43,063 nucleotides of DNA from Bacteroidales bacterium (GTDB lineage Bacteria; Bacteroidota; Bacteroidia; Bacteroidales; P3): positions 1 to 43,063 of the forward strand of contig JAFWQP010000090.1 in NCBI GenBank assembly GCA_017509045.1, written 5' to 3'. The stretch's first letter is position 1. Each line of letters opens with the position of its first letter. The position numbers and the translations under genes were made by a program. Below are positions 1 to 43,063 of this stretch, piece by piece. Under the pieces are notes generated by a model that worked only from the letters and a program-made list of their open reading frames with translations, was not told the DNA's origin and did not search any database.

Positions 1-181
1 ATAAATTCCACGTATGAACAATAAGAGCTTTATTACATACTTTTCTGAGATTTCGGCCTGCTTTTGTCATCTTGCTGACTTTCACTCAGTCATGATGCAC
101 CGCATCACTCCTTCATGAAAGCCAACAATCTGCTCAAAACCAGTCTCGAAATCTCTTGAAAGTAATTTATAGAACCCACCT
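1..181 (-). repeat. MITE-like element, copy A (cut by window edge)
   Basis: This is the reverse complement of the element at 22072-22263. Over the 181 bases present, the two differ at only five positions, all transitions. The end at 181 carries the terminal inverted repeat AGGTGGGTTCTATAAATT (seen here as its complement); the opposite end lies just outside the window. The centre holds a hairpin around ATGATG/CATCAT with an outer CTTTCA/TGAAAG stem. There is no open reading frame of note, so it would have to be moved by a transposase encoded elsewhere. The class (MITE) is inferred from the matching ends, small size and two near-identical copies. Confidence 0.8.
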
Positions 182-446
182 TAAGTGTCAAATGCAAGTT
201 AGGCATATTGTTTCATGCTTAATTTGCAAATTGTTTTTTTGGGGACTCAAATGTCACATATCTCTGCCACAAAGTTGTACTCGTGTTGCCGTTTTCGGTA
301 ACAGAAAATACAATCCTTTATTCTACTAGCCTCAGGAGTTTCCAACCCTAGCTATACGACCGTTTTGTCCGCGTTGTCTTTTTGTCATACTAAATCTAAA
401 AAAGAACATTTTTCATTACTTTTTATGCTTTTTCGATACAATTTCG
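182..446. other. Intergenic stretch without a gene
   Basis: This is AT-rich sequence between the MITE copy and the murF promoter. I see no convincing open reading frame, RNA gene, strong hairpin or further repeat copy in it. Confidence 0.5.
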
Positions 447-454
447 TATTTTTG
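447..454 (+). promoter_or_regulatory. Bacteroidota-type -7 box upstream of murF
   Basis: TATTTTTG matches the Bacteroidota -7 consensus TAnnTTTG and lies 55 bp before the preferred murF start. No clear TTTG -33 box is seen at the usual distance, so only half of the signal is supported. Confidence 0.5.
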
Positions 455-509
455 CAGAGCGAAATAATAAGGATAATTGCCCAATTGTTCAACCTATCAA
501 GCGATATAT

Positions 510-1802
510 ATGTTAGAAAGCCTATATCAAACCTATCTTAAAAGCCGCCGTGTCACCACCGACTCGCGGCAAATTACCCCTGGTTGTCTCTTTTTCGCAT
601 TCAAAGGCGAGACCTTCGATGGCAACGCCTTTGCCCCGCAGGCGTTGGAGCAGGGGGCGGCTCTGTGTGTGATTAACGACCCCCAGTATAAGGTAGACGA
701 CCGCTGCATAGTGGTGTCCGACGTGCTTGCCACTTTGCAGGAGCTGGCTCGTCACCACCGTGCCCAGCTCACCTTCCCCATCATCGGCATCACAGGCACC
801 AACGGAAAGACCACTACCAAGGAGCTAGTACACGCAGTCCTGTCTAAACGTTACCGCACGCATGCCACCGCAGGCAATTTCAACAACCACCTCGGTGTGC
901 CGCTGACGCTACTTTCTATCCCAGCTGACACGCAGATAGCCATTGTCGAGATGGGTGCCAACCATCCTGGCGAGATATCCTCATTGTGCCATATCGCCGA
1001 CCCCGATTTTGGCCTCATTACCAACGTGGGACGGGCGCATTTGGAGGGGTTTGGCAGCTTTGAGGGTGTGATACAGACCAAGACGGAATTGTATCGCCAC
1101 CTTGCGTCGAAGAAAGGTACCGCCTTTGTAAATGCTGACAACGACATCCTTGTTTCTCAGGCTGCGCTATGCCGGCTGGACACCGTCACCTACGGCTCGT
1201 CGGAACAGGCACATGTGCGTGGGCATCTTGTAGGCTCCGACCCCTATATGAAATTCTATATCGAAGACGGTGACTCGGTCTACACCATCCAGTCGCAGCT
1301 CTTAGGCAACTATAATTTCGACAATGCAATGGCCGCCGCCGCCGTGGGTCGCTATTTCCATGTCGACCTTTGGGACGTGAAGGAGGCTATAGAACATTAT
1401 CTGCCTACCAACAACCGCTCGCAATATAAAGAAACGGGACGCAACACGCTTTTCCTCGATTGCTACAACGCCAACCCATCGAGCATGAAGGTGGCGCTCG
1501 ACAACTTTGAGGCGTTGCCAAAGAATAACAAAGTAGCAATGCTAGGCGGAATGAAAGAGCTGGGCGAAGAAAGCCAGAAGGAGCATGAGGCAATAGTGAA
1601 TCGTCTGCTTGCCCATCCGGAGATATGCGCCGTACTGATTGGGCCTGAGTTTGCCTTTGCAGAAGAGAATCCTAGTATACAGTATTTCCCCGACGCTGAT
1701 GTCGCAGTGGCGTACTTTGCCAAACATCCGCTGAGCGGTGCTACGGTGCTGCTCAAGGGCTCTAACGGCACACGTATGTGGAAGCTGGAAGGAGTTCTAT
1801 AG
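510..1802 (+). CDS. murF: UDP-N-acetylmuramoyl-tripeptide--D-alanyl-D-alanine ligase MurF
   Basis: MurF is the last cytoplasmic ligase of peptidoglycan precursor synthesis; it adds D-Ala-D-Ala to the UDP-MurNAc-tripeptide using ATP. The protein has the Mur ligase layout: an N-terminal substrate domain with TDSR (about residue 17) and LFFAFKGETFDG, the ATP loop GITGTNGKTT (about 94-103), the central NFNNHLGVPLTLL and EMGANHPGEI motifs, and a C-terminal domain with DCYNANPSSM. I start it at the ATG at 510 (430 aa), because an upstream TTG start at 477 would add 11 residues that do not look like a MurF N-terminus. It stands alone on this strand, with its own promoter box and a convergent neighbour. 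Confidence 0.95.
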   Translation: MLESLYQTYLKSRRVTTDSRQITPGCLFFAFKGETFDGNAFAPQALEQGAALCVINDPQYKVDDRCIVVSDVLATLQELARHHRAQLTFPIIGITGTNGKTTTKELVHAVLSKRYRTHATAGNFNNHLGVPLTLLSIPADTQIAIVEMGANHPGEISSLCHIADPDFGLITNVGRAHLEGFGSFEGVIQTKTELYRHLASKKGTAFVNADNDILVSQAALCRLDTVTYGSSEQAHVRGHLVGSDPYMKFYIEDGDSVYTIQSQLLGNYNFDNAMAAAAVGRYFHVDLWDVKEAIEHYLPTNNRSQYKETGRNTLFLDCYNANPSSMKVALDNFEALPKNNKVAMLGGMKELGEESQKEHEAIVNRLLAHPEICAVLIGPEFAFAEENPSIQYFPDADVAVAYFAKHPLSGATVLLKGSNGTRMWKLEGVL

Positions 1803-1810
1803 CCCTTTTC

Positions 1811-1846
1811 AAAAAAATGCGGCACTGCACAAAGAGCAATGCCGCA
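1811..1846 (-). terminator. Rho-independent terminator of the blaI/blaR1-like operon
   Basis: On the minus strand TGCGGCA pairs with TGCCGCA (1818-1846), with three further inner pairs after one mismatch, followed by a run of seven T. It lies 24 bp past the stop of the M56 gene, where a terminator is expected. The stem may also slow transcription arriving from murF. Confidence 0.8.
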
Positions 1847-1869
1847 GCCGTAGTAATAAGGCGATGTCG

Positions 1870-3405
1870 TTATTTCAGCATGAAGTTGATAGGTATCTGA
1901 AATCTTGACCGCGTAGGTTTGCCCTTGAAGCGGGCGGGTTTCCATTGCGGCATTGCCTTGATGACGCGCAGAGCCTCTTCGTCGCATCCGCCGCCTATTC
2001 CGCGTAATAGTGTAACGTCGCCAATGCTGCCGTCAGGCTCGACAATAAATTGCACAAACACTTTGCCTTCAACCTCGTCGGTCCTGGCCTGTTCGGGATA
2101 GACAATTGACTTGGCAATATAATCGGCCAACGCCTCAAAGCCTCCGGGAATTTCGGCAAGTTGGATATAGCCATTATCCTCCTCGTTAAACCAATTCAAT
2201 AGGCTTTCTTCGTCATTCCAAGCCACTTGATACCAATTAACTGAGCTGTCGCTAAGATTCATCATAGCGGTAACCCGACTTGACTTCGCCACAGTTTCAT
2301 GTATATTGATATTAAAGCGGACAGCCTCGGCAGAATCGGCAAACTCTTTGTGTCCGCCAACAGAGTCGAGGGGGATAATAACCCCCATAAACTCACGCTC
2401 CACCAACTTGCCATCACGGTAAGTTTCGGTGAAGGGTTGGACGAGGTAGGTGCCGTCGGGGATGGTGGCCTGCTCTTGAGCAGGCTCCTGATTCTTGCAA
2501 TTAGCAAACAGCAGCAATGCTGCTACGGGCAAGGCTGACAATGCCTTGACCCAGCCTCTGTGGGATTTAGGTTGTTTCATCATGGTAATACGGTTTTTTA
2601 TTGTTAAGAAATGGAAACTATTTACTAAAGGACTATATCTTATACCTGTGGCCTGCTTGAAGAGGAGTTGTAAGTAATGTCTGTATGTCACCTCGTCGCC
2701 TTGGCGGAGCACCGCCTCATCGGCCAAGTATTCGTGTACGGTGCTCAACTCACGTTCATAAAGCCATACAAATGGGTTGAACCACAGCAGGCAGCGCACC
2801 AGTTGTATCAGCAAAGTGTCCCAACTATGGCGTTGCTGTGCGTGCGTCAGTTCGTGGACTAACACTTGCTGCATTTCTTCTTCAGTTAGGTCTCGACTCT
2901 TAATCACAATATGGTTGAAAAAGGAGAACGATGAATCTACATTGTCGTCCACCGCCACATGATAGTAGTGCCTTTGGCGGGTGCCGTGATGGGATGACCG
3001 TTTCGTGAAAGAAAAGCTATTTAGGTTGCGCCATATTGTGACATAACGGATTGCCAATAAAAAGGCTGACAGCGCAACTCCGAACCAATAGGCTATTGCA
3101 ATTATCTGCCATGTGTCAATGCTGCGGGTGTTGGGGATGTTGTTGGCCACCTCCACTTGTGTCGAGGAGGGTAGGAACATCGCGTCTCCTTGAATAGATA
3201 GCGGAATTAGGTATCCATTACCTGATACGGGATATTGCGTGACATGCACTGTAGGGTGTATGAGGGGAATCGACAGACTTATTGTTAGGGTCGCCAAGAG
3301 AAAGAATCTGTTCAACTGTAGGCAATGCTCCTTGCGTAGCAATAGCCTGTACAGCCCCCAAAACAGAGCAGTTCCGATGACGGCAAAAAGCAGGTAGCGT
3401 GTCAT
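1870..3405 (-). CDS. BlaR1/MecR1-like M56 zinc peptidase with TonB C-terminal domain
   Basis: This is a 511-aa inner-membrane sensor protease. The N-terminus has hydrophobic segments (about 1-50 and 101-125). A zinc-peptidase motif HELTH (184-188) and a downstream STVHEYLADE segment give the M56 active site. A final hydrophobic segment (about 285-305) leads to a periplasmic part that ends in a TonB C-terminal domain (about 440-511, with GKVFVQFIVEPDGSIGDV). The M56-TonB fusion next to a BlaI repressor is a common Bacteroidota pair. By analogy with BlaR1 it should sense an envelope signal and inactivate the repressor. No beta-lactamase gene is nearby, so a role in resistance is not supported. 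Its start overlaps the repressor's end by 4 bp. Confidence 0.88.
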   Translation of the reverse strand: MTRYLLFAVIGTALFWGLYRLLLRKEHCLQLNRFFLLATLTISLSIPLIHPTVHVTQYPVSGNGYLIPLSIQGDAMFLPSSTQVEVANNIPNTRSIDTWQIIAIAYWFGVALSAFLLAIRYVTIWRNLNSFSFTKRSSHHGTRQRHYYHVAVDDNVDSSFSFFNHIVIKSRDLTEEEMQQVLVHELTHAQQRHSWDTLLIQLVRCLLWFNPFVWLYERELSTVHEYLADEAVLRQGDEVTYRHYLQLLFKQATGIRYSPLVNSFHFLTIKNRITMMKQPKSHRGWVKALSALPVAALLLFANCKNQEPAQEQATIPDGTYLVQPFTETYRDGKLVEREFMGVIIPLDSVGGHKEFADSAEAVRFNINIHETVAKSSRVTAMMNLSDSSVNWYQVAWNDEESLLNWFNEEDNGYIQLAEIPGGFEALADYIAKSIVYPEQARTDEVEGKVFVQFIVEPDGSIGDVTLLRGIGGGCDEEALRVIKAMPQWKPARFKGKPTRSRFQIPINFMLK

Positions 3406-3812
3406 TTCTCCAATTCTTTAGTTAGTGCCTCAAGGTCTTCGAGCGATACGGCTTTCTTGTCCACCAAGAACGACACCATGTTGCGGAACGACGACCCAAA
3501 ATAGTTCTTTGCCATCCGCCCGAGCATTTGGCTGGAATAGTCTTCGCGGCTGATGAGCGGGTAATAGCGGTTGGATTTGTTGAAAGTGGTGTGTCCGACA
3601 TAGCCTTTTTTCTCCAAAATCCTCACCACGGTAAGTATAGTATTATAGGCAGGCTTGGGAGGGTTGATGTCATCTGAGCCATCATTGCTCACATTCGGTC
3701 GTGGCGATATTGCTGCAACAATCTCGTTGGCAAATCCTTGCCCGATAGACCAAATGGCCTGCATTACCTGTTCTTCTGCGCGAGTGAGCTCTTTTATCTC
3801 TTGTGTTTCCAT
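3402..3812 (-). CDS. BlaI/MecI/CopY-family transcriptional repressor
   Basis: This 136-aa winged-helix repressor opens with LTRAEEQVMQAIWSIG, the standard BlaI helix 1, and has the recognition region PAYNTILTVVRILEKKGYV and the dimer/cleavage part YYPLISREDY. Compared with usual family members (about 120-130 aa), a loop of roughly 15 residues rich in Ser/Asn/Asp is inserted just before PAYNT. It is the first gene of a two-gene operon with the M56 protein, which presumably proteolyses it. It most likely represses its own operon; the target on DNA is not visible. Confidence 0.9.
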   Translation of the reverse strand: METQEIKELTRAEEQVMQAIWSIGQGFANEIVAAISPRPNVSNDGSDDINPPKPAYNTILTVVRILEKKGYVGHTTFNKSNRYYPLISREDYSSQMLGRMAKNYFGSSFRNMVSFLVDKKAVSLEDLEALTKELEK

Positions 3813-3965
3813 AGATTATTAATTAATTTTTTAGTTCCATAACGTAATATTTGAATATATAGTGTATCAGTTAGTTATTTTTAATATTTTTTAACAATGT
3901 TAGGATGCTATCATATTACCGTTATAAAACCTGTAATTCATTAACTTATCACCCATTTTCTCCCT

Positions 3966-3973
3966 CAAATGTA
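3966..3973 (-). promoter_or_regulatory. Possible -7 box for the blaI-like operon
   Basis: Read on the minus strand this is TACATTTG, a match to TAnnTTTG, about 150 bp before the repressor start. No -33 box is seen. Weak support; a leader this long would be unusual. Confidence 0.3.
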
Positions 3974-4005
3974 TCCCAACCCTCTCTCCACCTTTTCTTT
4001 TATAC

Positions 4006-4116
4006 TTATCCTATCGTTATACCTTAGTTATACTTTAGTTATACCTTAGTTATTCTATATATAATAGTATAACTAAGGTATAACTAAAGTATAACTAAGG
4101 TATAACGATAGGATAA
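4006..4116. repeat. Long palindrome with 11-bp iterons, copy 1
   Basis: Two 53-base arms (4006-4058 and 4064-4116) pair at 52 of 53 positions around an ATATA loop. Each arm holds tandem 11-bp units of the form GTTATACYTTA and ends with TTATCCTATCG. Two further copies lie at 28069-28183 and 36452-36566. The copy sits in the 490-bp gap between the divergent blaI-like and porin-like genes, between possible promoters for each, so it is not placed as a transcription terminator. The rest of that gap (3813-4005 and 4117-4247) shows no gene. Confidence 0.95.
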
Positions 4117-4247
4117 CTAAAGAATGAGTAGGGGATTGTATAGTGAGAATGTGGGGTTGATTTGGGTAGGACAATAGGTCGGGCGGAAACGGCTTATTGG
4201 TAGAGGGAGATGGGGCATCGACATGGAAAAATCATCATTTTTAGGTA

Positions 4248-4278
4248 TTGGGTGAATGGAATGGTTGCTTTATCTTTG
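4248..4278 (+). promoter_or_regulatory. Promoter of the imelysin/di-heme cluster
   Basis: TATCTTTG at 4271-4278 is a perfect TAnnTTTG box. A TTG at 4248-4250 lies 20 bp upstream, which fits the Bacteroidota -33 position. The box is 25 bp before the ATG at 4304. Confidence 0.65.
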
Positions 4279-4303
4279 CAAACGATAATTAAGATTAGTA
4301 GAT

Positions 4304-5608
4304 ATGTACAAAGAAATCTGCAAAACATTCATTTTTGCTATTTTACTAGGAGGCGTCGGGCTGACTGCAGCGGCGCAAAATGACACTACGACAAAGCCGC
4401 AACGGCTCACTATTGGTGGGTATGGCGAGGCTGTGTATAACTACAATTTTTATAGCGATAACGTTTTTCGCTATTCTCATGCCGACCGATATACCGAAAG
4501 TAAGGGACATGGGAGGGTGGACATCCCCCATGCCGTGATAATGCTGGGCTACGACATGGGTCGGGGCTGGAGTGTGGGTACTGAGGTGGAGTTTGAGCAT
4601 GGCGGCACCGAGGTGGCTGTGGAGAAGGAGACCGAAGAGACGGGAGAGTTTGAACAGGAGGTGGAGCGAGGTGGCGAGGTGGCGCTGGAGCAGTTCTGGG
4701 TGCAGAAGAGTTTCAACCGCCATTTGAATCTGAGAATGGGGCATATCGTGGTGCCGGTGGGCATGACTAATAATAACCATACGCCCGATCACTTTTTTTC
4801 GGTGTACCGTCCCGAGGGTGAGAATACCATAATGCCTTGCACGTGGCACGAAACGGGTGTGAGTCTGTGGGGTAGGGCAGGGGCATGGCGCTATGAGGTG
4901 CAGCTGCTGCCGGCGTTGAACAGCAACCTCTTCAATGAGGCTGGCTGGGTTCACAACGGCTCGGCATCGCCCTACGAGTTCCGTCCTGCCAATAGTTTGG
5001 CGGGAGCGGCAAGGTTGGACTATACTGGAGTGCCTAACTTGCGATTGAGCTTGAGTGGATATGTGGGTAACTCGTTCAATAATGACATTACCACGACAGT
5101 TTATACCGAGTCATCGCGCTATTATGGGGCATTAGGTACGGTGCTGATAGGGGCATTTGATTTTGACTACCACAATCGCTGGTTGGTGGTGCGTGGCAAT
5201 GTGGACTATGGCTATTTGGGCGACGCAGGTTTGATTTCGACCCGCAACAAGAACCAGACCACCATGACGGGCAATCCTTATCCGCACACGGCTGTGGGTA
5301 AGGGAGCCTACGATGGCTCTATAGAGGCAGGCGTGGACTTGCTGTCGTTTGCCAACTACCGCATGGGAGACAGGCATTTGTATCTATTTGGCCGCTACGA
5401 CTGCTACGACAGCTATATTCCCGCGTCGGGCTTCGACAATATAGGTTGGACCGAGCGGCAGGTGATTTCGGCAGGTGTGAACTATTATCCGCTGAAACAT
5501 ATAGCAGTGAAAGCGGAGGCAGGCGTGCGCAAGTTTAACGGTAACTACAACGACGAACCATTCTTTGCGCTTGGCATTACATGGACCAATTTTAATTTTG
5601 CACATTAA
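4304..5608 (+). CDS. Outer-membrane beta-barrel (porin-like) protein
   Basis: This 434-aa protein has a signal peptide ending at about AAAQ (residue 25). It is then rich in alternating polar/aromatic strands typical of a barrel and ends in a short aromatic segment (ITWTNFNF). An acidic stretch (about 95-125, many Glu in EVAVEKETEETG) probably forms a loop. RMGHIVVPVGMTN followed by VYRPEGENTIMP resembles porins that are built on a phosphate/polyphosphate-porin-like fold, but I cannot name the substrate. It is the first gene of a tight cluster with an imelysin, a di-heme protein and a cytochrome c assembly factor, which suggests that it carries the cluster's substrate (perhaps a metal complex) across the outer membrane. 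Confidence 0.75.
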   Translation: MYKEICKTFIFAILLGGVGLTAAAQNDTTTKPQRLTIGGYGEAVYNYNFYSDNVFRYSHADRYTESKGHGRVDIPHAVIMLGYDMGRGWSVGTEVEFEHGGTEVAVEKETEETGEFEQEVERGGEVALEQFWVQKSFNRHLNLRMGHIVVPVGMTNNNHTPDHFFSVYRPEGENTIMPCTWHETGVSLWGRAGAWRYEVQLLPALNSNLFNEAGWVHNGSASPYEFRPANSLAGAARLDYTGVPNLRLSLSGYVGNSFNNDITTTVYTESSRYYGALGTVLIGAFDFDYHNRWLVVRGNVDYGYLGDAGLISTRNKNQTTMTGNPYPHTAVGKGAYDGSIEAGVDLLSFANYRMGDRHLYLFGRYDCYDSYIPASGFDNIGWTERQVISAGVNYYPLKHIAVKAEAGVRKFNGNYNDEPFFALGITWTNFNFAH

Positions 5609-5635
5609 CACAGTAATTTCTAAAATAATCTACCT

Positions 5636-6796
5636 ATGAAGAAAACACGTATCAAAACTATGCTGCTGGCAGCTGCAATGCTGACCTCAGTGAGTTTCGT
5701 CTCATGTCGAGATGAAAACGACGGAACTGTTGATGATGAACTTGCTGCCCAGGTGGCAGAACAATTTGTGGACCACACGGTGGCTCCGACCTACACAGCC
5801 CTTGCTGCTAAGACAGAGCAGCTGGCAGAGCAGCTGGCTGCATTGCGTCAGAACGCCACGGACGCAGGAATTGAGGCTGCTTGCCAGACTTTCCTTGATG
5901 CTCGTGAGCAGTGGGAAAAGAGCGAGGCTTTCCTGTTTGGTGCCGCTGGCGACTTTGGCATCGACCCCCACATCGACTCGTGGCCTTTGGACGAGGATGC
6001 TTTCCGTACACTGATGTATGAAAGTCCTGCCATGATTGCCGCCCTTGATGGCGAGGATGGCGACGTGGTGGCTGGCGAGCGTTTGGGCAACGCTTTGCTG
6101 GGATTCCATGGGCTGGAGTATATCCTGTTTGCCGACGGCAGAGCCAAGAAGGCTGCCGACATTACCGAGAATGAGTGGATCTATGCCGCAGCTGTGGCGG
6201 GCGACCTGCGCAACCGCTGCTATCAGCTGGAGGTGGGCTGGTTGGGGAGCAAGGCTCCTGAGAGCCATGTCGCCAAACTCGACGAACTGGAAATGGCATA
6301 CACTGTGGCAGGTGGCAATTACAGCTATGGTGAGAACATGAAGAACGCGGGCAAGCCCGGCAGCACGTATGCAAGCCGTATTGCCGCATTGATGGCTATT
6401 GTGCAAGGCTGCTCAGATATTGCCGACGAGGTGGGCAGCTCGAAGATTTATGCCGCATGGCACGGCGAGGACATCACTTACATTGAGTCGCCTTATAGTC
6501 AGAAATCTATTATCGACTTCTACAACAACATCCTCAGTATCCGCAATGCCTATATGGGCGGTGTGGAAGGTTCGAGAGATGAGGGTAAGTCGCTGCATGG
6601 CTTTGTGAAAGGCCACGATGCTTCGATTGACGGTCATGTAATCAGTGCTATTGATAATGCCATTGCAAAGATTAACGCAATGCCAGCACCGTTTGTGCTA
6701 CATTATGCCGAGGCTGCCAATGGTGCCGCTGTGGAGGCTTGCGCTGAGCTGAGCGACGCACTGGCTGAAATCAACAATATGCTAAGAGAACTATAA
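5636..6796 (+). CDS. Imelysin-family (GxHxxE) lipoprotein
   Basis: This 386-aa surface or periplasmic lipoprotein has a lipobox Cys at residue 24 (VSFVSC). The family signature GxHxxE is present as GFHGLE (156-161), followed by YILF, and a second part with long helices follows. Imelysin-like proteins (for example EfeO-type and IrpA-type proteins) are mostly linked to iron uptake; they are not active peptidases despite the name. It lies 27 bp after the barrel gene and 14 bp before a di-heme oxidoreductase gene. An imelysin next to a DUF1111-type di-heme protein is a recurring arrangement in bacteria and supports a role in iron handling. The metal itself is inferred. Confidence 0.85.
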   Translation: MKKTRIKTMLLAAAMLTSVSFVSCRDENDGTVDDELAAQVAEQFVDHTVAPTYTALAAKTEQLAEQLAALRQNATDAGIEAACQTFLDAREQWEKSEAFLFGAAGDFGIDPHIDSWPLDEDAFRTLMYESPAMIAALDGEDGDVVAGERLGNALLGFHGLEYILFADGRAKKAADITENEWIYAAAVAGDLRNRCYQLEVGWLGSKAPESHVAKLDELEMAYTVAGGNYSYGENMKNAGKPGSTYASRIAALMAIVQGCSDIADEVGSSKIYAAWHGEDITYIESPYSQKSIIDFYNNILSIRNAYMGGVEGSRDEGKSLHGFVKGHDASIDGHVISAIDNAIAKINAMPAPFVLHYAEAANGAAVEACAELSDALAEINNMLREL

Positions 6797-6810
6797 ATAA
6801 CTACTACAAT

Positions 6811-8382
6811 ATGAAAAAGAAAACAATTATAATGGCTGTTGTGACGTTTGTCACAGCATCCTTTCTAACAAGCTGCCAGCCTGACGATGTGACACCAGGC
6901 CTGTCGGACGAGTTGGCGGAAGAAACCTACGCAGGAGGTCGGCTGGGCACCACGTTCAACCAGTCGGCATCTGCATTTGAAGACCCTACACCTGCAGTGG
7001 AGAATGCCGGCATGGTGAATGCCTTTAAGTATGGTGAGTTCTTCTTTGAACATACCATGACACAGAACAACCCGCCGTTCAACGGTTTGGGACCGCTTTA
7101 TGTACGTTCTTCGTGTGAGGCATGTCATCCAGGCTACGGCCATGGTCGTCGTATGGAGCGTTATCGTGCCGACGATTGGGCCAACGGCTATCTGCTGGTG
7201 GTATACAATAGGACGACCGATGCTTACGAGACTTCGGTGGCAGGAATGCCTCAGACCAAAGCAGTGCCGCCCTTCAAACCGTCGATAGATGAGAGCAAAA
7301 TCAACATCGCATGGCTCGGATACACCGACGAATGGGGCAACCGTTTCCCCGATGGCGAGACATACAGCCTAATCTACCCTGAAGTGACAATTCCAGAGGA
7401 TGCTTTCTATGCTCCCCTGTCAGCTCCCTATAGCCAGATGGAGTTCCGTTTGGAGAGTACTATCGGTATCTATGGTACGGGTTTGTTGGATGCCATTCCC
7501 GATGACTCGCTAAAGGCGCAGTATCAAAAGGAATATGATGCGGGTGCCGATCTCAATCCGGCTATTTGGGCTGGTCACGACTGGGCATCGCTCTATGGTC
7601 GCACCAACCATCCCAAACGCTTCACATACGCCCTTAGCCGCGGTCCTTTGCAGGACGCTGCCGGAGCCAATGCCATTTGGAATATACCCAATGTGACGCG
7701 TAGTGACCGCAGAAGTCACTACCTCAGTCTAAACAAGAGCATCTATGCTACTACTGCTTCGGAAGACCCAGAGGTGCAGGCTCAGTTCTATCATTACTTC
7801 CCCCAGTGGAATAAGACGGGCGACCCTCGTACCGACATCTACAACTACCTGATGTGCGACACCCTGCCCATCGAGATGAGCGACCAAGACTATGTAAACT
7901 TTATGGTATGGCACCGCGGTTTGGCAGTACCCGCCGCACGTAATCTGGCAGACACTACGGTGCAACGGGGTCGCAAGTTGTTCCGCGACATGGGGTGTGC
8001 TACCTGCCACCGTCCTAGCTGGAAGACAGGCCCCGATATCTATACCGATCCCAATGGTTTCTTTGCCGACGGCGACGCACGCCTGCCTCGCTATCCCTAT
8101 CAGACTATCTGGCCGTATACTGACATGGTGCAACACCGCCTACACATGGTCAACGACATTCGTACAGGCTGGTGCCGCACTACTCCGCTGTGGGGCCGCG
8201 GACTGTCGCCCATTTGTAGTGGACACAGCGACCGCCTGCACGACTGCCGAGCCCGCAATGTGGTGGAGGCCATCATGTGGCACGGCTGTCCGGGCAGCGA
8301 TGCCCGCTGGACTGTGGAGAAATTCCGTCAACTGTCGAAGAGCGACCGCGATGCAGTTGTGAAGTTTATTAATGCAATTTAA
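6811..8382 (+). CDS. Di-heme oxidoreductase (DUF1111 / COG3488 type) lipoprotein
   Basis: This 523-aa protein has a lipobox Cys at 22 (FLTSC). Two c-type haem attachment sites are visible: CEACH (102-106) and CATCH (396-400). The C-terminal TTPLWGRGL, HDCRARNVVEAI and IMWHGCPGSDAR blocks are the signature end of the DUF1111 family, distantly related to MauG/cytochrome c peroxidases. In most relatives the last block reads HDGRAR and WHGGEA, so Cys in place of Gly (HDC, WHGC) is unusual. The protein should act outside the inner membrane. Its covalent haems could be attached by the product of the next gene. The reaction it catalyses is unknown. Confidence 0.88.
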   Translation: MKKKTIIMAVVTFVTASFLTSCQPDDVTPGLSDELAEETYAGGRLGTTFNQSASAFEDPTPAVENAGMVNAFKYGEFFFEHTMTQNNPPFNGLGPLYVRSSCEACHPGYGHGRRMERYRADDWANGYLLVVYNRTTDAYETSVAGMPQTKAVPPFKPSIDESKINIAWLGYTDEWGNRFPDGETYSLIYPEVTIPEDAFYAPLSAPYSQMEFRLESTIGIYGTGLLDAIPDDSLKAQYQKEYDAGADLNPAIWAGHDWASLYGRTNHPKRFTYALSRGPLQDAAGANAIWNIPNVTRSDRRSHYLSLNKSIYATTASEDPEVQAQFYHYFPQWNKTGDPRTDIYNYLMCDTLPIEMSDQDYVNFMVWHRGLAVPAARNLADTTVQRGRKLFRDMGCATCHRPSWKTGPDIYTDPNGFFADGDARLPRYPYQTIWPYTDMVQHRLHMVNDIRTGWCRTTPLWGRGLSPICSGHSDRLHDCRARNVVEAIMWHGCPGSDARWTVEKFRQLSKSDRDAVVKFINAI

Positions 8383-8417
8383 CTAGTTGTACTAGTATCC
8401 CTAGTATTACTAGTCAT
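8382..8417 (+). repeat. 9-bp-period ACTAGTNNN array, copy 1
   Basis: Four units in a row: ACTAGTTGT, ACTAGTATC, CCTAGTATT, ACTAGTCAT. The first base is the last base of the TAA stop of the di-heme gene and the array ends 7 bp before the ATG of the next gene, so it fills nearly the whole intergenic space. Related arrays are at 41044-41079 and 41830-41870. Confidence 0.9.
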
Positions 8418-8424
8418 ACTGGAA

Positions 8425-10623
8425 ATGAAAAAAAACAGTGTTTTGCTTATGGTGCTGGTGGTGGTAGTACTCGCTGCCGGCACCATTGTTGAAAAGTTGT
8501 CCGGCACAGAAGTTGCGTCGTCGGCAGTGTATAACTCGTGGTGGTTTATCCTACTATTGGCATTAGTGGGGGTAAGTGCCATTGTTGCCATTGTGCGCCA
8601 CAAAATGTGGCACACTCCTTACCAACTGTTGCTTTATGGGTCGGTGGTGGTCATCCTGTTGGGTGGAGGACTCTCCACTTGGACGGGCAGTCGTGGCAGT
8701 ATGACGCTACAGAAAGGTGTACCGAACAATGTATTTGCAAATGAGAACGGCAAGGAATATAGGCTGCCTTTCACTGTCACGCTAGAACGGTTTGAAGTGG
8801 TCACGTATCCGGGTTCGCATGCTCCGATGGACTTTGTGAGCCATATTTCAGCCGGAGGCGAAAGGGCCGTCATCTCAATGAACAACATCTATAAGCGGAG
8901 AGGTTACCGCTTTTATCAAGAAGACTATGATGCCGAGGGCAACTCTACGCTTAGTGTTTCGCACGACCCACTAGGCATCGCTGTCACATACTCGGGGTTC
9001 CTGCTGCTGATTGTGGGATGTATACTTATGTTCCTTTCGCCCCGGTCGCACTTCCGTAAACTGCTTAGAGGACTGCCGCTGCTACTCCTGCTTATGGGGG
9101 CAACGTCGGTGTTCGCCACTCCATCCACCTTACCACGCCATACTGCTGACCAGATGGGACGCATTCAGGTACTCTACAATGGGCGAGTGTGTCCGTTGCA
9201 AACCCTTGCCAAAGACTTTACCACAAAACTCTATGGCAATGCCACATATCAGGGGCTTTCATCCGAACAGGTGCTCAGCGGTTGGATATTCTATTATGGC
9301 GAATGGTGCGAAGAGCCTGTCATCAAGATTAAAGGCGACCATACACGTCGACAACTAGGCATGGAGGGACGTTACACCTCATTGAATAACCTATTGGCTC
9401 ACCAATCCATCTTCGAGGGTAAACCTTACTCCAAGGAAATGGCGGCAGTGAATGAAAAGGTGAGTTTGGTGCAAATGGTTGCAAATAGTAAACTGCTCAA
9501 AATCTATCCCCTTACCGACACTTTGGGCACTCTGGGCTGGTATTCGCAAAACGATGCACTACCACTTAGTGTCGATGACGATGCCTATATGTTTGTTCGC
9601 AAACAATTGGGCTATTGTCAAGAACTGGTGGTGAAGGGCGACTTTGAGACGCTCGAAATGGTTTTCGACAAGACCTGCCAGTATCAGCAGAAGCAGGCAG
9701 CCGCAGTCATCCCATCGGCTGCGCGCATAGGAGCAGAACGGCTCTATAATGCCCTTACTACCGGACGTTGGCTTGCTATGTTGGTGATGGCGCTAGGCAT
9801 TCTGTTTTTTGCACTCAATGTTTTTGATAAATCGAGAACAGAGGTCATGTCACACAGTGATTGCACTATGCCGAGGCGACAAAACGTCTGTTACGAAGAA
9901 ACGAACCTTTATGCCATAGGAAACGGTGGCAAGAAGATAGTTCATCAACGTATAGCTATCGTGTTAGTTGCCTTGCTTACCCTCTTTGTGTTGCTTGTCA
10001 TCGCATTACGCTGGATTGCAGGTGGTCATGTTCCTATGGCTGGCGGTTTCGATAGTATGAACCTCATGACGGTGATGTTGGGCATAGTGGCTCTTTGTGC
10101 CTCCTGGCGTCATCCTGCTGCGCCCTCCGTCAGCTTGTTGGCGATGGGATTCTGTCAGTTGGTAGCGATGATGAACGGCTCCAATCCTCCCGTTACGCAC
10201 CTGATGCCAGTCCTTAACTCACCGTTGCTGTCACTGCATGTCACCATCATCATGATTGCTTATGCGCTGTTCCTATTTGTGATGCTGAGCAGTGTGGCTG
10301 CACTCATTCTGCCCACACAGCGTGTGCTGCTCGAGCGCACCAACCTCTTGTTGCTATATCCTGCGGTGACGTTGTTGTCGATAGGTATCATTATCGGTGC
10401 CGTTTGGGCGAACGTGTCGTGGGGTAACTACTGGTCGTGGGATCCTAAGGAGGTCTGGGCACTCATAACCCTTATTGTCTATCTCTATCCTCTTTATATG
10501 GCACGCAAAGAGAGGCATTCCCATACACTGTTTCATTTCTATTGCGCAGTGGCATTCCTCAGTGTTGTGATAACCTATTTTGGGGTAAACCTCATCCTAG
10601 GAGGTGTGCATGCTTACAACTAG
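8425..10623 (+). CDS. Fused ResB/CcsB-CcsA-type cytochrome c biogenesis protein
   Basis: This 732-aa inner-membrane protein carries haem to the outside and joins it to CxxCH apoproteins (System II). The N-terminal half is ResB/CcsB-like, with membrane segments at about 5-25, 35-55, 68-85, 175-195 and 215-230. The C-terminal half is CcsA, with the tryptophan-rich haem motif WGNYWSWDPKEVWAL and flanking His residues (SLHVT and the final GGVHAYN). It is the last gene of the cluster, so its likely customer is the two-haem protein encoded just upstream. Residues 465-494, in the loop between the two halves, are encoded by a 90-bp repeat that also occurs in rsmI. Confidence 0.9.
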   Translation: MKKNSVLLMVLVVVVLAAGTIVEKLSGTEVASSAVYNSWWFILLLALVGVSAIVAIVRHKMWHTPYQLLLYGSVVVILLGGGLSTWTGSRGSMTLQKGVPNNVFANENGKEYRLPFTVTLERFEVVTYPGSHAPMDFVSHISAGGERAVISMNNIYKRRGYRFYQEDYDAEGNSTLSVSHDPLGIAVTYSGFLLLIVGCILMFLSPRSHFRKLLRGLPLLLLLMGATSVFATPSTLPRHTADQMGRIQVLYNGRVCPLQTLAKDFTTKLYGNATYQGLSSEQVLSGWIFYYGEWCEEPVIKIKGDHTRRQLGMEGRYTSLNNLLAHQSIFEGKPYSKEMAAVNEKVSLVQMVANSKLLKIYPLTDTLGTLGWYSQNDALPLSVDDDAYMFVRKQLGYCQELVVKGDFETLEMVFDKTCQYQQKQAAAVIPSAARIGAERLYNALTTGRWLAMLVMALGILFFALNVFDKSRTEVMSHSDCTMPRRQNVCYEETNLYAIGNGGKKIVHQRIAIVLVALLTLFVLLVIALRWIAGGHVPMAGGFDSMNLMTVMLGIVALCASWRHPAAPSVSLLAMGFCQLVAMMNGSNPPVTHLMPVLNSPLLSLHVTIIMIAYALFLFVMLSSVAALILPTQRVLLERTNLLLLYPAVTLLSIGIIIGAVWANVSWGNYWSWDPKEVWALITLIVYLYPLYMARKERHSHTLFHFYCAVAFLSVVITYFGVNLILGGVHAYN
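9817..9906 (+). repeat. 90-bp coding repeat, copy 1 (inside the CcsBA-type gene)
   Basis: The 90 bases align without gaps to 16431-16520 (minus strand) with 72 identities. The match starts and stops sharply: AAYGTTTTYGATAA at one end, AAACGAAC at the other. It begins on a codon boundary and is 30 codons long, so it adds 30 residues (465-494; pattern NVFDKxRxE, then CTxxRRxNVCxExTN) without shifting the frame. It lies in a loop between membrane segments, a place where extra residues are easily tolerated. Confidence 0.85.
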
Positions 10624-10670
10624 CGGATGGTTCTGCGCCTGAGGTGGATTTGTTGTATAGACAAAAGAAA

Positions 10671-10703
10671 CGGGGTCTAAAAAGTGGTGCTTTTTAGACC
10701 CCG
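10671..10703. terminator. Strong hairpin between convergent genes
   Basis: A perfect 14-bp stem (10671-10684 with 10690-10703, CGGGGTCTAAAAAG) with a TGGTG loop lies between the convergent CcsBA-type gene and the coiled-coil protein gene. There is no long T run outside the stem, so termination efficiency in either direction is inferred from position and stem strength. Confidence 0.7.
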
Positions 10704-10722
10704 ATATTGTATAAGAGTTTTG

Positions 10723-11631
10723 TTAGAGAGTGAAGCGGATGCCGAATTCGTGAATCATGTTGCCGCTACCTTTCGTATAGGTGGGGAGGAGATTGAAGTA
10801 GACCTCGGTGCCGGGGGCGAAGATGAGCCAGCGGTTCTGGGTGCCGATAGCAAGGTCGAGGCGGACGCGATTCATGTTGTATACGGGTTTGCTAATCATG
10901 AAGCCAGGAATGGCACCAATATACCAGCCGTGTTCGTTGTCCTTGTTGATATGGCTGAGCTTGATGGGGAGGACGATGGTGCTGGTGGGAGTGGTCTGTT
11001 CCTTGACGTTGTAGGAGGCAGCAGTAATGTCGTCGCCAGTGATGCCTAGATGGCTATAGCAGTAGATGGTGTAGCGGTAGCCGAGACCGATATTGAAGTC
11101 CCAACGGCGGGCGATGGGACGATGATAGTCGAAGGTGACACCAAGGTTGGCACCGATGCTGTTGTAGTAGTTGTTTTGGCCGTAGATGCGGCGGTCGGTG
11201 AGCATGCTGACGGAGGGGTCAGCGGTGAAACTGGGTTTGCGTCCCCAAGCGGCATAGTGTTCTTGACGCTTGCGTTCCTTTTCGGCTTTCTTCTGCTGCT
11301 GACGGATTTTCTGTTCGGCCTTGGCCTGTTCGCGTTTTTGGCGGTCTTGTTCTTTTTTCAGGGCTTTCTCCTGCTCTTTTTGCTGCTCTTTGATGAGCTT
11401 TTCCTGCTCTTTGGCGCGCTCTTGCTGTGCCTTCTCAGCGGCTTTCTGCTGCTCGCGCATCAGACGCTCCTGCTCTTTCTGCTGTTGTTTGAGGAGTTCT
11501 TCCTGTTCCTTCTGTTGTTGTTTCAATAAGGCCTCTTGCTGTTTGGCGCGTTCGATAGAATCGTTGCTCTGAGCATAGGCTGTGCCGGCGGTAAGTGCCA
11601 GGGCGATTAAGAGAATGTAAAATTTCTTCAT
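10723..11631 (-). CDS. Coiled-coil plus outer-membrane beta-barrel protein
   Basis: I start this 302-aa protein at the ATG at 11631, which gives a clean signal peptide (MKKFYILLIALALTAGTAYA). Residues about 28-125 are a long charged coiled coil made of repeating KEQE/LLKQQQ-type units rich in Gln, Lys and Glu. The rest (about 140-302) is a small barrel-like domain with alternating strands and a Phe-rich end (HEFGIRFTL). Such a layout suggests an outer-membrane anchor with a periplasmic stalk, perhaps touching peptidoglycan or the inner membrane. The function is unknown. A frame running further upstream crosses the tRNA and is not real. Confidence 0.75.
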   Translation of the reverse strand: MKKFYILLIALALTAGTAYAQSNDSIERAKQQEALLKQQQKEQEELLKQQQKEQERLMREQQKAAEKAQQERAKEQEKLIKEQQKEQEKALKKEQDRQKREQAKAEQKIRQQQKKAEKERKRQEHYAAWGRKPSFTADPSVSMLTDRRIYGQNNYYNSIGANLGVTFDYHRPIARRWDFNIGLGYRYTIYCYSHLGITGDDITAASYNVKEQTTPTSTIVLPIKLSHINKDNEHGWYIGAIPGFMISKPVYNMNRVRLDLAIGTQNRWLIFAPGTEVYFNLLPTYTKGSGNMIHEFGIRFTL

Positions 11632-11694
11632 ATTAATAGATTTTAGTTGTTTTCGAGGATAACGCAGTTGTTGTAGTTTTATTGTATAGGGCAT

Positions 11695-11720
11695 AAAAAA
11701 AAGGAGTTCTGCAACTCCTT
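11695..11720 (-). terminator. Terminator of tRNA-Pro
   Basis: On the minus strand AAGGAGTT pairs with AACTCCTT around a 4-base loop, followed by a T run. It starts 8 bp past the tRNA 3' end. This is a standard rho-independent terminator. Confidence 0.85.
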
Positions 11721-11728
11721 TCTTCGTG

Positions 11729-11802
11729 TCGGGGCGAAAAGACTCGAACTTTCGACCCCTTGCACCCCATGCAAGTGCGCTAGCCAACTGCGCCACGCCC
11801 CG
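11729..11802 (-). tRNA. tRNA-Pro (anticodon GGG)
   Basis: A 74-nt cloverleaf can be drawn fully: acceptor CGGGGCG/CGCCCCG, D arm GCGC/GCGC, anticodon stem CTTGC/GCAAG with loop ATGGGGT (GGG at 34-36 and G at 37, as usual for Pro), five-base variable loop, T arm GAAAG/CTTTT with loop TTCGAGT, and discriminator A. The CCA end is not encoded. The gene has its own promoter and terminator. Confidence 0.95.
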
Positions 11803-11840
11803 AACGTTGTTTTCTATTAGGTTTCTCTTGAAAACGGTTG

Positions 11841-11872
11841 CAAAAGTACTACTTTTTTTGGAATTGAACAAA
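11841..11872 (-). promoter_or_regulatory. tRNA-Pro promoter
   Basis: On the minus strand TTTG (11872-11869), 20 bp, then TACTTTTG (11848-11841). This is a full Bacteroidota -33/-7 promoter, 38 bp before the tRNA 5' end. Confidence 0.85.
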
Positions 11873-11942
11873 TTTTTTTTCTTTTTTCTAAAGATTTATA
11901 GAAGTAAATAGCGTTTAATTTGCTGTATATTATGTTTGTATG

Positions 11943-13361
11943 CTATTTGCTAAAAGTGATAAAAATGAAGTTGGCACCTGTGTCTGAGGGGTCAATTTGT
12001 TCAGTAATATTGCCGTTGATAATGGAAAATTGAGTGTCGGAAGGTAGGTATGAATGTAGGTGTTGGTGTAAGGTATTGATACGGTGTTCGATAAGCATAT
12101 TATTAAATGCTTCTTCATTGGTTTGGTCACAGTAAACAGATATGGTTGCTTTGACTAGTGGGTTGTCACGTAGGAAGATAATGGCGGGTTTCAGTGCGTT
12201 GATGCCATTGGGTGAGAGTTGGATATCGCTGCCTTGACTGAATATGTCTTGGAGAAGAATAGGGCGGTTGAGCGGGAGAGAGGTGAGTTGGATGTTTTGT
12301 GGAAATGATGATATGAGTATCCGCTCGGTGGTACGGATGACGGGTAGTGTTTGTTCGTAGTTGAAGTAGCCGCTTAGCGAGGCTTGTAGGACGTAGTCGT
12401 CGTTAGGTAGGACAAGTAGTTGGTAATGTCCATTGCCGTCAGCGGTGGTACTAGCGACGATTCTGTTATTGAGCATCATTTTAATGGTGGCTTGTGGCAG
12501 GGGTCGGCGATGAATATCGGTGACGATACCGGAAACCATTACTGCGTCGAGTTGTCCGGTAAATGAGAAGAGCTCTTTTTGCCCTGACCTTGTGGAGACC
12601 CACCATCCTTGTGAGGTTGGATGGTGGAAAGCAATGTTCATATCGTTGCCGTTGCCGTTGATGGGGTAGGGGAGTGGCTGAACGGTGTAGGAGTCGAAAA
12701 TGATTTCGTCGATGGAGGAGGCTTCGCGAAGGAAGAAGGCGTAGAGGTGTTTGCCCGGTTGGCTGTTAGGGATGCTGTCAGAGGTGAAGATAAGGAAGTT
12801 GTTGTAGAATACAGGGTTGGTTTCGTTGCCGGGCGTATTGATAGTGTTGCCAAGGTTGATGGGTCGTGTCCAGCGGTGTCCGTTCCAAAGGGAGCACCAA
12901 AGATCATAGCCACCGAGACCTACCTTGCCCATGGAAGTGAATATCATCATTTTGCCATTGGCAGAAAAGGTGGGATGACAGATGTCTCGTTGCCAACCGT
13001 TGATATTGATGCGGTGTATTTTGCGGAAGGATTGTGGGGTGTAGGTGTAGAGATTGGTTGTGCCGTCAGGGTCGCGTCGGGTGAAGTAGAGTGTGCTATC
13101 GTGGGGATTGCGTACGATGTAATCAGCATCGGGGATGATGTTGGCCCACAGGGTGTCGGGTTGGAGCGGAGGAAGTGGGTGTTGTGATATAGGAGTGCTT
13201 ACAAGCATGTGGTTGTAAGCGTAGAGGTGGTTGTCGGTGGAGGATAGGTTATCGAGTCCTTGGGGTAGGTGTATGTTGCGTTGAGAACTAATGGAGAAGG
13301 GTGTTTGGGCATTGAGCACAAGCGGTAGCAGTAGGGAGAGAATTAGGAAAGCTCTTATCAT
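11943..13361 (-). CDS. PD40/carboxypeptidase-regulatory/OmpA-like outer-membrane protein
   Basis: This 472-aa protein has a signal peptide (to about NAQ, residue 19). The middle holds PD40/beta-propeller-like blades (FSANGKMMIFTSMGKVGLGGYDLW and NPVFYNNFLIFTSDS, about 150-215). A carboxypeptidase-regulatory-like beta-sandwich follows (VSGIVTDIHRRPLPQATI, about 280-350). The last 100 residues resemble an OmpA peptidoglycan-binding domain but are degenerate. Domain order recalls Bacteroidota envelope proteins of the PorE/OmpA group, but the N-terminal TPR part is lacking. It follows lon with an 11-bp gap, so the two are probably cotranscribed. Function is not known. Confidence 0.75.
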   Translation of the reverse strand: MIRAFLILSLLLPLVLNAQTPFSISSQRNIHLPQGLDNLSSTDNHLYAYNHMLVSTPISQHPLPPLQPDTLWANIIPDADYIVRNPHDSTLYFTRRDPDGTTNLYTYTPQSFRKIHRININGWQRDICHPTFSANGKMMIFTSMGKVGLGGYDLWCSLWNGHRWTRPINLGNTINTPGNETNPVFYNNFLIFTSDSIPNSQPGKHLYAFFLREASSIDEIIFDSYTVQPLPYPINGNGNDMNIAFHHPTSQGWWVSTRSGQKELFSFTGQLDAVMVSGIVTDIHRRPLPQATIKMMLNNRIVASTTADGNGHYQLLVLPNDDYVLQASLSGYFNYEQTLPVIRTTERILISSFPQNIQLTSLPLNRPILLQDIFSQGSDIQLSPNGINALKPAIIFLRDNPLVKATISVYCDQTNEEAFNNMLIEHRINTLHQHLHSYLPSDTQFSIINGNITEQIDPSDTGANFIFITFSK

Positions 13362-13372
13362 GGCGGAACGGT

Positions 13373-15814
13373 TTAGCTTTGGAATGCGATGGGGAGAGCG
13401 TCCTTCATTTCGGATATGTAGTGGAAGGTGAGTCCATTGAGGTAATGCGCAGGGATTTCTTCAATGTCGCGACGGTTGTCGTTGCATAGGATGATGTCGG
13501 TGATGTTGGCACGTTTAGCTGCAAGGACTTTTTCTTTGATGCCCCCAACAGCAGTGACAGCACCGCGGAGGGTGATTTCACCAGTCATGGCAATGGTAGG
13601 GATGACTTTCTGCTGAGTGAGGGCAGAGACCATCGCGACGAAGATGGTGATGCCAGCCGAAGGACCGTCCTTGGGGGTGGCACCTTCAGGGACATGTATA
13701 TGGATATTACTGTTTTCGAGTTTGTCGGGACTGATGTTAAATTGGTCGGCATTGGCCTTGATGTATTCGAAGGCCAAAGTAGCTGATTCTTTCATCACGT
13801 CGCCAAGATTTCCCGTCATGGTGAGTGTGCCTTTGCCTTTGCTGATGCTGGACTCGATAAAGAGTATTTCGCCTCCAACCTGAGTCCATGCGAGCCCGGT
13901 TACGACACCTACTTTGGGTTCGTTGCCCCGATGTTCACTGTTGTGTATGGGGAGACCGAGGATTTCTTTGAGTTCATCTGTGTGGATGGTGGGGTCGTAG
14001 TCTATGGCTTCGGACTTTTTTACTGCATGGTGGCGAACTATTTTAGCAATGGTCTTTTCGAGCTGGCGGACACCGCTTTCGCGTGTATAGTCGTTGATGA
14101 TATGGGTGAGTAGGGCGTTGCTGAATTTCAGTTCCTTTTTGGAAAAACCGTGTTCTTCTAGTTGTCGGGGAATGAGGTGTCGTTTGGCAATTTCCAGTTT
14201 TTCTTCTAATATGTAGCCGCTGAGATCAATTACTTCCATTCGGTCGAGCAAAGCTGGCTGGATGGTGCTGAGGGTGTTAGCGGTGGCGATGAATAGTACG
14301 TGCGATAGGTCGTAGTCTAGTTCGAGGTAATTGTCGTGGAAAGCATTGTTCTGCTCGGGGTCGAGCACTTCAAGAAGTGCCGACGTAGGGTCGCCATTGT
14401 GGCTCATGCCTTGGACCTTGTCAATTTCGTCAAGTACAAATACAGGATTGCTAACGCCAGCCTTCTTTATATTCTGGATGATGCGTCCGGGCATGGCGCC
14501 AACGTATGTCTTGCGGTGCCCGCGGATTTCGGCTTCATCGTGCAGGCCGCCAAGCGCCATGCGGACATATTTGCGCTTCATGGCAGTAGCGATGCTTTTG
14601 CCCAAGGAGGTCTTGCCGGTGCCTGGAGGACCAACGAGGCAGAGTATCGGGCTTTTCATGTCACCTTTGAGGCTTAGTACGGCGATGTATTCTAGGATAC
14701 GTTCCTTGACTTTCTCCAGGCCGTAATGATCGCGGTCGAGTACTTTCCGTGCGTGAGAGGTGCGGAGGTCGTCTTTACTGTATTCGTTCCAAGGGAGGGA
14801 TAGGAGTAGCTCGGCATAGTTTAGTTCGACGGTGTAATCGGGAGTTTGTGGTGGGGTGCGGCGCAGTTTCTCAATGCTGTGATTGAAGGCTTCGTTGACA
14901 GCTTTGGACCAGTGCTTTTTGGATGCACGTTCTTGCAAGTGTTGCAGCTCTTGGTCGGACGAGGAGCCTCCTAGTTCGTCTTGGATGACCCGCATCTGTT
15001 GATTGAGGAAGTACTCGCGTTGTTGGCGGTCCATCTCTTGGCGAGTTTTGTCTTGTATATCGTCGCGAATGCGGAGATATTCGTGTTCGTTTTCAATGAA
15101 CTCGGCAACTAATTCGGCGCGGAATTCGTAATCGGGAGCGTTGAGAAGTTGCTGCTTGTCGGCAGCAGATATGTCGAGGTGGGCTGATATGTAGTTGATA
15201 AGAATTCGGTCGCTGCCGATGTTGGAAAGGGAACTGATAATGTCTTTGGAATTAAAACCGCTGCCGTTGTTCTTCTTCTGCTGTAGTTCGGCATAGCGGC
15301 GCCGTATTGCCAATACTCTATTGTGGAATAGGCGTGGGTGGCTAGGCTTTGTGTTCTCGTTGACGAGAGTGGCTTCGCCACGATAAAAGGGAGTGGTCTG
15401 AGAGATGCTGCGGAGGGTGCATTTCATGGTTCCCTGCAGTATCGCCATGGTATTGTCGTGGGGAAGGTCAATTACACGCAACACACGTGCAATTACACCA
15501 ATCTTGTTCAAGTCGTCAAACGAGGGCTCCTCTGTATCGTTTTTCTGTGCTACAACAATAATACGTAGGCTCTTGCGCTCGGCAAGACGGAGTAGCTGCA
15601 AAGAGGATTTGCGTCCAACCGTGACGGGCATTACCACACCCGGAAAGAGTACGTTGTCGCGCAGAGGAAGCAGCGGCATATCGTCGGGGATATCCTCTTC
15701 ATAAAGGAGAAATGATTCGTCTTCTTTGGTGACTAATGGAATAATCTCCGCACGCGATACCATCCCATCGGCATCGACTCCAGCAGTGAGCAGATTATCA
15801 AATTCCAAATCCAT
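13373..15814 (-). CDS. lon: ATP-dependent Lon protease
   Basis: This 813-aa protein is the AAA+ serine protease that degrades damaged and regulatory proteins in the cytoplasm. It has an N-terminal Lon substrate domain (from about 45, [19 protein letters not shown]), a coiled linker, Walker A GPPGTGKT (395-402), Walker B FVLDEIDK (about 459-466) and a proteolytic domain with PKDGPSAG giving Ser719 and Lys762 as the catalytic pair. Length fits bacterial Lon (about 780-820). The first 40 residues are an acidic extension common in this phylum. No promoter match to TAnnTTTG is seen in the 125 bp upstream. Confidence 0.97.
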
Positions 15815-15939
15815 CTATAACGGTTCTTCTAATTGTTAGTTTGCTTTTAATTTGGTTTGCAAGGCTGTTGCTTGCATCGTTTGGTAGTTATAGTTTTACG
15901 TAAAAAGGGTAAAATTGTTTCATTTCCTTAGAAAAGAAA

Positions 15940-16413
15940 CTACGATTCTGTATTGTCGTTATTGTTTTTGTCTTGGTACTTCTTTTCTACACGGATTTCA
16001 AGGTTCTTGATTATCCAGTTGATGAATACAATGACGGCGACGGAGATGGCCGCATACCGCCACATGCCGTAGCCGCACAAGCATCCGACAGCAGCACTAC
16101 ACCAGATGGTAGCAGCACTGTTCAACCCATGGATGGTAAGTCCATTCTTCATGATGACACCGGCTCCAAGGAAGCCAATGCCAGTGACCACTTGTGACAG
16201 AACACGCAGATTGTCGTTGTTCACAGGTCCTCCATTTTGAATGGATGCCGTGATGACACTTTCGGAGGTGAGGATAAAGATACAAGCTCCTACTGCCACC
16301 AACGCGTTAACGGCAAGCCCCGCATTGCGTTTGCGCAATTGGCGCTCCAATCCGATGATTATGCCTCCTACCAAGGCACATATTAGTCGGTTGAGAAAGA
16401 CATCTAATGGCAT
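15940..16413 (-). CDS. MgtC/SapB-family membrane protein
   Basis: This 157-aa protein shows the MgtC hallmark GGIIIGLERQLRKRNAGL near the start and VVTGIGFLGAGVIMKNG in the middle, with four to five membrane segments. Family members are linked to magnesium limitation, F-ATPase control and survival under stress; most environmental members are uncharacterised. It lies 11 bp after rsmI and is probably the last gene of the yebC-rsmI unit. No magnesium-sensing leader is seen. It lacks the extra C-terminal domain of Salmonella MgtC. Confidence 0.88.
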   Translation of the reverse strand: MPLDVFLNRLICALVGGIIIGLERQLRKRNAGLAVNALVAVGACIFILTSESVITASIQNGGPVNNDNLRVLSQVVTGIGFLGAGVIMKNGLTIHGLNSAATIWCSAAVGCLCGYGMWRYAAISVAVIVFINWIIKNLEIRVEKKYQDKNNNDNTES

Positions 16414-16424
16414 ACGTTATTATC

Positions 16425-17183
16425 TTAATCGTTCGTTTTTTCGCAACAGACGTTTTCTCGCCTCAAGTTAGTGCAACCATTGAGTGATTTGCCCTCTGCT
16501 CTCGGCTTATCGAAAACGTTGGTTCCTGCCAACACTACTACAATTTCGCCTTTTACATCGCAATTGGCAAAGTGCTGATGAACTTGGTGTAAAGGCCCTC
16601 TAACTGTTTCAGCGTGCAACTTGCTTATTTCGCGCGATACACTCACTTCCCTTTCTTCTCCGACAACGTCTCTCAGATCTTCTAATAGTTTGACCAGTCG
16701 GAAAGGCGATTCGTATATGACCATCGTCCTTGTTTCTTGTTCTAATTGGCGGATGGCGGTCTGGCGGCCTTTTTTATGGGGAAGGAATCCTAAGAACACA
16801 AATCTGTCGCAGGGTATCCCGCTGTCGACTAATGCTGGCACAAATGCTGTTGCCCCAGGCAGTGTCTCGACGGGTATGTCGTTCTTGACAGCTTCGCGTA
16901 TCAGCAGAAACCCGGGGTCGCTAATGCCGGGTGTGCCAGCATCAGTAACCAATGCAATAGTCATCCCGCCCAGCAGGCGGTCAATGATATTATGTAGTGT
17001 CTGGTGTTCGTTGTGAATGTGGTACGACTGCATGGGAGTGGTTATGCCATAGTGTTGCATCACCACTCTCGACGTGCGTGTATCTTCGGCAAGTATCAGG
17101 TCTGCTCCTTTCAGCACCTCGACGGCACGATAGGTCATGTCGCCGAGGTTGCCTACAGGGGTGGGTACAAGGAATAGTTTCAT
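16425..17183 (-). CDS. rsmI: 16S rRNA (cytidine1402-2'-O)-methyltransferase RsmI
   Basis: RsmI methylates the 2'-OH of C1402 in the ribosomal decoding centre. The 252-aa protein starts with LFLVPTPVGNLGDMTYRAVEVL and has ADLILAEDTRTS, the SAM pocket ALVTDAGTPGISDPG and the block VFLGFLPHKKGR, all typical. The normal domain ends with KGEIVVVLAG at about 220. The last 31 residues are encoded by a 90-bp repeat (16431-16520) plus one Asp codon before TAA, so the natural C-terminus has apparently been replaced or extended. Its start codon overlaps the yebC stop by 1 bp (TAATG). Confidence 0.95.
   Translation of the reverse strand: MKLFLVPTPVGNLGDMTYRAVEVLKGADLILAEDTRTSRVVMQHYGITTPMQSYHIHNEHQTLHNIIDRLLGGMTIALVTDAGTPGISDPGFLLIREAVKNDIPVETLPGATAFVPALVDSGIPCDRFVFLGFLPHKKGRQTAIRQLEQETRTMVIYESPFRLVKLLEDLRDVVGEEREVSVSREISKLHAETVRGPLHQVHQHFANCDVKGEIVVVLAGTNVFDKPRAEGKSLNGCTNLRRENVCCEKTND
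16431..16520 (-). repeat. 90-bp coding repeat, copy 2 (3' end of rsmI)
   Basis: This is the second copy of the repeat at 9817-9906: gap-free, same length, 72 of 90 bases identical, and read in the same protein frame. It supplies RsmI residues 222-251. This copy contains an inverted pair, ACGTTTTC near its start and GAAAACGT at about two thirds, and an inner CTCAA/TTGAG pair, so it is partly palindromic. Confidence 0.85.
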
Positions 17184-17923
17184 TACTCCTCTTCGAAGTC
17201 GTCGGGTATTTCCATGTCGTGGAAGACATTGGTGACATCGTCGTCCTCTTCCAGCAGGTTGATGACTTTGAGAACTTTGCGCATCGAGTCTTCGTCAATG
17301 ACGCGGGTGGTGTTGGGAATACGCTGAAGTTCGGCACTTTCGCACTCAATCTTCATTTCTTCCAGCATTTTGACCATGTTGCCAAAGTCTTCGTAAGCGG
17401 TATAGAGGGTGAGGTAGTCGTCGTCAACCTCCATCTCTTCCAAGCCACCGTCGATAAGCGTCATTTCCAGCTCCTCAATATCCATGTCGGGTTTGCGAGG
17501 AATGACGAAAACACCCTTGCGGGTAAAGAGGAAGCTAAGGCTGCCGTTGGTCTCCATGGTGCCGCCGTTTTTGTTCATGATGCTGCGGATGTTGGCAACG
17601 GTGCGCATATTGTTGTCAGAGAGACACTCGATAAACAGGGCGATACCATGGTTCACATGGCACTCGAAGGTGATTTCCTGTAGCACGGCAGCATCCTTAT
17701 CGCTAGCCTTGTTGATGGCACGCATCAGAGTGTCCTTGGGCATGTTGCATCCACGGGCGTTCTGCACTAGCAGACGCAGGCGGGGGTTGCTGTCGGGATC
17801 AGGGCCGCTTTCGCGAACGGCAACGGCTACTTCTTTCAGAATTTTCGAATACTGTTTTGAGCGTTTGGCATCAGCTGCGCCTTTTGCTCTCTTAATCTTT
17901 GACCATTTGTTGTGTCCTGACAT
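17183..17923 (-). CDS. yebC: YebC/PmpR-TACO1 family protein
   Basis: This 246-aa protein has the full family signature: MSGHNKWSKIKRAKGAADAKR at the start, then NPRLRLLVQNARGCNMPKDTL and FECHVNHGIALFIECLSDN. The family was long called a transcription regulator, but newer work links it to translation, helping ribosomes over difficult stretches. The acidic tail (DDDVTNVFHDMEIPDDFEEE) is usual. It is the first gene of a unit with rsmI and mgtC, which makes a ribosome-related role fit well. Confidence 0.95.
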   Translation of the reverse strand: MSGHNKWSKIKRAKGAADAKRSKQYSKILKEVAVAVRESGPDPDSNPRLRLLVQNARGCNMPKDTLMRAINKASDKDAAVLQEITFECHVNHGIALFIECLSDNNMRTVANIRSIMNKNGGTMETNGSLSFLFTRKGVFVIPRKPDMDIEELEMTLIDGGLEEMEVDDDYLTLYTAYEDFGNMVKMLEEMKIECESAELQRIPNTTRVIDEDSMRKVLKVINLLEEDDDVTNVFHDMEIPDDFEEE

Positions 17924-17966
17924 AAAATTAGATTTTATATATTATACATTAAATTAATTCGTTTAG

Positions 17967-18653
17967 CTAGTTGATATAAAATTTCAAGTATGTGATAGGC
18001 ATTCCTTGTTCTAGGAACATGCGCTCGTAGAATGTCTGTGTCATCTGTGCCTCCGTCAAGCAGGCTATTTCGCTATGCTCGGCGGCGGCAAGGACGTACA
18101 GGTCGTTGGTGGCATATTCCACGCGGTAGCCTCCTGCGGGGATAACCTCGTTCAGCGTGTATTCATACAGATCCTGCGAGTCGGTCTTAAGGTGTATGGG
18201 TGACCCTTGTTGCAAGAAGTTCTTGTAGTATCCCAAGAAACGTTCACAAGTCAGTCGCTTATTCTCTTTCTTGGGCTGGGGGTCGGGGAAGGTAATCCAA
18301 ATCTCCGACACCTCGTCGGGTGCAAAGAATTGTTCTATCAGTTCAATCCTTGTACGCACAAACGCCACGTTTTGCATCTTCTCTTCGTTGCTGGTCTTAG
18401 CACCACGCCATAGCCGTGCGCCCTTGATGTCAACCCCAATGTAGTTTCGTTCGGGGTGTATGCGGGCAAGGCTTACCGTATAGTCTCCCTTGCCGCATCC
18501 CAGCTCAAGTGTGATGGGGTTGTTGTTGGCAAAGAAACCGTTCCAACGACCCCGCAGGGCAAACCCTTCTTGTTGCAGCATCTCATACGACACCTGAAAC
18601 AGGTTCGGGAAGGTCAGGTTCTCTGCAAAACGTTCCAGCTTGTGATGACCCAT
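17967..18653 (-). CDS. trmB: tRNA (guanine46-N7)-methyltransferase TrmB
   Basis: TrmB makes m7G46 in tRNA variable loops. The 228-aa protein has the SAM site LELGCGKGDYTVSLA, IGVDIKGARLWRGAK, the family motif WITFPDPQPKKENKRLT and the substrate part HLKTDSQDLYEYT. It is the last gene of a dck-kdsB-HU/SPOR-trmB run, 11 bp after the SPOR gene. Confidence 0.95.
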   Translation of the reverse strand: MGHHKLERFAENLTFPNLFQVSYEMLQQEGFALRGRWNGFFANNNPITLELGCGKGDYTVSLARIHPERNYIGVDIKGARLWRGAKTSNEEKMQNVAFVRTRIELIEQFFAPDEVSEIWITFPDPQPKKENKRLTCERFLGYYKNFLQQGSPIHLKTDSQDLYEYTLNEVIPAGGYRVEYATNDLYVLAAAEHSEIACLTEAQMTQTFYERMFLEQGMPITYLKFYIN

Positions 18654-18664
18654 GCGCTCTTGCT

Positions 18665-20434
18665 CTACTCGTTGAAGTTCTTGATGGTTACGTCGCTCTT
18701 ATACCACGACTTGATGTGTTTCTCCATTGCCTGTGCTGCCGTGTAGGTGGGAGCAGATCCCATGCTCACATAGTAGCCGCCCGACTTGCTGATGATATAG
18801 GCATCACTGCCCAATGCTTTCAGCTGGTTTGCACATTTGTTGGCCGATTTCTTCGATGTAAAGAATCCGGCAACAATGTCGAAGCCCTGTTTGCTGTTCT
18901 TGAATGTCGGAGCCTCAGGCACCACCTCTACGTATGGCTGGTCGTTCTTCTTGGCATTGGCGTTGGCATTGCCTCTACCACCGCCAGCACCGGCCCCGTA
19001 GCCGTTCAGGCCATATCCATCGGCGTGCAAACCTAGGCCCACAATGATGTCATCAAGCAGTCCGTCCAGGAAGTCGAGGTTCATTAGCTCACCCTGAACT
19101 TTGCAGCGGTAGTAGTTGGCACCTACCTCTTTGTATTCAGTATAGTTGCGTTTCAGCCAGAAGTCCTCGTAGGGGAAAAAGCGTTTCACGCAATAGCCCT
19201 CCACCATCAGTTCATGCAGACGGCTGTTGGCATATTGGTCCACCTGGTTCATCACAGGGGCGAAGGCATTGCCGTAATGGCGGGCAAGCAGGAATTGGTG
19301 CACATAGTCAGCCATAAAGTTATGCACCAATATAGTGCTCCGTTCAATGTCCTTTTCCTCAAATTTGAGTAGGTTGCGGTCTTCCGTAAACTGGTCTTTG
19401 TACGACAGCTCCACCTCTCGAGCGCAACTCTCGCCTTTGGGCGTGTGCATCCGAGTGAAATAGTAGTAGGCACCAAATCCCAGTAGCAACAGCAGTAACA
19501 GTAGCAGCAACCATATCCATGCGCGCCCCTTTTTCTTCTCATCCTTCTGTTCGTGTTTCTTGGCTTTTGCGGCTTGTTTCTCTTGCTCTTTTGCAGCTTT
19601 TGTTTGCTCCTTGGCAGCTTTTGCCTGTTCTTTGGCGGCTCTCTCTTTGTCTTTTAGTGCCATTTCAGCCTTACGGGCAGCAGCTTTTTCTGCCTCTTCA
19701 GCGGCCTTTCTAGCCTCTTTTTCTGCTTTGGCGGCGGCTTTCTCTGCCATACGTCTTGCCTTTGCATCCTTGGGTGACGAGGGTATCTCGTCCAGCATGC
19801 GCTTTACCTCCGACAGATGGTCAGCATTGCTTGTCGACTTGGGCGTAGCCTCGATGGGAGGGACTACCACGGGTGTCGGCTTAGGCTCGGGTTCGGGTTT
19901 CGGAGCTGGAGTCGGTTCGGGTTTCGGAGCTGGAGCCGGCTCTGGTTCAGGCTCGGGGTTGGGAGTAGGAGATACAGGTTTGTCAAAGGCGGCAAACGGG
20001 TCTTCCACTGCCTTGGGCGTATATGTGGCAACATTCTCCAACGGCTGCTCGTGTCGCTTGCTAGCGTCGAGATCTAGGTCGGGAAGTGCGTCAAACGTAA
20101 CGTTCGTTCCCTTCATTCGCATCGTGCCCAGTCCTGGAAACTCGTGTCCCGATGCCGTGCGGCGCAACTTGTCCTCCAATGCTGCTATGTAGTTGTTCCA
20201 CATCTGTTCCGCAATATCGTTGGTCACGCACTCCTTCTCGGCGATATGGCGTATGATTGCCTTGTTACCTGCTAGGCTGTTGTTCATCACAACCGTGCGG
20301 CGGGCAGGATAATAGGTGCCTGTGGCGGTGTCATGGTATGCGTTCACATGGGTGCCAGTCAACGTCCCCATCCCAGGAAATTCAACAAGATTGCCCTGTT
20401 TGACAAATTCTACGATTAGTTCTGTTATATTCAT
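18665..20434 (-). CDS. HU/CCDC81-like N-terminal domain, single-pass SPOR protein
   Basis: This 589-aa envelope protein has two short HU-like repeats at the N-terminus (about 1-115; each has a FPGMGTL/FPGLGTM-type turn), facing the cytoplasm. A Pro/Glu/Ala/Lys spacer (about 152-192), an Ala/Lys/Glu coiled coil (about 222-300) and one membrane helix (about 304-325) follow. The periplasmic part includes a Gly/Asn-rich linker and a C-terminal SPOR domain (about 514-585, DIVAGFFTSKKSANKCANQL), which in other proteins binds glycan strands stripped of stem peptides at division sites. The layout suggests a link between nucleoid-side or cytoplasmic partners and septal peptidoglycan. The N-terminal domain's ligand is unknown. 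Confidence 0.85.
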   Translation of the reverse strand: MNITELIVEFVKQGNLVEFPGMGTLTGTHVNAYHDTATGTYYPARRTVVMNNSLAGNKAIIRHIAEKECVTNDIAEQMWNNYIAALEDKLRRTASGHEFPGLGTMRMKGTNVTFDALPDLDLDASKRHEQPLENVATYTPKAVEDPFAAFDKPVSPTPNPEPEPEPAPAPKPEPTPAPKPEPEPKPTPVVVPPIEATPKSTSNADHLSEVKRMLDEIPSSPKDAKARRMAEKAAAKAEKEARKAAEEAEKAAARKAEMALKDKERAAKEQAKAAKEQTKAAKEQEKQAAKAKKHEQKDEKKKGRAWIWLLLLLLLLLLGFGAYYYFTRMHTPKGESCAREVELSYKDQFTEDRNLLKFEEKDIERSTILVHNFMADYVHQFLLARHYGNAFAPVMNQVDQYANSRLHELMVEGYCVKRFFPYEDFWLKRNYTEYKEVGANYYRCKVQGELMNLDFLDGLLDDIIVGLGLHADGYGLNGYGAGAGGGRGNANANAKKNDQPYVEVVPEAPTFKNSKQGFDIVAGFFTSKKSANKCANQLKALGSDAYIISKSGGYYVSMGSAPTYTAAQAMEKHIKSWYKSDVTIKNFNE

Positions 20435-20440
20435 ACGTTA

Positions 20441-21220
20441 TTAAATTATCTTGTGGTCATGTATCATTTCTGTCAAATACTGTTCTGCTGTAGCTAGATC
20501 TTCGGGTGTGTCTATGCCCATGTTGCCGGCCTCGGTCTGGCATACTCTTATGCTGTATCCGTTCTCCAACCAGCGCAGCTGTTCTAGGCTTTCTCCTAGT
20601 TCTAGTGGCGACTGTGGTAGGCGCACCAACTCCTTCAGCGTGTTAGCTCGGAAAGCATATATACCCACATGCTTGTAGTAGTTGTGGTTTTGTAGCCACT
20701 CTTCCATCGCCACACCCCGCAGATAGGGAATGGGCTGTCTGCTGAAGTAAAGGGCGCGGTCTTGTAGGTCGCACACCACCTTCACATTGTTAGGCGAAAG
20801 CAGCTCCTCGCTCTCGGTAATGGTGGTCTTAAGGGTGGCTATTTGTGTGTCGCTGTTTGCAAAGCAGGCTATCAGGCTGTCCAATTGCTCGCGTTTCACA
20901 AACGGCTCGTCGCCCTGCACGTTCAGCACCACATCGTATTCTTCTCCTATTGCCTCCAATCGTTTCAGCACCTCTCCGCAACGGTCTGTGCCGCTGCGGT
21001 GGCTGCCCGATGTCAGCATGGCTTTGCCGTCAAATGCCGTCACCGCCTTGGCTATGCGCCCGTCGTCGGTGGCAATTACGGCTTTGCTCAGGGTTGTCAG
21101 CGATGCCACGCGCTCCCACACCCATTCTATCATAGGCTTGCCGCCAAGCAGGGCGAGAGGCTTGCCCGGGAACCGGGTCGAGGCGTAACGTGCGGGTATG
21201 ACTGCTAACACTCTCATCAT
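20441..21220 (-). CDS. kdsB: 3-deoxy-manno-octulosonate cytidylyltransferase KdsB
   Basis: KdsB activates Kdo to CMP-Kdo for lipopolysaccharide core synthesis. The protein (259 aa) has IPARYASTRFPGKPLA at the start, ATDDGRIA, VVLNVQGDEPFV and ALYFSRQPIPY, all standard. There are two adjacent Met codons; the second (21217) gives the more usual N-terminus and a TGATG junction with the kinase gene upstream. Its presence shows a Gram-negative with Kdo-containing lipid A core. Confidence 0.95.
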   Translation of the reverse strand: MMRVLAVIPARYASTRFPGKPLALLGGKPMIEWVWERVASLTTLSKAVIATDDGRIAKAVTAFDGKAMLTSGSHRSGTDRCGEVLKRLEAIGEEYDVVLNVQGDEPFVKREQLDSLIACFANSDTQIATLKTTITESEELLSPNNVKVVCDLQDRALYFSRQPIPYLRGVAMEEWLQNHNYYKHVGIYAFRANTLKELVRLPQSPLELGESLEQLRWLENGYSIRVCQTEAGNMGIDTPEDLATAEQYLTEMIHDHKII

Positions 21221-21840
21221 GCTTCAGTAAATAGTGAGTTAATATCGGCATCAATCATGTTGTACACTGCACCCAGGTCTTCCTCCTTTGCCACAAAGTC
21301 CAACTTATTCAGGTCTACCACGATGATTTTGCCTTTGTTGTAATTCTCCACCCAGTCCTCGTAGCGTCTGTTGAGGCCTGTCAGATAGTCCAGGCGGATG
21401 CTGTTCTCATATTCTCTCCCGCGCGACTGTATGTTGCGTATCAGCGTCGGCACATCAGCACGCAGATATATCAGCAGGTCTGGCGGCTGCAAAAACGACG
21501 ACACCAACTCGAACGTGTGTTGGTAGTTGTCAAAGTCGCGTGTGTTCATTAGCCCCATTGCGTGCAGGTTGGGTGTGAAGATATAGGCATCCTCATACAG
21601 TGTACGGTCCTGGATGATGTTTTTGCTCTCCTTGTGTGCGTCCAGCAATTGGCGTGTACGGGTGTGGAGATAGTAGATCTGGATGTTGAACGACCAACGG
21701 CGCATATCCTCATAAAAACTGTTGATATAAGGATTCGTCTCCGTCGACTCATATATGGGTCTATACCCATAATGACGCGCCAACATCTTCGTCAATGTGG
21801 TCTTACCCGAACCGATATTCCCTGCAATAGCAATGTGCAT
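21217..21840 (-). CDS. Deoxynucleoside kinase (dAK/dGK type)
   Basis: This kinase phosphorylates deoxynucleosides in the salvage pathway. I start it at 21840 (207 aa), where the P-loop begins almost at once (MHIAIAGNIGSGKTTLTKML). The promoter box at 21913-21920 lies upstream of this start but inside the longer frame, which argues against starting at 21966. The family motif IIQDRTLYEDAYIF and the C-terminal LIYLRADVPTLIRNIQSRGREYE (lid Arg residues) are present. It heads the kinase-kdsB-SPOR-trmB run. Confidence 0.9.
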   Translation of the reverse strand: MHIAIAGNIGSGKTTLTKMLARHYGYRPIYESTETNPYINSFYEDMRRWSFNIQIYYLHTRTRQLLDAHKESKNIIQDRTLYEDAYIFTPNLHAMGLMNTRDFDNYQHTFELVSSFLQPPDLLIYLRADVPTLIRNIQSRGREYENSIRLDYLTGLNRRYEDWVENYNKGKIIVVDLNKLDFVAKEEDLGAVYNMIDADINSLFTEA

Positions 21841-21912
21841 AACAGCCTTAATTTTGCCTATCCTTTTGTGCAACAAAAGAATAGGCATTTTATTATTCTT
21901 ATATTTAAAAAG

Positions 21913-21920
21913 CAAAGATA
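21913..21920 (-). promoter_or_regulatory. -7 box for the dck-kdsB-SPOR-trmB operon
   Basis: On the minus strand this is TATCTTTG, an exact TAnnTTTG match, 72 bp before the kinase start chosen here. No TTTG is found 20 bp upstream. Confidence 0.6.
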
Positions 21921-22071
21921 CGAAAAAAAATGAAAATGAAAATCGAAAATAGAAATTATTACACAATGACGTCCCAATTTAGGATTTCCGATTGTTTATT
22001 CCCACCTTTCGGTAAGGATATGTCTCACCTTCCCTTGGAACAATACGTGGATGATTTGTGGTGTTTTTTTT

Positions 22072-22263
22072 AGGTGGGTTCTATAAATTGCTTTCAAGAG
22101 ATTTCGAGACTGGTTTTGAGCAGATTGTTGGCTTTCATGAAGGAATGATGCGGTGCATCATGACTGAATGAAAGTCAGCAAGATGACAAAAACAGGCCGA
22201 AATCTCAGAAAAGTATGTAATAAAGCTTTTATTGTTCATACGTGGAATTTATAGAACCCACCT
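22072..22263 (+). mobile_element. MITE-like element, copy B (complete, 192 bp)
   Basis: Perfect 18-bp terminal inverted repeats (AGGTGGGTTCTATAAATT at 22072 and its complement ending at 22263) bound 192 bp with no coding capacity. A central nested hairpin lies at 22145-22161 (ATGATG CGGTG CATCAT) with an outer CTTTCAT/ATGAAAG stem. It lies in the gap between the T9SS cargo gene (22 bp past its stop) and the kinase promoter. T-rich flanks hide any target duplication. Its partner is the inverted copy at 1-181. Confidence 0.85.
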
Positions 22264-22285
22264 TTAGAGTACGGGGAAATCTCCG

Positions 22286-23860
22286 TCACTCCACCGCCAG
22301 CTTTGCCGATGCCGAGCCCTGCGGGGTAGTGAGAGTGACGAAGTAGACACCCGCAGGCAGGGCGGCGATGTCCACCTGTTGGCTGTCTGACTTCAGCGGC
22401 TCGCTTATTACCCGCCTGCCAGCGGCATCGGTGATGGAGATTGTGCCACCGCCTGCCGCTCGCAAGCCCTCCGTCATGATGGTGACGATTCCCCGTGCGG
22501 GATTAGGCACAACGGCTATGCGAAGCACCATCTGTGCCTCGTTTACGCCCACTCCGCCTGTGTTGGGGTTCTCAAGGGTGAACTGTACCGGATGCCCCCA
22601 CCTGCCCCACAGCAATGTGTCGTGCAGGGGACAGAGATGGTGGCACTGGGCGCGCAGCATCACCGTGTACAGTATGCTGTCCGTAAGGCCGGTCAGGTCG
22701 TAGGGGTTGCTGGTAGGACGCAGATATATGGCAGCAGTGTCGTCGCGTCGCACATACAGCTGGAAGTCCGTCTGTCCCGGCACGGTGTCCCATGCCAGCC
22801 TCACTCCGTGGGGCAGTAGGCTGTCGATGTGCAGTCCCTCTGTCATGGGGCATCTCATCACGTCGTTTGCCGCGATGCGCACGCTGTCAGGCATGCCGTA
22901 CTGCTTCATCGTGGGGCAGTAGGCACTGACAAAGTAGGTGTACACCATGTCCGGGTCGATGCCGCTGATGCAGTACGACGTGCCGCTGATACTGTCCACC
23001 TCCACCACAGCTCCCCTGCTGTACACGCCGCAGCCGTACTTAAACCCGTTGGGGCCGTACTCCAGGTGGTAGTGTGTCGCCGAGTCCACCGGCGGCCACG
23101 AAATCCACACCCGCGTGCCGTCCACGCTGTCCACCCGCAGCCCTTCCACCTTAGGACACGCCCTGTTTCGGATGGGGAATATTGGTCCCGGTTGGGTAGT
23201 GGAATGGTCGTAAGTGTACACACATTCCCATATGTCTCGGGTATACGCCCTGTTGCCAGGCCAGATTACATGGATGTAGCATTCCCAGCAGTCTCTTGAG
23301 TCATATTCATTGCTTGGTGAGGGAAGCCAACCGTAAGTTACGAATACAGAGTCGTCGGGCCCGAACACATGCTCGCGCGAGAACAGCCTTTCAAACACCG
23401 GCACTGTGTCGTGTATATATAAATTGGGTGTGAAAGTCGTATCTACTGCGTGGTACACAAATTGTTTGTAGGGCATTGCGCAGTCCACTATAATAGAGTC
23501 TATAAGGATTGGCTCATTGGTGCCTCGCGGCACATTATAGAGATACAGCCCTGCGGGTATCGATTTGTCCCTAGCAATTCCTGACTTATGTCTGACCACA
23601 GAATCGGCAGTGAATGCTATTCCGTAAATGTGTTCTATTGAATCCACGGCGAAAATCTTTCCATATTGAATGCAAGGTCGTAGTCTGGCAAAGATGAATG
23701 CGGAACAAATGGATGAACCCATGTAGCCTAAGGTTGTCCTCGGCGGATTTGGGTCATATATCATTGCCATATAGTTCGAGTCACCATAGTTGACTACTTG
23801 CCCGTACGTTGGTACCAGAATACCAAAAAAGGCTGTAAACAGTAAAAAGTATTTTTTCAT
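22286..23860 (-). CDS. Secreted fibronectin-type-III protein with T9SS type A sorting domain
   Basis: This 524-aa secreted protein has a signal peptide (to about TYGQ, residue 21) and an N-terminal region of unknown fold. Two fibronectin-III-like domains (about 240-325, with VDSVDGTRVWISWPPVDSA, and 335-430, with VRLAWDTVPGQTDFQLYVRR) follow. A C-terminal sorting domain (about 448-524) has VVPNPARGIVTI, ITDAAGRRV and LPAGVYFVTL, the type A hallmark. It should be exported by the type IX system and its tail cleaved at the cell surface. No enzyme domain is recognised, so a binding role is inferred. Confidence 0.85.
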   Translation of the reverse strand: MKKYFLLFTAFFGILVPTYGQVVNYGDSNYMAMIYDPNPPRTTLGYMGSSICSAFIFARLRPCIQYGKIFAVDSIEHIYGIAFTADSVVRHKSGIARDKSIPAGLYLYNVPRGTNEPILIDSIIVDCAMPYKQFVYHAVDTTFTPNLYIHDTVPVFERLFSREHVFGPDDSVFVTYGWLPSPSNEYDSRDCWECYIHVIWPGNRAYTRDIWECVYTYDHSTTQPGPIFPIRNRACPKVEGLRVDSVDGTRVWISWPPVDSATHYHLEYGPNGFKYGCGVYSRGAVVEVDSISGTSYCISGIDPDMVYTYFVSAYCPTMKQYGMPDSVRIAANDVMRCPMTEGLHIDSLLPHGVRLAWDTVPGQTDFQLYVRRDDTAAIYLRPTSNPYDLTGLTDSILYTVMLRAQCHHLCPLHDTLLWGRWGHPVQFTLENPNTGGVGVNEAQMVLRIAVVPNPARGIVTIMTEGLRAAGGGTISITDAAGRRVISEPLKSDSQQVDIAALPAGVYFVTLTTPQGSASAKLAVE

Positions 23861-23973
23861 AAAACATTATTTGAAGGGTTTGTTTTTGTTTATATTCCGT
23901 AATCCAAATTGGCTGGTTAATGTTTTTTTTTGATGATTGACGAACATCATCGTTGAACCCACAAATGACGTTG

Positions 23974-23981
23974 CAAATATA
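23974..23981 (-). promoter_or_regulatory. -7 box for the T9SS cargo gene
   Basis: On the minus strand this is TATATTTG, followed by the CAACG often seen after this box. It is 113 bp before the start codon, so a long leader is implied. The rest of the 261-bp gap (23861-24121) shows no gene. Confidence 0.5.
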
Positions 23982-24121
23982 CGATTTTTTTTTGAATCAC
24001 ACATTTTTTTTTGAATAATAATGTGTAAAACGCGTATTACCATATATTTGCCCATGAGTGATTCATGACCAATTTGTGATAATTCACGTTTCTCCTAAAG
24101 AAATGTACTAGTATTCCACCT

Positions 24122-26176
24122 TCAATCCTCCACATCCTGCACCAGCCGCACCGAGCAGCGGGTCAGCCGCTCCAGCGGCATGAGGAAGGCGCTCCTGCCC
24201 ACGGCAAAGCACATCCCGATAGCGTTCCGTTTGTCGTTGTGGATGGTTGTCCAATAGTAGCCTACCTGTTCTTTGCCTTCCATCGGAGGGGCGTAGTTGC
24301 TTTTTGTGGCAAAATCATTTTCTGCCCCAGTTGCCACGTCGTCGTCGCCATGCCCATTCGTGAAATCGGTAGTGCAATTTGCCACCTTTGCCATGGTGCT
24401 TACGCTCTCGTGCACCATGGGTATCTGTGTCCCATAGCCCACGTTGTATCCCTCTATGGGGGCACTATTCTTGATGGGGTTGGAGGCATACGCCAACGCT
24501 GCCACATAATTCATCATCTTGCACATGCCCGCGGCAGGCAGAAACACAGCTCCGGCGCGCTCCATGACCTGCCATTGCTCGGGTGTGAAGAGGTAGATGG
24601 TGCTGAAGTGCAGGGTGTCGAACCCTCGTTTCAGCCAGTTGTCGGGCAGCACCACCAATCCCTGCACACCGTTCACCTGCCCCATGGTGCGTAGCAGCCA
24701 CGCGTCGGGGCGCCCTGTCAGCAGGTAGTCCCACTCATACACGCTCAGTGTGCGCCACATCCCCTCACGATTGCCCCCGTTGTTTATGCGGTTATACACG
24801 CCCCAGTCATAGCTGGTACCATCGATGTTCTTGTCCGCACCATTGCCGTAGTAGGCCGAATTGAGCGAAAAGTAGTAAGGATATTTCTCGCGGTATCCGC
24901 TCGTGCCCCAGGCAAACAGGTCTATCCATCCCGCATATTTTTCGCCGTAGCGTATATTGTCCTCGCCTATCAGGTCGTACTGCTTGTCAGCAAAACGCCA
25001 TTGCCCCGCCACCGCGTTGTATTGCAGGTTGCCTGCCGAGAAACGCACCTGTTTTTCAGGCGCTATGCTGAACACTCCTTCCAGCACCCCCTGCGCCATG
25101 CGTGCCGCAGCCTGCGTGGTGGTCGAACTGTATATCTTTTCGCCCACAATCGAGTCGATGATATATTGGTTGGGCATCCACACCGTCCCCTCGTTGGCGG
25201 TGGATTTATCTTTCTTGTCCGCGTCCAGTGCCAGCCTGAACCCTAGTACGCTCAGCTTTATCCATGGCACCCAAAGGTTTCGGTACGATATACGCAGGTC
25301 TTTCGCCTCGTCGGTCCACGACCCACCGCGTCCCACGCGGCATTCTCCTGTGGCAGGACCTCTGGGATTGAGCACTTCCTCGTCAAATTCGCTGTCTTTC
25401 AACAGCAATATGGCGTCGTTAACGCCAGGATGTGACTGCAGCCGCCCGGTGTTCATTAACCATATCAAGAGCCCATCTTCGCTTTTTATATGGGCGGGCA
25501 TATCCAGTGCTTTAGCCACCTGCCATGCGTATTCGATGTCGCGATACCAGTCGTTGCACCATTCCCACACATTGCCCGTCATGTCGTATAGCCCTAGCTC
25601 GTTAGGTACCAGGCCTCCCACCGTATGGGTCGAGTCGCCGCTGTTCACTTGTCCCCAGCCTACCTTCATAGCATCGGCTCCGCCCGCGAAGATGTAGCCG
25701 CCCGAGTGCCGGCCCCCGCGTGCCGCATATTCCCATTCTGCCTCTGTGGGCAGGCGGAAATGGTAGCCTGTCAGGCTGTCGAGTTTGCGGATAAACTCTT
25801 TCACCTCGATGTAGCTCACCTGTTCCACAGGAAGGTCGTCCCCCTTGAAGTTGGAAGGATTGTAGCCCATCACCGTCTCCCATAGACGCTGCGTCACCTC
25901 GTATCGCCCTAGGTAATAGTTGTCCAATCTCACAGCGTGTGAAGGGAATTCGTCGTATTTCCCTGGATTAAGTTCATGCACACCTGCGAATGTTGCGGTC
26001 GAGGGCGCTTCTGTGTTGTAATAAGGCTCGCAACCCATCATAAACGAGCCGCCCTGCACCCACACCATGTCAAACTTGCAGTCGCCCACCACAAAGGTCA
26101 TCGTCTTTTGCTTGGTTTGAGCTGCCAGCCATGTGGTCAGCAATAGAAAGACAATTATTGGTAGACTCCTTTTCAT
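24122..26176 (-). CDS. SUMF1/FGE-like domain protein, paralogue 1
   Basis: This 684-aa exported protein has a signal peptide (to about LAAQ, residue 20). Residues about 33-320 are a formylglycine-generating-enzyme-like (SUMF1) domain: VQGGSFMMGC, RYEVTQRLWETVMGYNPSNF, FRLPTEAEWEYAARGG, LYDMTGNVWEWCNDWY and GRGGSW...GFRLAL. True FGEs have two catalytic Cys after RGGSW; none is present here, so it is probably not a sulfatase-activating enzyme. The second half (about 370-684) resembles the Fibrobacter major paralogous/DUF1566-like lectin-type fold, ending YYWTTIHNDKRNAIGM...SVRLVQD. It follows rsmG with a 10-bp gap. A full-length paralogue is encoded at 36723-38780. Confidence 0.8.
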   Translation of the reverse strand: MKRSLPIIVFLLLTTWLAAQTKQKTMTFVVGDCKFDMVWVQGGSFMMGCEPYYNTEAPSTATFAGVHELNPGKYDEFPSHAVRLDNYYLGRYEVTQRLWETVMGYNPSNFKGDDLPVEQVSYIEVKEFIRKLDSLTGYHFRLPTEAEWEYAARGGRHSGGYIFAGGADAMKVGWGQVNSGDSTHTVGGLVPNELGLYDMTGNVWEWCNDWYRDIEYAWQVAKALDMPAHIKSEDGLLIWLMNTGRLQSHPGVNDAILLLKDSEFDEEVLNPRGPATGECRVGRGGSWTDEAKDLRISYRNLWVPWIKLSVLGFRLALDADKKDKSTANEGTVWMPNQYIIDSIVGEKIYSSTTTQAAARMAQGVLEGVFSIAPEKQVRFSAGNLQYNAVAGQWRFADKQYDLIGEDNIRYGEKYAGWIDLFAWGTSGYREKYPYYFSLNSAYYGNGADKNIDGTSYDWGVYNRINNGGNREGMWRTLSVYEWDYLLTGRPDAWLLRTMGQVNGVQGLVVLPDNWLKRGFDTLHFSTIYLFTPEQWQVMERAGAVFLPAAGMCKMMNYVAALAYASNPIKNSAPIEGYNVGYGTQIPMVHESVSTMAKVANCTTDFTNGHGDDDVATGAENDFATKSNYAPPMEGKEQVGYYWTTIHNDKRNAIGMCFAVGRSAFLMPLERLTRCSVRLVQDVED

Positions 26177-26186
26177 GGTAGATTAA

Positions 26187-26810
26187 TTATTTGTAGGGTA
26201 AATAGATGACTTTTTTAGTCTCAAAATACTCCTCTTCGAAGAAGTCGGCGATGTCCCATGTTCGCACTTTTTTCTTGAACGGTGCCAGCTCCTCTGTCAG
26301 GTCGCCCCCTTTGAGGTACAATATCCCGTTGCGCAGCTTGTGGTAGTGGCTGTCCGACACCTTGCCGCGCACCCATTGGGTAAACTCGCTCAACGAGGTG
26401 ACCGCGCGCGACACCACAAAGTCGTACTCTCCCGTCACCTGCTCGGCTCGTATCTGCTCGGCACGCACATTCTTCAGCTCCAGCTGCTGTGCCACATCCT
26501 GCACCACCTTTATCTTCTTACCGATAGAGTCCACCAAGTGAAAGTTGGAGTGGGGGAACATGATGGCAAGCGGTATGCCAGGAAAACCGCCTCCTGTGCC
26601 CACGTCCAGCACCTCTGCCATCGTCTTGAACGGCTGCACCTTGGCAATGGCGAGGCTGTGCAGCACATGGTGCTCGTAGTAGTTGTCCATGTCCTTGCGC
26701 GAGATAACGTTGATCTTCGCGTTCCACTCCTCGTACAAAGGCAGCAAAGCGGCAAACTGCTCTCGTTGCCGCTCTGTCAGCTCAGGGAAATATTTCAGAA
26801 TAAGGTTCAC
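26187..26810 (-). CDS. rsmG: 16S rRNA (guanine527-N7)-methyltransferase RsmG
   Basis: RsmG makes m7G527 in 16S rRNA. The 207-aa protein has the usual N-terminus (LTERQREQFAALLPLYEEWNAKINVIS), the SAM site VLDVGTGGGFPGIPLA, and VVSRAVTSLSEF. The tail (DIADFFEEEYFETKKVIYLPY) is common in Bacteroidota members. Loss of this enzyme gives low-level streptomycin resistance in other bacteria. Confidence 0.95.
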   Translation of the reverse strand: MNLILKYFPELTERQREQFAALLPLYEEWNAKINVISRKDMDNYYEHHVLHSLAIAKVQPFKTMAEVLDVGTGGGFPGIPLAIMFPHSNFHLVDSIGKKIKVVQDVAQQLELKNVRAEQIRAEQVTGEYDFVVSRAVTSLSEFTQWVRGKVSDSHYHKLRNGILYLKGGDLTEELAPFKKKVRTWDIADFFEEEYFETKKVIYLPYK

Positions 26811-26827
26811 TTCGTTTAAGGTAAAAG

Positions 26828-26886
26828 GTAAAAACTAAAAACTAAAATGGCTGCCGCCATTGGAAATATGAATTTTTAGTTTTTAC
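26828..26886. repeat. Inverted-repeat element with nested hairpin (likely rpoD terminator)
   Basis: Outer 14-bp perfect inverted repeats (GTAAAAACTAAAAA at 26828-26841 and its complement at 26873-26886) enclose an inner hairpin AATGGC/GCCATT (26846-26861). Read from rpoD, the inner stem is followed by T-rich DNA, so it can act as the rpoD terminator. The AAACTAAAA units recur in the element at 38777-38891. Confidence 0.7.
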
Positions 26887-26891
26887 TTTTT

Positions 26892-27752
26892 TTACAAGTA
26901 CTGTTGCAAGTGCTTGCTCTTGCTGCTCACGCGGAGGCGTTTGATGCCCTTCTCCTTGATTTGGCGCACACGTTCGCGTGTTAGGCCAAACTTCATCGCT
27001 ATCTCGTCCAAACTCAGTGCGTGCGGCATGCCGATGCCGAAATACATCTTAATCACCTCGCGTTCGTACTCGGTGAGGGTGGACAGGGCGCGCTCAATCT
27101 CCTGCGACAGCGACTCCTGCATCAGCGCACTGTCTGTCGGCGGGGTATCCTCGTTAGGCAGCACATCCACAAAGTTCACATCCTCGTCGGCCACCAGCGG
27201 CGCGTCGATCGAGATATGTCTGCCCGAGATGCCCAAGATGCTCTTAATCTTATCCTCGGGTATGTCCAGCATATCCGCCAATTCCTCTTCCGATGGCGGA
27301 CGCTCCAGTTCCTGTTCCAGACGGCTAATTTCCTTCTTCAGCTTGTTCAGTGCCCCCAGTTGGTTCGACGGCAGGCGCACAATACGGCTGTTCTCCGCTA
27401 TGGCCTGAAGTATCGACTGGCGGATCCACCACACTGCGTAAGAGATAAACTTAAAGCCCCTCGTTTCGTCGAAACGCTTGGCGGCCTTTATCAAGCCCAC
27501 GTTGCCCTCGTTAATCAGGTCGGGCAGGCTCAGTCCTTGGTTCTGGTACTGCTTTGCCACCGACACCACAAAGCGCAAGTTTGCCCTTGTCAGGCGGTCC
27601 AGCGCCTCTTGGTCGCCCTGCTTGATGCGCTGAGCCAGCTGCACCTCCTCTTCGGGAGTCAGCAGCTCCTCGCTGCAGATGTCTTGCAAATACTTGTCGA
27701 GCGACTTGATGTCACGGTTGGTGATGGAATGGGTAATTTTTAACTGTCTCAT
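26892..27752 (-). CDS. rpoD: Primary sigma factor RpoD/SigA (short Bacteroidota type)
   Basis: This 286-aa housekeeping sigma factor recognises the TAnnTTTG promoters seen throughout the window. It opens with [22 protein letters not shown], a Bacteroidota signature lacking region 1.1. Region 2 contains [40 protein letters not shown] and the -10-reading part; region 3 contains [15 protein letters not shown]; region 4 contains [19 protein letters not shown], the -35 helix-turn-helix. It has a 720-bp divergent gap upstream, but I see no clear promoter of its own there. Confidence 0.95.
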
Positions 27753-28445
27753 GGCTGCTTTTTATATTACACCTTCTTTTTCTATCCTAGATAACGACAA
27801 AAATCGAAAAAAGTTTCACTAAAACAAACTTTTTTTTCTTAATTAATCCATATCGCTCATTCCTAATACGAAACATTTAGCTTTCAAGAGGTGTGACTCC
27901 AATATTTTTCTCTCGCCCTCGAAGTTCATACTTTGACAAAGTTTTTCCACGAATCACGCGCAAATTATTCATGAATCAATTCGTGTTAAAATGATGATAA
28001 TTCGTGTTTGACATCAAATCAATTTTCAAGTTGATAAGTTTTCAATTTCCAACAGCCCTTGCTTCAGTATATATCCTATCGTTATACCTTAGTTATACTT
28101 TAGTTATACCTTAGTTATACTATATATAATAGTATAACTAAGGTATAACTAAAGTATAACTAAGGTATAACGATAGGATATATGAAAAAAAGGTTATGGT
28201 GGAATTAGAAGGTTATTTATGAGTGTGATAAGTGTGCTTCTAAAGTTGCAGTAGAGTAAACACTTGTTATGGCATAAAGAGACCTGAAAAGTGATAAAGG
28301 ATATAAAAGTCGGCTTAATGACCGATTCTTGTACTTCTTGGGGTACAGGATTTGAGCTGGCGTGAGTTTTATCGGCGATGGGGGAGTGGGAGCGGTGGGT
28401 GGATGTGGGCGTGAATCTTTTTTCGAATGAATGAAATATTATGTG
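27753..28445. other. Long divergent intergenic region between rpoD and ribF
   Basis: About 700 bp without a convincing gene. It holds the second copy of the long palindrome (28069-28183). At about 27950-28015 there are short repeats of AATTCGTG/CACGAAT type. A weak A/T-only hairpin (AAAAAAGTTT/AAACTTTTTT) lies at about 27807-27835. Frames crossing 28194-28472 on the minus strand are shadows of ribF. Confidence 0.6.
28069..28183. repeat. Long palindrome with 11-bp iterons, copy 2
   Basis: Arms of 55 bases (28069-28123 and 28129-28183) pair perfectly around ATATA. The core is the same as in copies 1 and 3 except for one base in the left arm, which restores a T/T mismatch to an A/T pair. The outermost bases differ between copies but still pair here. 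It lies between the divergent rpoD and ribF genes. Confidence 0.95.
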
Positions 28446-28453
28446 TATTTTTG
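28446..28453 (+). promoter_or_regulatory. -7 box of the ribF operon
   Basis: TATTTTTG, followed by CACAG, 19 bp before the ribF ATG. A near match to the -33 box (TTTC, 28421-28424) lies 21 bp upstream. Confidence 0.6.
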
Positions 28454-28472
28454 CACAGCCAAATTGTAAGCG

Positions 28473-29468
28473 ATGATAATATATAGGTTGGAGGATATTA
28501 GCGAGTTGCCCTACGCGACGGCGGTAACAGTGGGCATGTTTGACGGTGTGCACCGAGGCCACAGGCATATTCTGTCGGCGTTGGCGAGAGTGTCGGCTCA
28601 ACGGGGTTTGCGCCCTGTGGTGGTGACTTTCGACTGCCATCCGAGGCAGGTGTTGTCGGCGGAGCGGGCGGAGGCGTTCAGGGTGAACACCAACGAGGAA
28701 CGTTATCGGCTGCTGGAGGAATGCGGAGTGGAAGAGGTGGTGGAGGTGCATTTCACGAGGGAGTCGGCACAGCTGTCGGCATGCGAGTTTTTTGAGCAGG
28801 TGTTGATGCGACGGCTGCACTGCGGTGCCTTGGTTCTGGGGTACGACAATATGTTTGGCAGCCGTGAGCGCGACGATTTCGACCGTTTGCCCGCTTTGGC
28901 GGCAAGTCATGGGGTGGAGGTGACGGTGGACACGCCGTTGGTGGCGGAAGGTGTGGCGGTGAGCTCTACCCAGGTGCGGCGGGCTTTGGAGGTGGGCGAC
29001 GTGGGACGGGCGAAGGCGCTACTGGGCTACGGTTATCGGCTGTGGGGCACGGTTGTGAAGGGGAGACAGATGGGACGTACGCTGGGATTTCCGACGGCCA
29101 ACGTGTGTTTGGACGACAACGCCAAGGTGGTGCCCGCAGCAGGAGTGTACGCGGTGAAGGTATACGGAGTGGAAAGTGAAAATGGAAAATGGGAAATCGA
29201 AAAATGTTTGCCCCACTCGGATAATTCTCAATTAAAACCCAAATGGGGTATGGCTAATTTTGGCGGACAGCCTACATTTGGATTGGAGAGGACTGTGTTT
29301 GAGGTAAATGTGTTCGACTATGACGGCGACCTGTATGGTAAGGTGCTGACGGTGGAGTTTGTGGACAGGATTCGCGATGTGCGCCGTTTCGAAGGGGTGG
29401 AGCAGTTGGTGTCGCAGTTGGAGGAAGACCGCCGAACGGTAAGAGAAAAATTAACAATCAACAATTAA
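28473..29468 (+). CDS. ribF: Bifunctional riboflavin kinase/FAD synthetase RibF
   Basis: RibF makes FMN and then FAD. The 331-aa protein has an N-terminal adenylyltransferase domain with TVGMFDGVHRGHRHIL (about 19-34), LGYDNMFGSRERDDF and SSTQVRRALEVGDVGRAKALLG, and a C-terminal kinase domain with GRTLGFPTANVCLDD (about 199-213). Between VYAVKVYGV and WGMANFGGQPTFG there is an insertion of about 23 residues (234-256) compared with usual RibF proteins, which have only a short turn there. The DNA of this insertion resembles an intergenic repeat (see 29172-29240). Its stop is 1 bp before the LRR gene's ATG. Confidence 0.95.
   Translation: MIIYRLEDISELPYATAVTVGMFDGVHRGHRHILSALARVSAQRGLRPVVVTFDCHPRQVLSAERAEAFRVNTNEERYRLLEECGVEEVVEVHFTRESAQLSACEFFEQVLMRRLHCGALVLGYDNMFGSRERDDFDRLPALAASHGVEVTVDTPLVAEGVAVSSTQVRRALEVGDVGRAKALLGYGYRLWGTVVKGRQMGRTLGFPTANVCLDDNAKVVPAAGVYAVKVYGVESENGKWEIEKCLPHSDNSQLKPKWGMANFGGQPTFGLERTVFEVNVFDYDGDLYGKVLTVEFVDRIRDVRRFEGVEQLVSQLEEDRRTVREKLTINN
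29172..29240 (+). repeat. Intergenic-repeat-like insertion inside ribF
   Basis: The first half (GAAAGTGAAAATGGAAAA...) resembles the GAAAGTTGAAAATTGAAAA end of the element at 38777-38891. The second half shares TTGCCnnACTCGGATAATTnTCAATT with the other end, including an uninterrupted ACTCGGATAATT. Edges are approximate. The insertion keeps the frame. Confidence 0.6.
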
Positions 29469-29469
29469 G

Positions 29470-29976
29470 ATGAAACGCATACACCTTTTGCTCCTTAGTT
29501 CTTACCTCTTAGTCCTTGCCTCGCTACAGGCGCAGGAGGGGAGGGTGTATAAGTCGCTGAAGGAGGTGACAGACCCCGAGGCGGTGTATACGCTCCAACT
29601 GAGAGGCAAACGGCTGAAGGAGGTGCCGTCGATAGTGTATAGCATGACTAATCTGCGCGAGTTGGACCTGCGGGGTAACCGCATCGCACGGCTGTCGGAC
29701 AGCATAGCTGGGTTGAAACATCTGCAAAGGTTGGAGTTGAGCCGTAATCCGCTGATGGAACTGCCGTCGGCGATGGGGCAGATGGCGGAGCTGAGAGAAT
29801 TGGTGTTGTGGTCGACATACGTGACGGAACTGCCGCCCGAAATGGGGCTGCTAGACGGAAGTCTGGAGCTGCTGGACCTACGCGACTGCCCCATGACTCA
29901 GCAAGACCAAGAGGCATTGGAACAAATGCTGCCGTCGGTGAAAAAACTATGGTATTATGCGTGCAATTGTGAGTGA
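29470..29976 (+). CDS. Small secreted leucine-rich-repeat protein
   Basis: This 168-aa protein has a signal peptide (to about SLQAQ, residue 22) and roughly four leucine-rich repeats of 23 residues (for example LRELDLRGNRIARLSDSIAGL and LQRLELSRNPLMELPSAMGQM), followed by a short cap ending in Cys-Asn-Cys. LRR surfaces bind proteins; the partner is unknown. It is wedged between ribF and the amidase gene in one tight operon. Confidence 0.8.
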   Translation: MKRIHLLLLSSYLLVLASLQAQEGRVYKSLKEVTDPEAVYTLQLRGKRLKEVPSIVYSMTNLRELDLRGNRIARLSDSIAGLKHLQRLELSRNPLMELPSAMGQMAELRELVLWSTYVTELPPEMGLLDGSLELLDLRDCPMTQQDQEALEQMLPSVKKLWYYACNCE

Positions 29977-29977
29977 A

Positions 29978-30811
29978 ATGATACAACCTCGACTGACTAT
30001 AGCTTATTATCAGCAAGACATAGTGTGGGAGCAACCCGATAGCAACTATGCTTTGGTGGAAAATGCTTTTGCCACACAGGGCCAGAATGCTGATGTGTTG
30101 GTGGTGCCTGAGACGTTCAACACGGGTTTTTCGGACAATATGGCCGCGATGGCCGAACCTCAGGAGGGTGCCACGCTGCAATTTGCCCGCAGTATGGCAA
30201 GGCGGCACGATGCTCTGCTTGTGGGTACATGGACGGTGAGGGTCGGCGATGGGGTGGTGAACCGCCTGCATTGGGTCTATCCCGACGGCACTTTTGGCTA
30301 CTACGACAAAGGACACACCTTCCGCATGAGCAGCGAAGCACGTCAGCTGCTGCGGGGACGGAAGCGGGAACTGCTGGAATGGCGTGGATGGCGAATCAAG
30401 CCGGCGGTGTGCTACGACCTCAGATTCCCCAAATGGCTGCGCAACGGTGTGGTGGAGGAAGAACGGCAAGGGCTGCCCACCGATGGGGTGACAAAACCAA
30501 CGCAAGCGGCAACGCTCGATTACGACCTACTGCTGGTGTGTGCCAACTGGCCGGGTTCGCGCCACGAGGCGTGGAGCACACTTTTGAAGGCGAGGGCTAT
30601 CGAGAATCTGTGCTATGTGGTGGGGGTGAACCGTGCGGGTGTGGACGGTGTGGACATCCCCTACACGGGCAATAGCGCCGCCATCGACTATAAGGGTATG
30701 GAGTTGAGCCATTGCGAGAGCGGTGTGGCACAGCTGCAGACGGCAGTGCTCGACTACGAGAGTTTGCAGACATTTCGGCAGCATTGGCCGTTTTATTTGG
30801 ATTTTGATTAG
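29978..30811 (+). CDS. Nitrilase-superfamily amidase (omega-amidase/YafV-like)
   Basis: I start this 277-aa hydrolase at the ATG at 29978, 1 bp after the LRR stop; an upstream ATG at 29957 would overlap that gene by 20 bp. The catalytic triad is in place: Glu45 (VVPETFNTGF), Lys111 (YYDKGHTFRMSSE) and Cys145 (PAVCYDLRFP). The motif YDLLLVCANWPGSRHEAW is typical of omega-amidases, which hydrolyse alpha-ketoglutaramate and alpha-ketosuccinamate in a repair-type reaction. The exact substrate is inferred from the family. Confidence 0.85.
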   Translation: MIQPRLTIAYYQQDIVWEQPDSNYALVENAFATQGQNADVLVVPETFNTGFSDNMAAMAEPQEGATLQFARSMARRHDALLVGTWTVRVGDGVVNRLHWVYPDGTFGYYDKGHTFRMSSEARQLLRGRKRELLEWRGWRIKPAVCYDLRFPKWLRNGVVEEERQGLPTDGVTKPTQAATLDYDLLLVCANWPGSRHEAWSTLLKARAIENLCYVVGVNRAGVDGVDIPYTGNSAAIDYKGMELSHCESGVAQLQTAVLDYESLQTFRQHWPFYLDFD

Positions 30812-30825
30812 TGATATGAATGAGA

Positions 30826-30911
30826 GAATGTGTGAATGTGTAGACGTGTGAATGTGTAAATCGATTAACGAATTAACACATTAACGAATTCACATTTTCA
30901 ACTTTCAATAA
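30826..30911. repeat. AT-rich direct and inverted short repeats before mutS2
   Basis: Units such as GTGTGAATGTGTA and ATTAACGAATTAACACATTAACGAATTC repeat directly, and the left half is roughly complementary to the right half (AATGTGT against ACACATT, GTGAAT against ATTCAC). They fill the 109-bp gap between the amidase gene and mutS2. Edges are approximate. Confidence 0.5.
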
Positions 30912-30920
30912 GTTATAGTG

Positions 30921-33386
30921 ATGACCATAGAAGACAAAATAGGATTCACCCGCATACGGGAACTTGTGGCTGCGGAGTGTAGCAACGAGCTGGCTGTGAG
31001 GATGACGCAGGAGATGACCTTTTCGAACAGTTACGACCATGTGGTGCGCGAACTGCAGCAGACCGAGGAGTTTAGGCAGATACTGATGCTGGAAAATAGT
31101 TTTCCCAGACAGGACTTTATCGACCTTACTACGGAGCTGAATCGCCTGCGTGTGGAAGGGACGGTGATAGAGCTGGAGGCAATGGCCGACTTGAAGGCTT
31201 CGCTGCACACCATAGGCGAGTGCCTGCGCTTTCTGTTGCGCGACGACCCCGTGCGCTATCCTATGCTGTACCAATTGGCAACGCGGGTGGAATGGAATGC
31301 CGCCATAGGCAAGGCGCTCAATAAGATAGTGGACGACAAAGGGGAGGTGTACGACAACGCTTCCGACACCCTGCTCGACATACGCCGACAGATGACCAAG
31401 AAACGCAACGAGGTGGACATCCAAATCAGTCGGCAGCTGGCTCGTGCCAAGCACGAAGGGTGGGCTCCAGAGAACGCAGAGGCAACCATTCGCAACGGAC
31501 GTATGGTGATACCGATGCTCGACACCCACCGCCGCAAGATTAAGGGACTGATACACGACGAGTCAGCCACGCGTCAGACCGCCTACGTCGAGCCGACGGA
31601 AGTGGTGGAGCTGGGCAACGACCTCCGCGAGCTGGAGTTTGCCGAACGACACGAGATACAGAAAATACTGGCGCAATTCACCGACTGGCTGCGTCCGCAG
31701 CTCGACGCATTGGTGAATGCCTATTGGTTTTTGGCGCGTATCGACTTTATTAGGGCAAAAGCCCGTTTTGCACTCACACTGCACGCTGGGCGACCTATTG
31801 TGGACAGCATAGCCAAAATCAACTGGCTCGATGCCCGTCATCCGCTGCTCTACCTCAAGCTCAAAGAAAAAGTGGTGCCATTCAACATCGAGTTGGACGA
31901 CCAAGCCCACATCCTGATAGTGTCGGGTCCCAATGCCGGTGGCAAATCGGTATGCCTAAAAGCGGTGGGGTTGATACAGTACATGCTGCAATGCGGCATG
32001 TTGGTGCCCTGTAGGGAGACATCGGAGTTTGGCATCTTCGACAGCATCTTTATCGACATCGGTGACCAGCAGTCCATAGACAACGACCTGAGCACCTACA
32101 CCTCGCATCTGCAGAACATGAAACAGTTGCTGGAAACAGCCGACGAGGGCACCCTCTTCCTGCTCGACGAGCTGGGGGGTGGCACCGAGCCGCGCTCGGG
32201 GTGTGCCATTGCCGAAGCGGTGCTGGAGGAACTGCATCGCCGCCATGCCTACGGAATGGTGACCACCCACTATGCCGACCTCAAGCTGATGGCGGACCAC
32301 TGCGAGGGTATCCGCAACGGGGCCATGTTGTTCGACACCGAACGTATGCAGCCCCTCTATCGCCTTGCCATAGGGCATCCGGGTAGCTCGTTCGCCTTCG
32401 AGATAGCCCAAAACATCGGATTTCCTTCCGAGGTGCTCCAGGCGGCAAGCGAAAAAGTGGGCGACACAATGCTCAATTTCGAGCACCAACTGCAACAACT
32501 AGAGTTGGACAAGCAGGAAGTGGCACGCCAGCGTACCGAGCTAGAGGTGGCGGACAACTTCCTTGCCGAAGTGACCGACAAATATCAGCGGCTCAACGAG
32601 CAGCTTGAAGGTCGCAAGCACGAGATACTTAGCAATGCTCGCAAAGAGGCGCAGCAGATACTCGCCGATGCCAACCGCACGGTGGAGCAGACCATTAGCG
32701 ACATCAAGTCGGCACAGGCAGAACGCGAGCGCACCATGCAAGCTCGCCAACGCATGAAGGCTGAGGCGGAACGTCTGGCAACGGCGCAAGAACAGCACGA
32801 CGAACAGCTGGAGAAGATGAGACGAAGCCCGAGCGCATCCGTTTCGCAGGTCGCAGGTAGTGGGTCGCTAAAAAAAGGTAGTGCCAACGATGACGATGTC
32901 GCTGATGCTTCCCAACCTATTGTGGTGGGCAGCATAGTGCGCATCGACGGGCAAGACACCTTTGGCGAAGTGGTGGAAATCAAGGGCAAAAAGGCCATGG
33001 TAGAGAGCAACAGCATTCGCATGACCATCGCCCTCAACCGCCTTACTGCCACCCAAAAGAAGGCAATACCGGTGGACAAGCTCAGTCGGCAAAACAATCG
33101 TTTTCAATCCATCTACGACGACATCAACGAGAAGCGCAAGACATTCAACCCCACCATCGACCTCCGTGGCCAGCGTGCCGACGAGGCTATGGAAAACCTG
33201 CAACATTTCTTGGACGACGCGCAGTTGCTCAGCGAGAAAGAACTGCGTATACTCCACGGCAAGGGGTATGGTATACTCAAACAGATAATCCGTGAATACC
33301 TCATGGGCAATCGTGACGTTAAATCTTTCCACTCCGAACGGCTTGAGTTGGGTGGAGATGGTATCACTGTAGTACATTTGAAATGA
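30921..33386 (+). CDS. mutS2: MutS2 ATPase/endonuclease
   Basis: The protein is 821 aa when started at the ATG at 30921; a GTG directly before it is less likely. It opens with IEDKIGFTRIRELV and has the MutS core and ATPase: Walker A GPNAGGKS (about 336-343) and Walker B LFLLDELGGGTEP. A long coiled coil (about 510-630), a KOW-like beta part (VGSIVRIDGQDTFGEVVEIKGKKAM) and a C-terminal Smr nuclease domain with IDLRGQRADEAM and ILHGKGYG follow. MutS2 proteins suppress recombination and, in some bacteria, rescue collided ribosomes. It does not take part in mismatch repair. Confidence 0.95.
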   Translation: MTIEDKIGFTRIRELVAAECSNELAVRMTQEMTFSNSYDHVVRELQQTEEFRQILMLENSFPRQDFIDLTTELNRLRVEGTVIELEAMADLKASLHTIGECLRFLLRDDPVRYPMLYQLATRVEWNAAIGKALNKIVDDKGEVYDNASDTLLDIRRQMTKKRNEVDIQISRQLARAKHEGWAPENAEATIRNGRMVIPMLDTHRRKIKGLIHDESATRQTAYVEPTEVVELGNDLRELEFAERHEIQKILAQFTDWLRPQLDALVNAYWFLARIDFIRAKARFALTLHAGRPIVDSIAKINWLDARHPLLYLKLKEKVVPFNIELDDQAHILIVSGPNAGGKSVCLKAVGLIQYMLQCGMLVPCRETSEFGIFDSIFIDIGDQQSIDNDLSTYTSHLQNMKQLLETADEGTLFLLDELGGGTEPRSGCAIAEAVLEELHRRHAYGMVTTHYADLKLMADHCEGIRNGAMLFDTERMQPLYRLAIGHPGSSFAFEIAQNIGFPSEVLQAASEKVGDTMLNFEHQLQQLELDKQEVARQRTELEVADNFLAEVTDKYQRLNEQLEGRKHEILSNARKEAQQILADANRTVEQTISDIKSAQAERERTMQARQRMKAEAERLATAQEQHDEQLEKMRRSPSASVSQVAGSGSLKKGSANDDDVADASQPIVVGSIVRIDGQDTFGEVVEIKGKKAMVESNSIRMTIALNRLTATQKKAIPVDKLSRQNNRFQSIYDDINEKRKTFNPTIDLRGQRADEAMENLQHFLDDAQLLSEKELRILHGKGYGILKQIIREYLMGNRDVKSFHSERLELGGDGITVVHLK

Positions 33387-33472
33387 GCCTGGTAAGTGTT
33401 TTGATAAGTACTTTTTCTGTCTTTTTTGGAAAAATACTTTCTTTAATAGGAAAAATATTTAGAAATACATAG

Positions 33473-33480
33473 TACCTTTG
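33473..33480 (+). promoter_or_regulatory. -7 box of the small lipoprotein gene
   Basis: TACCTTTG is an exact TAnnTTTG match, followed by CAACAG, 48 bp before the ATG at 33529. No TTTG lies at the -33 position. Confidence 0.55.
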
Positions 33481-33528
33481 CAACAGAAAACAAACAATAG
33501 GAATTATTAATCAAAAACCTACAATACA

Positions 33529-34014
33529 ATGAAAGCTACAAAGTTAATTCTCCCGTTGCTCGCCGTATTTATGTTGGCGACGGGCTGCACAAAAGAGTAT
33601 TACGGCTCCCAAATCCAGACCTACCAGTTCAATGTGAACCCGGCCGACTGGATGCGCAATGAAGGTCAGAACCTGCCTGGAGCCAACAATTATCTCTATT
33701 GCGAGAAGGCAATCCCTGCCATCAATCAAGAGGTTTTCCAGAATGGTACTGTTCAGATGTACTGCTGGAACGTCTACGACTCGCAGAACAACCTCGGTGC
33801 GTGGAACACCCTTCCTTTCGTTTATCCGCTTGAGGTTTATATTCCCAATGATGAGGGTGGTACGGACTTGGTCATTGTGCCCGAAAACCTGCGTTTTGAG
33901 TGGGAACTGGGCAAGGTGACAATCATTATCCAAGACCTCGACGGCTACGACCCAGAGAGCATGGAGTTGGCTGGCCCCATCAGTTTCAAGGTTTGCGTAA
34001 CGCGCAACATGTAA
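33529..34014 (+). CDS. Small lipoprotein of unknown function
   Basis: This 161-aa protein has a lipobox Cys at 20 (LATGC). After a short linker the mature part is predicted to be mostly beta (YQFNVNPADW, VQMYCWNVYD, LEVYIPN, VTIIIQDLDGYD). It resembles the small Bacteroidales lipoproteins that begin TKEYYG and have a single beta-sandwich domain, but I know no function. It is monocistronic, with its own promoter and terminator. Confidence 0.7.
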   Translation: MKATKLILPLLAVFMLATGCTKEYYGSQIQTYQFNVNPADWMRNEGQNLPGANNYLYCEKAIPAINQEVFQNGTVQMYCWNVYDSQNNLGAWNTLPFVYPLEVYIPNDEGGTDLVIVPENLRFEWELGKVTIIIQDLDGYDPESMELAGPISFKVCVTRNM

Positions 34015-34029
34015 CAGCCTCTACCTAAC

Positions 34030-34068
34030 AAGAAAAGGGAGCCGCCCTAAAGGTGGCTCTCTTTTCTT
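34030..34068. terminator. Bidirectional terminator between lipoprotein gene and folD
   Basis: AAGAAAAGGGAGCCGCC (34030-34046) pairs with GGTGGCTCTCTTTTCTT (34052-34068), with two wobble pairs and a CTAAA loop. Its A-rich and T-rich ends give a U tract in both directions. It lies between convergent genes. Confidence 0.85.
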
Positions 34069-34085
34069 CTATTTAGATACGTTCT

Positions 34086-34967
34086 TTATTTGATGTTCAG
34101 TTGCCTTTTGTAGGCCTTCATGGTGTTCTCAAGCAGCGACACAATGGTCAGAGGACCCACACCGCCAGGAACGGGGGTTACCCAACTGCACAGTTTGTCC
34201 GCTTCGCTGTGTTTCACATCACCAATAATGCGGTAGCCGCTTTTCTTGCTCTCGTCGGGAATGCGGTGTATTCCCACGTCGACCAACACGGCACCTTCCT
34301 TAATCATATCGGCAGTGACAAATTCGGGTTTGCCGATAGCCACAACCAAGATGTCGGCCTGTCGGGTTAGGTCGGCCATATTTTTCGTCTTGCTGTGGCA
34401 CATGGTGACAGTGCAATCAAATCCTTTGCGCGAAAGTAGGTTTGCCACAGGAGTGCCGACGATATTGCTACGTCCTAGCACCACGCAGTGCTTGCCAGCC
34501 GTCTCAATGCCGTAGCGTTTCAGCAGTGTGCAGATGCCCATCGGAGTGGCAGGGACAAAGGCATCTTCGCCCAATACCATGCGTCCCACATTGATGGCGG
34601 TGAATCCGTCAACATCCTTGTCGGGCGAGATGGCGTTGATAATGTTTTGCTCGTTGATGTGTTTAGGCAATGGCAGTTGGACGATGAAACCGTCAATCTC
34701 GGTGTCGTTGTTCAAGAAGTGGATGGTTTCTAGAAGTTCTTTTTCCGAGATGTTCTCCGGGAGGCGGTACACCGATGAGGTGAAGCCCACCTCGTGGCTT
34801 GCTTTTTCCTTGTTGGCGACGTAGGTCTGGCTTGCGCCGTCGTTGCCAACTATTACAGCTGCCAGATGTGGTGCGCGGTGTCCTTGTGCGGTCAGTTGGC
34901 GCACCTCGTTGGCTATTTCGTCTTTAATCTGCAAGGCTAGGGTCTTGCCGTCTAGTAACTGGGTCAT
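34086..34967 (-). CDS. folD: Methylenetetrahydrofolate dehydrogenase/cyclohydrolase FolD
   Basis: FolD interconverts methylene-, methenyl- and formyl-tetrahydrofolate with NADP. The 293-aa protein has VGNDGASQTYVANKEKA (with the catalytic Lys), GFIVQLPLPKHI, the nucleotide site VLGRSNIVGTPVANLL and the end VTPVPGGVGPLT. It follows ffh after 32 bp and may share its transcript. Confidence 0.96.
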   Translation of the reverse strand: MTQLLDGKTLALQIKDEIANEVRQLTAQGHRAPHLAAVIVGNDGASQTYVANKEKASHEVGFTSSVYRLPENISEKELLETIHFLNNDTEIDGFIVQLPLPKHINEQNIINAISPDKDVDGFTAINVGRMVLGEDAFVPATPMGICTLLKRYGIETAGKHCVVLGRSNIVGTPVANLLSRKGFDCTVTMCHSKTKNMADLTRQADILVVAIGKPEFVTADMIKEGAVLVDVGIHRIPDESKKSGYRIIGDVKHSEADKLCSWVTPVPGGVGPLTIVSLLENTMKAYKRQLNIK

Positions 34968-34999
34968 TGAGTATGATTTTGTATGGTGAATGCTGTTAA

Positions 35000-36322
35000 T
35001 TATCTTCTTCTGCGAGCCATTTGGGGCATTTTGCCCTTGGCGCTCACCGATTTCATCATCTTGCGGGTGTCCTCAAACTGTTTTAAGAATCGGTTCACCT
35101 CCTGAATGCTTCGTCCGCTGCCCGCGGCAATGCGTTGCTTGCGGCTGCCGTTCAGGCAGCTGGGATTGCGACGCTCGTAAGGGGTCATGCTGCCGATGAT
35201 AGATTCGATGGGCACAAAGGCATCGTCCCCAATTTCCACGTTCTTTGTCAGTTTGTCCATGCCGGGAATCATGCCTATCAAATCCTTCATGCTTCCCATC
35301 TTCTTTATCTGGGCCACCTGTGAGAGAAAGTCCTCGAAGTTGTATTCGTTGTGGATAAGTTTCTTCTGAATCTTGCGTGCCTCAGCTTCGTCGTACTGCT
35401 CTTGGGCTCTCTCAACCAGCGACACCACGTCGCCCATGCCCAAAATGCGGCTTGCCATACGGTCGGGGTGGAACACGTCGAGCGCGTCCATCTTCTCGCC
35501 CAAGCCCACAAACTTGATGGGCTTCTGTACGGCATAACGTATTGTCAGTGCGGCACCACCACGGGTATCGCCGTCCAACTTAGTCAGCACCACGCCGTCG
35601 AAGTCAATTCGCTCGTTAAATGCCTTGGCGGTATTCACAGCGTCCTGACCCGTCATCGAGTCCACCACAAACAGCGTCTCCTGCGGGTTTAGGTTCTTCT
35701 TCAGGCTCGAAATCTCGTCCATCATCTGCTCGTCCACTGCCAGTCGGCCGGCCGTATCCACAATCACCACGTTGTATCCCCTCATCTTGGCCTCACGGAT
35801 GGCTTTCTGAGCTATGTCGACAGGATTTTGATTGCCTTCCTCAGTAAATACGGGCACCTCAATCTGCTGTCCCAGCGTCTGCAGCTGACTGATAGCGGCA
35901 GGACGGTACACGTCGCCGGCCACCAGCATAACTGTCTTGTTCTTCTTGGCTCTGATATAATTGGCCAGCTTGGCACTGAAGGTGGTCTTACCCGAACCTT
36001 GCAGACCAGCTATCAGTATCACCGCAGGGTTGCCCTTCACATTGATGTCCACCGCCTCGCTGCCCATCAACTCGGTCAGTTTCTCGTGCACAATCTTCAC
36101 CATCAACTGTCCTGGCTCGATACTTTGGATAACGTTCCGTCCCATCGCCTCAGCCTTCACCTTGTCGGTAAATTCTTTGGCAATCGGGTAACTCACGTCA
36201 GCGTCGAGCAGTGCCTTGCGCACCTCTTTGACGGTCTCGGCAATGTTAATATCGGTAATTCTACCCTTACCTCTAAGCGTGTGTAACGCTTTCTCTATCT
36301 TACTACTAATGCTTTCAAACAT
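35000..36322 (-). CDS. ffh: Signal recognition particle protein Ffh
   Basis: Ffh is the GTPase of the signal recognition particle, delivering nascent membrane proteins to FtsY. I start it at 36322 (440 aa, MFESISSKIEKALHTLRGKG), because the longer frame runs through the promoter. The GTPase has GLQGSGKTT (106-114), DTAGRL and TKLDGDTRGG; the M domain has MGSMKDLIGMIPGM, RIAAGSGRSIQEVNRFLKQF and a basic end ARRRR. The SRP RNA gene is not in the window. Confidence 0.97.
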   Translation of the reverse strand: MFESISSKIEKALHTLRGKGRITDINIAETVKEVRKALLDADVSYPIAKEFTDKVKAEAMGRNVIQSIEPGQLMVKIVHEKLTELMGSEAVDINVKGNPAVILIAGLQGSGKTTFSAKLANYIRAKKNKTVMLVAGDVYRPAAISQLQTLGQQIEVPVFTEEGNQNPVDIAQKAIREAKMRGYNVVIVDTAGRLAVDEQMMDEISSLKKNLNPQETLFVVDSMTGQDAVNTAKAFNERIDFDGVVLTKLDGDTRGGAALTIRYAVQKPIKFVGLGEKMDALDVFHPDRMASRILGMGDVVSLVERAQEQYDEAEARKIQKKLIHNEYNFEDFLSQVAQIKKMGSMKDLIGMIPGMDKLTKNVEIGDDAFVPIESIIGSMTPYERRNPSCLNGSRKQRIAAGSGRSIQEVNRFLKQFEDTRKMMKSVSAKGKMPQMARRRR

Positions 36323-36349
36323 ATCTTTTCGGCACAATATTTTAAAATG

Positions 36350-36381
36350 CAAATTTACATTTTTTTTTTCACCTGTGCAAA
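36350..36381 (-). promoter_or_regulatory. ffh promoter
   Basis: On the minus strand TTTG (36381-36378), exactly 20 bp, then TAAATTTG (36357-36350): a full Bacteroidota -33/-7 promoter, 28 bp before the ffh start. Confidence 0.85.
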
Positions 36382-36451
36382 TTTTTATTCCTGCTACAGT
36401 GCGATAATCGCTTTGCTCATTCTCTCCTATTTTTTTCCGCATGTCTTTTAT

Positions 36452-36566
36452 ACTTATCCTATCGTTATACCTTAGTTATACTTTAGTTATACCTTAGTTA
36501 TTCTATATATAATAGTATAACTAAGGTATAACTAAAGTATAACTAAGGTATAACGATAGGATAAGT
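36452..36566. repeat. Long palindrome with 11-bp iterons, copy 3
   Basis: Arms of 55 bases (36452-36506 and 36512-36566) pair with one T/T mismatch around ATATA. It shares its left flank (CTTTTATACTTATCC) with copy 1. It lies between divergent ffh and the SUMF1-like gene, about 70 bp upstream of the ffh promoter. Confidence 0.95.
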
Positions 36567-36635
36567 GCTGAACGAAGGGGGCGGAATTGAAGGCTCTAGT
36601 ATGGCTTTGGGGTTGGAGGTTTTTTATTGTATTTC

Positions 36636-36693
36636 TTTATTAAAAATGGAAAAAAATGTGTATCTTTATTAAAAATGGAAAAAAATGTGTATC
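36636..36693 (+). repeat. Tandem duplication of a 29-bp promoter segment
   Basis: Two exact 29-bp copies (36636-36664 and 36665-36693) each start TTTATTAAAAATGG and end TGTGTATC. Because of the base that follows, the first copy ends in TATCTTTA and the second in TATCTTTG, so only the second has a perfect -7 box. Confidence 0.95.
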
Positions 36694-36697
36694 TTTG
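36690..36697 (+). promoter_or_regulatory. -7 box of the second SUMF1-like gene
   Basis: TATCTTTG followed by CAG, 25 bp before the ATG at 36723, formed at the end of the tandem duplication. Confidence 0.65.
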
Positions 36698-36722
36698 CAG
36701 TGCAATTATAATATAACCTACT

Positions 36723-38780
36723 ATGAAGAAAGTTGCTATAATCGTCTGTTTATTAGGATTGTTGATGGCAGGGTGGGATGTTGAGGCGCAAGGGCTGTTC
36801 GGCGGCCGGAAGCGCAATAAGGCACGCATCGAGCGTGCGGCCAAGAAAAAAACGGGAACACTGCCCATAATGGTGAAGAGTGAGAAGTTTGAGATGGTGT
36901 TGGTGCGAGGCGGCTCGTATATGATGGGGTGCGACCCCGAGTTTTGGGGCACTTCGGTAAGCCCATATTCAAATAGATTCTTTTATGGCGTAAACAAGGG
37001 TACTTCGGTGCTGGACAACAAGGAGAGGGGCAAGAACGACGAGGTGCCTCGACACGGTGTGTCGGTGGGCAGTTTCTATATGGGGCGCTATGAGGTGACG
37101 CAGGCGTTGTGGAAGGCTGTTATGGGCTACAACCCTTCGAACTTTGTGGGCGACGAGCTGCCTGTGGAGCAGGTGAGTTTCGATGAGGTGCAGACCTTTA
37201 TCACGCGGCTGCGGGAGTTGACGGGGCTGCCTTTTCGTCTGCCTACGGAGGCGGAGTGGGAATATGCTGCCCGAGGGGGTGCGGAGGCGAAGAGCACAAC
37301 GTATGCAGGATCGGATGATTTGATGCATGTGTCGTGGACACAGCTTAATAGCGGTGATTCTACCCACATAGTGGGCGGGTTGGTGCCTAACGAATTGGGC
37401 TTGTATGATATGACAGGCAATGTGTGGGAGTGGTGCAGCGACTGGTATGCCGACGACACTTACGCGTGGGATGTGGCATCGCACTATGACGTTCCCGCCA
37501 GAGTGAAAAGCCGACAGGACTTATATCAGTATTGGGTGGATATAGGCGAGGAGCGTAATATCATGGAGAGTATTGACGAAACCGTCTCGCCCAAGGGCCC
37601 CACCAGCGGGACGACAAAGGTGGGCCGAGGAGGCTCGTGGGCTGACGTGAAGGAGGATGTGAGGGTGTCGTATCGCAACTTTTGGCAGCCTAATATGCGG
37701 TTGAGTGTGTTGGGATTTAGGCTGGTGTTGTCGGCCGACAGTGTGCCTGCGTCGGGGTGGATGCCTAACCAGTATGTGTTGGATTCGTTGGTGGGAGGGA
37801 AGGCTTACTCGTCGATGACTTCGGAGAGTGTGGCACGGCTGGCCAACGGGGTGCTGGAGGGTGTGTTCAGCGTGTCTCCCACACAGCAGGTGCGTTTCTC
37901 GAAGGGCAACCTGCAGTACAACGCGGTGGCGGATCAGTGGCGTTTTGCCGAAAGGCAATACGACATCATTGGATTTGACAATGTGGAGTTTGGTAAGCAA
38001 TATGCGGGGTGGATTGACTTGTTTGCCTTTGGCACGAGTGGCTACCGCGATAAGACGCCCTACTTTTTTTCGGCACAGAATGCCAGCTATGGCAACGGCA
38101 ATCGCAATATCGACAGGACGAGCTATGACTGGGGCGTTTACAACGCTATCAGCAATGGCGGTAACCGTGTGGGGCAGTGGAGGACGCTGTCGGTGAACGA
38201 GTGGGCGTATATGTTGATGCGGCGACCTAATGCGGAGAAGCTGATGTCGCTTGCTTCGATAAACGGCCACCAAGGAATGCTGCTGCTGCCCGACGACTGG
38301 CTTGAAACGGGAGGCGACACATTGCGTGAAGGGGTGGTGTATCTGTTCAGTACAAAGCAGTGGGGTGTGATGGAACGTGCAGGGGCAGTGTTTTTGCCGT
38401 GTGCGGGGTATGCTAAGATGATGTGCTACTATTATGGTGTGCCCCTACCCGGGCAGGAGGAGACGTTGATACCGATGTTCAACACCGGGCTAGGACATAG
38501 TCTGGGTAGGTTTGCGTCTGCCAGCATGATGCCAGAAGAGGCAGAGCAGGCCGTAGGGGGAGGACTCATGAATGACACACAGGCAAGGTGGGAGGCATTG
38601 AAAAACTACCGTCCGCCAGTGGAGAGCAACGAGGGTATGGGGTATTATTGGACAACTATCCATTACAACAAGGAGACGGCTTTGGGCTACTGTTTCACTT
38701 CTGAAAGGCTGGGCTATATCTTACCCTTGGAGCGGCTGACGCGGATGTCGGTGCGTCTGGTGCAGGACGTGGGGAATTGA
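36723..38780 (+). CDS. SUMF1/FGE-like domain protein, paralogue 2
   Basis: This 685-aa exported protein is homologous over its full length to the product of 24122-26176 and almost identical in size. It has a signal peptide (to about VEAQ, residue 23), then a basic stretch (GGRKRNKARIERAAKKK), and then the SUMF1 domain with VRGGSYMMGC, RYEVTQALWKAVMGYNPSNF, FRLPTEAEWEYAARGG and GNVWEWCSDWY. The RGGSW block again lacks the FGE catalytic cysteines. The second half carries VRFSKGNLQYNAVADQWRF and ends YYWTTIHYN...SVRLVQD. The stop codon TGA lies within the terminal repeat of the element at 38777-38891. GldJ/GldK-like roles are possible for this fold, but both proteins lack a lipobox. Confidence 0.8.
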   Translation: MKKVAIIVCLLGLLMAGWDVEAQGLFGGRKRNKARIERAAKKKTGTLPIMVKSEKFEMVLVRGGSYMMGCDPEFWGTSVSPYSNRFFYGVNKGTSVLDNKERGKNDEVPRHGVSVGSFYMGRYEVTQALWKAVMGYNPSNFVGDELPVEQVSFDEVQTFITRLRELTGLPFRLPTEAEWEYAARGGAEAKSTTYAGSDDLMHVSWTQLNSGDSTHIVGGLVPNELGLYDMTGNVWEWCSDWYADDTYAWDVASHYDVPARVKSRQDLYQYWVDIGEERNIMESIDETVSPKGPTSGTTKVGRGGSWADVKEDVRVSYRNFWQPNMRLSVLGFRLVLSADSVPASGWMPNQYVLDSLVGGKAYSSMTSESVARLANGVLEGVFSVSPTQQVRFSKGNLQYNAVADQWRFAERQYDIIGFDNVEFGKQYAGWIDLFAFGTSGYRDKTPYFFSAQNASYGNGNRNIDRTSYDWGVYNAISNGGNRVGQWRTLSVNEWAYMLMRRPNAEKLMSLASINGHQGMLLLPDDWLETGGDTLREGVVYLFSTKQWGVMERAGAVFLPCAGYAKMMCYYYGVPLPGQEETLIPMFNTGLGHSLGRFASASMMPEEAEQAVGGGLMNDTQARWEALKNYRPPVESNEGMGYYWTTIHYNKETALGYCFTSERLGYILPLERLTRMSVRLVQDVGN

Positions 38781-38891
38781 AAGTTGAAAATTGAAAATTG
38801 AAAATTGGCTGGCGCGTTTAAACTAAAAACTAAAAACTAAAAACTAACAGTAGTTGCCGTACTCGGATAATTTTCAATTTTCAACTTTCAA
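38777..38891. repeat. 115-bp inverted-repeat element
   Basis: Perfect 22-bp terminal inverted repeats (38777-38798 starting TTGAAAGTTGAAAATTG; complement at 38870-38891) enclose four AAACTAAA-type 7-bp units and TTGCCGTACTCGGATAATT. The left repeat supplies the stop codon of the SUMF1-like gene; the right one ends 13 bp before the -7 box of the GH3 gene. Related sequence occurs in ribF. Confidence 0.8.
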
Positions 38892-38904
38892 ACACTTTTT
38901 TTCG

Positions 38905-38912
38905 TATATTTG
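38905..38912 (+). promoter_or_regulatory. -7 box of the GH3 gene cluster
   Basis: TATATTTG followed by CAATTTG, 25 bp before the ATG at 38938. No -33 box at the usual distance. Confidence 0.6.
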
Positions 38913-38937
38913 CAATTTGTAAACTAAGTGGCAGATT

Positions 38938-41043
38938 ATGAAGAAAGGTTTGATTATTATCGTATTGGCTGTTTTGCTGGGTGGGGTTTCGACTGCAACG
39001 GCACAGGATTTCCCTTTTCAGGACACGTCGTTGACGGTCGACGAGAGGGTGGAGGACTTGCTTTCACGGCTGACGCTGGACGAAAAACTGAGCATGATGG
39101 AGCACCGCAATCCCGCCATCCCGTCGCTGGGACTGCCCGCCTACAGCTGGTGGAACGAGGCCCTGCACGGCGTGGGACGCAACGGGCTGGCGACGGTGTT
39201 TCCGATGCCGATAGCTTTGGCGGCATCGTTCGACGAGGCGATGGTGCAAAAGGTGTTTGCCTTTGTGGCATTCGAGGCACGGTTGAAGTATTACGAAGCC
39301 CTTGACACTAATACAGAGATGCTCAAGGAGCCTACCGACTACACGGGGCTGACCTTTTTTACTCCTAATATCAATATATTTCGTGACCCTCGTTGGGGGC
39401 GTGGCATGGAGACCTACGGCGAAGACCCCTTCCTCACGGCACGGATGGGGTTGGCTTGCGTGAACGGGCTGCAACATAATTATAACGGTGTTTCGCAAAA
39501 CGATGTGCACCTTTCGGCGGCAGCTTGTCTGAAACATCTGGCGGTGCATAGCGGCCCCGAGGGAATGAGGCATGAGTTTGACGCTAGGGTGTCGCCACGC
39601 GATTTGTGGACTACCTATCTGCCTGCTTTTGAATATATCATCAAGAATAGCGATGTGCAGCAGGTGATGTGTGCATACAACCGATTAAACGGTGAGCCGT
39701 GCTGCACCAACAAGGAGCTTTTGATTGACATACTACGCCACAAGTGGCACTACGATGGGCTGTTGGTGACAGATTGCTGGGCTTTGAACGACTGTTGGGA
39801 GCGCGACACTGTCATCCCTCGCCACAAGACCCACGCTTCCGCAGCATTGACGGCGGCAGACGCCTTCGGCAGCGAGGTGGACTTGGAGTGCGGCAGTGGG
39901 CTGGCGGCACTGCGCACGGCGGTAGATTCGGGCTATATTGGCGAGGAGGTGATAAACAAGCATGTGCGCCGCATATTGCGTACACGCTTGCGGGTGATGG
40001 AGATGAGCCCGACGGGGACTATTGAGACTCCTGGTGTCCATCCTGGATGGGTGGTGGCGAGTACCTTGGTGCTACTGAAAAACAACAAAGATCTTTTGCC
40101 ACTGAAAGAAGGCACCAAAATATATCTGGCAGGGCCTAATGCGACCGACACGCTGATGCCTTTGGGCAATTATAACGGGACACCTTCCTATCGGGTGAGT
40201 ATTCAGGATGGATTGGGACGCGTTTTTACATTGGTGAACACACCCAAAGAGGCGGACGTGATAGTGTATGCCGGAGGGCTGAACCCACAGTTGGAAGGGG
40301 AGGAATTGCCGGTGGATATGCCTGGTTTCTACAAAGGCGACCGCACTCGTATCGAGTTGCCTGATGACCAATGTAGGGAAATTCGTAAGCTGCAACGCAA
40401 GCATCGGCCTGTGGTGCTGCTACTGTGCAGTGGCAGTGCGATAGCTCTAGATAAAAAAACACTAAAATGCGACGCCATCATGCAGTGCTGGTACGGAGGA
40501 GAGGATATGGGCGATGGAGTGGCATTGTCTATGTTAGGTTTTGACGGCTTCGGGCGGCTGCCCGTCACATTCTACAAAAGCACTAAGCAGTTGCCCCCGT
40601 TTGAAAGTTACGACATGGCGGGACGCACCTATCGCTACATGACAGAGGAGCCGCTATTTCCTTTCGGTTATGGATTGAGTTATGCGAAGTATGGGCTGGA
40701 GGATGTGCGGTGGAAAGACGGCCAAGTGTGTGGGATGGTAAGAATGGTGAAGCCGTCAAGAGCGGGTGAATTCGGCGGTAGGGGCAGTACGGTGGTGCAA
40801 GTCTACCTGAAGGGTGCAGAGGACACTCAAGAGCCGCGCAAGCAGTTGGTGGGTTTTCAACGTGTGGCAGTAGCCGAAGGAGGGTTGCAACCATTTGAGA
40901 TAGACATAGACCCCTATTGGCTAAGGCAGTTTGACGAGGAATCACAAGAAATGGTGCCGATTCCTTCAGGCAGCGAGATAACACTGCTTGTGGGTTTCAG
41001 CAGCGCCGACAAAGACTTGGTGGAATTAAAAATTAAATTATAA
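38938..41043 (+). CDS. Glycoside hydrolase family 3 (beta-glucosidase/xylosidase type)
   Basis: This 701-aa exported glycosidase has a signal peptide (to about ATAQ, residue 22). The GH3 N-terminal barrel has YSWWNEALHGVGRNG, FTPNINIFRDPRWGRGMETYGEDPF and KHLAVHS; the nucleophile Asp is in LLVTDCWAL. The C-terminal domain (about 370-560) and a fibronectin-III-like end follow. The WWNEALHGV block is typical of the xylosidase-like branch of GH3, so plant-type beta-xyloside or beta-glucoside hydrolysis in the periplasm is the best guess. No SusC/D pair is nearby, so it is not part of a classic polysaccharide-utilisation locus here. Confidence 0.9.
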   Translation: MKKGLIIIVLAVLLGGVSTATAQDFPFQDTSLTVDERVEDLLSRLTLDEKLSMMEHRNPAIPSLGLPAYSWWNEALHGVGRNGLATVFPMPIALAASFDEAMVQKVFAFVAFEARLKYYEALDTNTEMLKEPTDYTGLTFFTPNINIFRDPRWGRGMETYGEDPFLTARMGLACVNGLQHNYNGVSQNDVHLSAAACLKHLAVHSGPEGMRHEFDARVSPRDLWTTYLPAFEYIIKNSDVQQVMCAYNRLNGEPCCTNKELLIDILRHKWHYDGLLVTDCWALNDCWERDTVIPRHKTHASAALTAADAFGSEVDLECGSGLAALRTAVDSGYIGEEVINKHVRRILRTRLRVMEMSPTGTIETPGVHPGWVVASTLVLLKNNKDLLPLKEGTKIYLAGPNATDTLMPLGNYNGTPSYRVSIQDGLGRVFTLVNTPKEADVIVYAGGLNPQLEGEELPVDMPGFYKGDRTRIELPDDQCREIRKLQRKHRPVVLLLCSGSAIALDKKTLKCDAIMQCWYGGEDMGDGVALSMLGFDGFGRLPVTFYKSTKQLPPFESYDMAGRTYRYMTEEPLFPFGYGLSYAKYGLEDVRWKDGQVCGMVRMVKPSRAGEFGGRGSTVVQVYLKGAEDTQEPRKQLVGFQRVAVAEGGLQPFEIDIDPYWLRQFDEESQEMVPIPSGSEITLLVGFSSADKDLVELKIKL

Positions 41044-41079
41044 ACTAGTCGGACTAGTCCGACCAGTCCGACTAGTCTG
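41044..41079 (+). repeat. 9-bp-period ACTAGTNNN array, copy 2
   Basis: Four units: ACTAGTCGG, ACTAGTCCG, ACCAGTCCG, ACTAGTCTG. The array starts directly after the TAA stop of the GH3 gene and ends 17 bp before the next ATG. Confidence 0.9.
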
Positions 41080-41096
41080 ACAAAAAACAACACAAC

Positions 41097-41822
41097 ATGA
41101 AAAAACAAGATTGGTTAGTTATCTTAATCGTGGTGGTCGTGTTGGCCCCGTTCTTTATTCCTGCCACAGGGTTCTTTGAGTGGTTCAAGGCCTCCACTGC
41201 GGCACACCCTTACATCATGGCGTTCTTCAAGTTTGCCATCCTTGCCACCTTTGGCGAGATGCTGGCACTTCGCATCCGCGAGGGCGTGTACAACAAGAAA
41301 GGTTTCGGCGTGCTGCCCCGCATGATGGTGTGGGGTTTCTTGGGTATATGCATCGCTATGGCTATGGTTATCTTCAAGAGTGGTGTGCCTACGTTCTTGG
41401 GTACTGTGGCAGACGCTATTAAAGGCTACAGCGGCCATATTCCTGCTTACGCCGCCATCTTCAAGGCTACGGAACTGACATGGGGCAAGGTGGGCATCGC
41501 CTTTGCCGTCAGTGTGCTGATGAACACTATTTTCGCACCGGTGATGATGACTTTCCACAAGTGCACCGACATCCACATTCTGGAGAACGGCGGCACGGTG
41601 CGTGGGCTGCTCAAACCCCTTAAGATGCGCGAGATTTTCGCCAGCAAGATTAACTGGGACGTGCAGTGGAATGTGGTGTTCAAAAAGACTATACCTCTGT
41701 TCTGGTTCCCTGCACACACCATCACCTTTATCCTGCCTCCGACCTTCCAAGTGCTGTTTGCCGCACTGCTGGGCGTGGCGCTGGGTCTGATATTGGCTTT
41801 AGCTGGAGGAAGTAAGAAATGA
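41097..41822 (+). CDS. Multi-pass membrane protein, weakly Mpv17/PMP22-like
   Basis: This 241-aa inner-membrane protein has about five hydrophobic segments (7-25, 42-55, 75-95, 130-150, 195-235). The layout and the C-terminal NWDVQWNVVFKKTIPLFWFPAH segment followed by a last helix recall the Mpv17/PMP22 family, but this is only a weak impression. The His/Thr/Glu-containing loop MTFHKCTDIHILENGG is noteworthy. The next gene overlaps its end by 4 bp, so the two products are probably made together and may work together at the two membranes. The function is unknown. Confidence 0.6.
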   Translation: MKKQDWLVILIVVVVLAPFFIPATGFFEWFKASTAAHPYIMAFFKFAILATFGEMLALRIREGVYNKKGFGVLPRMMVWGFLGICIAMAMVIFKSGVPTFLGTVADAIKGYSGHIPAYAAIFKATELTWGKVGIAFAVSVLMNTIFAPVMMTFHKCTDIHILENGGTVRGLLKPLKMREIFASKINWDVQWNVVFKKTIPLFWFPAHTITFILPPTFQVLFAALLGVALGLILALAGGSKK

Positions 41823-43024
41823 GGAAGAGTCTAGTTGTCCTAGTACTACTAGTATCACTAGTGAGACTAGAAGCCCAAGAAGGCTTTCACTTCGACTTCC
41901 ACGGCTTTGTCAACCCCCACTACTATGCCGACAGCCGCAGTGTGGTGGGCGGACGCGAGGATATGATGCTGTTCTATCCTAAGCCCATCGTGCGCGACGC
42001 TCAAGGCAACGACATCAACGACGGCTGGCAGGCGAATATGCTTGCCATCACCGCTAGGCTGAATGTGAAAATCACTGGACCCGATATGTTGGGTGCAAAG
42101 ACTTCGGCCTTTGTGGAAGGTGACTTCACGGGTGCCACCAACGCCACTATCGACAACCTTCGCCTGCGTCATGCCTACTTCACCCTCGACTGGGGTCGTC
42201 ACAAACTCCTTGCCGGACAATGTTGGTATGCCATGGTCACGCACGAGATTATGCCCATGACCAACCCCCTGAACATGGGAGCGCCCTTCCATTGCTATGC
42301 CCGGCAGCCGCAGGTGCGGTACACCTACAGTCTTGATGGGCTGGAAGCGGTGGCTGTGGCACAATGGCAGTTGGACAACATGAGTCAGGGACTGCTGAAC
42401 GGGGTGCCTACTTCTTCTACGCTGTTTGCACGCCATAGCATATTGCCCGAGCTCAACGCACAGCTGCGTTATCGTACTTCGAGGCTATTCATTGGTGCCG
42501 CTGCCAACCTCAAGAGCATTCAGCCTGTGGTGAACACTGCTGGCGTATCGTTGCCCCAGCAACTGCACCGCTCGTTGAGCTACTCCATCTTCGGCAGCTA
42601 CCGCTTTGAGGAAGGCTTTACCGTCAAGGTGCAGACGCTCCTGAATAATAGCCTCTATGAGGGTTGTTCTTTGGGAGGATACCTGATGTACCAGAGTGTG
42701 GATGGTAACCTTGTGGACTTCCGCGACTGGCACTTCAACACCGTGTGGCTCGACATCGAGCGCAACCATGGGCACTGGCGGCCAGGCCTTTTTATGGGCT
42801 ATGCCCAGCACAAGGACGAAGGCCCTATGCCTGCCATCTATGGCCCTGCCACCGTCTTCGGTCGTGGCTATGACCTTGACTACCTCTGGCGCATACAACC
42901 CCGCCTCACCTACACTACCCAAAAAGGTCTCTCCTTCGTGGGCGAAGCCGAATACACCTACGCTGGCTACGACGAGCCGGTGGGCAACCTGCGTCTTTCA
43001 TTAAGTGCCGTATATGCGTTCTAA
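41819..43024 (+). CDS. Porin-like outer-membrane beta-barrel protein
   Basis: This 401-aa protein has a signal peptide (to about LEAQ, residue 19) whose hydrophobic core is encoded by a 9-bp DNA repeat. The mature part starts FHFDFHGFVNPHYY and includes ARLNVKITGPDMLGAKTSAFVEGDF and YARQPQVRYTY, and ends LRLSLSAVYAF, with a terminal Phe as in many barrels. It resembles DcaP/porin-like Bacteroidota proteins that form trimers; the substrate is unknown. It overlaps the membrane protein gene upstream by 4 bp and the next gene downstream by 11 bp. Confidence 0.75.
   Translation: MRKSLVVLVLLVSLVRLEAQEGFHFDFHGFVNPHYYADSRSVVGGREDMMLFYPKPIVRDAQGNDINDGWQANMLAITARLNVKITGPDMLGAKTSAFVEGDFTGATNATIDNLRLRHAYFTLDWGRHKLLAGQCWYAMVTHEIMPMTNPLNMGAPFHCYARQPQVRYTYSLDGLEAVAVAQWQLDNMSQGLLNGVPTSSTLFARHSILPELNAQLRYRTSRLFIGAAANLKSIQPVVNTAGVSLPQQLHRSLSYSIFGSYRFEEGFTVKVQTLLNNSLYEGCSLGGYLMYQSVDGNLVDFRDWHFNTVWLDIERNHGHWRPGLFMGYAQHKDEGPMPAIYGPATVFGRGYDLDYLWRIQPRLTYTTQKGLSFVGEAEYTYAGYDEPVGNLRLSLSAVYAF
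41830..41870 (+). repeat. 9-bp-period ACTAGTNNN array, copy 3 (in a signal peptide)
   Basis: Units TCTAGTTGT, CCTAGTACT, ACTAGTATC, ACTAGTGAG, ACTAGAAG. In the gene's frame they read LVV LVL LVS LVR L, so each unit gives Leu-Val-x and the array forms the hydrophobic core of the signal peptide. Confidence 0.9.
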
Positions 43025-43063
43025 CTATCATACACATTCCCGTTACTGCGACGGCAAGGGCGA
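43014..43063 (+). CDS. PHP-domain phosphatase, probably histidinol-phosphatase (5' end only)
   Basis: Only the first 16 codons are in the window: MRSNYHTHSRYCDGKG. The HTH metal-binding pair followed by CDGKG is the classic start of PHP-type histidinol-phosphatases and related enzymes. It overlaps the porin-like gene by 11 bp in another frame. Substrate cannot be judged from this fragment. Confidence 0.75.
   Translation, partial: MRSNYHTHSRYCDGKG

Follow-up and report, generated by a model that had tools for sequence, protein, structure and literature searches.

A probably mobile family of palindromic repeats in a rumen Bacteroidales genus, with in-frame copies in a CcsBA-type gene and in rsmI

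Locus and host genes

The window, by which we mean the whole stretch of 43,063 nucleotides analyzed here, carries two copies of a short repeat, one in the gene for a CcsBA-type protein and one, on the opposite strand, in rsmI (Table 1). A first-pass annotation had placed the two copies, aligned them at 72 of 90 bases and found them read in a common frame, and all three points are correct. The edges it called sharp are indeed sharp, as the 60-bp flanks of the two copies match at 15/60 positions on each side. Its 90-base repeat needs a small correction: 90 bases do align, and the insertion adds a net 87 bp (29 codons), with an AAC on both sides. The genome that contains the window comprises 2.71 Mb in 154 contigs. 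The nearest named relatives, judged by CcsBA, are Bacteroidales metagenome-assembled genomes, many of them from ruminants, the best of which shares 74% identity.

Table 1. Repeat copies of the window with their host genes, and proteins at other loci that end in a repeat-derived -[E/Q]RFR tail
Feature	Position or locus	Strand	Remarks
Element copy 1	9817..9906	+	In frame within CcsBA-type gene
Copy 1, net insertion	9817-9903	+	87 bp; closing AAC 9904-9906
Copy 1, hairpin 1	9819..9886	+	Long imperfect palindrome, model columns 3-70
Copy 1, hairpin 2	9889..9902	+	Putative small tail hairpin, by analogy with the family
CcsBA-type host gene	8425..10623	+	ResB/CcsA fusion, cytochrome c assembly protein, 732 aa, frame intact
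Element copy 2	16431..16520	-	In frame at rsmI 3' end
Copy 2, net insertion	16434-16520	-	Closing AAC 16431-16433
Copy 2, hairpin 1	16451..16518	-	
Copy 2, hairpin 2	16435..16448	-	Putative, by analogy with the family
rsmI host gene (TP_methylase)	16425..17183	-	252 aa
-[E/Q]RFR tail and stop, Pfam match	L101		AAA_14/DUF4143
-[E/Q]RFR tail and stop, Pfam match	L258		UDP-galactopyranose mutase
-[E/Q]RFR tail and stop, Pfam match	L262		Alpha/beta hydrolase
-[E/Q]RFR tail and stop, Pfam match	L272		DegT aminotransferase
-[E/Q]RFR tail and stop, Pfam match	L289		NUDIX

In the CcsBA-type protein the element encodes the peptide NVFDKSRTEVMSHSDCTMPRRQNVCYEETN, which follows directly after ...ILFFAL in what reads as a linker between two hydrophobic stretches, so that the protein runs ILFFAL[NVFDK...ETN]LYAIGNGGKKIVHQRIA. 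Orthologues have a short linker at this point, for example ILFALTLSVSGNKAKGRHIYSRIA, and the element segment was absent from 80/80 of them (80 kept of 351 found in genome contigs). Taking the 87 bp away would leave an ordinary linker. The peptide of RsmI, NVFDKPRAEGKSLNGCTNLRRENVCCEKTN, lies near the C-terminal end, where the element supplies 29 residues ahead of the final ND. RsmI was located in 60 relatives as well as in the window's own genome, with the ends examined at 30 loci, and the tail was absent from 29/29 relatives with ends examined among the 60 searched. Lacking the element, RsmI would end ...VVVLAGTND, close to the length of its relatives. The view that the insert is extra relative to orthologues was therefore borne out for both proteins (0/80 and 0/29), with the empty state of each window copy known at protein level only. 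That both copies are in-frame insertions also stands, with the qualification that the rsmI copy sits two codons ahead of the stop and is C-terminal, not internal. No orthologous empty site was found in G021 and G027, two close relatives with 95% identity in the rsmI region, and a paralogous one in G021 was too diverged to use.

Structure of the repeat unit

The unit consists of 87 bp plus a common AAC, as is seen in a tandem pair (C28:48670-48846) that has a period of 87 bp and shares the AAC between its members. Among 109 non-redundant copies the span is 73-120 bp, mostly 89-90, with a sharp 5' edge (AACGTTTTCG) and a modular 3' part; the net size was 71-87 bp in 76/79 measured copies. Copies are modelled as a long hairpin followed by a small one, often in tandem.

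The model of hairpin 1 has 22 pairs over 68 nt, in a long imperfect palindrome whose palindromic tip varies. Over 105 distinct rows, 97.2% of the 2283 cells were paired, compared with 35-48% when the partners were slid by 1-3 columns. Shuffling the letters within columns still left 94.3% paired, so the pairing percentage alone says little because the columns are conserved. Changes on both sides occurred in 13/22 pairs against a shuffled mean of 3.7, and 0/500 shuffles reached 13. These statistics, drawn from 123 matches (105 distinct) at chosen loci, lean upwards, since the rows are related and were aligned by fitting them to the model. Stem mismatches outside one loop-closing pair numbered 41 G.T and 32 A.C, and with two such similar counts neither strand is clearly favored as RNA. 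A function as RNA of one strand, for which an excess of G.U over A.C was expected, finds no clear support in the same counts.

What follows hairpin 1 differs among subfamilies, with CGTC in some of them only and CGAG, CGAC or CGGC in others. The tail then forms a small hairpin whose loop is often GAA or AAA and whose stem varies by subfamily (CAT/ATG, CCTT/AAGG, GTTTC/GAAAC, GGTT/AACC). Tail stems of at least 4 were present in 63% of 68 distinct tails vs 16% of shuffled tails, and stems of at least 3 in 71% vs 54%. Net length also goes with the tail. Across the 79 measured copies of all tail types, those with the GCGAAG tail had net lengths of 87 (26 copies), 86 (7), 75 (4), 81 (3) and others (3), and those with GAAAAC, CAT and CTT tails were mostly net 83 (27/36). 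Only the GCGAAG-tail type is usually a multiple of three (33/43). Three of the six frames of the consensus are open.

Copy number and distribution

A search of the window's own genome with the 90-mer (blastn, E<=0.001) returned 20 matches, several of them in tandem or at contig ends, which disposes of chance as the source of the resemblance between the two window copies. A covariance model built on 20 chosen copies found 88 in this genome, with 65 and 80 under stricter filters. The model also caught a diverged second group there, beginning AACGTTGTATAAGG... and about 73 bp long.

By blastn, 12/61 genomes carry the element, the window's own included; all are among the 37 of the same genus, and the 90-mer found 0/24 genomes from other genera. 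The covariance model reported 47/59 genomes of the genus as positive, again including the window's own, with per-genome counts in the genus from 0 (12/59 genomes) up to 69. In a sample of 41 genomes from the order, the window's own genome and only 3 of 40 genomes of other genera were positive, these three weakly, with 9, 1 and 1 model matches and a best E of 8e-6. Phage and plasmid records contained no match to one 88-base copy, and a single contig of a viral collection (L324) was matched by two of three exact patterns. Neither window element had an Rfam match at E<=1. The number of copies used differs by step (163, 109, 97, 98 and 79), since the sets vary with the flank, E-value or recognizable tail that each step demands, and copies at contig ends were dropped.

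Insertion sites

Clean empty sites come from one genome, G028, whose repeated flanks make them paralogous. They are of three kinds. One reads GAATAA/AACG/AATTTTT..., with the right flank AATTTTTAG, and is filled at L165 and L253. Another reads CACGAATCT/AACG/AATTTATT and is filled at L239 and L243, and also at L238; the last reads CACGAATCT/AAC/TACGAATGG and is filled at L244. Comparison of filled with empty sites shows in each of the three an exact insertion with AAC on either side and no loss. A pair in the window's own genome, L225/L230, is less clean: the filled site is GACCTC[AACG...GTAAC]ATCACC and the empty one GCCCCGAAGCATCACC, with GCCCCGAAGC in place of the expected AAC. Filled and empty pairs at L109, L292 and L107 were too diverged to fix the junction.

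The AAC repeats may be a target duplication or may be part of the element, in which case the target would match the element's own end. A 4-bp duplication (NAAC) across all copies was not supported, as the fourth base matched in 17/36 non-tandem copies with 16.4 expected. In the G028 subfamily the preceding base matched in 6/6 non-tandem copies, which represent about two target types.

Position relative to genes

The first-pass annotation proposed an element that enters genes without closing their frame. Some copies do so, and they are a minority: when 98 non-redundant copies flanked by 600 bp or more were placed, 12 (9 sense, 3 antisense) lay within ORFs of 120 codons or longer, and of these 12 only the copies in CcsBA and in the GSCFA gene described below have orthologue support. 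A further 46 lie close to a gene 3' end or across one, and the other 40 elsewhere. At the same loci 3715/5908 AAC triplets fall inside such ORFs, so copies are depleted in genes, a figure that depends on simple ORF-based gene calls and in which overlapping loci may count twice. Any bias beyond the AAC target towards gene 3' ends (outside ORFs, 46/86 copies vs 982/2193 AAC triplets) or towards the sense orientation (outside ORFs, 35 sense to 18 antisense copies, and 759 to 282 AAC triplets) is not clear.

By itself the depletion suggests purifying selection against harmful insertions. Whole subfamilies have a net length of 83 or 86 bp, which would shift the frame, and the open-frame claim holds only in part. 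On the likeliest reading, the open frame was left by selection and is not a property of insertion; the central idea of the first-pass annotation is right, and its stress on genes is too strong.

Three in-frame copies were compared with the consensus, from which they differ at 12 (CcsBA), 8 (rsmI) and 11 (GSCFA) bases. Substitutions at codon positions 1/2/3 were 3/5/4, 2/5/1 and 4/4/3, respectively, and 4/27 changed codons were synonymous. There was no excess of third-position substitutions in these three copies, and the peptide itself thus bears no sign of selection. The CcsBA frame has stayed open.

Proteins that read into the repeat

All six readings through the element that are supported by a domain or by relatives use the same frame as the window copies, frame 0. 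Besides CcsBA and RsmI they include a GSCFA protein (PF08885) of G011, for which, among the matches listed, only G011 has an unbroken match across the element and relatives break there. A tyrosine recombinase on L324, a 5.3-kb contig from the viral collection, contains a net 72-bp unit read as NVFGKPRAE... in a Pfam-supported ORF, a putative insertion beside those in CcsBA, RsmI and GSCFA, which comparison with relatives supports. The remaining frame-0 readings are C-terminal, in a RecN-like protein (L264) and a PIF1/HRDC helicase (L261).

When a different frame is used, translation ends 14 nt into the element, and the resulting tails finish in -[E/Q]RFR (Table 1). The AA or A of the element also completes a TAA or TGA stop, twice at L262 and at L257 and L291. 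The stop of a sense ORF lies at or within the element in 14/98 copies, and that of an antisense ORF in 1/98, a weak ORF (L286). L101 had been a candidate for a gene interrupted by the element, which was rejected because none of its best relatives (61-62% identity) extends past query residue 458, ahead of the element; it is better read as a probable landing at a gene 3' end. With this sole candidate withdrawn, no gene broken by the element was demonstrated. Third-frame ORFs entering the element (L165, L259, L282, L285) and the frame-0 ORFs at L255 and L260 matched no Pfam family and were not counted as genes, and for those around L012, L171, L278, L002 and L164 the ORF itself is the sole support.

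Comparison with known repeats

Searches of the open-licence literature for a repeat of this sort in Bacteroidetes, Bacteroidales or the rumen brought up no account of one among the titles and opening lines of abstracts listed. Rickettsia palindromic elements (RPEs), as presented in PMC3767692 and PMC10969869, resemble this family in being short palindromic repeats of which some are in frame in unrelated protein genes; here we find a dispersed many-copy palindrome with in-frame insertions in the unrelated ORFs of CcsBA, RsmI and GSCFA. RPEs of Rickettsia are given as 100-150 bp in PMC3767692, in contrast to a host outside the Rickettsiales and the shorter net sizes of the present family. RPE sites are described as common to Rickettsia orthologues, whereas the confirmed insertions here are each in one species. 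Judged by description and not by sequence, AAC-flanked tandem units with two hairpins set the present family apart from RPEs.

According to PMC3733652, repetitive extragenic palindromes (REPs) are 20-40 bp long, have stems of 5-13 bp and are tagged by GTAG or CGTC; they occur inside ORFs and act as stop-codon donors. Both families are dispersed hairpins that can supply stops and lie in part inside ORFs. The present one differs in its length and terminal tag, its 22 modelled pairs over 68 nt, its variable palindromic tip, its second small hairpin and the lack of a link to RAYT, for Y1 transposases did not co-occur with it across 61 genomes. Like a miniature inverted-repeat transposable element (MITE), the element is small, dispersed and without a protein of its own. 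The MITE-like RU-1/2/3 of enterobacteria, by the account of PMC2759123, likewise form open reading frames within annotated genes and measure 103-168 bp; the comparison is one of descriptions. BrickBuilt, a MITE of Porphyromonas gingivalis, is another small Bacteroidales repeat, with a minisatellite component, and is reported in PMC10969869 as strictly intergenic, whereas the present family also occurs in ORFs, again comparing descriptions.

This family is therefore filed separately, on the strength of REP length and tag and of RPE host and length; it is RPE-like in behavior, of the same kind as RPEs and REPs, and set apart by their descriptions. Mycobacterial interspersed repetitive units (MIRUs) are tandem units at gene junctions that overlap stop codons, as here, in a different phylum and with a different sequence.

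Origin and movement

We think it very probable that the repeats are a family of short non-autonomous mobile palindromic elements of a rumen Bacteroidales genus, whose in-frame copies are tolerated. The suggestion of a small, mobile, RPE-like palindromic element thus held up, through the many copies, the same-frame copies in different genes and the orthologues that lack the insert. A unit of AAC, long hairpin and small hairpin, followed by AAC, would insert precisely at an AAC triplet and leave AAC on both sides, as at the three paralogous kinds of site in one relative. Tandem arrays would grow as further units attach to the AAC end of units already in place, as the common AAC suggests. Insertion presumably does not seek genes, and harmful events would be removed by selection, as the ORF depletion indicates. 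The subfamily that is usually 87 bp, with its stop-free NVFDK... frame, could then survive where the AAC codon it lands on belongs to a loop or a C-terminus, and CcsBA and RsmI would be two such survivors. The peptide is probably a tolerated spacer and not a functional domain. It is hardly credible that the 30 residues are instead a functional motif common to both proteins, binding haem or metal through Cys for example; the two window copies do share Cys and Arg residues, but orthologues lack the peptide, most copies are outside ORFs, and the codon positions and the few synonymous changes tell against it.

The enzyme that mobilizes the units probably acts in trans; the one family searched, PF01797, does not track the element. 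In a REP/RAYT-type system a Y1 (HUH) transposase would recognize single-stranded hairpins, move them in trans and insert them 3' of AAC. Dispersed imperfect palindromes, tandem groups and stop codons given to upstream ORFs are all in keeping with this and are described for REPs in PMC3733652, and the near-equal G.T and A.C counts fit a hairpin acting at the DNA level at least as well as RNA of one strand. We nevertheless consider it rather unlikely. PF01797 occurs in 47/61 genomes in no relation to the element: the blastn carriers G006 and G017 lack it, G013 (weak) and G028 are copy-rich with a single match apiece, and among the matches listed the only contig with both a Y1 match and a copy is C6 of the window's own genome, where the two are about 9 kb apart and the copies weak. 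A RAYT association was not supported by this distribution; length, stem and tag are also unlike those of GTAG and CGTC REPs, and a preference for gene 3' ends is not clear. A classical MITE, a deletion derivative of an IS that has short terminal inverted repeats, depends on a DDE transposase and duplicates 3-4 bp of its target, is a tentative possibility that falls short of probable. The G028 subfamily has terminal inverted repeats GTTTTC...GAAAAC and a matching preceding base at its few target types, and filled sites have AAC on both sides, yet the terminal repeat is only about 6 bp, is not kept in the CAT-tail subfamily, and no parent IS was recognized by eye in six stretches between neighboring copies. 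It seems improbable that no dedicated enzyme is involved and that the copies arose by ectopic gene conversion or template switching at AAC-flanked micro-homology, with the palindrome kept by hairpin-templated correction. Tandem arrays and modular tails would suit such a process, and hairpin-templated correction could likewise yield the paired changes; clean single insertions at unrelated sites, as in CcsBA and GSCFA, are not easily made so.

Implications

Coding-tolerant palindromic repeats are best known in Rickettsia, whose tolerance of them may stem from reductive genome evolution. The present genus offers copy-rich and copy-free species side by side, empty sites, and proteins before and after insertion, which make it testable how often and where proteins accept such repeats, and what moves them. 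Annotators working on this group should be aware that a repeat can be the source of NVFDK... tails and -RFR ends: -[E/Q]RFR ends occur in five Pfam-supported proteins and an NVF.K... tail or loop in six. A more far-reaching view, which we regard as unlikely, is that an AAC-targeting repeat, spread across the lineage by a mover that is neither RAYT nor a recognizable IS, repeatedly rewrites protein ends and loops and is a standing source of C-terminal variation. If that were true, landing on TAAC, or on AAC near stops, would give unrelated proteins new tails or loops.

Element-bearing loci outside the window

In the 5.3-kb contig of the viral collection (L324), the element lies close to the N-terminus of the first of two tyrosine recombinases. 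At the AAA_14/DUF4143 locus of the copy-rich genome G028 (L101:1501-1800, on contig C1), frame 0 stays open 3' of the element for about 75 further residues (VESGVATAWLTDMQGRREEVRL...), a stretch that belongs to an open frame of 119 aa.

Features of the window and of L324
Feature	Position	Strand	Source
Two adjoining tyrosine recombinases, arm-binding domains	L324:2202-4756	-	
184-bp inverted pair, identity 97%	1-184 and 22069-22252		
Two ORFs, each ~685 aa, opposite orientation	24122-26176 and 36723-38780	- and +	
tRNA gene	11729-11802	-	Rfam
~130-bp near-perfect palindrome, three copies	3985-4138, 28050-28203, 36433-36586		

Other repeats in the window and in related genomes

The ~130-bp palindromes are made up of TAACTAAGGTATAAC-like units, with arms of 55-61 nt that are 93-100% complementary and spaced by 5 nt. 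Two of the three copies drew Rfam miRNA matches with scores far under gathering, and these matches are probably spurious. The DNA of the two ~685-aa ORFs matches in several segments at 70-79% identity, and the ORFs are probably a duplicated pair. One copy of the 184-bp inverted pair occupies the very end of the window.

In the window's own genome, element arrays (L003, L006, L012, L232, L233) are adjoined by a second, longer intergenic repeat, itself multi-copy, in segments of 0.3-0.8 kb with 77-95% identity. The two related genomes G021 and G027 carry a separate repeat of ~250 bp, with about 40 matches per genome (query L176:1128-1389).

In G086, a genome from another family, the covariance model built from 20 element copies gave nine weak matches on contigs C2, C4, C7, C13 and C18, two of them separated by 76 bp; these perhaps represent a distant sister repeat of the element.
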